A DNA stretch of 34,341 nucleotides from Patescibacteria group bacterium. Its GTDB lineage: Bacteria > Patescibacteriota > Patescibacteriia > Patescibacteriales > BM507. The notes under the pieces are model-generated. The model ran no database searches. It worked only from the letters and a program-made list of their open reading frames with translations, and was not told the origin of the DNA. Position numbers and translations under genes: made by a program. Shown piece by piece: positions 1 to 34,341 of this stretch; position 1 is the stretch's first letter, and each line of letters opens with the position of its first letter. Where the stretch lies: positions 1 to 34,341 of the forward strand of contig JAQIDC010000003.1 in NCBI GenBank assembly GCA_027858235.1, written 5' to 3'.

Positions 1-388
<388 letters not shown>

Positions 389-442
389 TTTCTCACAATA
401 TTGATTTTAACTTATTAAGTATTTAGATTGGTCTTATAAAAG

Positions 443-582
443 ACACCGTTATTTTGGTGGCACTTGCGGGAGGGTCACACCTGATCCCATCTCGAACTCA
501 GAAGTTAAGCCTCCTAGCGCCGATGATACTTGGGCCTGAGCCCTGGGAAAGTAGGTGGCCGCCAGAATAACGGTGTTTTTTT
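443..582 (+). terminator. 5S-enclosing terminator and processing stem
   Basis: Bases 443-448 (ACACCG) pair with 571-576 (CGGTGT), extending 5S helix I to about 19 bp. A run of Ts follows at 576-582. It probably ends the rRNA operon. The AT-rich stretch 583-674 holds only an imperfect dyad (TTAAGTC, then GACTTAA, at about 617-642) and no gene. Confidence 0.75.
450..570 (+). rRNA. 5S ribosomal RNA
   Basis: The 5S conserved core (ATCTCGAACTCAGAAGTTAAG and GCGCCGATG) is present. Helix I forms between 449-461 and 558-570 (TTATTTTGGTGGC with GCCGCCAGAATAA, using G-U wobbles). The stem continues outward into flanking DNA (ACACCG with CGGTGT) and runs into a T-run, so the mature 5S is embedded in a longer processing and terminator stem. 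Confidence 0.95.
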
Positions 583-674
583 GTACGCAAAAGTGGATAA
601 AATGTGTAAAACTAACTTAAGTCTAGGTTTTCTTGGACTTAAATAAAATTTCTAATAGCTAATATTGGTTAATA

Positions 675-703
675 TTGACTTTTCGGTTTTTTTGTGTTAT
701 TAT
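675..703 (+). promoter_or_regulatory. Promoter for the 50-aa ORF
   Basis: TTGACT at 675-680, a 17-base spacer and TATTAT at 698-703. The predicted leader carries a small hairpin (GTTAGA/TCTAAC, 715-730), then a GAAAGGAGAAA ribosome site just before the ATG at 756. Confidence 0.7.
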
Positions 704-755
704 TAAATTATAAAGTTAGATTTTTCTAACCAGTGCTCTTTGAAAGGAGAAAAAC

Positions 756-908
756 ATGAAAGAACAACTAGTAGTTGAATGCTTGTTGGCTGTTGCTTTC
801 TTCGTTCTGGTTTTTGTTGGTTGTTACCATACAGTTGACAAAAAACCGGAGAATATCGACAAAAACAAAAAATATGTTATCGACTACAAGGAGAGTCACC
901 ATGTTTGA
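756..908 (+). CDS. 50-aa membrane or lipoprotein-like peptide
   Basis: Not recognised. The ATG follows a strong AAAGGAG site with 5-base spacing, and a good promoter lies upstream, so translation is likely despite the length. Residues 8-23 are hydrophobic and end in F-V-G-C (Cys23), a near-lipobox. The rest is short, charged and Lys-rich, so the product may be a small lipoprotein or a single-pass membrane peptide. The stop codon overlaps a second ATG at 901 that has its own GGAG site. Next comes a separate promoter for the secreted protein at 1016. Whether the peptide is functional or a regulatory leader cannot be decided from sequence alone. Confidence 0.6.
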   Translation: MKEQLVVECLLAVAFFVLVFVGCYHTVDKKPENIDKNKKYVIDYKESHHV

Positions 909-942
909 CTTCACTTCTGGAGGTCACGCGCCAGTCGCTTGA
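901..942 (+). CDS. Possible 13-aa leader peptide
   Basis: ATG at 901 lies 7 bases after AAGGAGAG, a near-ideal ribosome site, and opens a 13-codon frame (M-F-D-F-T-S-G-G-H-A-P-V-A) ending in TGA at 940-942. It overlaps the end of the 50-aa ORF and the -35 box of the next promoter. It could be a translationally coupled micro-peptide or chance. Confidence 0.3.
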   Translation: MFDFTSGGHAPVA

Positions 943-967
943 CCTCTTTTTATTTTTATGGTATATT
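939..967 (+). promoter_or_regulatory. Promoter for the secreted protein at 1016
   Basis: TTGACC (939-944), 17-base spacer, TATATT (962-967). The expected transcript start is near 974. AGAAGGAG then sits before the ATG at 1016. This supports the internal start at 1016 over an in-frame TTG at 905. Confidence 0.75.
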
Positions 968-1015
968 TTGCAATCATTTGGTCTTTTACATTTTTCTTAC
1001 AGAAGGAGAATTATC

Positions 1016-1684
1016 ATGAAAAACATTTTTTTGTTTCTAGTCTTGGCTTTAATCCCTATTAACGCATATTCAATTATAACAAGTGATATTTCCACAAATG
1101 AAAGTAGTCAAGTGTACATATATTTTGTGAAAAAGTTTTATACAACGCATGACTGTAGCAAAATTAATGACACCGCCCTTTTGTTTGAGTTTAACTCAGG
1201 TGGTAATAGTAAAAAAAAATTATCAAGATTTATAGAACAATATACTGAAGGCATGATGAGAAACGAGTGGAAGGTAGCATATTTTCCAAGTGAAGAAATC
1301 TACAATGGAAATACCCGCAGGTGTGATTTTAAAAATTTCAGGGAAATGCTAATAAAACCTGATTTTGTTTATTATCTACCAAAACAAAATCTCAGAGAAA
1401 ACAGTTGTTATTTCAGCAAACTATCTGAACCATTTCCAGAATCAGATATTGACGTAGTTGTTATTAGCCAAGGAGATACAAATCCAAGAGTAGTCTCCTA
1501 TAAAGACTTTGCTGATGATAGCCGGAAATTAAACCTGGAGTATAGCTACTCAAAAACGATCCAGGAGTATGCTGAAAATGTTTCTAAAAAAATAGATCGA
1601 AGTTTATATTCTCTTGGGTTAAAAACCGAGAAAGATTGTATTGTTTCCAATCCTTTTTTTAAGGAAAGGAAGCATAAGAAATAA
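1016..1684 (+). CDS. Secreted protein of unknown function (222 aa)
   Basis: No family recognised. The start at 1016 is chosen because a GAAGGAG site lies 7 bases upstream and the translation opens with a clean Sec signal peptide (MKNIFLFLVLALIPINAYS, cleavage near residues 18-19). An in-frame TTG at 905 would put the signal inside the protein and lies upstream of the promoter at 939-967. The mature part is mixed alpha/beta and polar, with cysteines at C45, C97, C126 and C209 and a basic tail ending KERKHKK. It stands alone between its own promoter and a terminator at 1711. It is probably extracytoplasmic; the role is unknown. Confidence 0.8.
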   Translation: MKNIFLFLVLALIPINAYSIITSDISTNESSQVYIYFVKKFYTTHDCSKINDTALLFEFNSGGNSKKKLSRFIEQYTEGMMRNEWKVAYFPSEEIYNGNTRRCDFKNFREMLIKPDFVYYLPKQNLRENSCYFSKLSEPFPESDIDVVVISQGDTNPRVVSYKDFADDSRKLNLEYSYSKTIQEYAENVSKKIDRSLYSLGLKTEKDCIVSNPFFKERKHKK

Positions 1685-1710
1685 TAATAATACATTTTCT
1701 GTATTTAACA

Positions 1711-1739
1711 AGGCGCGGAAACCTCCGTGCCTTTTTTTT
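1711..1739 (+). terminator. Rho-independent terminator
   Basis: GGCGCGG (1712-1718) pairs with CCGTGCC (1725-1731) around a 6-base loop, followed by eight Ts. It ends the secreted-protein transcript. Confidence 0.85.
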
Positions 1740-1790
1740 ATTTTTAAAACATGCTTTAATAGATAGATAATAGCAAAATAATAGCAAAAT

Positions 1791-2468
1791 ATGAAAGCAG
1801 TAATATTAGCAGCTGGCAGAGGTTCTCGCTTGAGGCCCTTGACAGACAATATCCCAAAACCATTGTTAAAAATAAATGGTATAAGTTTAATTGAATATAG
1901 TATTTCCTTGGTATCTCCCCATGTTGACGAAATAATTTTAGTGGTAGGATATTTAGCAGACCAGATAAAAAGTTATTTAGGAGAAAGTTACAAGGGGATT
2001 AGGATATCCTATGTCACACAAGAAGAACAACTAGGAACAGGACATGCTCTATATTTGTGCAAGGATTTGTTGCCTGATGATTTTTTGGTTTTGATGAGCG
2101 ACGATCTTTATGATAGGGAAGATATTAAAGCACTTTTGCCACATAAATTTTCCCTGTTAACCCAGGAGGCTAAATTAAATTTTTCTGGAGGGAGAGTTGA
2201 AACAGATAATGATGAAAAACTGATTGGAATTGTTGAGGGAGATCACAAAAAAGGCGATTTAGTGAATGTTGCGGCATATAAAATGAGCGCTGAAATTTTT
2301 GATTACCCTCTAGTTAAAATACCAGGCAGAGAAGAATATGGACTACCCCAAACCCTAGTTAGTTTAGTGAACGATTTTGATATAAAAATACACAGAGCAA
2401 GATTTTGGATGCCGATAAATGATTTGGAAGGCTTAGAAGCAGCTCGTAAATATAAAAATAAATTATAA
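1791..2468 (+). CDS. Sugar-phosphate nucleotidyltransferase
   Basis: A nucleotidyltransferase (NTP_transferase fold) of 225 aa, expected to join a nucleoside triphosphate and a sugar phosphate or similar to make an activated sugar. Visible motifs are the glycine-rich NTP loop LAAGRGSRLRPLTD (6-19), Lys23 in the following PKPLL (22-26), the base-recognition segment LGTGHAL (81-87), and Asp104-Asp105 in LMSDDLY as the metal-site candidates. It has no left-handed beta-helix or acyltransferase domain, so it is a core-only enzyme of the RfbA/GlmU-N/MurNAc-1-P uridylyltransferase type; the substrate cannot be assigned. First gene of a cluster, with 12 bases to the dehydrogenase. No clear ribosome site; the start is set by the N-terminal motif. 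Confidence 0.88.
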   Translation: MKAVILAAGRGSRLRPLTDNIPKPLLKINGISLIEYSISLVSPHVDEIILVVGYLADQIKSYLGESYKGIRISYVTQEEQLGTGHALYLCKDLLPDDFLVLMSDDLYDREDIKALLPHKFSLLTQEAKLNFSGGRVETDNDEKLIGIVEGDHKKGDLVNVAAYKMSAEIFDYPLVKIPGREEYGLPQTLVSLVNDFDIKIHRARFWMPINDLEGLEAARKYKNKL

Positions 2469-2480
2469 ACAAATAAATAT

Positions 2481-3476
2481 ATGAAAATAGCATTTTTTGA
2501 GATTAAGGGCTGGGAAAAGAAATATCTAAACAAACAATTAAAAGGGCATAATGTTACATATTACGAAGAAGTACTAAACGAAAATAATGTTTCAAAAGTA
2601 AAGAATTTTGACATTGTTTCCGTGTTTATATATTCAAAAGTTGATAAAAAAGTTATTTCCGGCCTTCCTAAATTAAAATTAATTACCACAAGGTCAACTG
2701 GCTTTGACCACATTGATTTAAAAGAGGCAAAAAAAAGGAAGATTCCAGTGTGTAATGTTCCCTCTTATGGAGAAAATACAGTCGCTGAACACACCTTTGC
2801 TCTTATTTTGTCTTTGTCTAGAAATATTCATAAGTCCTATCTCCGTTCAACTCAGAAAGATTTTTCTATTGATGGACTAAAAGGCTTTGATTTGAAAGGG
2901 AAAACTTTGGGTATAGTTGGTGCTGGTAAAATAGGAATGCATGTAATAAGAATGGCTCGAGCTTTTAGCATGAGAGTAATTGTCTTTGATGTAAATCAAG
3001 ATACTTTTTTGGCTGATGTCCTAGGGTTTGAATATGGAACCTTTGATGAAGTGTTACAACAATCTGATATTATTTCTTTGCATGCCCCTTACAACAAACA
3101 CACTCACCATATGATTAATATGGACAATATTAAAATTATTAAGAAAGGAGCAATTTTGATTAATACTTCTCGAGGAGGATTGGTTGATATTGATGCTCTG
3201 ATTACAGCTCTTGATAAAAAGATTTTAGCTGGTGCTGGGCTTGATGTTATTGAGGGAGAAGAATTAATAAAAGAAGAAAAGCAGTTGCTATATGATAAGG
3301 CAAAAATAGAATCTCTTGGTTATCTAATAAAAGATCATATTCTTTTGAATAAAGATAATGTTGTTTTTACTCCTCATATCGCTTTTTACAGTCAAGAAGC
3401 TTTGGAGAGAATATTGGAAACAACTGCAGAGAATATAGATTCTTATTTAGATGAAAAAATAAAAAATTTAGTATAA
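2481..3476 (+). CDS. D-isomer 2-hydroxyacid dehydrogenase
   Basis: A 331-aa NAD-dependent dehydrogenase of the D-2-hydroxyacid family, expected to interconvert a 2-keto acid and a D-2-hydroxy acid (for example pyruvate and D-lactate). The Rossmann motif GAGKIG is at 147-152. The catalytic triad fits Arg231 (INTSRGGLVD), Glu260 (DVIEGEE) and His299 (FTPHIAFYS). The stretch after Glu260, with LIKDHILL, is the insertion typical of D-lactate dehydrogenases, so fermentative D-lactate formation is my best guess; phosphoglycerate or erythronate dehydrogenase is less likely. Full length. It lies between the nucleotidyltransferase and yvcK with short gaps, suggesting co-transcription. Confidence 0.88.
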   Translation: MKIAFFEIKGWEKKYLNKQLKGHNVTYYEEVLNENNVSKVKNFDIVSVFIYSKVDKKVISGLPKLKLITTRSTGFDHIDLKEAKKRKIPVCNVPSYGENTVAEHTFALILSLSRNIHKSYLRSTQKDFSIDGLKGFDLKGKTLGIVGAGKIGMHVIRMARAFSMRVIVFDVNQDTFLADVLGFEYGTFDEVLQQSDIISLHAPYNKHTHHMINMDNIKIIKKGAILINTSRGGLVDIDALITALDKKILAGAGLDVIEGEELIKEEKQLLYDKAKIESLGYLIKDHILLNKDNVVFTPHIAFYSQEALERILETTAENIDSYLDEKIKNLV

Positions 3477-3507
3477 AACAGTAAATTGAATTTATATATT
3501 AAGCTTT

Positions 3508-4476
3508 ATGAAAAATATAAATGTTACAACCATCGGAGGAGGCTCAGGACAATATGTATTGCTTTCTTCTTTGCGTGATATAAAAAATATAAACATATCT
3601 TCAGTTGTTTCCATGGTTGATAGTGGAGGAAGTACTGGGCGACTTCGTGATGAATTAGGGATTCTTCCACCTGGGGATATACTGAAGTGTTTATTGGCTC
3701 TTTCTCCAGACAGGGAGTATGCTAGAAAATTATTACAAAAAAGATTCAAAGCAAGCAAGAGACTAAATGGGCACAATGCTGGTAATATGCTTTTAACTTT
3801 TTTATCTCAGTTTACTGGCAATTTACCAGAAGGAGTAGAAGCACTTGGAGAAATATTAGGAATTAGAGGATCTGTTTTGCCAGTTACAACAGACAGGGCA
3901 AGTCTTGTAGCAGAGCTTAGTAATGGAGAGCGGATATTCGGAGAAGCTGCTATTGATGTTCCTCGTGGAGACCAAAGAGAGAAAATAGTTCAAACATATT
4001 TAGTCCCACATCATTCAAATGAAATTAAAGTTCATCCCCCTGTAATATCTGCAATAGAGAATTCAGATTTTGTTATTATTGGCCCTGGTGATATATATAC
4101 GAGCATAGTTCCAAACTTTTTAGTTCCTGGTGTTAAAGATGCTCTTAAAAAAAGCAAAGCAAAAATTATATATATTATGAATATAATGACAAAATTTGGA
4201 GAATCAGACTCTTTTGAGGCTATAGATTTCATAGAATTAGTAAATAAAACGATAGGAAGAAACGCTGATATAGTTTTGCAAAATGACAGAATGCCAAATA
4301 AACAAATTCTTGATTCATATAAAAAACAAAAAGCATTCTTCGTTGATGCTGTTGATGGAATGTCATCAAATAAAATAGCGTACAGTAAAAAAGACTTGTT
4401 AGATGAATCAGATGAAATAATTAGACATGACAAGAAAAAATTAACAAATTTTTTGAATAAAATACTAAAAAAATAA
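3508..4476 (+). CDS. yvcK: YvcK/CofD-like UDP-sugar-binding factor
   Basis: A member of the YvcK (gluconeogenesis factor) branch of the CofD family, 322 aa, cytoplasmic. In Firmicutes these proteins bind UDP-GlcNAc and are needed for correct cell-wall synthesis and shape on gluconeogenic carbon. Family motifs are TIGGGSGQ (8-15), MVDSGGSTGRLRDELG (36-51) followed by PPGD, and NGHNAGN (87-93); PGDIYTS in the C-terminal half is also typical. The length is normal. Linkage to a sugar nucleotidyltransferase fits a role in envelope precursor control. The gene ends one base before the next ATG, so the HAD gene is probably translationally coupled. Confidence 0.92.
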   Translation: MKNINVTTIGGGSGQYVLLSSLRDIKNINISSVVSMVDSGGSTGRLRDELGILPPGDILKCLLALSPDREYARKLLQKRFKASKRLNGHNAGNMLLTFLSQFTGNLPEGVEALGEILGIRGSVLPVTTDRASLVAELSNGERIFGEAAIDVPRGDQREKIVQTYLVPHHSNEIKVHPPVISAIENSDFVIIGPGDIYTSIVPNFLVPGVKDALKKSKAKIIYIMNIMTKFGESDSFEAIDFIELVNKTIGRNADIVLQNDRMPNKQILDSYKKQKAFFVDAVDGMSSNKIAYSKKDLLDESDEIIRHDKKKLTNFLNKILKK

Positions 4477-4477
4477 T

Positions 4478-5218
4478 ATGGCAACAGTAATATTTGATCT
4501 AGACTATACTCTCTTGGATTCCGATAAATTAAGGGGAAAATTAGCTGAAATTCTCGGTTTATCATATGATGAATATGAAAAGAGCTATCAAAAAAATTTT
4601 ACCGATAAAAATATTACTTATTCTTTTGACGAACATCTCGAGATATTATCTGAAAATCTTGAATTCAGAAATAAAACCAAGGCAATAAAAGAAAAGTTCA
4701 ATAGAGAATTAGAGAACATTGATGACCTTATGTATGATGGGGCAATTGAATACGTGGAAAATGAAAAAAATAATGGGAATGAAGTAGTGCTACTGACTTT
4801 TGCTAATAGAAAATGGCAGAAAGAAAAGATAAAAAGATTAAATAAAATAAACAAAGTTTTTGGTGAAGAAAATATAAAAGTTGATGACAAAGATAAATCA
4901 GAATCTAAAGAACTAAAAGAACTTGCCACAAGAGATGAAATATTAATAATAAATGATAAAATCGGGGAGGCAATAAAAATGGTTGACGCAATTTATGCCG
5001 AGAGGAAAAAAAACGGACTGAAAGAAATAAAAATAGAGGTAGCAATAATTGAAGGGAAATACTCAGAAAATGAAATAGAGATAGAAGAAGCTAAAGCTCG
5101 AGGTTTCAAATTCTATGACTGTATCAAAAACGTTCCAGAGTTCATGAAGGCTGAACGAAACAAGGAAATAGAAAATTCTTTTCTCAAGGGAGAATCACTA
5201 GGTATTAGTAAGAAATAA
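4478..5218 (+). CDS. HAD-superfamily hydrolase
   Basis: A 246-aa haloacid-dehalogenase-type hydrolase. The nucleophile motif FDLDYTLLDSD starts the protein (Asp7 nucleophile, Asp9 general acid). A motif II Thr is plausible in VVLLTFANR, and LIINDKIGEA looks like the acidic motif IV region, though motif IV is weaker than usual. A helical cap follows motif I. Substrate unknown; a phosphatase for a sugar phosphate or nucleotide is the usual outcome. The ATG is 1 base after the yvcK stop, and the next gene starts 15 bases downstream. The C-terminal 60 residues (acidic helix then AERNKEIENSFLKGESLGI) have no obvious catalytic part. Confidence 0.8.
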   Translation: MATVIFDLDYTLLDSDKLRGKLAEILGLSYDEYEKSYQKNFTDKNITYSFDEHLEILSENLEFRNKTKAIKEKFNRELENIDDLMYDGAIEYVENEKNNGNEVVLLTFANRKWQKEKIKRLNKINKVFGEENIKVDDKDKSESKELKELATRDEILIINDKIGEAIKMVDAIYAERKKNGLKEIKIEVAIIEGKYSENEIEIEEAKARGFKFYDCIKNVPEFMKAERNKEIENSFLKGESLGISKK

Positions 5219-5233
5219 TTATTATAAAAACAA

Positions 5234-6445
5234 ATGGATAAATACCATCACGAAATGCAAATTGATAAACATTTGCATTTAGCTCGTTTTTTAAAGGACA
5301 AATATAATGACCTACTCATTGCCGACACTTTAAGGCTTTTTGCCCTTTCAATGATATCTCTTTTCGTCCCAATTTTTTTATTAAAAACAGGTTTTAGCAT
5401 AATGAATATAGCGTTTTTTGAGTTGGGAATGTTTGTTTTTACGGTTCCTTTTCAATATTTAATTTTGTTAAGAATAAATAAATGGAAAGTTGAAAGAGCG
5501 TTGATAGTTAGCTATTTTGTAAATATTTTATTTTATATATCTCTATTTTATACAAACACAATCATTGATCTTGTTGGCAGTATACCCTTTTTATTTTTAA
5601 TTGGTTTTGTGAATGTCTTGGCGGTTGGTTTATATTGGACTGCTCATCATATATATTTTGTCAGCTCTATAGAGAGAAAAGATGCTGGAAGTAAAACGGC
5701 AATTTTGTCTGGAGTTCCTGTTTTGGTGGCCATTGCGAGCCCTTTTATTGGGAGTATTCTTATAACAAATTTTAGTTTTAAGATAAGTTTTTTGGTTAGT
5801 GCAATATTTTTGTTAATAGCATCAATAGTATTATTTTTTTCAGGAAAAATAAAAACAATTAAGGTTGATTTGGATATGGAAAAAATTATCGATAAAAAGA
5901 ACATGAATAAGAATCTACTATTTACGATTCAGGGTCTTGGAAGCGCCTCTACGGGTTTGGTTTGGCCTCTTCTTTTATTTTTCCTTTCTGTAAAGCTACT
6001 TTCTATGGGTGTCTTATATCTTTTTTCAAATCTAGCTTACGCAGTTATTGGTTATTGGGGTGGAAAAAGAGCAGATAAAAATGGTTCTCATAAAATTGTA
6101 AAAATAGGTGCTGCTGGTCATGGAATATCGATGATTTTTAGAGCATTTGCAACATCCATCATTGCACTTACCACTTTTCAAACCATGGGAGGCATTTTTG
6201 GAGGACTAATTCATATTTCCCTAGACGCTGGATTCTTCAGGTGGTCACGTGAGGATATAGCAAACAGTATTATGAATAGAGAATTGTATATGCATATTGG
6301 AAGATTTTTTTCTCTCGCATTGTTACTCGTTCTACTTCTTAAATTCACTATTATTCAGTCCCTAATATCAGTTTTAGTTATATCTGGTTTGTTAACATTT
6401 ATTTTAAGTCTGTTCGTCTCTAGAGATGGAAAAATAGTAGACTAG
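5234..6445 (+). CDS. Major facilitator superfamily transporter
   Basis: A 403-aa integral membrane protein with about 11-12 hydrophobic segments spread over the whole length and a polar loop near residues 205-230 (IKTIKVDLDMEKIIDKKN) splitting two six-helix halves. This is the MFS pattern. A motif-A-like loop (GGKRADKNGSHKIVKIG) lies between helices in the C-terminal half. No substrate-specific signature is visible; multidrug or metabolite efflux is possible. It is the last gene of the cluster, followed by a terminator at 6472. Charged residues are few in the predicted helices, favouring a facilitator over a channel. Confidence 0.8.
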   Translation: MDKYHHEMQIDKHLHLARFLKDKYNDLLIADTLRLFALSMISLFVPIFLLKTGFSIMNIAFFELGMFVFTVPFQYLILLRINKWKVERALIVSYFVNILFYISLFYTNTIIDLVGSIPFLFLIGFVNVLAVGLYWTAHHIYFVSSIERKDAGSKTAILSGVPVLVAIASPFIGSILITNFSFKISFLVSAIFLLIASIVLFFSGKIKTIKVDLDMEKIIDKKNMNKNLLFTIQGLGSASTGLVWPLLLFFLSVKLLSMGVLYLFSNLAYAVIGYWGGKRADKNGSHKIVKIGAAGHGISMIFRAFATSIIALTTFQTMGGIFGGLIHISLDAGFFRWSREDIANSIMNRELYMHIGRFFSLALLLVLLLKFTIIQSLISVLVISGLLTFILSLFVSRDGKIVD

Positions 6446-6471
6446 ATAAATTAAATTAAATTTTTTACAAA

Positions 6472-6497
6472 AACACCATTTTCCTTGGTGTTTTTTT
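6472..6497 (+). terminator. Terminator of the five-gene cluster
   Basis: AACACCA (6472-6478) pairs with TGGTGTT (6486-6492), followed by a T-run to 6497. Confidence 0.85.
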
Positions 6498-6524
6498 CTG
6501 TGGACAAATAAGTAACTGCCTAAG

Positions 6525-6545
6525 TTCAACAAGTAAGTGCAACAC
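6525..6545 (+). repeat. IS30 left inverted repeat
   Basis: TTCAACAAGTAAGTGCAACAC. Just inside is a dyad, TTTGATATAATCAAA (6546-6560), whose centre is a TATAAT -10 box, so the transposase promoter overlaps the element end. Confidence 0.85.
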
Positions 6546-6564
6546 TTTGATATAATCAAAGTAT

Positions 6565-7575
6565 ATGCAATATAAACATTTTACAATTGAAGAAAGAGAA
6601 ACAATCCAAGAAATGCTGTGGCAGAGAAAATCAATTCGAGCTATAGCTAAAAGATTAAACAGGAGTCCATCCTCGATATCAAGAGAGGTAAATAAAAACC
6701 GTGATTCTATTAACAGACGGCAGTATACTCCCAGAATAGCTCATGAAAAAGCTCTTATAAATAGATCAAGAAGAGGGAGAGAAAAACGTCTAAAAAGCGA
6801 AAAAGTCAGGTATTATGTAATTAAACATCTAAAGCTAGGCTGGTCGCCAGAACAAATATCAGGTACGATTGAGGATAATATTAATGAAACAATATCATTC
6901 GAAACAATCTATCAGTATGTTTATGCCCAAATACACAGAAATGGACATGGTTATACAAAGCCGGGTTGTGAAGATTTACGTCCTTACTTAGCTAGACGAA
7001 GAAAGAGAAGAAATCAACAAAGTGGACGAAAAAGTCACCGTATAGACAAAGGTCCATTGCCATCAATAGAGGATAGACCACAAGAAGTTGGTTTAAGAAT
7101 AGATGTTGGCCATTGGGAAAATGACCTAATAGTCTCCAATCAATCAAAATATAAATTAAAAACAATTAATGAACGTTACTCTGGACTAGTATTTATTAAA
7201 AAGATAAAAAATGGCACCATAGAGGAATCAAACAAGGCTATGATTGAAAGACTATCTGAAATACCAAGACAGTATTTAAAAACGCTCACAATGGATAGGG
7301 GCTCTGAAAATCTAGGCTATCAGGAGATTGAAAATACTCTAGGTTTTGATTGTTTTTATGCTCATTCGTATTGTTCCTGGGAGCGAGGTTCAAATGAAAA
7401 TCTAAATGGATTAATTCGCAGGTTTCTACCCAAGAAAACTGATTTTAGAATAGTCACAAATAATGATATTAAAAAAATTGAATACTTATTAAACTCTAGA
7501 CCAAGAAAAAGACTTGGCTGGAAGACACCTTATGAGGTATTCTATGAGATGACAGGTGTTGCACTTCAGAGTTGA
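6565..7575 (+). CDS. IS30-family transposase
   Basis: A full-length 336-aa DDE transposase. The N-terminal helix-turn-helix (IEERETIQEMLWQRKSIRAI, about 8-27, continuing through PSSISREV) binds the ends. The RNase H-fold catalytic triad is Asp187 (GHWENDLIV), Asp244 (TMDRGSEN) and Glu278 (RGSNENLNGLIRRFLPK), with 33 residues between the last two, the spacing of the IS30 family. No frameshift or missing catalytic residue, so it may be active. No Shine-Dalgarno site; the ATG is about 9 bases after the -10 box (TATAAT, 6551-6556), so the mRNA is nearly leaderless. Codon use is like its neighbours. Confidence 0.95.
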   Translation: MQYKHFTIEERETIQEMLWQRKSIRAIAKRLNRSPSSISREVNKNRDSINRRQYTPRIAHEKALINRSRRGREKRLKSEKVRYYVIKHLKLGWSPEQISGTIEDNINETISFETIYQYVYAQIHRNGHGYTKPGCEDLRPYLARRRKRRNQQSGRKSHRIDKGPLPSIEDRPQEVGLRIDVGHWENDLIVSNQSKYKLKTINERYSGLVFIKKIKNGTIEESNKAMIERLSEIPRQYLKTLTMDRGSENLGYQEIENTLGFDCFYAHSYCSWERGSNENLNGLIRRFLPKKTDFRIVTNNDIKKIEYLLNSRPRKRLGWKTPYEVFYEMTGVALQS

Positions 7576-7576
7576 A
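7556..7576 (-). repeat. IS30 right inverted repeat
   Basis: Complement of the left end with mismatches in the central five bases. It contains the transposase stop codon (TGA at 7573-7575). Confidence 0.85.
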
Positions 7577-7592
7577 TCTACCCTGAGAGGGG

Positions 7593-7621
7593 TTGACAAA
7601 TATTTGCATGTGTGATATATT
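7593..7621 (+). promoter_or_regulatory. Near-consensus promoter for RNA copy A/B
   Basis: TTGACA (7593-7598), exactly 17 bases, TATATT (7616-7621). The transcript start would be near 7628, about 15 bases before the stem of RNA copy A. No ORF or ribosome site follows. Confidence 0.8.
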
Positions 7622-7643
7622 ACAATGTTGTTTAAAAAAAGAA

Positions 7644-7762
7644 TATAAATCAATTGAAACGGGGAGGCACGACAAGCATAGGGATTGGCGAGAGGGTACT
7701 CCGGCTACGGCTAGACTGCATCTAGCAAAGATTCTTTGCCTGCCCGTTTTAGTTGATTTATA
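7644..7762 (+). ncRNA. Novel structured RNA, copy A
   Basis: No known RNA family recognised. The 5' arm 7644-7669 and 3' arm 7737-7762 pair over 26 positions with one G-G mismatch and two G-U wobbles. Inside, the segment GGCACGACAAGCAT (7666-7679) is shared with copies B and C. An inner helix forms from AGGGATT (about 7680-7686) and GATTCTT (7730-7736). A small hairpin GGC-UACG-GCU (about 7703-7712) is followed by GCTAGA/TCTAGC pairing as an alternative. GC content is well above neighbouring coding DNA. No ORF. It is driven by the promoter at 7593 and followed directly by copy B. Confidence 0.75.
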
Positions 7763-7770
7763 AAGGTCCC

Positions 7771-7870
7771 CTTTGGTGGGGGAGGCGCGACAAGCACAGG
7801 GGTTTGCGATAGGGTTTATCTGGCTACGGCTCGATAACATCTAACAATAATTCTTTGCCTTCCACCAAAG
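7771..7870 (+). ncRNA. Novel structured RNA, copy B
   Basis: The closing stem CTTTGGTGG...GGAGGC (7771-7786) pairs with GCCTTCCACCAAAG (7857-7870) apart from a 2-base bulge; its primary sequence differs from A and C, so pairing and not sequence is kept. The conserved core is GGCGCGACAAGCAC (7784-7797). The inner helix is AGGGGTT with AATTCTT. The hairpin has UACG as loop, with the lower stem TATC...GATA: GGC/GCU as in A but different outer pairs. It begins 8 bases after the stem of copy A, so A and B probably form one tandem transcript. Confidence 0.72.
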
Positions 7871-7879
7871 ATGATCTTA

Positions 7880-7908
7880 TTGACAGGTTAAAAAATATTT
7901 TATAGTAT
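7880..7908 (+). promoter_or_regulatory. Putative promoter of the GC-rich RNA block
   Basis: TTGACA (7880-7885), 17 bases, TAGTAT (7903-7908). The -10 is weaker than at 7593. A transcript starting near 7915 would read through the folded block to the terminator at 8554. Confidence 0.5.
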
Positions 7909-7939
7909 TTATTGATGGTACATTAAATATAAATAAAGA

Positions 7940-7986
7940 TTAAAGTGTGTAGCTAAAGCTTAAGGAGTTTTAACTACACACTTTAA
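7940..7986 (+). other. 13-bp stem-loop
   Basis: TTAAAGTGTGTAG (7940-7952) pairs perfectly with CTACACACTTTAA (7974-7986) around a 21-base loop. It is followed by an AT stretch but only five Ts in a row, so it could be a weak terminator for A/B or the 5' domain of the next RNA. Confidence 0.6.
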
Positions 7987-7989
7987 ATA

Positions 7990-8546
7990 TATTTTTATTC
8001 GCCGCGATGTATATAGCATTGCATTCCTTTAATACCGCTCATGCCGAAGGAGATAAAAATGGCCCAAAACAAAGGACAGCCCAATGTTTAAGGTTCTAGT
8101 AGATGAAAAATCAATCTGCCGGCGCAATTACCTGGTCACGACCAACAAATAACCGGTCCGGCCCGCGGTAACGCCAAATTACGAGAGCTTCTCTCGTAAA
8201 ACATCGTATTGGAGGTCTCCATGAATCGACGCCCTCGCGACAGAATCTAGTTAGGCTCACCCACGCCTTCCCAGCGCAAAGTAGGTTTTATTTTGAGATC
8301 TTGCAGAAGAAGATAAATAAAATCTAAGGGTTTTTTAAAAAAGGAAGAAATGGGAGCGAAATCGCTTCCAGTGGAGCGGACTGAGGTCCGCAAGTTGCGC
8401 CCCGAGATTAATGGGGATGGCCATTACTGGTAAGATTAAATCCCGGTTTAATGGCTTCGAGAATTGGTCCTCGGTTCGCTTCACAAAAAAAGGGACGGGC
8501 CCTTGAACCCGAATCCAGCCAGGCACCCATTGAAAAGGGCGGTGCC
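7990..8546 (+). ncRNA. GC-rich folded non-coding block
   Basis: About 550 bases with no credible ORF on either strand and much higher GC than the surrounding genes, the usual mark of functional RNA in an AT-rich genome. Seen on the + strand: GGCG-(CAA)-TTACC (8121-8132) pairing with GGTAACGCC (8167-8175) around two inner hairpins; TTACGAGAG/CTCTCGTAA (8179-8199, perfect); GGGAGCG/CGCTTCC (8352-8369); GCGGAC-TGAG-GTCCGC (8376-8391); ATTAAA/TTTAAT near 8434-8451; GGCACC/GGTGCC (8522-8546). I looked for RNase P (GAGGAAAGUCC, ACAGAA...GCUUA), tmRNA (tag ending in Ala-Ala, T-arm), SRP RNA and 6S and could not make any fit convincingly. It may be one long RNA or two. Strand is inferred from the promoters and 3' terminator. 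Confidence 0.6.
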
Positions 8547-8553
8547 AAAAAAT

Positions 8554-8582
8554 AGCCACCTGGTTTATATCAGGTGGCTTTT
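8554..8582 (+). terminator. Terminator of the RNA block
   Basis: AGCCACCTG (8554-8562) and CAGGTGGCT (8571-8579), perfect 9-bp stem, 8-base loop, then TTTT. Confidence 0.85.
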
Positions 8583-8610
8583 ATCTTTCTAAAAATTTAT
8601 TTCATAGAAA

Positions 8611-8644
8611 AGACCTTGGAGGTCTTTAAGGACCTCCAAGGTCT
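8611..8644 (-). terminator. 14-bp perfect inverted repeat, likely terminator
   Basis: AGACCTTGGAGGTC (8611-8624) and its exact complement (8631-8644) around TTTAAG. On the minus strand it lies about 60 bases after the oxidoreductase stop and is followed by TTTTC, so it probably terminates that gene; it may work both ways. Confidence 0.65.
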
Positions 8645-8704
8645 AAAAGGTTTTAGATTGTAATGCATTTATTATTTATCTAAGAGTCTTTTTTTTATGA
8701 CAAC

Positions 8705-10063
8705 TTACTTTATTTTCTTCTTCTTAAAAAAATCCATTACCTTCCCCATAGCATCTTCACTGGCCATAACAATAGGATTCATAAATGGCCAAGGGCTGAG
8801 AGAGGGGTGAGCTATGTAGTTGTATTTCATTAATTTTAATATACTTAGCTTAAGACCTATTCCCATGCTAGCAATTTCTAGAAACCCTGTTACTCCATTT
8901 CCATAAGCTTCAGCGCCCACTATTTTCATTCTGGGTCCAGCAAAAATTAATTTAAATGAAAGCGGTTTTTTGCTTTTTAGGTCATCATAGACATTTGTCG
9001 TTTCAGCGTAGCCTGTAACAATGAATTTGAACTTCTTTTTTGCTTGATTTTCGTTTAAACCAACCTGGCCATATTCACGGCCGAGTATTTTAAAAGCAAA
9101 AGCATTTGTTGTCCCCTGATATTTGATAGGAAAGTTTGCAAGCTGGTAACCTACTATTTTTGCTTGCTGAATAGCAACACTCGCTAATTGACTAATAGTG
9201 TTCTCTCCTGTAATGGCTGAGACAGGCATAACACAATCACCGCAAGCAAAAATATTTTTGACATTTGTTTCCATCTTTTCATTAACAATGATGCCGTGAC
9301 TGCCAAGTTTTATTCCAGTATTTTTAGCGATCTCTATGTTTGGCTTAACTCCTGTTGCAATAATAACAATATCAGCTTCTAATTTTTCTTTTTTGTTGTT
9401 TCTTTTAATCTTAATTACTTTTTTATCTTTAATATCTTCAATTTCAATAATATCTGTATTAAATAAAATATTTATCTGATTGTCTCTTAGATGATTTACA
9501 ATCTTAGTAGAAAATTCTAAATCTGCCAAAGCAGGTGATATTCTCTCTGCTTTTTCAAGAATAGTTACATCTATGTTCTTTTCTCTGAATGCAGCAGCCA
9601 TTTCGCATCCTATAATTCCTGCTCCAATGACAATTGCTTTTTTAACATTTTTTAATTTTTCATCTATTTGTTTAATGTCCTTACTCTCTCTGACGGTGTG
9701 ATAATTATATTCAGTTAATCCAGGAATTTTTGGAACAAATGGTCTCGCGCCAGTAGCGATAACAAGATAGTCATAAACAAAAAAATTATTCTTATTTGTA
9801 ATAACCACTTTTTTTGCTGTATCTATACTTATCGCTTTTTCATGAACCACTTCAACACCAAAGTTTGTGATCATTGATTCTGCTTGAACAGCATCACTAA
9901 GTTTTGCTTGATCATTAATAACATAAGGAGAACTACAGCGACAATATATGTCTTCCTCTTCGGAGAGAATAGTGGCGCTAAATTTTTTTGGTCTTAATTG
10001 GGTAGATACAATTGCACTAAACATCCCGGCCCCACCACAACCAATAACTAATATTTTTTTCAT
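8705..10063 (-). CDS. FAD/NAD(P) disulfide-reductase-family oxidoreductase (Nox/CoA-disulfide reductase-like)
   Basis: A 452-aa flavoprotein of the pyridine nucleotide-disulfide oxidoreductase class. The FAD-binding GCGGAG is at residues 8-13, the NAD-binding VIGAGIIGCEMA near 146-157, and the second FAD motif FACGDCV near 272-278. The segment CRCSSPYVI places Cys43 where NADH oxidases and CoA-disulfide reductases carry the single redox-active cysteine (usually C-G-x-P-Y). It probably uses NAD(P)H to reduce oxygen, peroxide or a small disulfide, giving redox balance or oxygen defence. Single gene with its own promoter at 10091-10119. No ribosome site. The substrate is not determinable from sequence. 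Confidence 0.88.
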   Translation of the reverse strand: MKKILVIGCGGAGMFSAIVSTQLRPKKFSATILSEEEDIYCRCSSPYVINDQAKLSDAVQAESMITNFGVEVVHEKAISIDTAKKVVITNKNNFFVYDYLVIATGARPFVPKIPGLTEYNYHTVRESKDIKQIDEKLKNVKKAIVIGAGIIGCEMAAAFREKNIDVTILEKAERISPALADLEFSTKIVNHLRDNQINILFNTDIIEIEDIKDKKVIKIKRNNKKEKLEADIVIIATGVKPNIEIAKNTGIKLGSHGIIVNEKMETNVKNIFACGDCVMPVSAITGENTISQLASVAIQQAKIVGYQLANFPIKYQGTTNAFAFKILGREYGQVGLNENQAKKKFKFIVTGYAETTNVYDDLKSKKPLSFKLIFAGPRMKIVGAEAYGNGVTGFLEIASMGIGLKLSILKLMKYNYIAHPSLSPWPFMNPIVMASEDAMGKVMDFFKKKKIK

Positions 10064-10090
10064 ATTTAATTATATTTTTATTATAGACTT

Positions 10091-10119
10091 ATTATACAAT
10101 TTTTTTGATAAAACATAAA
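10091..10119 (-). promoter_or_regulatory. Promoter of the oxidoreductase gene
   Basis: On the minus strand: TTTATG (10114-10119), 17 bases, TATAAT (10091-10096). A second TATAAT lies about 10 bases closer to the gene. Confidence 0.55.
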
Positions 10120-10201
10120 GTTTTAGTTTAATAAGAACTTAATATTAGTGATTTATAATAAATATGAACAGTATATCCACTGTTTCTCCACTTTTATAGC
10201 A

Positions 10202-10230
10202 TTGACACAGGGTTTTAGTGATGATAAAAT
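10202..10230 (+). promoter_or_regulatory. Near-consensus promoter for RNA copy C
   Basis: TTGACA (10202-10207), 17 bases, TAAAAT (10225-10230). Expected start near 10237, just before the RNA stem at 10246. Divergent from the oxidoreductase promoter. Confidence 0.8.
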
Positions 10231-10245
10231 AATAACCCAATAAAG

Positions 10246-10371
10246 AAAGGTCATTTTAAACGGGCTAGGCACGACAAGCATGGGGATTTAACGAGAAGGG
10301 CGTAGTTGGCTAAGGCTAACTTGCAACTACTTTAGAATTTCCTGCCTACCCATTTAAGTTGATCTTTTTTT
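10246..10371 (+). ncRNA. Novel structured RNA, copy C (free-standing)
   Basis: Third member of the family seen at 7644 and 7771. The closing stem runs from AAAGGTCA...TTAAACGGGCTAGGCA (10246-10271) to TGCCTACCCATTTAA...GATCTTT (10343-10367), with a bulged C and wobbles. Shared core GGCACGACAAGCAT (10268-10281). Inner helix GGGGATT (10282-10288) with AATTTCC (10336-10342). The hairpin GTTGGC-TAAG-GCTAAC replaces the UACG loop of A/B, and an alternative GTAGTTG/CAACTAC pairing is possible. The T-run at 10365-10371 ends the transcript, giving a discrete RNA of about 130-135 nt with its own promoter and no ORF. Confidence 0.78.
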
Positions 10372-10377
10372 GTATTC

Positions 10378-10403
10378 AAAAACTGCTTTTAAAAGCAGTT
10401 TTT
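10378..10403 (-). terminator. Bidirectional terminator
   Basis: AAAAACTGCTTTT followed directly by its complement (10378-10403), a perfect palindrome with T-runs on both strands. It lies 17 bases after the stop of the minus-strand vanW-like gene and just past RNA copy C. Confidence 0.8.
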
Positions 10404-10419
10404 ATTTTTGTATATATAT

Positions 10420-12315
10420 TTATTGCACTATTTCTTCTGTACTTGTTGCTACTATTTCTTCTTCATCACTACTTAGTTTTTCAACCCCTATTAAACAAAC
10501 TTCTTGCCAGGGCACATAGTGAGAAGTAAATCTCTTTTCGACAACATTTTCTTCATCATATGTCACTGTATAATCAAAATAAGCATCAGCTCCATTGTGG
10601 GCATGCTCAGTACACCTTTTTTCGCCAACTGGAAGATTGAGAGTCTCGATTAGCTTGGTTGGCCCAGGTTTTGTAATGTTATAAATAGTTGGGTCAGTTA
10701 ACTCGACTATCCTACCATCTCGTGTCCCCCAAAAATCAAAATAAATATCATCTCCTTCTATTCTTGTCTGAATTAGAATGTTATCTTTAGTATCGTTTAT
10801 AAATTTGAAATCAGGCCAGGGATCATAAATAGTAGCATCTGTTCCAGCCGGCTCATAATATGAAACTCGATATGAATGATTTCTTCGCATAGTGACGGGA
10901 AGACCACTTTGAAGTACTGTCCTAAAGAGAGTTGTTCCTATTTGGCAGAGTCCTCCTCCGTATTCAGCAATAGTCTCATTTCCTTTTATAACAAGTTCTT
11001 GTAAATAACCACTATCTCCGTCAATTTCACCGAGAGCAGTCATAAGTGAAAACTCTTCATCAGGTTTTATAATAAGACCGTTAATTGCAGCCGCTCCAGT
11101 TGAGATATTATGTATTCTATTTGAAGGTGAACCACTAAAATCAGAATGACCGGTCCCAATTAATTCATTTATTCCGATATCGTTTACGTTCTGGGTGCGT
11201 AGCTTACTTTTTAATTCAGTTATAGCAAGGGTGATATTTTTTTCACCTTCTCCAATAAACTTATTTTCAAGAAGATTGAAGCTAGCATCAAAATTTACCT
11301 CAAGTCCATCTTTGCTTTGTTGAAATTCTACAACCCTACCATCTTTTATTTCAAATTTAGCATTTTGGGGCTCAATCTTAGTTTCATTAAAAATGTTTTC
11401 TTCAAAATAGCTTTTAACTTTGGATTCACTGAAACTAACAAATATTTTTTCTTTTTCAACGGAAGGATCAAAGGTGCTTTTAAGATCCAATAATCCTGCA
11501 AGGGTTTCTTTATCTATGGTCCAAGAATCATCTTTTGCTAATTTATTATCAATTTTTTCAGAATCAAACTTTATAATCAATGGAGCGTTTTCTATAATTT
11601 TTTCTGCCTCTTTTTCAAGTCCGGTGGTTTGATTTTTGTGTATAGTTGGTTTTTCAATCTTAGATATTAATTGAATATTAGAAGAATCGAAATATTTAAG
11701 ATTATTTTCTAGATTAATAATGGCAAGATTGTAGTCAATAACATTGCCAAATTTTTCTTCTTTTATAGTAAACTCCTTATCCTCATATTGTAAACTAGCG
11801 TTAGCAGGGACAACTTCAAATTTTTCAAAATTGCTTTTTAGGATTTTATAGATTTCTTCTTTATTTAAAGAAAAGAACAGAGGAGTTTGTTTTTTATTAG
11901 TAAAAAGGTTAATTTTATTTTTTAAATTAATAATTGGAGTGTCTTCTCTTCCGAGCTTTAGGGCCTCTTTTATTGATGAGTCAATATTAAAGTTAATTAT
12001 TTGATAAGCTAAGTCACCTTCAACAGAGGAGAGAGTTGGGAATATTTTGGTTTGTTTGTTTTGATATGAAAAAACAACTCCATTTTGATCTAGTGAATTT
12101 ATTTTGCTGTTTAGGATTTTCTCTGCTTCAATTAGGGTTTTCCCTCCAAGGTCGAGGTTGCCAATGTATACTCCTGGATAAATTTTGTCAGTATATTTTT
12201 TTTCAAAAATAAAATAAGAGCTAATAGCTACTGCGGTGGTTAAAACAAAAAAGGCCACTAAGACAAGCAACCATTTTAATATTTTTTTTGTTCGATGATG
12301 TTTAAAAATATTCAT
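10420..12315 (-). CDS. VanW-family envelope protein with peptidoglycan-binding-like repeats
   Basis: A 631-aa membrane-anchored protein. A basic start is followed by a transmembrane helix (ILKWLLVLVAFFVLTTAVAI, 13-32) with the rest outside. Residues 50-370 hold two YoaR/PG_binding_4-type units (GVYIGNLDLGGKTLIEAEKIL at 48-68 is the typical opening). The VanW domain covers about 390-530, with FSGSPSNRIHNI, GEFS-like DEEFSLMTALG, YGGGLCQIGTTLFRTVL, RRNHSYRVSYY and PAGTDATIYDP. VanW proteins occur in glycopeptide-resistance and Gram-positive envelope loci; their biochemical role is unknown, and a wall-linked function is inferred. Third gene of a coupled operon: its ATG follows directly on the DUF3006 stop. 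The C-terminus (SSDEEEIVATSTEEIVQ) is acidic and probably disordered. Confidence 0.88.
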   Translation of the reverse strand: MNIFKHHRTKKILKWLLVLVAFFVLTTAVAISSYFIFEKKYTDKIYPGVYIGNLDLGGKTLIEAEKILNSKINSLDQNGVVFSYQNKQTKIFPTLSSVEGDLAYQIINFNIDSSIKEALKLGREDTPIINLKNKINLFTNKKQTPLFFSLNKEEIYKILKSNFEKFEVVPANASLQYEDKEFTIKEEKFGNVIDYNLAIINLENNLKYFDSSNIQLISKIEKPTIHKNQTTGLEKEAEKIIENAPLIIKFDSEKIDNKLAKDDSWTIDKETLAGLLDLKSTFDPSVEKEKIFVSFSESKVKSYFEENIFNETKIEPQNAKFEIKDGRVVEFQQSKDGLEVNFDASFNLLENKFIGEGEKNITLAITELKSKLRTQNVNDIGINELIGTGHSDFSGSPSNRIHNISTGAAAINGLIIKPDEEFSLMTALGEIDGDSGYLQELVIKGNETIAEYGGGLCQIGTTLFRTVLQSGLPVTMRRNHSYRVSYYEPAGTDATIYDPWPDFKFINDTKDNILIQTRIEGDDIYFDFWGTRDGRIVELTDPTIYNITKPGPTKLIETLNLPVGEKRCTEHAHNGADAYFDYTVTYDEENVVEKRFTSHYVPWQEVCLIGVEKLSSDEEEIVATSTEEIVQ

Positions 12316-12513
12316 TTATTTTTCAGTATCCAAGAGTTCATTCAAAATATCTTTTGCTAAACTGTCTTCTTTTGATATTTCTAAATAGACCGAAGAACCT
12401 TTTTCCGTATCTTTATCTAGAAAGTTGGCAGGGAGAATGATTGTTTTATTATCCTCGGTCTTAAAATAAGCATTATCTTTCTCAAATTTCTCAAAAATTA
12501 GTTTATGTGACAT
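12316..12513 (-). CDS. DUF3006-like small protein
   Basis: A 65-aa protein resembling DUF3006. The family pattern is an N-terminal beta strand with the gene's own 'dg' turn, then an invariant-type I-x-L-P (TIILPANFLDKD, about 24-35), then a G-x-x-x-x-L strand (KGSSVYLEIS). No catalytic residue is evident; a small beta-barrel is likely. It fits exactly between the hsp20-like and VanW genes: its ATG follows the hsp20 stop with no gap, and its stop abuts the next ATG. Stoichiometric translation through stop-start coupling is therefore likely. Function unknown. Confidence 0.7.
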   Translation of the reverse strand: MSHKLIFEKFEKDNAYFKTEDNKTIILPANFLDKDTEKGSSVYLEISKEDSLAKDILNELLDTEK

Positions 12514-12996
12514 TTATCTTTCTTTAACTTTAATTGATATTTGTTTGCTCGATCTTGATTTAGGTAGAACAATAGTTAAAACTCCGTTTTCAAGAAGAGC
12601 GTCTATTTTGTCTTCTTCAACCTCAACAGGAAGAATAACAGAACGAGAAAATGAGCCCCAGTAACATTCTTTGTATAGGTAATTTTCTTCTTTTACCTCT
12701 TCGTTCATCTCTCTCTTTCCTCGGATTGTTAGCATGTCGTTATTTATGGAAATATCAATATCTTCAGATTTTACGCCAGCAATAGTTGATTTTACAATAA
12801 TAGCCTCAGGAGTTTGATAGACATCAATAGAGAGCTGACCTTCTTCGTAATCATCTTCTAGCCATTGTTCTTCTTGTTCTTCATTATTTTCTTCGATTTC
12901 TGAGTTTAGTGAAGAATCAAACTCTTGAACATCTTCATCTTCGTATTCTTCTTCTGGTTTCTCAAAACCAGCTAATCTTTTGAGAATTTTTACCAT
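12514..12996 (-). CDS. Small heat-shock protein (Hsp20/alpha-crystallin)
   Basis: A 160-aa small heat-shock chaperone that holds unfolding proteins. The alpha-crystallin domain spans about 50-155: QLSIDVYQTPEAIIVKSTIAGVK (54-76), then DIDISINNDMLTIRGKR, then the family-typical GSFSRSVILPVEVEEDKIDALLENGVLTIVLPK. The C-terminal I-x-I motif is ISIKV. The N-terminal 50 residues are unusually acidic (EEEYEDEDVQEFDSSLNSE and similar). First gene of the operon with DUF3006 and VanW. The promoter at 13032-13060 has consensus spacing; no CIRCE element is visible. Confidence 0.93.
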   Translation of the reverse strand: MVKILKRLAGFEKPEEEYEDEDVQEFDSSLNSEIEENNEEQEEQWLEDDYEEGQLSIDVYQTPEAIIVKSTIAGVKSEDIDISINNDMLTIRGKREMNEEVKEENYLYKECYWGSFSRSVILPVEVEEDKIDALLENGVLTIVLPKSRSSKQISIKVKER

Positions 12997-13031
12997 ATTT
13001 TTAATAGATAGTTTATCTTATTTATGAATAT

Positions 13032-13060
13032 ATTATAGAATTATTCGATAAATATTGCAA
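13032..13060 (-). promoter_or_regulatory. Promoter of the hsp20 operon
   Basis: Minus strand: TTGCAA (13055-13060), 17 bases, TATAAT (13032-13037). Transcript start near 13025, about 28 bases before the ATG. Looks housekeeping-sigma dependent. Confidence 0.7.
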
Positions 13061-13069
13061 GAGATAAAA

Positions 13070-13118
13070 GTGAAAGAAATTTTTATATTTTGCGTAGTAC
13101 TAAGTGCATGGAGAAATA
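13070..13118 (+). repeat. 49-bp leader repeat, copy 1
   Basis: 45 of 49 bases match copy 2 at 13201. The invariant part is TTGCGTAGTACTAAGTGCAT followed by GG(A/G)GAAATA. Next comes a hairpin ATAGC-TACG-GCTAT and, after a spacer, the terminator at 13159. No ORF follows, so this copy may yield only a short terminated RNA. Confidence 0.7.
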
Positions 13119-13158
13119 GCTACGGCTATAAATAAAAAAAATTGCCTGACAAGCAAAA

Positions 13159-13188
13159 AACAGACCTGCGGGGGCATGGTCTGTTTTT
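13159..13188 (+). terminator. Terminator between the two leader repeats
   Basis: AACAGACC (13159-13166) and GGTCTGTT (13178-13185), loop about 11 bases, T-run to 13188. The reverse strand also ends in Ts. The same arms recur at 13852. Confidence 0.8.
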
Positions 13189-13200
13189 AAAAAAAAGAGG

Positions 13201-13249
13201 GTGAAAGAAATATTTTTATCTTGCGTAGTACTAAGTGCATGGGGAAATA
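13201..13249 (+). repeat. 49-bp leader repeat, copy 2
   Basis: Direct copy of 13070-13118, placed 61 bases before the ATG at 13310. Here it is followed by AGTGATCACT instead of the UACG hairpin. The strong sequence conservation compared with the diverged spacer suggests a functional promoter, operator or RNA element for the gene at 13310. Confidence 0.7.
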
Positions 13250-13309
13250 AGTGATCACTAAATCCTTTCAAAAAATAAATTAATTAAAAATACTAATAAT
13301 ATTAAAATT

Positions 13310-13822
13310 ATGAAAAACAATAAATTAACAGTTGGAGCAGCAGCTCTAGTAGCCATTATCGCTACAGCCGGAATGGCAGCTAGCACTTTCGCCTATCAAG
13401 GTGATCCAAGCGTTCAAGGACCAAACGTAGACACAGCAACTCATGAAGCAATGACAGCTGCATTTGAAAGCGGTAGTTATGAAGCCTGGAAAGCAAATAA
13501 ACCAAACGAATCAAAAGGAAGAATGATGGAAGTTATTAATGATGAAGCATCTTTTGCAAAGTTTGCAGAAATTAGAGAACTAAGATTGGCCGGCGATACA
13601 GAAGGAGCAGATGCTCTAAGGGTTGAGTTAGGATTAGGACTTCATGATGGTGAAAGCAGAGGGACAGGAATGAAAAACTCAGGAAACAAAGGTGCTGGAC
13701 AAGGTGAAGGTGAAAGAGGTGCTAATGGTTCAAGAGGTTCAAATAACGAAAATAGAGGACAAAACCAAGGCGGAAACTTCGTAGATGCAAATGGCGACGG
13801 AGCTTGTGACTTAATTGAGTAA
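13310..13822 (+). CDS. Secreted protein with C-terminal DxNGDG calcium-loop-like motif
   Basis: A 170-aa exported protein. A Sec signal peptide (residues 1-28, cleavage after ASTFA) leads to a helical domain rich in Ala, Glu and Lys (about 30-110), then a Gly/Asn/Arg-rich low-complexity linker (about 113-154), and ends in FVDANGDGACDLIE. DANGDGACD resembles the calcium loop of EF-hands/dockerins, with a single Cys165. The helical part with repeated Phe-Ala pairs resembles small exported proteins common in candidate-phyla genomes, but I assign no name. No Shine-Dalgarno site. Leader repeat copy 2 lies upstream, a terminator at 13852 follows. It may bind Ca2+ at the surface. Confidence 0.8.
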   Translation: MKNNKLTVGAAALVAIIATAGMAASTFAYQGDPSVQGPNVDTATHEAMTAAFESGSYEAWKANKPNESKGRMMEVINDEASFAKFAEIRELRLAGDTEGADALRVELGLGLHDGESRGTGMKNSGNKGAGQGEGERGANGSRGSNNENRGQNQGGNFVDANGDGACDLIE

Positions 13823-13851
13823 ATTAAAACTAGATTTAATTTTACAAAAAA

Positions 13852-13881
13852 AACAGACCGTAGGAATCCGGTCTGTTTTTT
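13852..13881 (+). terminator. Terminator of the DxNGDG protein gene
   Basis: AACAGACCG (13852-13860), loop, CGGTCTGTT (13869-13877), Ts to 13881. Confidence 0.85.
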
Positions 13882-13907
13882 ATTTTGTGCTCCTGGATGG
13901 TTTCGAA
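13877..13907 (-). repeat. Duplicated 3' end of tRNA-Ile
   Basis: 27 identical bases (T-run, then ATTTTGTGCTCCTGGATGGT...) also occur at 14056-14082, where they are the 3' acceptor and T-stem of the intact tRNA-Ile plus its downstream flank. Here the tRNA homology stops after the T-stem and the sequence continues GGGGTGGAAACCCC. A tRNA remnant or old attachment-type duplication. Confidence 0.6.
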
Positions 13908-14033
13908 GGGGTGGAAACCCCAACACTTATTCTCTGGATAGTTTATCTAGAAATCCTGTTCGTGAGTTTTGACTTGTTTTTATTCATTTTTAATATTAGT
14001 TCACATGGTTCGCACCTCCAAAATCTCAAAACA

Positions 14034-14060
14034 AAAACTCCGCCATTTGGCAGAGTTTTT
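14034..14060 (+). terminator. Hairpin with T-run before tRNA-Ile
   Basis: AAACTC-c-GCC, loop ATTT, GGC-a-GAGTTT, then Ts to 14060. It could terminate leftward or rightward transcription; on the minus strand it lies just past the tRNA. Confidence 0.6.
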
Positions 14061-14066
14061 ATTTTG

Positions 14067-14139
14067 TGCTCCTGGATGGTTTTGAACCATCGACCCCCAC
14101 GTTATAAGCGTGGTGCTCTAACCCCTGAGCTACAGGAGC
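14067..14139 (-). tRNA. tRNA-Ile (anticodon UAU)
   Basis: Minus strand cloverleaf: acceptor GCTCCTG/CAGGAGC (7 bp, perfect), D-arm GCTC/GAGC, anticodon stem CCACG/CGTGG with loop CTTATAA, T-arm GATGG-TTCAAAA-CCATC, discriminator A, no encoded CCA. The anticodon TAT reads AUA directly. Bacteria usually read AUA with a CAU tRNA modified to lysidine, so this is uncommon. All stems are intact. Confidence 0.93.
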
Positions 14140-14160
14140 GTAATGTATTTTGAATGTTTT

Positions 14161-14209
14161 CTGGATTCCGGATTCCTCCAAAGGCGGACATGCAAGTCCA
14201 GAATGACCT
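14161..14209. repeat. Interspersed palindrome-type repeat
   Basis: CTGGATTCCGGATTC at the left and AAGTCCAGAATGACC at the right form the usual ends of a widespread intergenic repeat (CTGGATTCCGG...GTCCGGAATGAC type), here with about 18 unrelated bases in the middle. No coding potential. Confidence 0.5.
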
Positions 14210-14242
14210 TGTTTCATGTTTTGTAATATGTGTTACATGAAA

Positions 14243-14326
14243 TGGTGGACGACACAAGATTCGCACTTTTACACATCTTCGATATGGAAAAGTATTTCGC
14301 ACTCGCACGTGCTCAAAACAGTGTCG
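14243..14326 (-). pseudogene. Degenerate tRNA-like sequence
   Basis: On the minus strand CGACAC (14321-14326) pairs with GTGTCG (14250-14255), and the 3' end reads TCC-ACCA as in a mature tRNA. A T-loop-like GCGAAT is present but its stem is broken, and the D and anticodon arms are poor. The block GGTGGACG at 14244 repeats the acceptor flank of the adjacent tRNA-Val. Probably a decayed tRNA gene. Confidence 0.35.
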
Positions 14327-14329
14327 GGG

Positions 14330-14403
14330 TGGACGCGAGAGGACTCGAACCTCTGACCCCCACGATGTCAACGTGATACTCTAACCAGCTGAGCTACGCG
14401 TCC
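14330..14403 (-). tRNA. tRNA-Val (anticodon GAC)
   Basis: Minus strand: acceptor GGACGCG/CGCGTCC, D-arm GCTC...GAGT, anticodon stem TCACG/CGTGG with loop TTGACAT, variable GGGTC, T-arm AGAGG-TTCGAGT-CCTCT, discriminator A. The anticodon GAC decodes GUC/GUU. All arms intact. Confidence 0.93.
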
Positions 14404-14488
14404 AGGGTTTTTGGATTTACTCATCCAAACAAAAAAGGATTTGGTAATCCTAGAATAAATTTATCACTATTTATTGTTTTTTACAAGA

Positions 14489-15637
14489 TTAGATGGATAG
14501 TTTTGTTAAGTTTTCTTTTATTTTCTCGATAATATGTTTTTCGGCTTCTGTTATCGATTTTTCTAAACTAAATTTAGCTAGGTTTTTTGTTCCGCTGGAG
14601 TTAAATTCTTTGCTTAACTGAAGGGCATTTACTCCTTTCATTGAGTGTATAATAGTTTTTGTATTAACTTTTTCTCCCTCTTTTACTTCATAAATTAGAA
14701 CTATTATTCTTGCTTCAGGAATTGAGACTATAAGTTCGTCGATTACTTCTGAAAGGTCTCTCTCGCTAGTCTGTGTTTTGTGAAAATCCATATGTGAAAG
14801 TACAGACCAAACCAACTTACCCCCGTGATTGTTGTTAAGACGGGCAAGAACTCTTCCCCAGAGCTTTAAAACACCAATTGTTCTGGATCTATAGAGTGTA
14901 TTTACAATCAATTCTCTGTCTGCTCCCATTGAAATAAGTTGAGCAACGGTAGAGAGAGAATCTGGTGTAACATTCTGAGTTTTGAAACTTTTTGTTTTGG
15001 AAATAATCCCTGTCAAAAGAGCGGTGGCAATATTTTCATCAATACTGTCTCTAGAATAATTTGATAATAGATTGAAAAGAATTTCAGAACTAGATACAGC
15101 AGTTAAGTCAATTAAGTTTATTTGTCCGAACTCTTCATTTTCAGAATGGTTATCAATATTAATTAAGGGAATTTTGTAGAAAAACTCTGTATCGTCTTCA
15201 AAAATTTTTCCTAGCGATTCAATATCAGGGCTATCTATACTGATAATTAAATCATATTTATATTTGCTCGAAGAGGAAGAAATGTCTTCTTCTGTAAAAT
15301 TGCCTTCTTTGGGGGTGACAATAAAGTTTAGTTTATTCTCCTCATTATTATATTTTACTTTTTCAACCTTTGTATTGGTGGTATCTAGGCTTATTATAAA
15401 ATTTTTAAGATTTTTAAAATTACTTTTAATGTCTGTAAAATCCGAAAGAAAAGAATAGATGCTATTTGTGTGAGTTGAGTCAGCAACAATATCAACTTGC
15501 TTGCCAAGTTTTTTTAGAAACAGATTTAGAGCCAGGGCAGAAGAAACAGCATCACCAGACCATTCGGCTGAAAATGTGATTAGAATATTTTTGGCTTTTT
15601 TGATTTGCTCAAAAATTTGCTGTTCCTGGGTTAACAT
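14489..15637 (-). CDS. Degenerate DHH-family phosphoesterase
   Basis: A 382-aa protein with the two-domain layout of NrnA/RecJ-like DHH phosphoesterases, which hydrolyse short oligonucleotides or cyclic dinucleotides. The scaffold is clear (SALALNLFLKKLGKQVDIVADS; PLINIDNHSENEEFGQINLID; AVSSSEIL), but metal and substrate motifs have drifted. The usual H-x-x-P-D-x-D is FSAEWSGDA, D-H-H is D-N-H, and the DHHA1 loop G-G-G-H is SSGTK. It may be catalytically dead or altered. The ATG at 15637 is preferred over an in-frame TTG at 15700, because that TTG coincides with the predicted transcript start of the promoter at 15707-15735. The leader holds a hairpin touching the start codon. Confidence 0.8.
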   Translation of the reverse strand: MLTQEQQIFEQIKKAKNILITFSAEWSGDAVSSALALNLFLKKLGKQVDIVADSTHTNSIYSFLSDFTDIKSNFKNLKNFIISLDTTNTKVEKVKYNNEENKLNFIVTPKEGNFTEEDISSSSSKYKYDLIISIDSPDIESLGKIFEDDTEFFYKIPLINIDNHSENEEFGQINLIDLTAVSSSEILFNLLSNYSRDSIDENIATALLTGIISKTKSFKTQNVTPDSLSTVAQLISMGADRELIVNTLYRSRTIGVLKLWGRVLARLNNNHGGKLVWSVLSHMDFHKTQTSERDLSEVIDELIVSIPEARIIVLIYEVKEGEKVNTKTIIHSMKGVNALQLSKEFNSSGTKNLAKFSLEKSITEAEKHIIEKIKENLTKLSI

Positions 15638-15656
15638 AAAAAATGGCCTCAAGGCC
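15638..15656 (-). promoter_or_regulatory. Hairpin plus T-run abutting the DHH start codon
   Basis: On the minus strand GGCC-TTGA-GGCC (15645-15656) is followed by ATTTTTT and then the ATG at 15637, with no Shine-Dalgarno site. A short terminator-like hairpin here could attenuate transcription or hide the start. Confidence 0.5.
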
Positions 15657-15706
15657 TTATTAATTTTTACTATATTGATAGATTTAATTGTTTCAATCAA
15701 TACTCT

Positions 15707-15735
15707 AATATATACAAAATATTGGAATGTGTCAA
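15707..15735 (-). promoter_or_regulatory. Near-consensus promoter of the DHH gene
   Basis: Minus strand: TTGACA (15730-15735), 17 bases, TATATT (15707-15712). Predicted start near 15700, giving a leader of about 63 nt. Confidence 0.8.
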
Positions 15736-15821
15736 GATGGACCCGATTTCTATTGACTAAAATGATTTTTTATGTTAAAAAAATATACTGTTCTTTAAAC
15801 ATTTTCCAATAGAAGGAGACA

Positions 15822-16274
15822 ATGATGAAAAATATATTATATTGTATCGGACTTTTCTTTGTTATTTTGTTTTTATTGTACTTGAATTTTTTAGCCAATT
15901 TGTATGGGTTTAATGACTTTAGCTTAACACTAAATTATTTTACAGTTTTTTCTTGTCTTTTACTGGCTATAATAATATCAAATATGAATAAAAATGACTT
16001 TAAAAAGGTCAGCAGTCTGATTATAAAGTTCTTCTTTCAAGATAAGACCATAATCTCTAATGATATGGAGGAATTCAAAGCTTGTCGAGTTGAAAAAATT
16101 GACGAAGAGAAGGGAATGGTAGAACTTCTCTATTATGAAAAAAAGACAGTTATGGTTAGTGACCTACTTACATTTCATCCTCAGATCGAAATTGGGAATT
16201 ATGTCAAAAGAGAATCTTCTTTTGTCTATTTAGTTGATAATAGGGGGTATAAATATATTTCCTGCATTGCATAG
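15822..16274 (+). CDS. Small two-TM protein with cytosolic beta domain
   Basis: Not recognised. 150 aa; the ATG follows GAAGGAGACA, a strong ribosome site (a second ATG at 15825 is equally placed). Residues 4-28 and 37-54 are transmembrane helices. After a basic linker (NKNDFKKVSSLIIK) residues 80-150 look like a compact beta domain (ACRVEKIDEEKGMVELLYYE, then IEIGNYVKRES). The layout matches the gene at 18410 (two helices, then a beta domain with IEPGD), suggesting two members of one family. Single gene between the divergent DHH promoter and a terminator at 16282; its own promoter is not clear (TATACT at 15784 is the best -10). Confidence 0.75.
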   Translation: MMKNILYCIGLFFVILFLLYLNFLANLYGFNDFSLTLNYFTVFSCLLLAIIISNMNKNDFKKVSSLIIKFFFQDKTIISNDMEEFKACRVEKIDEEKGMVELLYYEKKTVMVSDLLTFHPQIEIGNYVKRESSFVYLVDNRGYKYISCIA

Positions 16275-16281
16275 CTCAAAG

Positions 16282-16306
16282 TCCCCTTAACTTAGGGGAT
16301 TTTTTA
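16282..16306 (+). terminator. Rho-independent terminator
   Basis: TCCCCT (16282-16287), 6-base loop, AGGGGA (16294-16299), T-run to 16306. Confidence 0.85.
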
Positions 16307-16321
16307 TTTTCTAAAAAACAC

Positions 16322-16376
16322 TTGACAAAATATAGATATGGGTATATACTCAATATTATAAGAGTATATTCTCATA
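16322..16376 (+). promoter_or_regulatory. Promoter with large operator-like dyad
   Basis: TTGACA (16322-16327), 17 bases, TATACT (16345-16350). Overlapping the -10 and the start site is an inverted repeat with 15-base arms (TATGGGTATATACTC, 16337-16351, and GAGTATATTCTCATA, 16362-16376), 13 of 15 matching, centre spacing 10 bases. Its position is typical of a repressor site, for a dimer or pair of dimers. It controls the DUF5320-DUF134-SLAC1 genes. Confidence 0.75.
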
Positions 16377-16405
16377 AATAAATTAATAGATTGGAGGTGA
16401 TAATT

Positions 16406-16582
16406 ATGCCAAATAAAAATGGAACAGGACCTGAAGAAAAAGGTTCAAAAACAGGAAGAGGACTAGGAAATTGTGGTGGAGGCGCTACTGAATCAAATGG
16501 TCAAGGACGTGACCAAGGAATGGGTCAAGGAAGAGGTATGGGGATGAGAAGAAGAGTAAATACCTCACAATATAATAGTTAA
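16406..16582 (+). CDS. DUF5320-like Gly-rich small protein
   Basis: 58 aa. It starts at the ATG 7 bases after GGAGGTG, not at the in-frame ATG 15 bases upstream, which would sit inside the ribosome site. The sequence follows the DUF5320 pattern: a short MPNKNGTGP opening, the TGRGLGNCGGG core (17-27) with one Cys, then Gly/Gln/Met-rich repeats (GMGQGRGMGMRRR). Such proteins are usually found beside DUF134 and NifX/NifB-type iron-sulfur or metal genes, as here beside DUF134. A metal-binding role is suspected from the family context only. First gene of the operon behind the dyad promoter. Confidence 0.78.
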   Translation: MPNKNGTGPEEKGSKTGRGLGNCGGGATESNGQGRDQGMGQGRGMGMRRRVNTSQYNS

Positions 16583-16594
16583 TTCCTTATTAAA

Positions 16595-16628
16595 CCCGCA
16601 GAAGGTTTGTGTGACAAATCTTTTGGGG
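16595..16628 (+). other. Intercistronic stem-loop
   Basis: CCC-g-CAGAAGGTTTGT, loop GTG, ACAAATCTTTTG-gGG: about 15 pairs including two wobbles, between the DUF5320 and DUF134 genes. No T-run follows, so it is more likely an mRNA processing or stability element than a terminator. Confidence 0.55.
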
Positions 16629-16657
16629 CTTGATAATATAGAATTGTAGAAGTAAAT

Positions 16658-16954
16658 ATGAATAATCAAAGAAGATTTGGTCGACCAAGACTAAAGAGAA
16701 AAATTAGATTTAATCCCAAGGTGGATTATTTTAAACCGCAGGGCATTCCTATGGCTGGTTTGGAAGTTGTCGAATTGAGTAAGGAAGAATTAGAGGCAAT
16801 GCGTCTTAAAAACATAAAAAATCTAGACCAAAAAGAATGTGCTCTTGCCATGAACACTTCTCCTGCAACCCTGCAGAGAATTTTAGCGAGCGCTTATAAT
16901 AAAATTTCAATTGCCCTCGTTGAAGGCAGGGCTATAAAAATTATTAAAGAATAA
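16658..16954 (+). CDS. DUF134 family DNA-binding protein
   Basis: A 98-aa DUF134 protein. Family features are R-FGRPRLKRKIRFNP (6-20), the aromatic F-K-P-x-G-I-P-M segment (25-32), LSKEELEAMRLKNIKNLDQKECA (40-62) and a helix-turn-helix ALAMNTSPATLQRIL (62-76), ending VEGRAIKII. It is probably a small transcription regulator; because it follows DUF5320 behind an operator-like dyad, autoregulation is a reasonable guess. The N-terminal conserved Cys seen in some relatives is absent. No ribosome site is obvious. The next gene starts 4 bases after its stop. Confidence 0.85.
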   Translation: MNNQRRFGRPRLKRKIRFNPKVDYFKPQGIPMAGLEVVELSKEELEAMRLKNIKNLDQKECALAMNTSPATLQRILASAYNKISIALVEGRAIKIIKE

Positions 16955-16957
16955 AAT

Positions 16958-17917
16958 ATGTTAAAAGAATGTAGAATAAAAAATTTTCCCGTTTCTTTCT
17001 TCTCGGTAGTTATGGGATTGAGTGGTTTGGCCATTAGTTTGCAAAAAGCAACAGAAATATATGGAATATCGAATATATATTCTAATCTTATGCTTGCCAT
17101 TACTGTAGTTATTTTTGGTTTGCTTGGATTTTTTTATATTAGAAAAATGATTTCTTGCCCAAGTGAAGTCAAAAAGGAATTCAAACATCCCATTAAAATA
17201 AATTTTTTTCCAGCAATTTCAATAAGTTTTTTACTTTTAAGTGTTGCCTATCTGCCTGTTAGTATGGCTGTTTCTAAGTATTTATGGATTATTGGAGCTA
17301 GCTCTCATTTGATTTTAACGCTTTCAATAATTACTTCCTGGATTCAACATAAAGTATTTGAAGTAAAACACATGAACCCCTCGTGGTTTATCCCAGCTGT
17401 TGGGAATATCTTGGTTCCAATTGCGGGAGTAACACACGCACCCGTGGAAATATCTTGGCTTTTTTTCTCAGCAGGAATTTTCTTTTGGATAATACTCCTC
17501 GTTTTGTTTTTTAATAGAGTTTTTTTTCATGATCCTTTGCCAGGCAAGTTATTACCAACCTTGTTCATATTGATAGCCCCTCCAGCAGTTGGATTCATTG
17601 CTTATTTTAAGCTAACAGATAATTTTAACGACTTTGCCAGAATCCTATATTATTTTGGGATGTTTATTGTTTTGCTACTTTTCTTTCAGGTCAAAATGCT
17701 TTCTAAAATAAAATTTTATTTATCTTGGTGGGCTTATTCTTTTCCCTTGTCGGCGGCAGCTATATCAAATGCCATGATGTATCACATTACCAAAGTAGAC
17801 TTGTTTAAAAATTTGTTTTTGTTTTTTCTAATTATTCTTGGAGTGCTTATAGTAGTATTGAGTATAAAAACCATTGCCTCTATTTTAAGGAAAGAGATTT
17901 GTGTTGAGGAGGATTAA
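16958..17917 (+). CDS. SLAC1/TDT-family transporter
   Basis: A 319-aa integral membrane protein with about ten hydrophobic helices and short loops. It matches the tellurite-resistance/dicarboxylate transporter (TehA/SLAC1) family: N-terminal NFPVSFFSVVMGLSGLAISL (6-25), the central P-S-W-F-I-P-A-V-G-N-I-L-V-P-I-AG segment (about 141-157), then SAAAISNAMMYH near the end. These channels pass anions or dicarboxylates; tellurite or acid-stress phenotypes are known in relatives. Third gene of the operon, 4 bases after DUF134. The link of a SLAC1 channel with a DUF5320/DUF134 pair is the informative feature. Substrate unknown. Confidence 0.85.
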   Translation: MLKECRIKNFPVSFFSVVMGLSGLAISLQKATEIYGISNIYSNLMLAITVVIFGLLGFFYIRKMISCPSEVKKEFKHPIKINFFPAISISFLLLSVAYLPVSMAVSKYLWIIGASSHLILTLSIITSWIQHKVFEVKHMNPSWFIPAVGNILVPIAGVTHAPVEISWLFFSAGIFFWIILLVLFFNRVFFHDPLPGKLLPTLFILIAPPAVGFIAYFKLTDNFNDFARILYYFGMFIVLLLFFQVKMLSKIKFYLSWWAYSFPLSAAAISNAMMYHITKVDLFKNLFLFFLIILGVLIVVLSIKTIASILRKEICVEED

Positions 17918-17939
17918 TATTTTGAGTAATAAAAAAGAA

Positions 17940-17963
17940 GTTCGAATATTCGAACTCCTTTTT
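17940..17963. terminator. Palindromic bidirectional terminator
   Basis: GTTCGAATATTCGAAC (17940-17955) is a perfect palindrome with Ts on the right and the complement of As on the left. It separates the SLAC1 gene from the convergent tRNA. Confidence 0.75.
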
Positions 17964-17967
17964 GTTT

Positions 17968-18040
17968 TGGAGATAGTAGAAGGATTTGAACCTACGACTT
18001 TGCATGCCAATGCAATACTCTACCACTGAGTTATACTATC
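17968..18040 (-). tRNA. tRNA with atypical anticodon arm (Gly-like body, GGC in loop)
   Basis: Minus strand: acceptor GATAGTA/TACTATC, U at position 73, encoded CCA, D-arm ACTC-AGTGGTA-GAGT, T-arm GTAGG-TTCAAAT-CCTTC with one T-T mismatch. The acceptor can extend to 9 bp with flanking GA/TC. The anticodon arm reads TTGCA-TTGGCA-TGCAA, a 5-bp stem with a 6-base loop, or TTGC/GCAA with 8 bases. GGC would mean Ala, but the body (U73, D-loop) is Gly-like. The complement of the arm would show GCC (Gly). Functional identity is uncertain. Confidence 0.75.
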
Positions 18041-18184
18041 TCAAAACATAAAATGGCGCCTTGAGGGAAAATGATCCCAGAATAAAAAGTTTTTTAAAAT
18101 CTTGTGATTTGCGCATCAATCACGAAATGTTAAAAAATCAGATTACTCATGACTAGTGTCTCAAGGACTTTTGAAAAAAAATAG

Positions 18185-18287
18185 CGGGAGAAACAGATGG
18201 TTGAGGTTGGTAGGGTTGCTACTCACTAGCTTAACGCTAGCTGAAATTCTTCACCCCTGCCATGCAGGTGTGTTTCTCCCGTTTTTT
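18185..18287 (+). ncRNA. Structured leader RNA with intrinsic terminator
   Basis: CGGGAGAAACA (18185-18195) pairs perfectly with TGTTTCTCCCG (18271-18281), and six Ts follow. Inside are CTAGC-TTAAC-GCTAG (18226-18240) and CCTGC-CAT-GCAGG (18256-18268). No ORF. It lies 123 bases before the gene at 18410 and could be its attenuator or an independent small RNA; no convincing promoter is seen upstream. Upstream, 18041-18180 holds a hairpin GTGATT/AATCAC (18104-18123) and a long-range CCTTGAG/CTCAAGG pair, but no gene. Confidence 0.6.
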
Positions 18288-18339
18288 AATGAACAAAATT
18301 CTAATGTCAGATTAGTAACAAGAATAGAAAGTGTCAATC

Positions 18340-18368
18340 TTTACAAAAATATTTTTTTGAGGTATGTT
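18340..18368 (+). promoter_or_regulatory. Promoter of the gene at 18410
   Basis: TTTACA (18340-18345), 17 bases, TATGTT (18363-18368). It is flanked by perfect 10-bp inverted arms TTAATGAACA (about 18285-18294) and TGTTCATTAA (about 18377-18386). Confidence 0.55.
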
Positions 18369-18409
18369 ATTTATCTGTTCATTAACATCATATTTTTAAG
18401 GGAGGTTTT

Positions 18410-18880
18410 ATGAAAAATCTGTTTCGGGTTATAATTTGGATATTCGTTTTTGTTTGCTTAATTATATTTTCTTCATTGGTTAGTACTATTTGGGGGGAAA
18501 TAACTCGCTTTATTCCGGGGGAAACTTTTGGGATGATTGCCGAAATTGGATTCTATTCTTTACTTGCATGCTCCCTTTTTTATTCGAATTACTTCGTTAC
18601 CCAAAAGTTCCCCAGTTTATCTTTATTTTGGTCATTTGTTTTTTGTAATAAACTATCTGTTCGTGTAAAACAAATGGTTGATAATCAAGACTCTTCTGTG
18701 GCTATAGTATACGATAAGTATCTCTTAGTTGAGGGTTATGGTAAGACAGAAAAAATATTTGGGGCAGAAAAATATTTTAGTGACATTGAGCCCGGGGACA
18801 TTCTGAGAAAAGTCGGGAAATTAATTTCTCTGGAAAAAGGGGGCGATTTTTTTAAAGTATATGAAGTAAGTCTTGAATAA
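18410..18880 (+). CDS. Small two-TM protein, relative of 15822 gene product
   Basis: 156 aa, not recognised. The ATG follows AAGGGAGGTTTT, a strong ribosome site. Two transmembrane helices are at about 5-28 and 44-63, then a cytosolic part from about 80 with beta-rich VAIVYDKYLLVEGYGK and a SDIEPGDILRKVGK turn. The order (two helices, short basic linker, beta domain with I-E-x-G-D/N) is the same as in the protein at 15822, though sequence identity is low by eye. Own promoter at 18340, terminator at 18908. A membrane-tethered sensor or adaptor is possible; no function is claimed. Confidence 0.72.
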   Translation: MKNLFRVIIWIFVFVCLIIFSSLVSTIWGEITRFIPGETFGMIAEIGFYSLLACSLFYSNYFVTQKFPSLSLFWSFVFCNKLSVRVKQMVDNQDSSVAIVYDKYLLVEGYGKTEKIFGAEKYFSDIEPGDILRKVGKLISLEKGGDFFKVYEVSLE

Positions 18881-18907
18881 TTAAAATAAAAAAGTATTAA
18901 AAATAAA

Positions 18908-18941
18908 AGAGACCGTGGAAAACCATGGTCTCTCTTTTTTT
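18908..18941 (+). terminator. Rho-independent terminator
   Basis: AGAGACC-g-TGG, loop AAAA, CCA-t-GGTCTCT (18908-18933), then Ts to 18941. Confidence 0.85.
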
Positions 18942-19043
18942 GAGAATATTAATACTTAAAATCATTGTTCTTGTCTTGCAAAAAAGGGGGTATTTTGATA
19001 ACCTAGATATATAAAAACATATTATATTAGCCAAAATTATTAT

Positions 19044-21767
19044 ATGAAAGAATTATCAAAAAGTTACAATCCAGCTGATTACGAAGACGTTATTTACGAG
19101 AAATGGGAGAAATCTGGAGCTTTTAAGCCAGGCGACATCAGTGAAGGCGACAAAACATATTCCATAGTAATGCCACCACCAAATGTGACTGGTACTCTTC
19201 ATCTTGGACACGCGGCTATGTTGGCTATTGAGGATTTGATGATTCGTTACAGGAGGATGCAGGGGGACAAGACTCTGTGGGTGCCAGGAACTGATCATGC
19301 TGCCATCGCCACACAAGCCAAGGTAGAAAAGATTTTATTAGAAGAAGGTGTGAATAGGCATGAACTGGGACGTGAGAAATTTTTAGAAAGAATTAATCAA
19401 TTCGCCCAAGAATCACACGACACAATAACTAATCAGGTTAAAAAAATGGGTTCATCTTGTGATTGGTCTCGTGAGGCTTTTACCTTGGACGCGACTAGGA
19501 GCAAGGCTGTCCGTGCTGTCTTTAAACTAATGTACGACGACGGCTTAATAGTTCGCGGTGATAGAGTGGTTAATTGGTGCACTAAATGTCATTCAACTCT
19601 TTCAGATGACGAGGTTGAATACAAAGCGCAAAAAGCTAAATTTTACACCTTTAAATATGATAAAAATTTTCCTATTAGTATTTCCTCAACTAGACCAGAA
19701 ACAAAGCTAGGTGATACAGCTGTGGCGGTAAATCCGAAAGATGAACGTTATAAAAAATACATAGGACAAGAGTTTGATGTAGATTTTTGTGGTCAAAAAC
19801 TAAAAATAAAAATTATTGGTGATAGGCATGTTGATATGGAATTTGGAACTGGTGCTCTTGGAGTAACCCCAGCGCACTCTATGGTGGATTGGAAGATGGC
19901 CGAGGACAATAAGTTAGAGATTGTAAAAGTGATTGATGAAGACGGAAATATCCGAGATGGTTTTGGAGAATTTTCTGGTATGACTGTTTATAAGGCACGA
20001 AAAAGAATCGTCGAAATACTAAATGAGAAAAATCTCATTGAAGCTAGTGATGAAATAGACAATAACTTATCTATTTGCTATAGATGTGATACTCCAATTG
20101 AACCAATCCCAAGTTTACAATGGTTTATTGATGTAAATAAGCCACTTGATAAATTTGAAGGTAAATCTATAAAAGATGTAGCCAATCAAGTTGTGCGTGA
20201 AGGCTATTTAGGAGATAAAGATAAAAAAATAAATATATATCCAGAGCGTTTTGAAAAAAACTATTTTAATTGGATGGAGAATCTAGGGGATTGGTGTATT
20301 TCAAGACAGATTTTGTATGGGCATCAGGTTCCTGTTTGGTATAGAGGTGAGTTAAAAGATAAAAGTGAAAAGTTAAAAGACAGAGAAGTTTATGTTGGGA
20401 TTGAAGCTCCTGAAGGAGAGGGATGGGTTCAGGATACCGATACACTTGATACCTGGTTTTCATCTGGGCTTTGGACTTTTTCTACCCTAGCTCAAAAGCC
20501 AGAAGATATAAAAATAGAACCTTCGACAAGCTCAGGTCAGGGTGGCAAAATTGTTATTGACACAGATGATTTTAGAAATTTTCATCCAACAAATGTAATG
20601 GAGACTGGTTATGATATTTTATTTTTTTGGGTTGCTAGGATGATTATTATGACTACCTATGCGATTGAAGATATTCCATTTCATGATATATATTTGCATG
20701 GCTTGATTTTGGATGAAAAAGGAAAAAAGATGAGTAAATCAAAAGACAACACCATTGACCCTCTTATAATGAAAGAAAAATATGGAGCAGATGCAACTAG
20801 GCTCGCTCTAGTTATAGGTTCTAGTCCAGGGAATGATATAAAAATAAATGAAGAAAAGATAGCAAGCTTCAGAAATTTTACTAATAAACTTTGGAATGTA
20901 TGTCGCTTCGCAATTTCGAATTTCGAATTTCGAATTTCGAATGAAAACTTAATTTTTAATGACTTGAATGAATCTGATGTATGGATATTAAATAAATTTA
21001 ATATTTTAATAAAAGAAGTTACAGAAGATCTTGATAAATATAATTTTTCGCAAGCTGGAGAAAAATTAAGAGAGTTTACATGGGATGATTTAGCCGACTG
21101 GTATTTGGAAATATTAAAGTTTGAGAAAAATAAAGAAAAAGAGAATGTAATAAATTATATTATTCAGAATTTATTAAAATTTTGGCATCCTTTTATCCCG
21201 TTTGTGACAGAAGCTATTTGGGGAGAAATGTTTAGCAATGAAAAGATGCTAGTTTTAGAAAAATGGCCAGAAAAAATAGATTTTAAAGGAAATAATGATT
21301 TTGACTTGGTTGTTGAGATAGTTAAAGTAATTCGAAATGCACGAAGCATAAACAATGTTGAACCAGCAAAGAAAATTAAAGCAATTATTTACGCTGGTGG
21401 CAAAACAGAATTAATCAAATCACAAGAAATATTAATCAAATCACTTCGAACAGGAATCGATGAACTTGAAATTAAAGAGAGAGGTGAAGATCCTTCGGCA
21501 AGCTCAGGAGAGCTAAAAGATGAAATATTTACTTCCGTTGGAGACATTAAGATATATTTGATTGGAGCAATCGATGTTGAAAAAGAAAAAGAAAGAATTG
21601 AAAAAGAAATTGCGAACACCGAAAAACAAATTTCTATTATTTCCGGTAAACTTTCCAACGAAGCCTTCGTTGCAAAAGCACCTGAGGAACTTGTTAAAAA
21701 AGAAAAAGAAAAATTAGTCGAGCTTGAAACCGAGCTTCAGGCTTTTAAAAAACAATTAGATAATTAG
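19044..21767 (+). CDS. valS: Valyl-tRNA synthetase
   Basis: A 907-aa class I aminoacyl-tRNA synthetase that charges tRNA-Val and edits threonine. The HIGH motif is HLGH within PPPNVTGTLHLGHA (47-60). The editing domain carries STRPETKLGDTAVAVNP near 213-229, and the KMSKS motif (KKMSKSKDN) is near 569-577. Anticodon-binding and C-terminal coiled-coil domains (VEKEKERIEKEIANTEKQI and on) are present. Three short repeat-derived insertions are in frame: EPSTSSGQGG near residue 492, NFEFRISNEN near 624 and DPSASSGE near 816. None hits a catalytic motif. No T-box leader and no strong promoter are seen. Confidence 0.97.
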   Translation: MKELSKSYNPADYEDVIYEKWEKSGAFKPGDISEGDKTYSIVMPPPNVTGTLHLGHAAMLAIEDLMIRYRRMQGDKTLWVPGTDHAAIATQAKVEKILLEEGVNRHELGREKFLERINQFAQESHDTITNQVKKMGSSCDWSREAFTLDATRSKAVRAVFKLMYDDGLIVRGDRVVNWCTKCHSTLSDDEVEYKAQKAKFYTFKYDKNFPISISSTRPETKLGDTAVAVNPKDERYKKYIGQEFDVDFCGQKLKIKIIGDRHVDMEFGTGALGVTPAHSMVDWKMAEDNKLEIVKVIDEDGNIRDGFGEFSGMTVYKARKRIVEILNEKNLIEASDEIDNNLSICYRCDTPIEPIPSLQWFIDVNKPLDKFEGKSIKDVANQVVREGYLGDKDKKINIYPERFEKNYFNWMENLGDWCISRQILYGHQVPVWYRGELKDKSEKLKDREVYVGIEAPEGEGWVQDTDTLDTWFSSGLWTFSTLAQKPEDIKIEPSTSSGQGGKIVIDTDDFRNFHPTNVMETGYDILFFWVARMIIMTTYAIEDIPFHDIYLHGLILDEKGKKMSKSKDNTIDPLIMKEKYGADATRLALVIGSSPGNDIKINEEKIASFRNFTNKLWNVCRFAISNFEFRISNENLIFNDLNESDVWILNKFNILIKEVTEDLDKYNFSQAGEKLREFTWDDLADWYLEILKFEKNKEKENVINYIIQNLLKFWHPFIPFVTEAIWGEMFSNEKMLVLEKWPEKIDFKGNNDFDLVVEIVKVIRNARSINNVEPAKKIKAIIYAGGKTELIKSQEILIKSLRTGIDELEIKERGEDPSASSGELKDEIFTSVGDIKIYLIGAIDVEKEKERIEKEIANTEKQISIISGKLSNEAFVAKAPEELVKKEKEKLVELETELQAFKKQLDN
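20520..20536 (+). repeat. In-gene micro-repeat, copy 1
   Basis: CCTTCGACAAGCTCAGG inside valS, coding P-S-T-S-S-G. Half of a palindromic repeat that is common between and inside genes in many candidate-phyla genomes. Confidence 0.7.
20912..20939 (+). repeat. Tandem 7-bp repeat inside valS
   Basis: AATTTCG four times in a row. A related AATTTAG pair occurs in the intergenic gap at 31110-31123. Confidence 0.75.
21492..21508 (+). repeat. In-gene micro-repeat, copy 2
   Basis: CCTTCGGCAAGCTCAGG, one base different from the copy at 20520, coding P-S-A-S-S-G near the C-terminal domain of valS. Confidence 0.7.
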
Positions 21768-21769
21768 TC

Positions 21770-21803
21770 AATTTAAAGTCGTACATATGTACGACTTTAA
21801 ATT
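21770..21803. terminator. 34-bp perfect palindrome after valS
   Basis: AATTTAAAGTCGTACAT and its exact complement. It starts 2 bases after the valS stop. No long T-run follows, so it may be a processing stem or a weak terminator. Confidence 0.65.
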
Positions 21804-21814
21804 AATAAAAAAAT

Positions 21815-22873
21815 ATGGATTTTATTACAAAATTAGAAGGAATTGAGATTTTAGGTAATTCTCTGTATTCCTACACTTCGGCAGCTATAGTATTTCTTGC
21901 AGTTTTGTTTGGGTTAAAGATTTTTAAAACTGTAGTTGTGGCAAGGATTTTGAAAATAGCTAAAAAAACCAAAAGCAATTTAGACGACATGATAATAGAG
22001 GCTATTGATGTTATACACTGGCCATTTTATGTATTAGTTTCTATAAACATTGCTTTAAAAACATTATCAGTTGGTGATTTTATAACAAAAATTATATATT
22101 ATTTATTTTTGATTTCCGTAATGTATTATGTAATTAAATTTTCAGAAAAATTAATTGATTACGGAACAGGTGTAATAATTGAAAAGAAAAAAGAAGGAGG
22201 TGGAGGAACTGGCATAATAAATTTTCTCTCAACATTGTCAAAAGTGAGTCTTTGGGTGATTGCTGTGGTTTTACTGCTTTCCAATCTGGGTTATAATGTC
22301 ACTTCTTTAATAGCTGGTCTTGGTATTGGTGGTATTGCTATTGCCCTTGCTTTACAAAATATTTTGTCAGATATTTTTTCTAGCGTTTCTATCTATTTTG
22401 ATAAACCATTTAAAATAGGAGACTTTGTTACTATTAATGGGTATTCTGGGACAATAAAAAAAATTGGAATCAAAAGTACTCGCATACAAGCGCTTCAGGG
22501 AGAGGAAGTAATAATGAGTAACAACGAACTAACGCAGGCTCAAATTCAGAATTATGGAATAATGGACAGGAGAAGAGTAGTTCTTGAATTAGGAGTTACA
22601 TATCAAACCAAATCCGAACAATTAAGGAAAATTCCAAATATGTTAAAGAAAATTATTGACAAGGCAGATAATGCAACCTTTGATAGATCTAATTTTAGTT
22701 CATATGGAGATTCGAGCCTGGGCTTTGAAACAGTGTTTTACATTGAGAGTTCAGACTACACAGAGTACATGAAAATCCAAGAGGAAGTAAATTTAGGAAT
22801 TTACGAAGAGTTCGAAAAAGAAAAAATAGAATTCGCATATCCAACTCAGACTTTGTTTATTGAGAAGGAATAG
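21815..22873 (+). CDS. MscS-family mechanosensitive channel
   Basis: A 352-aa small-conductance mechanosensitive channel, the membrane-tension valve that releases solutes on osmotic downshock. Hydrophobic helices lie at about 20-37, 72-110 and 140-160. The pore helix TM3 and following beta domain are clear: VTSLIAGLGIGGIAIALALQ near 168-187, then NILSDIFSSVSIYFDKPFKIGDFV, then GYSGTIKKIGIKSTRIQ and the N-N-E-L segment. The C-terminal alpha/beta domain follows to the end. Length suits the three-helix MscS type with a short N-terminal extension. It follows valS after the palindrome and has its own terminator at 22892. Glu and Lys in the linker are typical of the cytoplasmic face. Confidence 0.92.
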   Translation: MDFITKLEGIEILGNSLYSYTSAAIVFLAVLFGLKIFKTVVVARILKIAKKTKSNLDDMIIEAIDVIHWPFYVLVSINIALKTLSVGDFITKIIYYLFLISVMYYVIKFSEKLIDYGTGVIIEKKKEGGGGTGIINFLSTLSKVSLWVIAVVLLLSNLGYNVTSLIAGLGIGGIAIALALQNILSDIFSSVSIYFDKPFKIGDFVTINGYSGTIKKIGIKSTRIQALQGEEVIMSNNELTQAQIQNYGIMDRRRVVLELGVTYQTKSEQLRKIPNMLKKIIDKADNATFDRSNFSSYGDSSLGFETVFYIESSDYTEYMKIQEEVNLGIYEEFEKEKIEFAYPTQTLFIEKE

Positions 22874-22891
22874 TTTAGAAAGATAAGAAAA

Positions 22892-22923
22892 AAGCCGCTA
22901 TCGATGTTTTGATAGCGGCTTTA
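22892..22923 (+). terminator. Terminator of mscS
   Basis: AAGCCGCTATC (22892-22902), 8-base loop, GATAGCGGCTT (22911-22921), short T-run. It also sits just past the convergent gene at 22930. Confidence 0.85.
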
Positions 22924-22929
22924 TGTTTT

Positions 22930-23181
22930 CTAATAATCATCATCAGAGGATATTTCCTCAATCAGGATGTATCCATCTTCTTCTTCTTGATGAAATCCGG
23001 TGTAGCAAGACTGAAGCTCTCGCTCATCGTCAGGGAAAAAATCATCAGTAAGAGGTCCAAGAGCATTGTGTCCAAAAGTGGAATCTAGAGGAGCTTTCAA
23101 TAAGTTGTTACGAGGGTTGAAGCCTTCGGCATGGCGCCGCTCCCTGGGGCTTGGCTTGGGAATAAATGATTGTTTTGGCAT
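22930..23181 (-). CDS. Small acidic protein, unknown (83 aa)
   Basis: No family recognised. The ATG follows GGGAGGTAATT, a very strong ribosome site, so it is a real gene. The N-terminal half is basic with prolines (PKQSFIPKPSPRERRHAEG), the C-terminal half acidic (EEEDGYILIEEISSDDDY), with one Cys near residue 59. No signal peptide, no helix of membrane length. Second gene of a two-gene transcript, 50 bases after the 53-aa gene at 23232. Its charge polarity suggests a protein- or nucleic-acid-binding adaptor, but nothing more can be said. Confidence 0.7.
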   Translation of the reverse strand: MPKQSFIPKPSPRERRHAEGFNPRNNLLKAPLDSTFGHNALGPLTDDFFPDDERELQSCYTGFHQEEEDGYILIEEISSDDDY

Positions 23182-23231
23182 AATTACCTCCCTGGAAAAG
23201 TGTTTTAGAACACAATGTACTTAAGAAGAAA

Positions 23232-23393
23232 CTAGGCAAGAGCCCATTTATTGTTTCCGATTGGCCGAAAACGTGAGCGTGGTTCTTCTTTCTTAATAGC
23301 GGGGGTATTCATTTCTTGTAGCTTTTTTTTCTTTTCCAGAAAAATTTTTACTTCTTTTAAAAGGGCAGCTTCTGCTGTTTTTAAATTAAACAT
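23232..23393 (-). CDS. Small basic protein, unknown (53 aa)
   Basis: The ATG follows AGAAGGAGAACATC, a strong ribosome site, and the frame reads MFNLKTAEAALLKEVKIF, then a Lys-rich helix (LEKKKKLQE) and a proline/arginine tail (EEPRSRFRPIGNNKWALA) to TAG. It is basic and probably helical in the first 30 residues. Not recognised. First gene of a minus-strand pair with the 83-aa gene, driven by the near-consensus promoter at 23465-23493. Both small genes have unusually good ribosome sites for this genome, hinting at high expression. Confidence 0.7.
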   Translation of the reverse strand: MFNLKTAEAALLKEVKIFLEKKKKLQEMNTPAIKKEEPRSRFRPIGNNKWALA

Positions 23394-23464
23394 GATGTTC
23401 TCCTTCTTTTTGTCAGACCGAAATTGGCCATTTATTGTTGATAACGAAATTGAGTCAACTAATT

Positions 23465-23493
23465 AGCATAGCATAAATGCTGTATATTGTCAA
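23465..23493 (-). promoter_or_regulatory. Promoter of the two small minus-strand genes
   Basis: Minus strand: TTGACA (23488-23493), 17 bases, TATGCT (23465-23470). Leader about 65 nt. Confidence 0.75.
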
Positions 23494-23497
23494 GTGG

Positions 23498-23548
23498 TAT
23501 AATAGTTACTTCTCTATAATTAGTAAATTTAAGTTAATTTGCTATAAT
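23498..23548 (+). promoter_or_regulatory. Two extended -10 promoters before 23568
   Basis: TGGTATAAT (core 23498-23503) and TGCTATAAT (core 23543-23548), both extended -10 types without a good -35. The second would give a leader of about 13 nt. The first lies next to the divergent promoter. Confidence 0.5.
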
Positions 23549-23567
23549 ATCAATATAAACTAAATGT

Positions 23568-24632
23568 ATGAATGAAAATTTTAATATAAAACCCAAAAGT
23601 GTTGAAGAACAAGAATCTAGTAATGCTAACAAAGGTATTACTCGTCGGGGCTTTGTAAAGGGATTAGTGGGATTTGCTATAACCGGAGCAGTAGGAAAAA
23701 CTGTTGGAGATTTTTTTGAGGATGGTGAAAAAAACAAAGGAGAGAAAACAGAAAATATTACAAAGGAAGAAATATTAAAAGAGGTCGGAGTTGAGGAGAA
23801 TGATATTAACGAAAATGTCTCAAGGGAAGAGGAGGGAGAATTGAGTCAAGAACAAATTGACTTAAAAAAACTCACGAAACTGTTTATGGAAAAGTATCAA
23901 GAACTTTCATGTAAGCACAAATTTTTTCCAAAAGAAATATTTCATGATGATTTTTTTATTGCTACGCAACTACAAGAATCTGGCTATAAAACAGACGCAG
24001 AGTCTCATAAGGGTGCGGTTGGTTCAATGCAAAACATGGCAATATCAATAGTGGACGTGGTTAGGGGTTTGAATTTGCTGAAAAGAAGAGGTGAGATTGA
24101 ATTTGAGATTGAGGGTTTAAAAAAAGAAGACGAACTGGAACCAGAAAAACTAAAAAAAGCGATTAACCCCAAAAGAATACAAGAGATGATAGCAAAAGAT
24201 CAAAATTTGAGCAGAGCCTTGGGAAAACTATATTTTATGATGTTACATGGGGTGTATGAAGTGGATGAGAATGAATATGGTAAAGGAAATTATAAGGATG
24301 CTCAAGAAAAGCTACTGGCTTGTTATAATGGTGGGACAAAACAAAAAGATAGAGAAAAGCATGAATGGCCACCAGAATCTCGAAATTATGTAGAGAAAAT
24401 AGGCAACTATATGCAGAGACTAACAAACATTAAAGACGAAATGGACAGTAAAGGAATTCTGACTAATGATAATTACACGAGAATGATAATAGCAAGGAAA
24501 ATGGATGATCCTAGAATAAGCAAAACAAAATATTCAGCACTTAATAATTTTTTAATCCAGATTAAAGAAGAGGAGGATATTGTTAATGGAAAAGTCGGCT
24601 ACGATAAGATTAAGAGTATAATAAATATATAA
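23568..24632 (+). CDS. Tat-exported lytic transglycosylase-like protein
   Basis: 354 aa. Residues 25-31 (T-R-R-G-F-V-K) followed by a mild hydrophobic stretch (GLVGFAITGAVG) form a twin-arginine signal. An acidic/Lys linker covers about 50-95. The rest resembles an SLT-type lysozyme-fold domain: FFIATQLQESGYKTDAESHKGAVGSMQNM (129-157) with Glu137 as the catalytic acid, and LACYNGG...PPESRNYVEKIGNYMQRL further on, the usual end of the fold. It would cleave peptidoglycan glycan strands. The Tat route is unusual for this class and suggests folding in the cytoplasm. An insertion (about 165-210) separates the motifs. It is followed 21 bases later by a cysteine peptidase gene. No ribosome site. Confidence 0.82.
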   Translation: MNENFNIKPKSVEEQESSNANKGITRRGFVKGLVGFAITGAVGKTVGDFFEDGEKNKGEKTENITKEEILKEVGVEENDINENVSREEEGELSQEQIDLKKLTKLFMEKYQELSCKHKFFPKEIFHDDFFIATQLQESGYKTDAESHKGAVGSMQNMAISIVDVVRGLNLLKRRGEIEFEIEGLKKEDELEPEKLKKAINPKRIQEMIAKDQNLSRALGKLYFMMLHGVYEVDENEYGKGNYKDAQEKLLACYNGGTKQKDREKHEWPPESRNYVEKIGNYMQRLTNIKDEMDSKGILTNDNYTRMIIARKMDDPRISKTKYSALNNFLIQIKEEEDIVNGKVGYDKIKSIINI

Positions 24633-24653
24633 TCAAGAAAGGAGAATAGTTCA

Positions 24654-25367
24654 TTGAAAGTAAAAACATGTATATTGATTTTGATTTTTGTTGTGTCGGG
24701 CAACAATGTATTTGCTAGAACAAAAATAATTAAGGATGTTCCATACATTAACCAGGTAGAGGATGTAGATGAGTCGATGATTCTGGGGCACAATGCATGT
24801 GCGGCTACTGTTAGCGTGATGTTGCTAACTTATTATGGCATATTGCCAAAGCACGAGATATTCCCAGGTTATTATATTTATAGCCCCTACATTGGTTTTA
24901 CTGATAAGGAAGGAAATGACTATAGTCAAGATTTTGCTTATGATTTTGATGGGATTGGTAGTAGAAAGAATAAAGTCTATGGCGCTCATGGTTATATAGT
25001 GGGAAAATATGAAGGGAGCTGGCAAGCAGAGGTAGGGAATGTCATAAAATATTTAGAAAATAATGGCTTGGAAGGTGTGGAAAATACTAGTGAGAATATG
25101 TTCGAAAAGATTAGAAGGGATATTGATAAAGGACAGCCTTTAATAGCTCGAGCAAAGATTGATCAAAATGGCCATTATTTACTAGTAGTTGGTTATGACG
25201 ATGAGAAAAATGAAATTATTGTTCACGACCCATATGGAAATGCAAATATAGATTGGTTTAATACTAAAGCAGGAGGAAAGTATGTTAGCTATCCAATGGA
25301 TAACAACCTTGCCTCTTGGGTGTATGTTAAAATAGAATCAATATTGGAAATAAAAACAAAAAAATAG
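24654..25367 (+). CDS. Secreted C39-like cysteine peptidase
   Basis: 237 aa with a TTG start; GAAAGGAGAAT ends 9 bases upstream and a signal peptide follows (residues 1-21, cleavage after VFA), so TTG is well supported. The mature part has the papain-like C39 layout: VPYINQ (29-34), Cys49 in GHNACAATVSVMLLTYYG, His174 in NGHYLLVVGYDD and Asp192 in HDPYG. It would cleave peptides or cross-links outside the cytoplasm; some relatives process bacteriocin leaders, but there is no ABC transporter here. Partner of the upstream transglycosylase: one attacks glycan, the other perhaps peptide. Terminator at 25379. Confidence 0.85.
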   Translation: MKVKTCILILIFVVSGNNVFARTKIIKDVPYINQVEDVDESMILGHNACAATVSVMLLTYYGILPKHEIFPGYYIYSPYIGFTDKEGNDYSQDFAYDFDGIGSRKNKVYGAHGYIVGKYEGSWQAEVGNVIKYLENNGLEGVENTSENMFEKIRRDIDKGQPLIARAKIDQNGHYLLVVGYDDEKNEIIVHDPYGNANIDWFNTKAGGKYVSYPMDNNLASWVYVKIESILEIKTKK

Positions 25368-25378
25368 AATAATTATAC

Positions 25379-25404
25379 AGGTCGGCAATGTCGGCCTTTT
25401 TTTT
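25379..25404 (+). terminator. Terminator after the peptidase
   Basis: AGGTCG (25379-25384) and CGGCCT (25392-25397), one wobble, loop GCAATGT, T-run to 25404. The following AT-rich gap to 25570 holds nothing I can identify. Confidence 0.8.
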
Positions 25405-25575
25405 ATTTTTAAGTTTTAATTATCCACAGTGCAGTAAACATTAGAAGCACACTAATTATATATAAATTATACAAAAATATATTTTCTTTAAAATTAGCAC
25501 ATTATTGCAGAAGATAGCTATTTATTTTGTATGTACAATGATTATTGAAACTATAGATATTTTACCTTGGTATAT

Positions 25576-25583
25576 GGTATAAT
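25576..25583 (+). promoter_or_regulatory. Extended -10 promoter of the surface-protein locus
   Basis: TGGTATAAT with core at 25578-25583. No clear -35. Transcript start near 25590, giving a leader of about 80 nt with two direct repeats. Confidence 0.55.
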
Positions 25584-25605
25584 ACTAGTATAAAAATAAA
25601 TTTAT

Positions 25606-25620
25606 CGACCCTCGAGATTT
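25606..25620 (+). repeat. Leader direct repeat, copy 1
   Basis: CGACCCTCGAGATTT, identical to 25640-25654, spaced 34 bases apart. Contains the palindrome CTCGAG. Confidence 0.75.
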
Positions 25621-25639
25621 GATTCATAGACTACAATAA

Positions 25640-25654
25640 CGACCCTCGAGATTT
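25640..25654 (+). repeat. Leader direct repeat, copy 2
   Basis: Second CGACCCTCGAGATTT, ending 17 bases before the ATG at 25672. The pair lies downstream of the predicted start, so it may be a repressor site or RNA-binding site. Confidence 0.75.
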
Positions 25655-25671
25655 ACTAATATAAGTAAAAA

Positions 25672-26103
25672 ATGGAAAAAGGCAAAAAATTGATATCACT
25701 CAAGGAAGCAGCGGAGCTTTCTGGATATAGCTCTGACTATGTTGGACAGTTGATTAGGTCTGGAAAAATATTTGGTGAACAAACCTATTCTAATGTCGTT
25801 TGGATGACAACCGAGGATGCTGTTCTCGACTATAGGAACAACTCAAAAAATAAAAATTCAAAACAAGAAGGTATTAAAAAAGGTTATCTTCCTTCACTTA
25901 AGAGAAGGTTTTCAATTGAAGTAAATATATTCAGAGTATTCTTTAAAACTTTTAAGAGTGCATTTTTGGTTCTCCTCTTTTTGTTTATATCAGTAATTTT
26001 TCTGGTTTCCTATATTGCCTATATTTTAATTAACCCATCTACTTCAATTCAGAAAGATTTGGAAATTCAAAATTCTCAAGAGATAATAGATTTAAATTTT
26101 TGA
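25672..26103 (+). CDS. Membrane-anchored helix-turn-helix protein
   Basis: 143 aa. The N-terminal 50 residues form an excisionase/MerR-like DNA-binding unit: ISLKEAAELSGYSSDYVGQLIRSGKI (8-33), then a wing with VVWMTTEDAV. A basic linker (NNSKNKNSKQEGIKKG, then KRR) leads to one strong transmembrane helix (AFLVLLFLFISVIFLVSYIAYILI, about 97-120) and a short C-terminal tail. It could sit with its HTH in the cytoplasm and signal from the envelope. Directly precedes the giant surface proteins (18 bases), and its leader has two direct repeats. Stop is TGA. No ribosome site. A role in regulating the surface locus is inference. Confidence 0.78.
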   Translation: MEKGKKLISLKEAAELSGYSSDYVGQLIRSGKIFGEQTYSNVVWMTTEDAVLDYRNNSKNKNSKQEGIKKGYLPSLKRRFSIEVNIFRVFFKTFKSAFLVLLFLFISVIFLVSYIAYILINPSTSIQKDLEIQNSQEIIDLNF

Positions 26104-26120
26104 CCTTAATTTAGCTTCCC

Positions 26121-29100
26121 ATGCTAAACAATATTCGAAAGAAGAATAGTCCCCCAAACAAGCTTTTAAAGATATATTTAAAAGGTTTTTTTGTATTTGG
26201 TTTATTTTTTGTTTTGGTCCTTGGTTTTAGTCCAATTGATTTTTTACAAAGATATATTGGTGCTTTTGGTGGAGAGATGAGGGCTGTTTCTTTTTACGCT
26301 TCTAGTGGTAATACTTCGGTGCAATCAGAGGATTATTCTCTTGGATGGTGGGGAGGAGAAAATGTCTTAAATGAACCTCAAATTTCACCAAATGGTAGAT
26401 TATCTTCTTTTTCTGATACAAACTCTTCCTTCTATAATGGCGGAGATTTTTCCTTGCTTATTTCAGACTTCACTCTAAAAGGAGTGTCACTTCCAAGTCA
26501 AACAGAACCTGAAGTGGAATTTATGGAAATTAATGAAGATTCCTCCGAGGACTCTTTTTTGGAAGATGGATTAACAGAGCAGGGAGGAGAAGAAAGAGCT
26601 CATGACGAAAGTGAGACATCAACCACCACGGACGCGACTAGTACGGATATTTTGAGTAAAAAAACATTAGTAAATATTGCAAATGCTCAAGAAGATTCAG
26701 ATTTGTCTGTTTTGGGAGAATTTGATTCTGCAAAAATAATGATTTCCTTTGCTCTTGGTTCCTTGGAAGCAGACTCTAGTGGCGGAGGAGCTATTGTTCC
26801 TGTTGAAATAGCCACAAGCACTGCAAGCTCGAGCGATGACGAGATTGAGTCAAATGAAGACGAAATTGATGAAAATGTTATAGCAAGTTCAAGCGATGAG
26901 CTTGGTGACGATTCTTCGGAGAAAGATACGCCGGAAGAACAGACGCTTGAAGAACAGACGCCGGAAGAACAGACGCTTGAAGAAATAATTAAAGAAGATG
27001 ACGAAGAGATTATTCAGGATGTCGAAATTATCATCGAAGAAGAGGATATTTCTGAGGACTTTGAACAGAGTGTAGAAATAATCGAAAATGAAGAAGAGGC
27101 GTCTGTAATTAAAATTAAAGAAGAAGAGAAAACAGAAGAAGAAGTTGAAGATATTGTAGAAGAAATAGTAGCTCCGGTAGTGTCTGAACCAGATCCGGAG
27201 GTGGAGAATAGCGACGGGGATATAATTTCAAAAATATTTTCTGTTAAAAATGCAATCGCTCAATCAGACAGCCCAAAATTTGCTATTTGGTATTCAGTTA
27301 TGAGTGAGACTGGCGATGCTAGTACAAGTGCTTCTACAACAGGTCGAGAAATATGGGAAAAATTAGATACAGTTTATGACGACGATTTGTCTAATTATTT
27401 AAATGATGGATTCTTTTCTTATGATGCGCCTTTTCTTGAGTCATGGACTGACCTTGAAAATCTGAAAATAAAAATTGAAGGCCTCGCCGATGAACAAGCT
27501 GATTTTGTTTTGTATATTGATAGTATTTGGGTTGATATTGAATATGAGAAAGACCCCAACACTCCAGAACTTCCTGAAGAAAAAGAATTGCGTTGGGAAA
27601 ATATGCTCGAATTTTTATCAGATCAAAAAGTTTTTACTTTTGATGAAAAAGGAGAATTTCGATTTAAATATAATAAAAACAAAAAGACTTTAAGTGAGAG
27701 CTTTGGACTTTCTGGTTACTGGGATAGTGTAGATATAGAAGTTGAGATAGAAGATTTTAAAGGAGATATTTTAGAGCTTCCCCTAATAATAGTATTCGAA
27801 GAAGATGGAGAATTCTCTATTACTTTGCCGAGCTTGCCTAGAAAATTTAGACCAGGAGAATATAGGATTAAGTTTACTATTATCGATAGTTCAGGAGCCG
27901 AAACAGAAGAATTTGTTCTAGAAGAAAGTTTTTCTTGGGGGGTTTTGGCCATAAATACTGACAAATCTATTTACAAAATAGGTGACGAATCAGCGTTTAT
28001 TCAAATGGCGGTTTTAGATGAAGGTGGACACACCTTATGTGGGGCTGATTTGAGTTTAGAAATTATTTCACCAGATGGAGAAGTTCGAATTTTTGATACA
28101 AGTAATGACACAATAATTCAAAACGAATTTTGTGAGCCAGAAAATGTAATAACGAGTCCAGATTATTATACATATTTTCAGTTAGCAGGTGTTGGCACAT
28201 ATGAACTAAAATTAAAAGCAATTACCGAGAATGGAGTTAAAGAAATTACGGATAGTTTTAGGGTTGTTGAAGAAACTTCTTTTGATATATCGAGGATTGG
28301 TCCGACCAGAATATATCCGCTGGCTAATTATGAAATGAAAATAAATATTTTGGCTAGTGAAGATTTTGAAGGAAATTTTTACGAATACGTCCCTGACGGT
28401 TTTTACATAGTAAATCAAACCTTGAAAATTAAGAAAGCCTCAACGACGGATTTCGTTTTGTATAATAGCCAAGTATCAAGTAGCACAGAAGAATATATTT
28501 TTGATGAATTTGAAATAAACGACGAAAAAGAATTATCTTGGAAAAATTTATTAATTGAAGATGGCGATGAACTGGAAGCAGTTTATCTGTTTGATGCGCC
28601 AAATGTTTCACCGGAGTTATACTTACTTGGACCAGCAAGTATTGCAACCACTACAGAAGACAGACAATGGCAGATAGCTTCAGATGCTATAACAACCTAC
28701 CCCGGAACAGCTGGAATAAATGTAAACTGGACAGATCCAACATTTGCCTGGGATTCTAGTAACAACACTTATGCCACAAAAGCAATTCCTAAAAAGAATG
28801 TTGATGACTCGGCAAATTATTTACTTGTAACATCTAATACTGCTACGGATATTGGAGGGATCATTTCAAGCGTTAAAATCGCTGTTGAAGGATTTGTTGA
28901 AAACACAGCGATAACAACCTATGTTGTCCCCGTTCTTGGAGGAGCCGATGGTGGAATCTATACGATAACTGGGACAACCATGGGAACTACTGATAATGAT
29001 GTTCCAGTTTACCTAGATATTACATCAGAGATTGGGACTTGGACATGGGCGGATATTATTGGAATGGATATTAGGCTTTATGGTCAAAATAGTTCTAATC

Positions 29101-31106
29101 CTACGGACTATACTCTTTCCATTGATCAAATAAATATTCTAGTAGATTACACCACAAATAACTTGCCAACAGGATCTTTTACGGGAGCAAGTCAGAAAGT
29201 TGATTCTTCAGGAGTGATTGATTTGTCTATTCAAGCCGATGACCTTGATGATGATCCTCTTAGAGCAAAAATAGAATATGTTTCTGGAGCTACTTGTGAT
29301 TTTGCAACTCCTCTTGATCCTTATTTAGATGAAACAGATACAAATGCTACTTCTACTTTTGGTGATGCCAAGATTAATAACAATGAAGACTATCAAGTTG
29401 GTTCTTCAACTGGTTATATTATTACGACTAGTGGGGCTAACAGTGTTTATTTTGATTGGTTGAGTACACCAGCTCTAGACGGAGCCGATGGAACATACTG
29501 TCTTCGATTAACTGCTAATGATTTGGTAGAGGACCAAGCAATTTTAGCCACAACTACAGTGGACATTGACAATAAAAATCCAACAGCTCCGGGAGAATTT
29601 ACTTTTTCTTCGCACACCAAAGACTCTTTAACTCTTTCTTATGGGGCAACATCAAGTGACACTAATTTTTCGGACTATAAAATATTTTGGAAAATCTATG
29701 ACGGGACAGCTCCAGACGAGGGCGACAATGAAATAAACTCAAGTGGAGATACAAATCTTGGAGCAATTGATTTTAACGGAATAGCTACAACTTCAATAAC
29801 TGGTCTTTCTGAAAATATTCAATATTCTGTTTCCATTTGGGCTTATGACATTTATGGTCATTCCGCCAGTTCAACATATACTAGTTTTTATACCAACCAA
29901 ACACCAACCTCAAGTTTCAATTCAGCTGTCCAAAGGACAGATGGTACAGGCGTTGTTGATATTTCTCTTGATGTTAATGATGGTGATAATGATAACTCAA
30001 TTGCTCGAATTGATTATGTTCTTGGTGCAGCCTGTAATTTTTCTACTCCACTTGATCCAACCATTGATGAAACACAGTCGAATATTTCAAGTACTTATGG
30101 TGTTCCAACTATTGAAAATGATAATATCTATCAAGTTGGTGCAGTTGATTGGTGGATTACAACTCCAGATGTAAATACATTGCAGTTCGACTGGTTTGGT
30201 CAAACTGACTTGCCTTTAGGGGAGGCTACTTATTGTTTGCAATTTACAATGAATGATATTGCAGACGATCAAAACACCCCAGCAACCACAACTCTCACAA
30301 TAGACAATGCAGCCCCAAGCCCTCCAGGACAATTGACGAGTGGGGAGGTAACTGGATCTACAATTAAATTAATTTTTGGAGCGACTTCAACTGACTCGAA
30401 TTTTTCTCACTACGAAATTCACTACAAAGAAGGTACAACAGGAGTAGTCATAACAGATCCTGAACATATTAATACCGATTTGTCTGATATTAATTATAAT
30501 GGGACTTCATCAACAACCGTTGGAAGTTTAAATTTAAATACAGACTACGTGTTTAATATTTGGGCTTATGATACTTATGGAAATATTATCGCATCAACCG
30601 AAACTACCGCCAAGACAAATTCTTCTATTACTAATGACTCACTTACTTTCACAAATCCAGATACTCTAAATCAACTGATCGCCGACGGAACTAGTGAATG
30701 GAATTTTCGAGCTCTTGTTTCTGACCTCGGCGGCTATGCTGGACTAGACACAGTTTTATTGAGATTGGCTGACTCTGCTGACAATGTTTCACCATTTGGT
30801 AATTTAGAATTTTCTTGGACAGAGGCAACAGCTTTATTTTCTGAGACGGGGGCAGATGTTAATGGGGCGGTCGTAATTTCCCCAAACAGCACCTCAACAT
30901 GCTCAGTCAATACTTGTACCATTGATTTTACTTTAATTTTTAATCATAATTTTGCAAGTTCTACCACCGATTATTCAGCTGAGCTTTATTCAACAAATGA
31001 TTTAGCTTCTTTTGATGGTGATTCTTACCTTGATTTATACAAGGTTGATTTATATAGGATTGAACAAGTGCATTACAGATGGCGTAATGATGATGGAGGA
31101 GAGTAG
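26121..31106 (+). CDS. Giant modular surface protein (1,661 aa), possibly truncated
   Basis: N-terminal basic stretch and one hydrophobic helix (GFFVFGLFFVLVLGFSP, about 22-38) export or anchor the protein. Residues 125-370 are acidic and Ser/Thr-rich with four T-(P/L)-E-E-Q repeats. A central region around 480-860 (VLAINTDKSIYKIGDES..., GPTRIYPLANYEMKINIL...) is shared with the next gene. From about 1,010 on come two cadherin/Ig-like modules, each with two Cys (C-D/N-F-x-T-P-L-D-P and T-Y-C-L-x-x-T-x-N-D), each followed by a fibronectin-III-like segment. It ends in HYRWRNDDGGE, which in related proteins is usually internal, so an insertion-caused truncation is suspected. No ribosome site. 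Probable adhesin or cell-surface filament. Confidence 0.85.
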   Translation: MLNNIRKKNSPPNKLLKIYLKGFFVFGLFFVLVLGFSPIDFLQRYIGAFGGEMRAVSFYASSGNTSVQSEDYSLGWWGGENVLNEPQISPNGRLSSFSDTNSSFYNGGDFSLLISDFTLKGVSLPSQTEPEVEFMEINEDSSEDSFLEDGLTEQGGEERAHDESETSTTTDATSTDILSKKTLVNIANAQEDSDLSVLGEFDSAKIMISFALGSLEADSSGGGAIVPVEIATSTASSSDDEIESNEDEIDENVIASSSDELGDDSSEKDTPEEQTLEEQTPEEQTLEEIIKEDDEEIIQDVEIIIEEEDISEDFEQSVEIIENEEEASVIKIKEEEKTEEEVEDIVEEIVAPVVSEPDPEVENSDGDIISKIFSVKNAIAQSDSPKFAIWYSVMSETGDASTSASTTGREIWEKLDTVYDDDLSNYLNDGFFSYDAPFLESWTDLENLKIKIEGLADEQADFVLYIDSIWVDIEYEKDPNTPELPEEKELRWENMLEFLSDQKVFTFDEKGEFRFKYNKNKKTLSESFGLSGYWDSVDIEVEIEDFKGDILELPLIIVFEEDGEFSITLPSLPRKFRPGEYRIKFTIIDSSGAETEEFVLEESFSWGVLAINTDKSIYKIGDESAFIQMAVLDEGGHTLCGADLSLEIISPDGEVRIFDTSNDTIIQNEFCEPENVITSPDYYTYFQLAGVGTYELKLKAITENGVKEITDSFRVVEETSFDISRIGPTRIYPLANYEMKINILASEDFEGNFYEYVPDGFYIVNQTLKIKKASTTDFVLYNSQVSSSTEEYIFDEFEINDEKELSWKNLLIEDGDELEAVYLFDAPNVSPELYLLGPASIATTTEDRQWQIASDAITTYPGTAGINVNWTDPTFAWDSSNNTYATKAIPKKNVDDSANYLLVTSNTATDIGGIISSVKIAVEGFVENTAITTYVVPVLGGADGGIYTITGTTMGTTDNDVPVYLDITSEIGTWTWADIIGMDIRLYGQNSSNPTDYTLSIDQINILVDYTTNNLPTGSFTGASQKVDSSGVIDLSIQADDLDDDPLRAKIEYVSGATCDFATPLDPYLDETDTNATSTFGDAKINNNEDYQVGSSTGYIITTSGANSVYFDWLSTPALDGADGTYCLRLTANDLVEDQAILATTTVDIDNKNPTAPGEFTFSSHTKDSLTLSYGATSSDTNFSDYKIFWKIYDGTAPDEGDNEINSSGDTNLGAIDFNGIATTSITGLSENIQYSVSIWAYDIYGHSASSTYTSFYTNQTPTSSFNSAVQRTDGTGVVDISLDVNDGDNDNSIARIDYVLGAACNFSTPLDPTIDETQSNISSTYGVPTIENDNIYQVGAVDWWITTPDVNTLQFDWFGQTDLPLGEATYCLQFTMNDIADDQNTPATTTLTIDNAAPSPPGQLTSGEVTGSTIKLIFGATSTDSNFSHYEIHYKEGTTGVVITDPEHINTDLSDINYNGTSSTTVGSLNLNTDYVFNIWAYDTYGNIIASTETTAKTNSSITNDSLTFTNPDTLNQLIADGTSEWNFRALVSDLGGYAGLDTVLLRLADSADNVSPFGNLEFSWTEATALFSETGADVNGAVVISPNSTSTCSVNTCTIDFTLIFNHNFASSTTDYSAELYSTNDLASFDGDSYLDLYKVDLYRIEQVHYRWRNDDGGE
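26928..26987 (+). repeat. 15-bp coding repeat, four units
   Basis: ACGCCGGAAGAACAG and ACGCTTGAAGAACAG alternate twice (30-bp period), coding T-P-E-E-Q-T-L-E-E-Q twice over; the last unit diverges at its end. Confidence 0.85.
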
Positions 31107-31109
31107 GGG

Positions 31110-31123
31110 AATTTAGAATTTAG
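31110..31123 (+). repeat. AATTTAG tandem pair after the giant protein
   Basis: AATTTAG twice, 3 bases after the stop of the giant gene, then AATGAAAAAT. The same class of unit as the AATTTCG array in valS. Confidence 0.6.
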
Positions 31124-31140
31124 AATGAAAAATATTACAG

Positions 31141-31226
31141 TTGTCATTCTGAGGGAGCTAAAGCGACCGTAAGAATCTCATACCACGAACGAGATTGCTT
31201 CGTCGCTCCGCTTCTCGCAATGACAA
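31141..31226. repeat. Interspersed palindromic element
   Basis: Ends TTGTCATT and AATGACAA pair, and the halves continue to pair (GAG...GCGACCG...AAGAATCTC with GAGATTGCTTCGTCGC...CTC) with mismatches. It matches the well-known TCATTCTGAGGGAGC...GAAGAATCTC intergenic repeat type. It fills the gap between the two giant genes. Confidence 0.75.
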
Positions 31227-31237
31227 TAAAGCATAGA

Positions 31238-34200
31238 ATGAACATCTTTAAGAAAAAATTTAATAGAAAAATAATATCGGGCTTTTTGGCTTTGTTGTTT
31301 TTTATTTTCTTTTCAGTCTCAGCTTCAGCTGCTGGTCCTTCTGGTTTAAAATTTGATAATATTTCTGATAAAAAAGACTTTGTAAGAACAGAGACCCCTA
31401 GTTTTATTTATGAGGCCAGTAAAGAAAGAGAGGGATTTTCTAAATTTAGCGCTTGGTTTAAAAATATTTTTGTTGATGAATTTAGGGATATTGAGGTTCG
31501 AGCGGAGATCTATGATATTAATGGTAAAAAGAAAGATAATTTAGTGGTGACAAAAGAATATTTAGACAATGGACAGTTTGAATTGAAAATTGATAACGAA
31601 GAAGAAAAACTTAGACCAGGAAAAAAGACAATAAAATTTTTTGTAGTTGATGGTGATGAGGAAATAATAATTGAAAAAGATTTTTCTTGGGGAGTACTTG
31701 CAATAAATTCTAATCAAGATAAATACAAAACTTCTGAAACGGCTGATTTATTTATGGCAGTTTTGAACGACACTGGTCATGTTGTTTGTGATGCCGGGCT
31801 AGAACTTTTAATCGAAGCACCAGACGGTGGTAAGGCAACACTCTCAACTGCAAATGGTTTAATTGAAGTGTCCTCTGAATGTCGTGAAAATATTACCAGT
31901 CTCCCGGACTACAGTACAAAATATCAAGTTGCCGGAGAAGGAGAATACAAAATGACCCTAAATGCAGTTACTAAAAATGGGATCTATAGTATCACCGATA
32001 ATTTTTCGGTAGAGAATAATGCTGATTTTTATTTCAAAAGAAGTGCTCCAACAAGGATTTATCCAGTCGAAAATTACGAAATGAACTTGAGTATTAAGGC
32101 CGGTGATGATTATCGGGGGGAGATAAAAGAAGTAGTGCCCGCTTCATTTAAAATAAGCGATGTTGAGATTTATAAAAACAACTCCATAATTCAAAATTCA
32201 AAATTCATAATTAAAAATTTTGGGAAAAAACAAGAAATAGTCTGGGATAATGTAGAACTTCTAAAGGGAGATGAACTAGAAATTATCTACACCTTCGATG
32301 CTCCCGACGTATCTCCGGAATTGTTTATGATGGGACAAGCCAGCATTGGTGATTATTTAGAGTATCGTGATTGGCAGATAGCCTCTGATGCTGTTGCCAC
32401 CTATATTTATAACACCGCCTCAAATGTAGGCTGGACAAACCCATCTCAATCAGTTGATGGTTCAAATAATCTTTATGCTCAAAGATTGATACCAAGAAAA
32501 TCTGTAAATGATTCAGCTAACTATTTACAAGGTACTGCAAATAACGCCACCGATATTGGAAATGCAATTACTCAAGTTGAAGTTGGGACTGAGGCTTATG
32601 CTGCCAATACTCAGGTCTCTATGTATGTTCAACCATTTTTTAATGGTTCAACAGCTGGTTCATCTCAAAGTTATGGCATGGGAACAAGCGACACAAATAC
32701 TATTTATTATCTTGATGTTACTAATGATGGAAATGCTCCAAGCACTTGGACATGGAATGATATTATGAATCTAGATGTTAGGTCTTATGGATTTGATACA
32801 TCTAACGGTTCAAGTTTTAATTTGTATGTTGACCAGTTCTATGTTCAAGTTAATTATGACTTGAATGACGCTCCAACCGCAACTCTCACGTCAGCTACTC
32901 AAAAAATAGATGGGAACGGAGCAGTTGATATTACATTTACGGCCGATGATTTAAATGCCGATGATTTGATTGCTAAAATAGAATATGAAGCTGGTAGTGG
33001 ATGTGCTTTTGTAACTGCCCCGAACTCAACTATTGATACAACTCCCGCTAATACAACATCAACCCTCGGAGTTGATCCCGACGCTGATAACGGAAATGAT
33101 TTTCAAGTCGGTAACGCCACAGCTTATATTATTACTAGTCTGGGAGAAAATACCATTAGCACAGATTGGTTATCACAAACAGATGTGCCACTTGCAAATG
33201 GTGACTATTGTTTGCGGTTAACTGTTAATGATGGTGTCGATGATCAGGTGACCCCGAGCACTATTGTGGTTACTCTGGATAATGTTGCTCCATCAATATC
33301 GAACGTCACATTTTCCCAAACTTCTGGTTACCTAGGGATTGGGGACTCAGTTGATTTGACCATTACATCTGATGCTACTGGTTATACAGCTGGAGCTATA
33401 TTGGTTAATGGAGTGGATGTGTCTGGAACAATAGTTGATAATCTAAATAACACTTATTCAGTCACTTATGCTGTTACAGAAGGAGATGCTGATATTCTTG
33501 ATACAGCCGATTTGCCAATTAGTATTATTTTGAAGGATTCAAATAATAATTCAAGTTCAGCCTATACCACAGCTGATATAAACAATAGACCAGGGGTAGA
33601 TGCCAATAAGCCAGTTTTAACAGGCATTAGTATTACAAACAATAATTACAAGATTGGCGACACGATTACAATTGTTATCTCTGTTTCAACGGATGCTGAT
33701 GCATACACCTTGGGAGTTACAACAATCAACGGAGTGACAGCGACAAATTTAGTAAAAGTTAATGACACAACCTATAACGCAGACTATTTGGTTTCTGAAG
33801 GCGATACTGACAGAACGACTGGAACAATTCCAGCTTCTGTAATTTTGATTGACCAGGGAGGGAATGAGAATATTGCCTATACAAGTGTTTCACCGAATTC
33901 AGCTACGGTTGATGCTCACTACCCAGAAATTTCGTCAGTCACAATTCCGAGTCTAAGTTACAAGGTGGGAGATACTATCACTTTAACTGCAACAGTCACA
34001 ATAGATCCTGATACATATACTCTCGGTAATACAACAGTCAATGGAGTAACTGCAACAAATATACAAAAAACAAATGACACAACATATACTTTTGATTATA
34101 CTGTTGTCGAAGGCAATACAGATAGGACAGCAGGAACAATACCAATTTCTGTTATTTTTCGTGACTCAGTTAATCAAGAAAATATTACCGCTTTTGTTGC

Positions 34201-34341
34201 CCCTACTGTTAACACAGCCTCGATTGATGGACATACTCCAACAATCTCAAACGTCACATTTGTTCCAACAAGCGGTGTTCTAAAAATTGGTGACTCAGCA
34301 ACAATCACAGTCACCTCAGATGGCACAGGCTACAGCGCTGG
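31238..34341 (+). CDS. Second giant surface protein, 5' part (runs off the window)
   Basis: Open from ATG 31238 to the window end without a stop (1,034 codons). A Sec signal (SGFLALLFFIFFSVSASAAG, about 14-33) is followed by a region homologous to the previous gene: WGVLAINSNQDKYKTSETADLFMAVLNDTGHVVCDA and APTRIYPVENYEMNLSI. A Cys-pair module follows (GCAFVTAP... YCLRLTVND, about 590-670), then at least three 104-aa repeats of the form P-x-I-S-x-V-T...Y-K-V-G-D-T-I-T...T-V-N-G-V...T-Y, the last cut by the window. A repeat-derived insertion (N-S-K-F-I-I-K-N near 320) interrupts the homology. No ribosome site; it depends on the gap holding the palindromic element. Confidence 0.85.
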   Translation, partial: MNIFKKKFNRKIISGFLALLFFIFFSVSASAAGPSGLKFDNISDKKDFVRTETPSFIYEASKEREGFSKFSAWFKNIFVDEFRDIEVRAEIYDINGKKKDNLVVTKEYLDNGQFELKIDNEEEKLRPGKKTIKFFVVDGDEEIIIEKDFSWGVLAINSNQDKYKTSETADLFMAVLNDTGHVVCDAGLELLIEAPDGGKATLSTANGLIEVSSECRENITSLPDYSTKYQVAGEGEYKMTLNAVTKNGIYSITDNFSVENNADFYFKRSAPTRIYPVENYEMNLSIKAGDDYRGEIKEVVPASFKISDVEIYKNNSIIQNSKFIIKNFGKKQEIVWDNVELLKGDELEIIYTFDAPDVSPELFMMGQASIGDYLEYRDWQIASDAVATYIYNTASNVGWTNPSQSVDGSNNLYAQRLIPRKSVNDSANYLQGTANNATDIGNAITQVEVGTEAYAANTQVSMYVQPFFNGSTAGSSQSYGMGTSDTNTIYYLDVTNDGNAPSTWTWNDIMNLDVRSYGFDTSNGSSFNLYVDQFYVQVNYDLNDAPTATLTSATQKIDGNGAVDITFTADDLNADDLIAKIEYEAGSGCAFVTAPNSTIDTTPANTTSTLGVDPDADNGNDFQVGNATAYIITSLGENTISTDWLSQTDVPLANGDYCLRLTVNDGVDDQVTPSTIVVTLDNVAPSISNVTFSQTSGYLGIGDSVDLTITSDATGYTAGAILVNGVDVSGTIVDNLNNTYSVTYAVTEGDADILDTADLPISIILKDSNNNSSSAYTTADINNRPGVDANKPVLTGISITNNNYKIGDTITIVISVSTDADAYTLGVTTINGVTATNLVKVNDTTYNADYLVSEGDTDRTTGTIPASVILIDQGGNENIAYTSVSPNSATVDAHYPEISSVTIPSLSYKVGDTITLTATVTIDPDTYTLGNTTVNGVTATNIQKTNDTTYTFDYTVVEGNTDRTAGTIPISVIFRDSVNQENITAFVAPTVNTASIDGHTPTISNVTFVPTSGVLKIGDSATITVTSDGTGYSA

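Follow-up and report, generated by a model that had tools for sequence, protein, structure and literature searches.

Within the DNA analysed (the window, 34,341 nucleotides) we identified three copies, here called A, B and C, of a rod-shaped non-coding RNA that represents a new class with no relative known so far; novelty of mechanism is not implied by this. It is a stand-alone, strongly promoted RNA that almost all members of one Patescibacteria class (ABY1-type) carry, as a rule in a single copy, and divergent relatives occur in at least one other class. We lean, with moderate confidence, towards a trans-acting function as RNA component of a ribonucleoprotein particle, with docking sites at a conserved bulge and at the base of the helix P4. 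The ncRNAs of Patescibacteria, a very large group most of whose members are uncultured, are, to our knowledge, little known.

A sequence-only reading of the window had assigned A, B and C to one structured RNA family, with long closing stems that are unlike in sequence but keep their pairing. The stems were seen on folding in all three copies, and the assignment was borne out by homologs, by covariation and by the folding z-scores against dinucleotide shuffles (A -7.4, B -3.5, C -6.5). The inner helix and the GGC-UACG/UAAG-GCU hairpin that the same reading described were found in 3/3 copies, with changes that keep the pairs. The first P2 pair, for example, is changed from G-C to A-U in A and B, a compensatory change. 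The core GGC(A/G)CGACAAGCA starts at 7666 in A, at 7784 in B and at 10268 in C. The copies are located as follows.

7644..7762, + strand: RNA copy A (folding, model match, alignment); P1 7644-7669/7737-7762, bulge 7670-7679, P2 7680-7689/7727-7735, P3 7692-7695/7721-7724, P4 about 7700-7705/7710-7715
7763..7878, + strand: RNA copy B (folding, model match, sister-species ortholog 86% identical); P1 7763-7787/7856-7878, bulge 7788-7797, P2 7798-7807/7846-7854, P4 7818-7824/7829-7835
10240..10373, + strand: RNA copy C, the canonical class-wide copy (folding, pattern scan, model match); P1 10240-10271/10343-10373, bulge 10272-10281, P2 10282-10291/10332-10341, P4 10304-10310/10315-10321

Copy C is the canonical copy, and A and B are genus-level paralogs of a normally single-copy, class-wide gene. 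In the sister species the A-B-C order is preserved and B and C are separated by the same flavoprotein gene; the orthologs were 82% (A), 86% (B) and 93% (C) identical, with pair-keeping changes. This conservation indicates that A and B are maintained as paralogs. A transposase-like ORF at 6565-7575 with an HTH_38 domain, which we read as IS30-type, adjoins copy A and ends 69 nt before it, so that the RNA could have been imagined as part of this mobile element. However, the A-B-C array of the sister species has no transposase at the same site, and the RNA is therefore not part of the transposon. Together with the single-copy, class-wide distribution this comparison refuted a mobile-element RNA, to which we assign next to no probability. 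The spacer from copy B to the flavoprotein gene includes a segment, 7990-8590, that is richer in G+C and contains short ORFs behind ribosome-binding-like sites; this segment matched neither Rfam nor phage or plasmid DNA, and it is absent from the sister-species locus (L054). Elsewhere in the window, at 17968-18040, ARAGORN called a tRNA whose anticodon (gg) it did not resolve, and Rfam called a tRNA there as well.

Throughout the class the fold follows the order P1, the one-sided bulge CGACAAGCAU, P2, P3 and P4. P1 is long and free in sequence save for its inner end, CA/UG. P2 opens with GG(R)(R)/YUUC, P3 is AGG/CCU, and P4 has the form N-GGY-NNNN-RCU-N, often with a UNCG-type loop as cap. The bulge sits on the 5' strand, where 10 nt face 1 nt on the opposite strand, and it is near-invariant (100-104/105 sequences per position). 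In alignment A6, which was fitted to the covariance model and comprised 105 sequences and 35 pairs, the covariation score was 0.484 as compared to 0.183 after shuffling and no more than 0.165 after sliding; the MAFFT alignment A4 agreed, with 0.538 against 0.212 shuffled. Changes on both sides were detected in 28/35 pairs of A6, standard pairing was kept in 86.8% of the cells, and the inner P4 pair was CG 55 times and UA 43 times. G-U cells exceeded A-C cells (604 against 124 in the 105-sequence alignment), and thus the sense strand is the + strand. The fold is maintained via compensatory changes, and the covarying stems on which the proposed family had been said to depend are present in the homologs.

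In the second class the bulge is replaced by 3-5 nt, and it is thus not the universal core. For an alternative pairing of CAAG in the bulge with a 3' CUUG there was no covariation signal either way, both segments being invariant in the class, but UUCUUG is retained without CAAG in some second-class members. The bulge is 10/12 complementary to what we take to be a universal 16S segment, CAUGGCUGUCGU; chance is sufficient for this by a rough estimate, and the second class is without the bulge. Protein coding was considered and rejected, as the conserved AUG at the bulge end opens short frames only, which differ between homologs. Apical insertions of roughly 35-75 nt were observed in the P3/P4 region, outside the core, in six loci (L021, L022, L023, L024, L107 and L168).

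Promoters of the type TTGACA-17-TATATT or TAAAAT at A and C, as well as an own T-run of C, had been noticed earlier, and we could read both from the sequence, the T-run as seven Ts. The transcription signals are listed below.

7593..7621, + strand: promoter of copy A, probably of the A-B transcript; TTGACA 7593-7598, 17 nt, TATATT 7616-7621, with extended -10 (TGN)
7942..7998, + strand: likely terminator of the A-B transcript, from sequence only; hairpin AAAGTGTGTAG...CTACACACTTT and then a T-rich tract
10202..10230, + strand: promoter of copy C; TTGACA 10202-10207, 17 nt, TAAAAT 10225-10230, with extended -10
10365..10371, + strand: T-run on the 3' side of the P1 stem in copy C, with T-runs at the P1 3' end in homologs too

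The promoter type of copy A was also found at its sister-species ortholog and at most homologs, the form TTGACA-17-TANNNT being close to consensus in most genes of the family. No separate promoter precedes copy B, which begins at the end of A, and A and B are thus probably transcribed together. The closing stem and U-tract of copy C appear able to act as an intrinsic terminator. Among 97 distinct loci a promoter score of at least 10/12 was reached upstream in 71, compared to 4/97 for shuffled sequence and 6/97 for the reverse strand; the spacing was nearly always 17 and most promoters had the extended -10 (TGN). A T-run directly after P1, the closing stem, was detected in 47/97 homologs. We concluded from the strong own promoter and the T-run after P1, next to the covariation-backed fold, that this is a stand-alone RNA gene. 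The total length of the RNA is estimated at about 130-180 nt, including an A/T-rich leader. In the homolog promoters an RTY (GTT/GTC/ATT) recurs about six bases past the -10 box, which suggests a conserved start-site element.

The exact core AGGCRCGACAAGCAYNGGG was found in 77/98 genomes of the order, and the reversed control pattern gave 0 matches. Genomes have a single copy, the exceptions being the present one with three and the sister species with two by this pattern and three by the model. A 20-mer exact scan of 84,980 species yielded 70 contigs, most of them named Falkowbacteria and others Komeili-, Kerfeld-, Jackson-, Uhr- and Veblenbacteria, taxa which we assume to be GTDB class ABY1; the rest were MAGs without a group name and one contig titled Planctomycetota. 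One record titled Planctomycetota bacterium Prado159 (L085) carries the canonical RNA with its promoter and is probably mislabelled or a contaminating contig. Beyond Patescibacteria the search consisted of the exact-pattern scan only, and no viral contig matched the core exactly.

It had been proposed to search with a covariance model beyond copies A, B and C, and this uncovered the family in nearly every class genome along with its divergent second-class relatives. Model R1 matched class members only, in 27/34 class genomes. Model R2, built from class-wide sequences, matched 33/34 sampled class genomes (two weakly), almost always with one copy, and also divergent members outside the class; the R2 search gave no match in one class genome, G288. 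In the second class, to which one R2 match outside the class belongs, 4/7 genomes have the divergent form, and with model R3 a further genome, G137, was matched as the fifth (2.5e-5). Weak matches outside both classes were obtained at L202 (in G269), at L206 (in G140) and in G126. L202 and L206 both have a promoter and a long rod with extra hairpins, and L202 has a T-run. By eye the G269 match looks genuine (promoter, P1, T-run), the G140 match is possibly genuine, and the G126 match is probably due to chance; the family may thus be wider than two classes. Two tandem copies on the minus strand (L108, 1508-1607 and 1723-1822) were observed, as an independent case, in the distant class member G423.

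The gene most often found next to the RNA is of the VanW family, which was called by Pfam in the window and by a conserved motif elsewhere.

10420..12315, - strand: VanW-family gene (VanW + PG_binding_4, Pfam), convergent with copy C

Such a gene adjoins the RNA in 72 of the 85 loci with enough flank; it is convergent in 60, upstream on the same strand in 9 and downstream on the same strand in 3, and 13 loci have none nearby. In the second class vanW is again convergent, in three loci, at a distance of 10-41 nt. A functional tie, a terminator used by both genes or a slow rate of rearrangement may underlie the linkage. A regulator of this neighbouring cell-envelope gene, acting by antisense where the convergent 3' ends overlap or as a bidirectional terminator for both genes, would be in line with the frequent convergent arrangement in both classes, but we regard it as unlikely. 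Convergent adjacency is not fixed (60/12/13 among the 85 loci): the orientation varies, with vanW on the same strand, up- or downstream, in 12 loci, and antisense is therefore improbable as a general mechanism. In addition, the reverse strand lacks a promoter signal, some loci are without vanW nearby, and A, B and the sister-species C copy are not beside vanW. Antisense pairing with one gene would also not keep one bulge class-wide. The neighbourhood bears equally on a riboswitch or other cis-acting leader, which the strongly conserved, ligand-pocket-like bulge brings to mind. We consider this highly improbable, as no same-strand gene is consistently found downstream (vanW in 3 loci only), the commonest neighbour is convergent, and the RNA ends at its own T-run in many genomes.

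The earlier statement that the family has no known match held when Rfam was searched. In Rfam 15 at the gathering score the window gave rRNA and tRNA only, relaxed thresholds on copies A, B and C gave nothing relevant, and neither did a search of 19 loci, nearly all holding homologs. No earlier description of the RNA was found in the part of the literature that was covered. A 6S-like RNA, that is an open-promoter mimic which binds RNA polymerase, would share the rod shape, the single copy and the strong promoter, and its niche looks empty, since Rfam 6S (RF00013) was found in 0/21 relatives, with a model that detects 6S in only 5/14 control genomes. However, a 6S RNA requires a large bubble in which both strands are open, whereas the bulge of the new RNA is one-sided (10 nt versus 1 nt) and measures only 3-5 nt in the second class. 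Moreover, the homologs gave no 6S match even at a relaxed threshold (E 0.5), and a 6S-like function appears quite improbable to us.

Size and rod shape are also similar to those of SRP RNA, and SRP RNA (RF00169) was detected in 0/21 relatives, so that the new RNA could be considered a replacement for it, or an extremely diverged form of it, in cells that have no canonical SRP. The Ffh M domain (SRP_SPB, PF02978), by which the RNA would be bound, was found in 1/380 Patescibacteria genomes and 0/57 class genomes as compared to 14/14 controls, which suggests that canonical SRP was lost in the phylum. There is thus no such protein to bind in the class, and Ffh is also absent where the new RNA was not found. 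A pattern for the SRP domain IV motif gave 2 matches in 21 genomes, neither at the RNA loci. An SRP-type role is very unlikely on these grounds. No mention of missing Ffh in Patescibacteria was found in the part of the literature that was covered. The apparent absence of Ffh, together with the new RNA, hints at a core machinery unlike that of textbook bacteria.

The reading as the RNA of a trans-acting particle follows from the near-universal retention in streamlined genomes, the constitutive-looking promoter and the invariant unpaired nucleotides on a rod. The housekeeping sigma factor would transcribe the RNA constitutively and in quantity, giving a short unstructured leader followed by the rod, and the RNA would then act in trans within the putative RNA-protein particle. 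The bulge is a candidate binding site: the main docking site would be formed by the invariant CGACAAGCAU together with the purine-rich first pairs of P2, GG(R)(R)/YUUC, and a second one by the invariant G-U/G-C step beside a mismatch at the P4 base. The long P1 would serve as a sequence-free handle and as terminator. The shortening of the bulge in the second class and the missing G288 match count against the particle, and the strong vanW linkage could indicate a local rather than a general role. A more far-reaching proposal is a core Patescibacteria particle, ancestral to several classes, whose housekeeping job falls in other bacteria to an RNA already known, SRP RNA or 6S for instance; the job might concern the ribosome, RNA polymerase or membrane targeting, among others. 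This we regard as possible but doubtful. One-copy retention in streamlined genomes and the strong promoter suggest that the RNA is probably an important cell component, and the covariance model makes it findable and testable in further genomes.

Among known systems, 6S RNA (RF00013) is likewise single-copy and rod-like, has a strong promoter of its own and measures about 110-180 nt. The new RNA differs from it in having no two-sided central bubble and no sequence or structure match, and its bulge is on the 5' strand only. The bacterial small SRP RNA, 4.5S (RF00169), is also a rod of about 100 nt from a single gene; it has a GNRA-capped domain IV, which the new RNA does not, and Ffh is not detectable in the genomes that host the new RNA. 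OLE, raiA, ROOL and GOLLD are orphan structured RNAs of unknown role. Compared to these the new RNA is much smaller and a simple rod, with no match among 4227 Rfam models, but like them it is a widely conserved stand-alone RNA with strong covariation.

Follow-up and report, generated by a model that had tools for sequence, protein, structure and literature searches.

What does the GC-rich block encode that separates a pair of small RNA genes from an oxidoreductase gene in a Parcubacteria genome? We examined it in a window of 34,341 nt, one of the 72 contigs of the 1.43-Mb host genome (G000). An initial annotation had read the block as a long noncoding RNA selected for its structure, with about 650 nt between a promoter and a terminator. 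Our own best reading, to which we assign a probability of about 0.4, is that it is a genus-restricted, fast-evolving, mRNA-like transcription unit that carries micro-ORFs and whose folded 3′ segment is specific to its lineage.

How is the block delimited, and what surrounds it? It adjoins the tandem RNA genes A (7644–7763) and B (7762–7880), both on the plus strand, as had been described. The proposed promoter is present directly 5′ of the block: TTGACA-17-TAGTAT (7880–7908, plus) agrees with the sigma-70 consensus at 10 of 12 positions, a consensus match of a kind found three times overall, not above the 2.4 found in shuffled sequence. The 3′ end is formed by an intrinsic terminator–like hairpin with a T-rich tail (8554–8579, plus), which has 11 pairs rather than the nine originally given; such sites number seven against 1.2 in shuffles (both strands scanned). 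High GC content was likewise claimed for the whole block. It holds for 8030–8550 (0.478, versus 0.342 for the entire window) and not for the first 120 nt past the promoter (7910–8029), which are AT rich (0.275). A leader hairpin at 7940–7986 (plus) has 21-nt arms that are 90% complementary and an AAGGAG motif near its loop; it is a possible attenuator. The next gene 3′ of the block encodes a flavin adenine dinucleotide (FAD)-dependent oxidoreductase (8705–10063, Pyr_redox_2) and is convergent, so the block leads into no gene on its own strand. An inverted repeat with 17-nt arms (8611–8644), terminator-like on the minus strand, lies between the two. On the other side, between an MFS gene and the A RNA, is a transposase gene with imperfect terminal repeats seen by eye (6524–7580), which is absent in the only other genome of the genus that we compared (G001, hereafter the genus mate). 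Helix–turn–helix (HTH) domains were found in this gene (6565–7575, just 5′ of the A/B RNAs), which we take to be an IS30-type transposase; as a query, it found no relative among viral contigs. Elsewhere in the window (17968–18040, minus), ARAGORN assigns an unusual two-base anticodon to a tRNA-like gene.

Is there coding potential in the block? The description of it as free of open reading frames holds for the plus strand at lengths of at least 60 aa; it does not hold for four short ORFs led by Shine–Dalgarno (SD) sites on that strand, nor for a 74-aa open frame on the minus strand (8335–8559). Defining an SD-led start as a start codon 4 to 9 nt after an SD-like motif, we counted four on the plus strand of 7938–8552, clearly above chance (shuffle mean 0.29; four reached in none of 1,000 shuffles), and one on the minus strand, a number reached by 15% of shuffles. 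As a control, we counted these starts, those of genes among them, along the whole plus strand of the window: 38 in 34.3 kb, or ∼1.1 per kb, against four in 0.6 kb here. The block of the genus mate has two SD-led starts on the same strand, each with AGGAGG, against 0.16 expected (2.1% of shuffles), and none on the opposite strand. All micro-ORFs of the window block are on the plus strand. ORF 1 (8059–8091, 10 aa) follows the SD site AAGGAG at 8047–8052, possibly paired with an upstream UCCUU, and its end is overlapped in a different frame by ORF 2 (8084–8152, 22 aa). ORF 3 (8221–8250, 9 aa) is preceded by GGAGG (8211–8215). ORF 4 (8350–8433, 27 aa) is overlapped, again in a different frame, by ORF 5 (8417–8506, 29 aa, or 31 aa from an ATG at 8411), the only one of the five with no SD site by the pattern used. 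The peptides tested had no Pfam or PHROGs match, which says little for such short chains, and two of them had no match in plasmids or phages (one collection each).

How far does the block extend beyond this genome? In the genus mate, the order of features is the same—MFS gene, A RNA, B RNA, GC-rich block, oxidoreductase gene, C RNA—without the IS30-type element. The mate's block is about half as long (∼280 nt), has a GC content of 0.529 against a background of 0.349, and also ends in a terminator-like hairpin, judged by sequence and fold, whose loop lies outside the limits of our terminator scan and which the scan omitted. Position, high GC, strong ribosome-binding sites before tiny frames, and a terminator are thus shared by both species. 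GC content and terminators have been kept and the sequence has not. Only 7962–8154 (plus) could be aligned to the mate's block (L016, 2376–2177, minus), and this depends on the scoring: With lenient gaps the score is 58, whereas the null maximum is 44 (0 of 500) and none of 96 other stretches of the window exceeds 39. Strict gap scoring gives 20 versus 17.1, not significant, and a global alignment puts parts elsewhere. Identity in the alignable part is 58% over gapped columns (composition-shuffled maximum 52.5%), versus 92% for the C RNA, 82% for B, 76% for A, 74% for the oxidoreductase gene, and 68% for the MFS gene. Neither 8110–8310 nor 8300–8530 aligned with the mate's block. About 375 nt of the window block lack a counterpart there: None was found for the GC-rich segment 8155–8530 (plus, GC 0.492), which holds ORFs 3 to 5 and the folded 3′ domain, nor for the best-folded part, 8350–8486.

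Outside the genus, the block disappears from view. Among 59 relatives and 378 genomes of the phylum, blastn found nothing longer than ∼30 nt beyond the host genome, and nothing in plasmids or phages. Matches of 26 to 30 nt in two of the 59 and two of the 378 genomes were taken as chance, three of the four falling on an AT-rich run (8314–8343). When the mate's block was used as the query against 111 genomes of the order (E up to 0.01), it did not find the window block, which indicates that the two have diverged far; besides itself, it gave short matches in two genomes only (23 and 42 nt). A 16-mer of the long stem occurs in three viral contigs, where extension ends at 16 to 24 nt, as chance predicts, and a 22-mer and a 26-mer of the mate's block occur in none. 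In a more distant genome (G038), the oxidoreductase gene is 56% identical, and A, B, and the block are not beside it. Across 43 copies of the A/B RNA family with at least 300 nt downstream, only B of the window is followed by SD-rich noncoding DNA, in a screen insensitive enough—it masks open frames of at least 70 codons—to pass over the mate's own block.

Are the micro-ORFs themselves maintained? The first ORF of the window (10 aa) and that of the mate (27 aa) resemble each other at the start only, with a BLOSUM score of 13 over nine residues that is reached in 0.35% of unanchored comparisons. A competing similarity in a different frame scores 43, against a shuffle mean of 33.4 and a maximum of 48. 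The two similarities are weak and mutually exclusive, and neither appears firm; one of them would mean a shift between the reading frames of the two copies. Judged from these two genomes, the frames seem not to have been kept, which counts against the reading as a micro-ORF mRNA. Nor did the antisense strand yield a recognizable gene. The 74-aa frame of the window had no match in Pfam or the Protein Data Bank (PDB). Antisense to the mate's block, directly after its oxidoreductase gene, is a 104-aa open frame (L016, 2155–2469, plus) for which neither Pfam nor plasmids gave a match and which resembles no frame of the window; antisense translations of the two blocks score 32, not above shuffles (mean 34.3). 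A frame of that length arises in 15 of 1,000 shuffles of the mate's block, so we do not discard it altogether.

Frames that differ between species also suit another explanation, namely that the block was inserted beside the A/B RNAs, as foreign DNA of high GC content or as a broken gene, and has since been decaying or drifting neutrally, its SD sites and hairpins being remnants or by-products of composition. Consistent with this are the lack of a long match anywhere searched, the ∼58% identity against 74 to 92% in the oxidoreductase gene and the three RNAs and 68% in the MFS gene, the ∼375 nt without a counterpart in the mate, and the presumed IS30-type transposase gene just upstream (6565–7575). 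We hold it to be possible yet doubtful, as high GC, an enrichment of SD-led starts, and closing terminators are found in both species. The GC content has stayed high in an AT-rich genome while the sequence drifted, which would argue against simple decay.

Could the block instead act through its structure? Its folding is strand specific: On the plus strand, 7990–8550 is more stable than 100 of 100 shuffles (z = −4.06), whereas on the minus strand, 36 of 100 shuffles are equally stable (z = −0.49). This asymmetry also fits a function at the RNA level and in that respect speaks against an mRNA. In 280-nt pieces, z is −2.3 (from 7991), −1.4 (from 8131), and −4.1 (8271–8550), and only the last stands out from a background grid of 244 pieces (mean −0.48, SD 1.56, 25 shuffles each). 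That value is notable without being unique, because z falls to between −4 and −7 in grid pieces that contain a tRNA or a terminator; some plain gene pieces are similar to or lower than the block. The stems at 8179–8199, 8376–8391, and 8352–8369 exist as first described, that at 8179–8199 (plus) being a perfect 9-bp hairpin (TTACGAGAG/CTCTCGTAA); in the minimum-energy fold, a 16-bp stem (8371–8386, partners up to 8484) replaces the hairpin at 8376–8391. The most strongly folded domain (8350–8486, plus; −64.8 kcal/mol) consists of a hairpin at 8351–8370 and this 16-bp stem, which closes at 8484. The excess of folding is thus limited to the 3′ part rather than spread over 650 nt.

A young, lineage-specific structured noncoding RNA with 8350–8486 as its functional core would account for the strand-specific excess, the z of the 3′ piece, and the clear borders at both ends. 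We consider it unlikely. In the 5′ and middle pieces, folding barely exceeds the background; comparable or even lower z values occur elsewhere in the window over terminators, tRNAs, and plain genes; and the SD-led starts sit poorly with this reading. There is furthermore no homologue for a covariation test: None with compensatory changes was found in the 59 relatives, the 378 phylum genomes, or the genus mate. A structured part should persist in the sister species, and it is the best-folded part that is missing there, which favors an mRNA-like unit over a long RNA selected for structure. The original proposal therefore fails on conservation, and its “noncoding” is opposed by the SD-led starts; what stays plausible is a bounded plus-strand transcription unit whose 3′ part is folded.

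Known RNA families offer no better identity. An Rfam cmscan of the block identified no RNA at gathering score, in line with the initial judgment that it resembles none of rnpB, ssrA, ffs, and 6S. Matches at E up to 10 were rejected: They belong to unrelated families, lie far below gathering scores, and mostly cover plain hairpins (7940–7986, 8554–8579, and 8611–8644). The rnpB and tmRNA genes sit elsewhere in the same genome, on C68 and C66. The small signal recognition particle (SRP) RNA (RF00169) and 6S RNA (RF00013) had no match in 13 genomes (the host and 12 relatives) at E 0.001; the SRP search, which covered the small form, was positive in 11 of 14 control genomes. Formally, the 6S and SRP genes are thus unplaced, and the block could be a divergent copy of one of these or of RNase P RNA or tmRNA. 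We regard this as extremely improbable, as a housekeeping RNA would be conserved and the block is not kept even in the genus mate. The RNase P RNA of this genus is long—639 nt in the host (C68, 7016–7654) and 692 nt in the mate (G001, C48, 2421–3112), compared with 364 to 506 nt in the other seven genomes searched—and given a model of 367 positions, it likely carries large insertions. Among large structured bacterial RNAs, OLE, GOLLD, ROOL, and HEARO are widely conserved families. The block likewise is GC rich, folded, and several hundred nucleotides long; however, none of these families was matched by cmscan, and wide conservation is lacking. Full-text literature searches on Parcubacteria, Patescibacteria, and the Candidate Phyla Radiation gave nothing pertinent on structured or small RNAs or small SD-led proteins; the only match concerns nanohaloarchaea (PMC10266531).

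How might an mRNA-like unit work here? Transcription would start at the 7880 promoter and end at the 8554–8579 hairpin; transcripts begun at the A/B RNA promoter (7593) might also read through into the block. Three or four SD sites would admit ribosomes, which would make peptides of 9 to 31 residues, and the folded, GC-rich 3′ segment, added in this lineage, would stabilize or regulate the message. In its shortness, strong ribosome-binding sites, overlapping tiny ORFs, and intrinsic terminator, the block resembles the general class of leader and small-peptide transcripts that carry several short ORFs behind SD sites. It differs in having no same-strand downstream gene, peptides without a family, and no conserved frame. 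Small peptide frames beside small RNA genes also call to mind type I toxin–antitoxin loci, but the predicted peptides are not hydrophobic, being polar or basic, and no antisense overlap with the A/B RNAs is seen.

What are the neighboring RNAs? A, B, and a third copy, C (10246–10372, plus), each measure ∼120 nt; their long closing stem shows covariation and is topped by an invariant bulge, CGACAAGCA. They have no Rfam match. A family model (R1) built from 18 sequences matches 95 of 111 genomes of the order. Among 379 genomes drawn from the phylum, 28 are positive: all 4 that belong to the order and 24 of the 29 from the rest of its class, with no match outside the class. In the consensus, 97.1% of cells are paired, and 15 pairs have changes in both partners, against a mean of 7.6 in shuffles (0 of 500), a count favored by the structure having been predicted from the same alignment. 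With mostly one locus per genome, the family has the look of a housekeeping-type Parcubacteria RNA that is as yet undescribed. A tandem A/B beside a GC-rich block was seen in this genus only; G388, of the same class, has two copies ∼215 nt apart. In the window, the T-run of the B terminator is interrupted (GATCTTATTG, TTATTG) compared with the mate (GATCTTTTTTTC, TTTTTTT), and the TTGACA box begins where it is broken (7865–7885). Because of this break, transcription could read through from B into the block. The genus-specific duplication of a class-wide small RNA next to the block would then allow a joint unit, in which a recruited peptide-coding transcript is reached from the A/B promoter and the A/B RNAs control translation of its micro-ORFs; we think this very unlikely.

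As a long noncoding RNA, the block matters less than initially hoped, and by itself it is only moderately interesting. For RNA biology in these organisms, the R1 family offers the better lead, as it occurs in most genomes of the order and in many of the class. These ultra-small bacteria are thought to live attached to hosts, and their biology is poorly known. If translated, the block would illustrate how short and fast-changing peptide genes can be in such cells.
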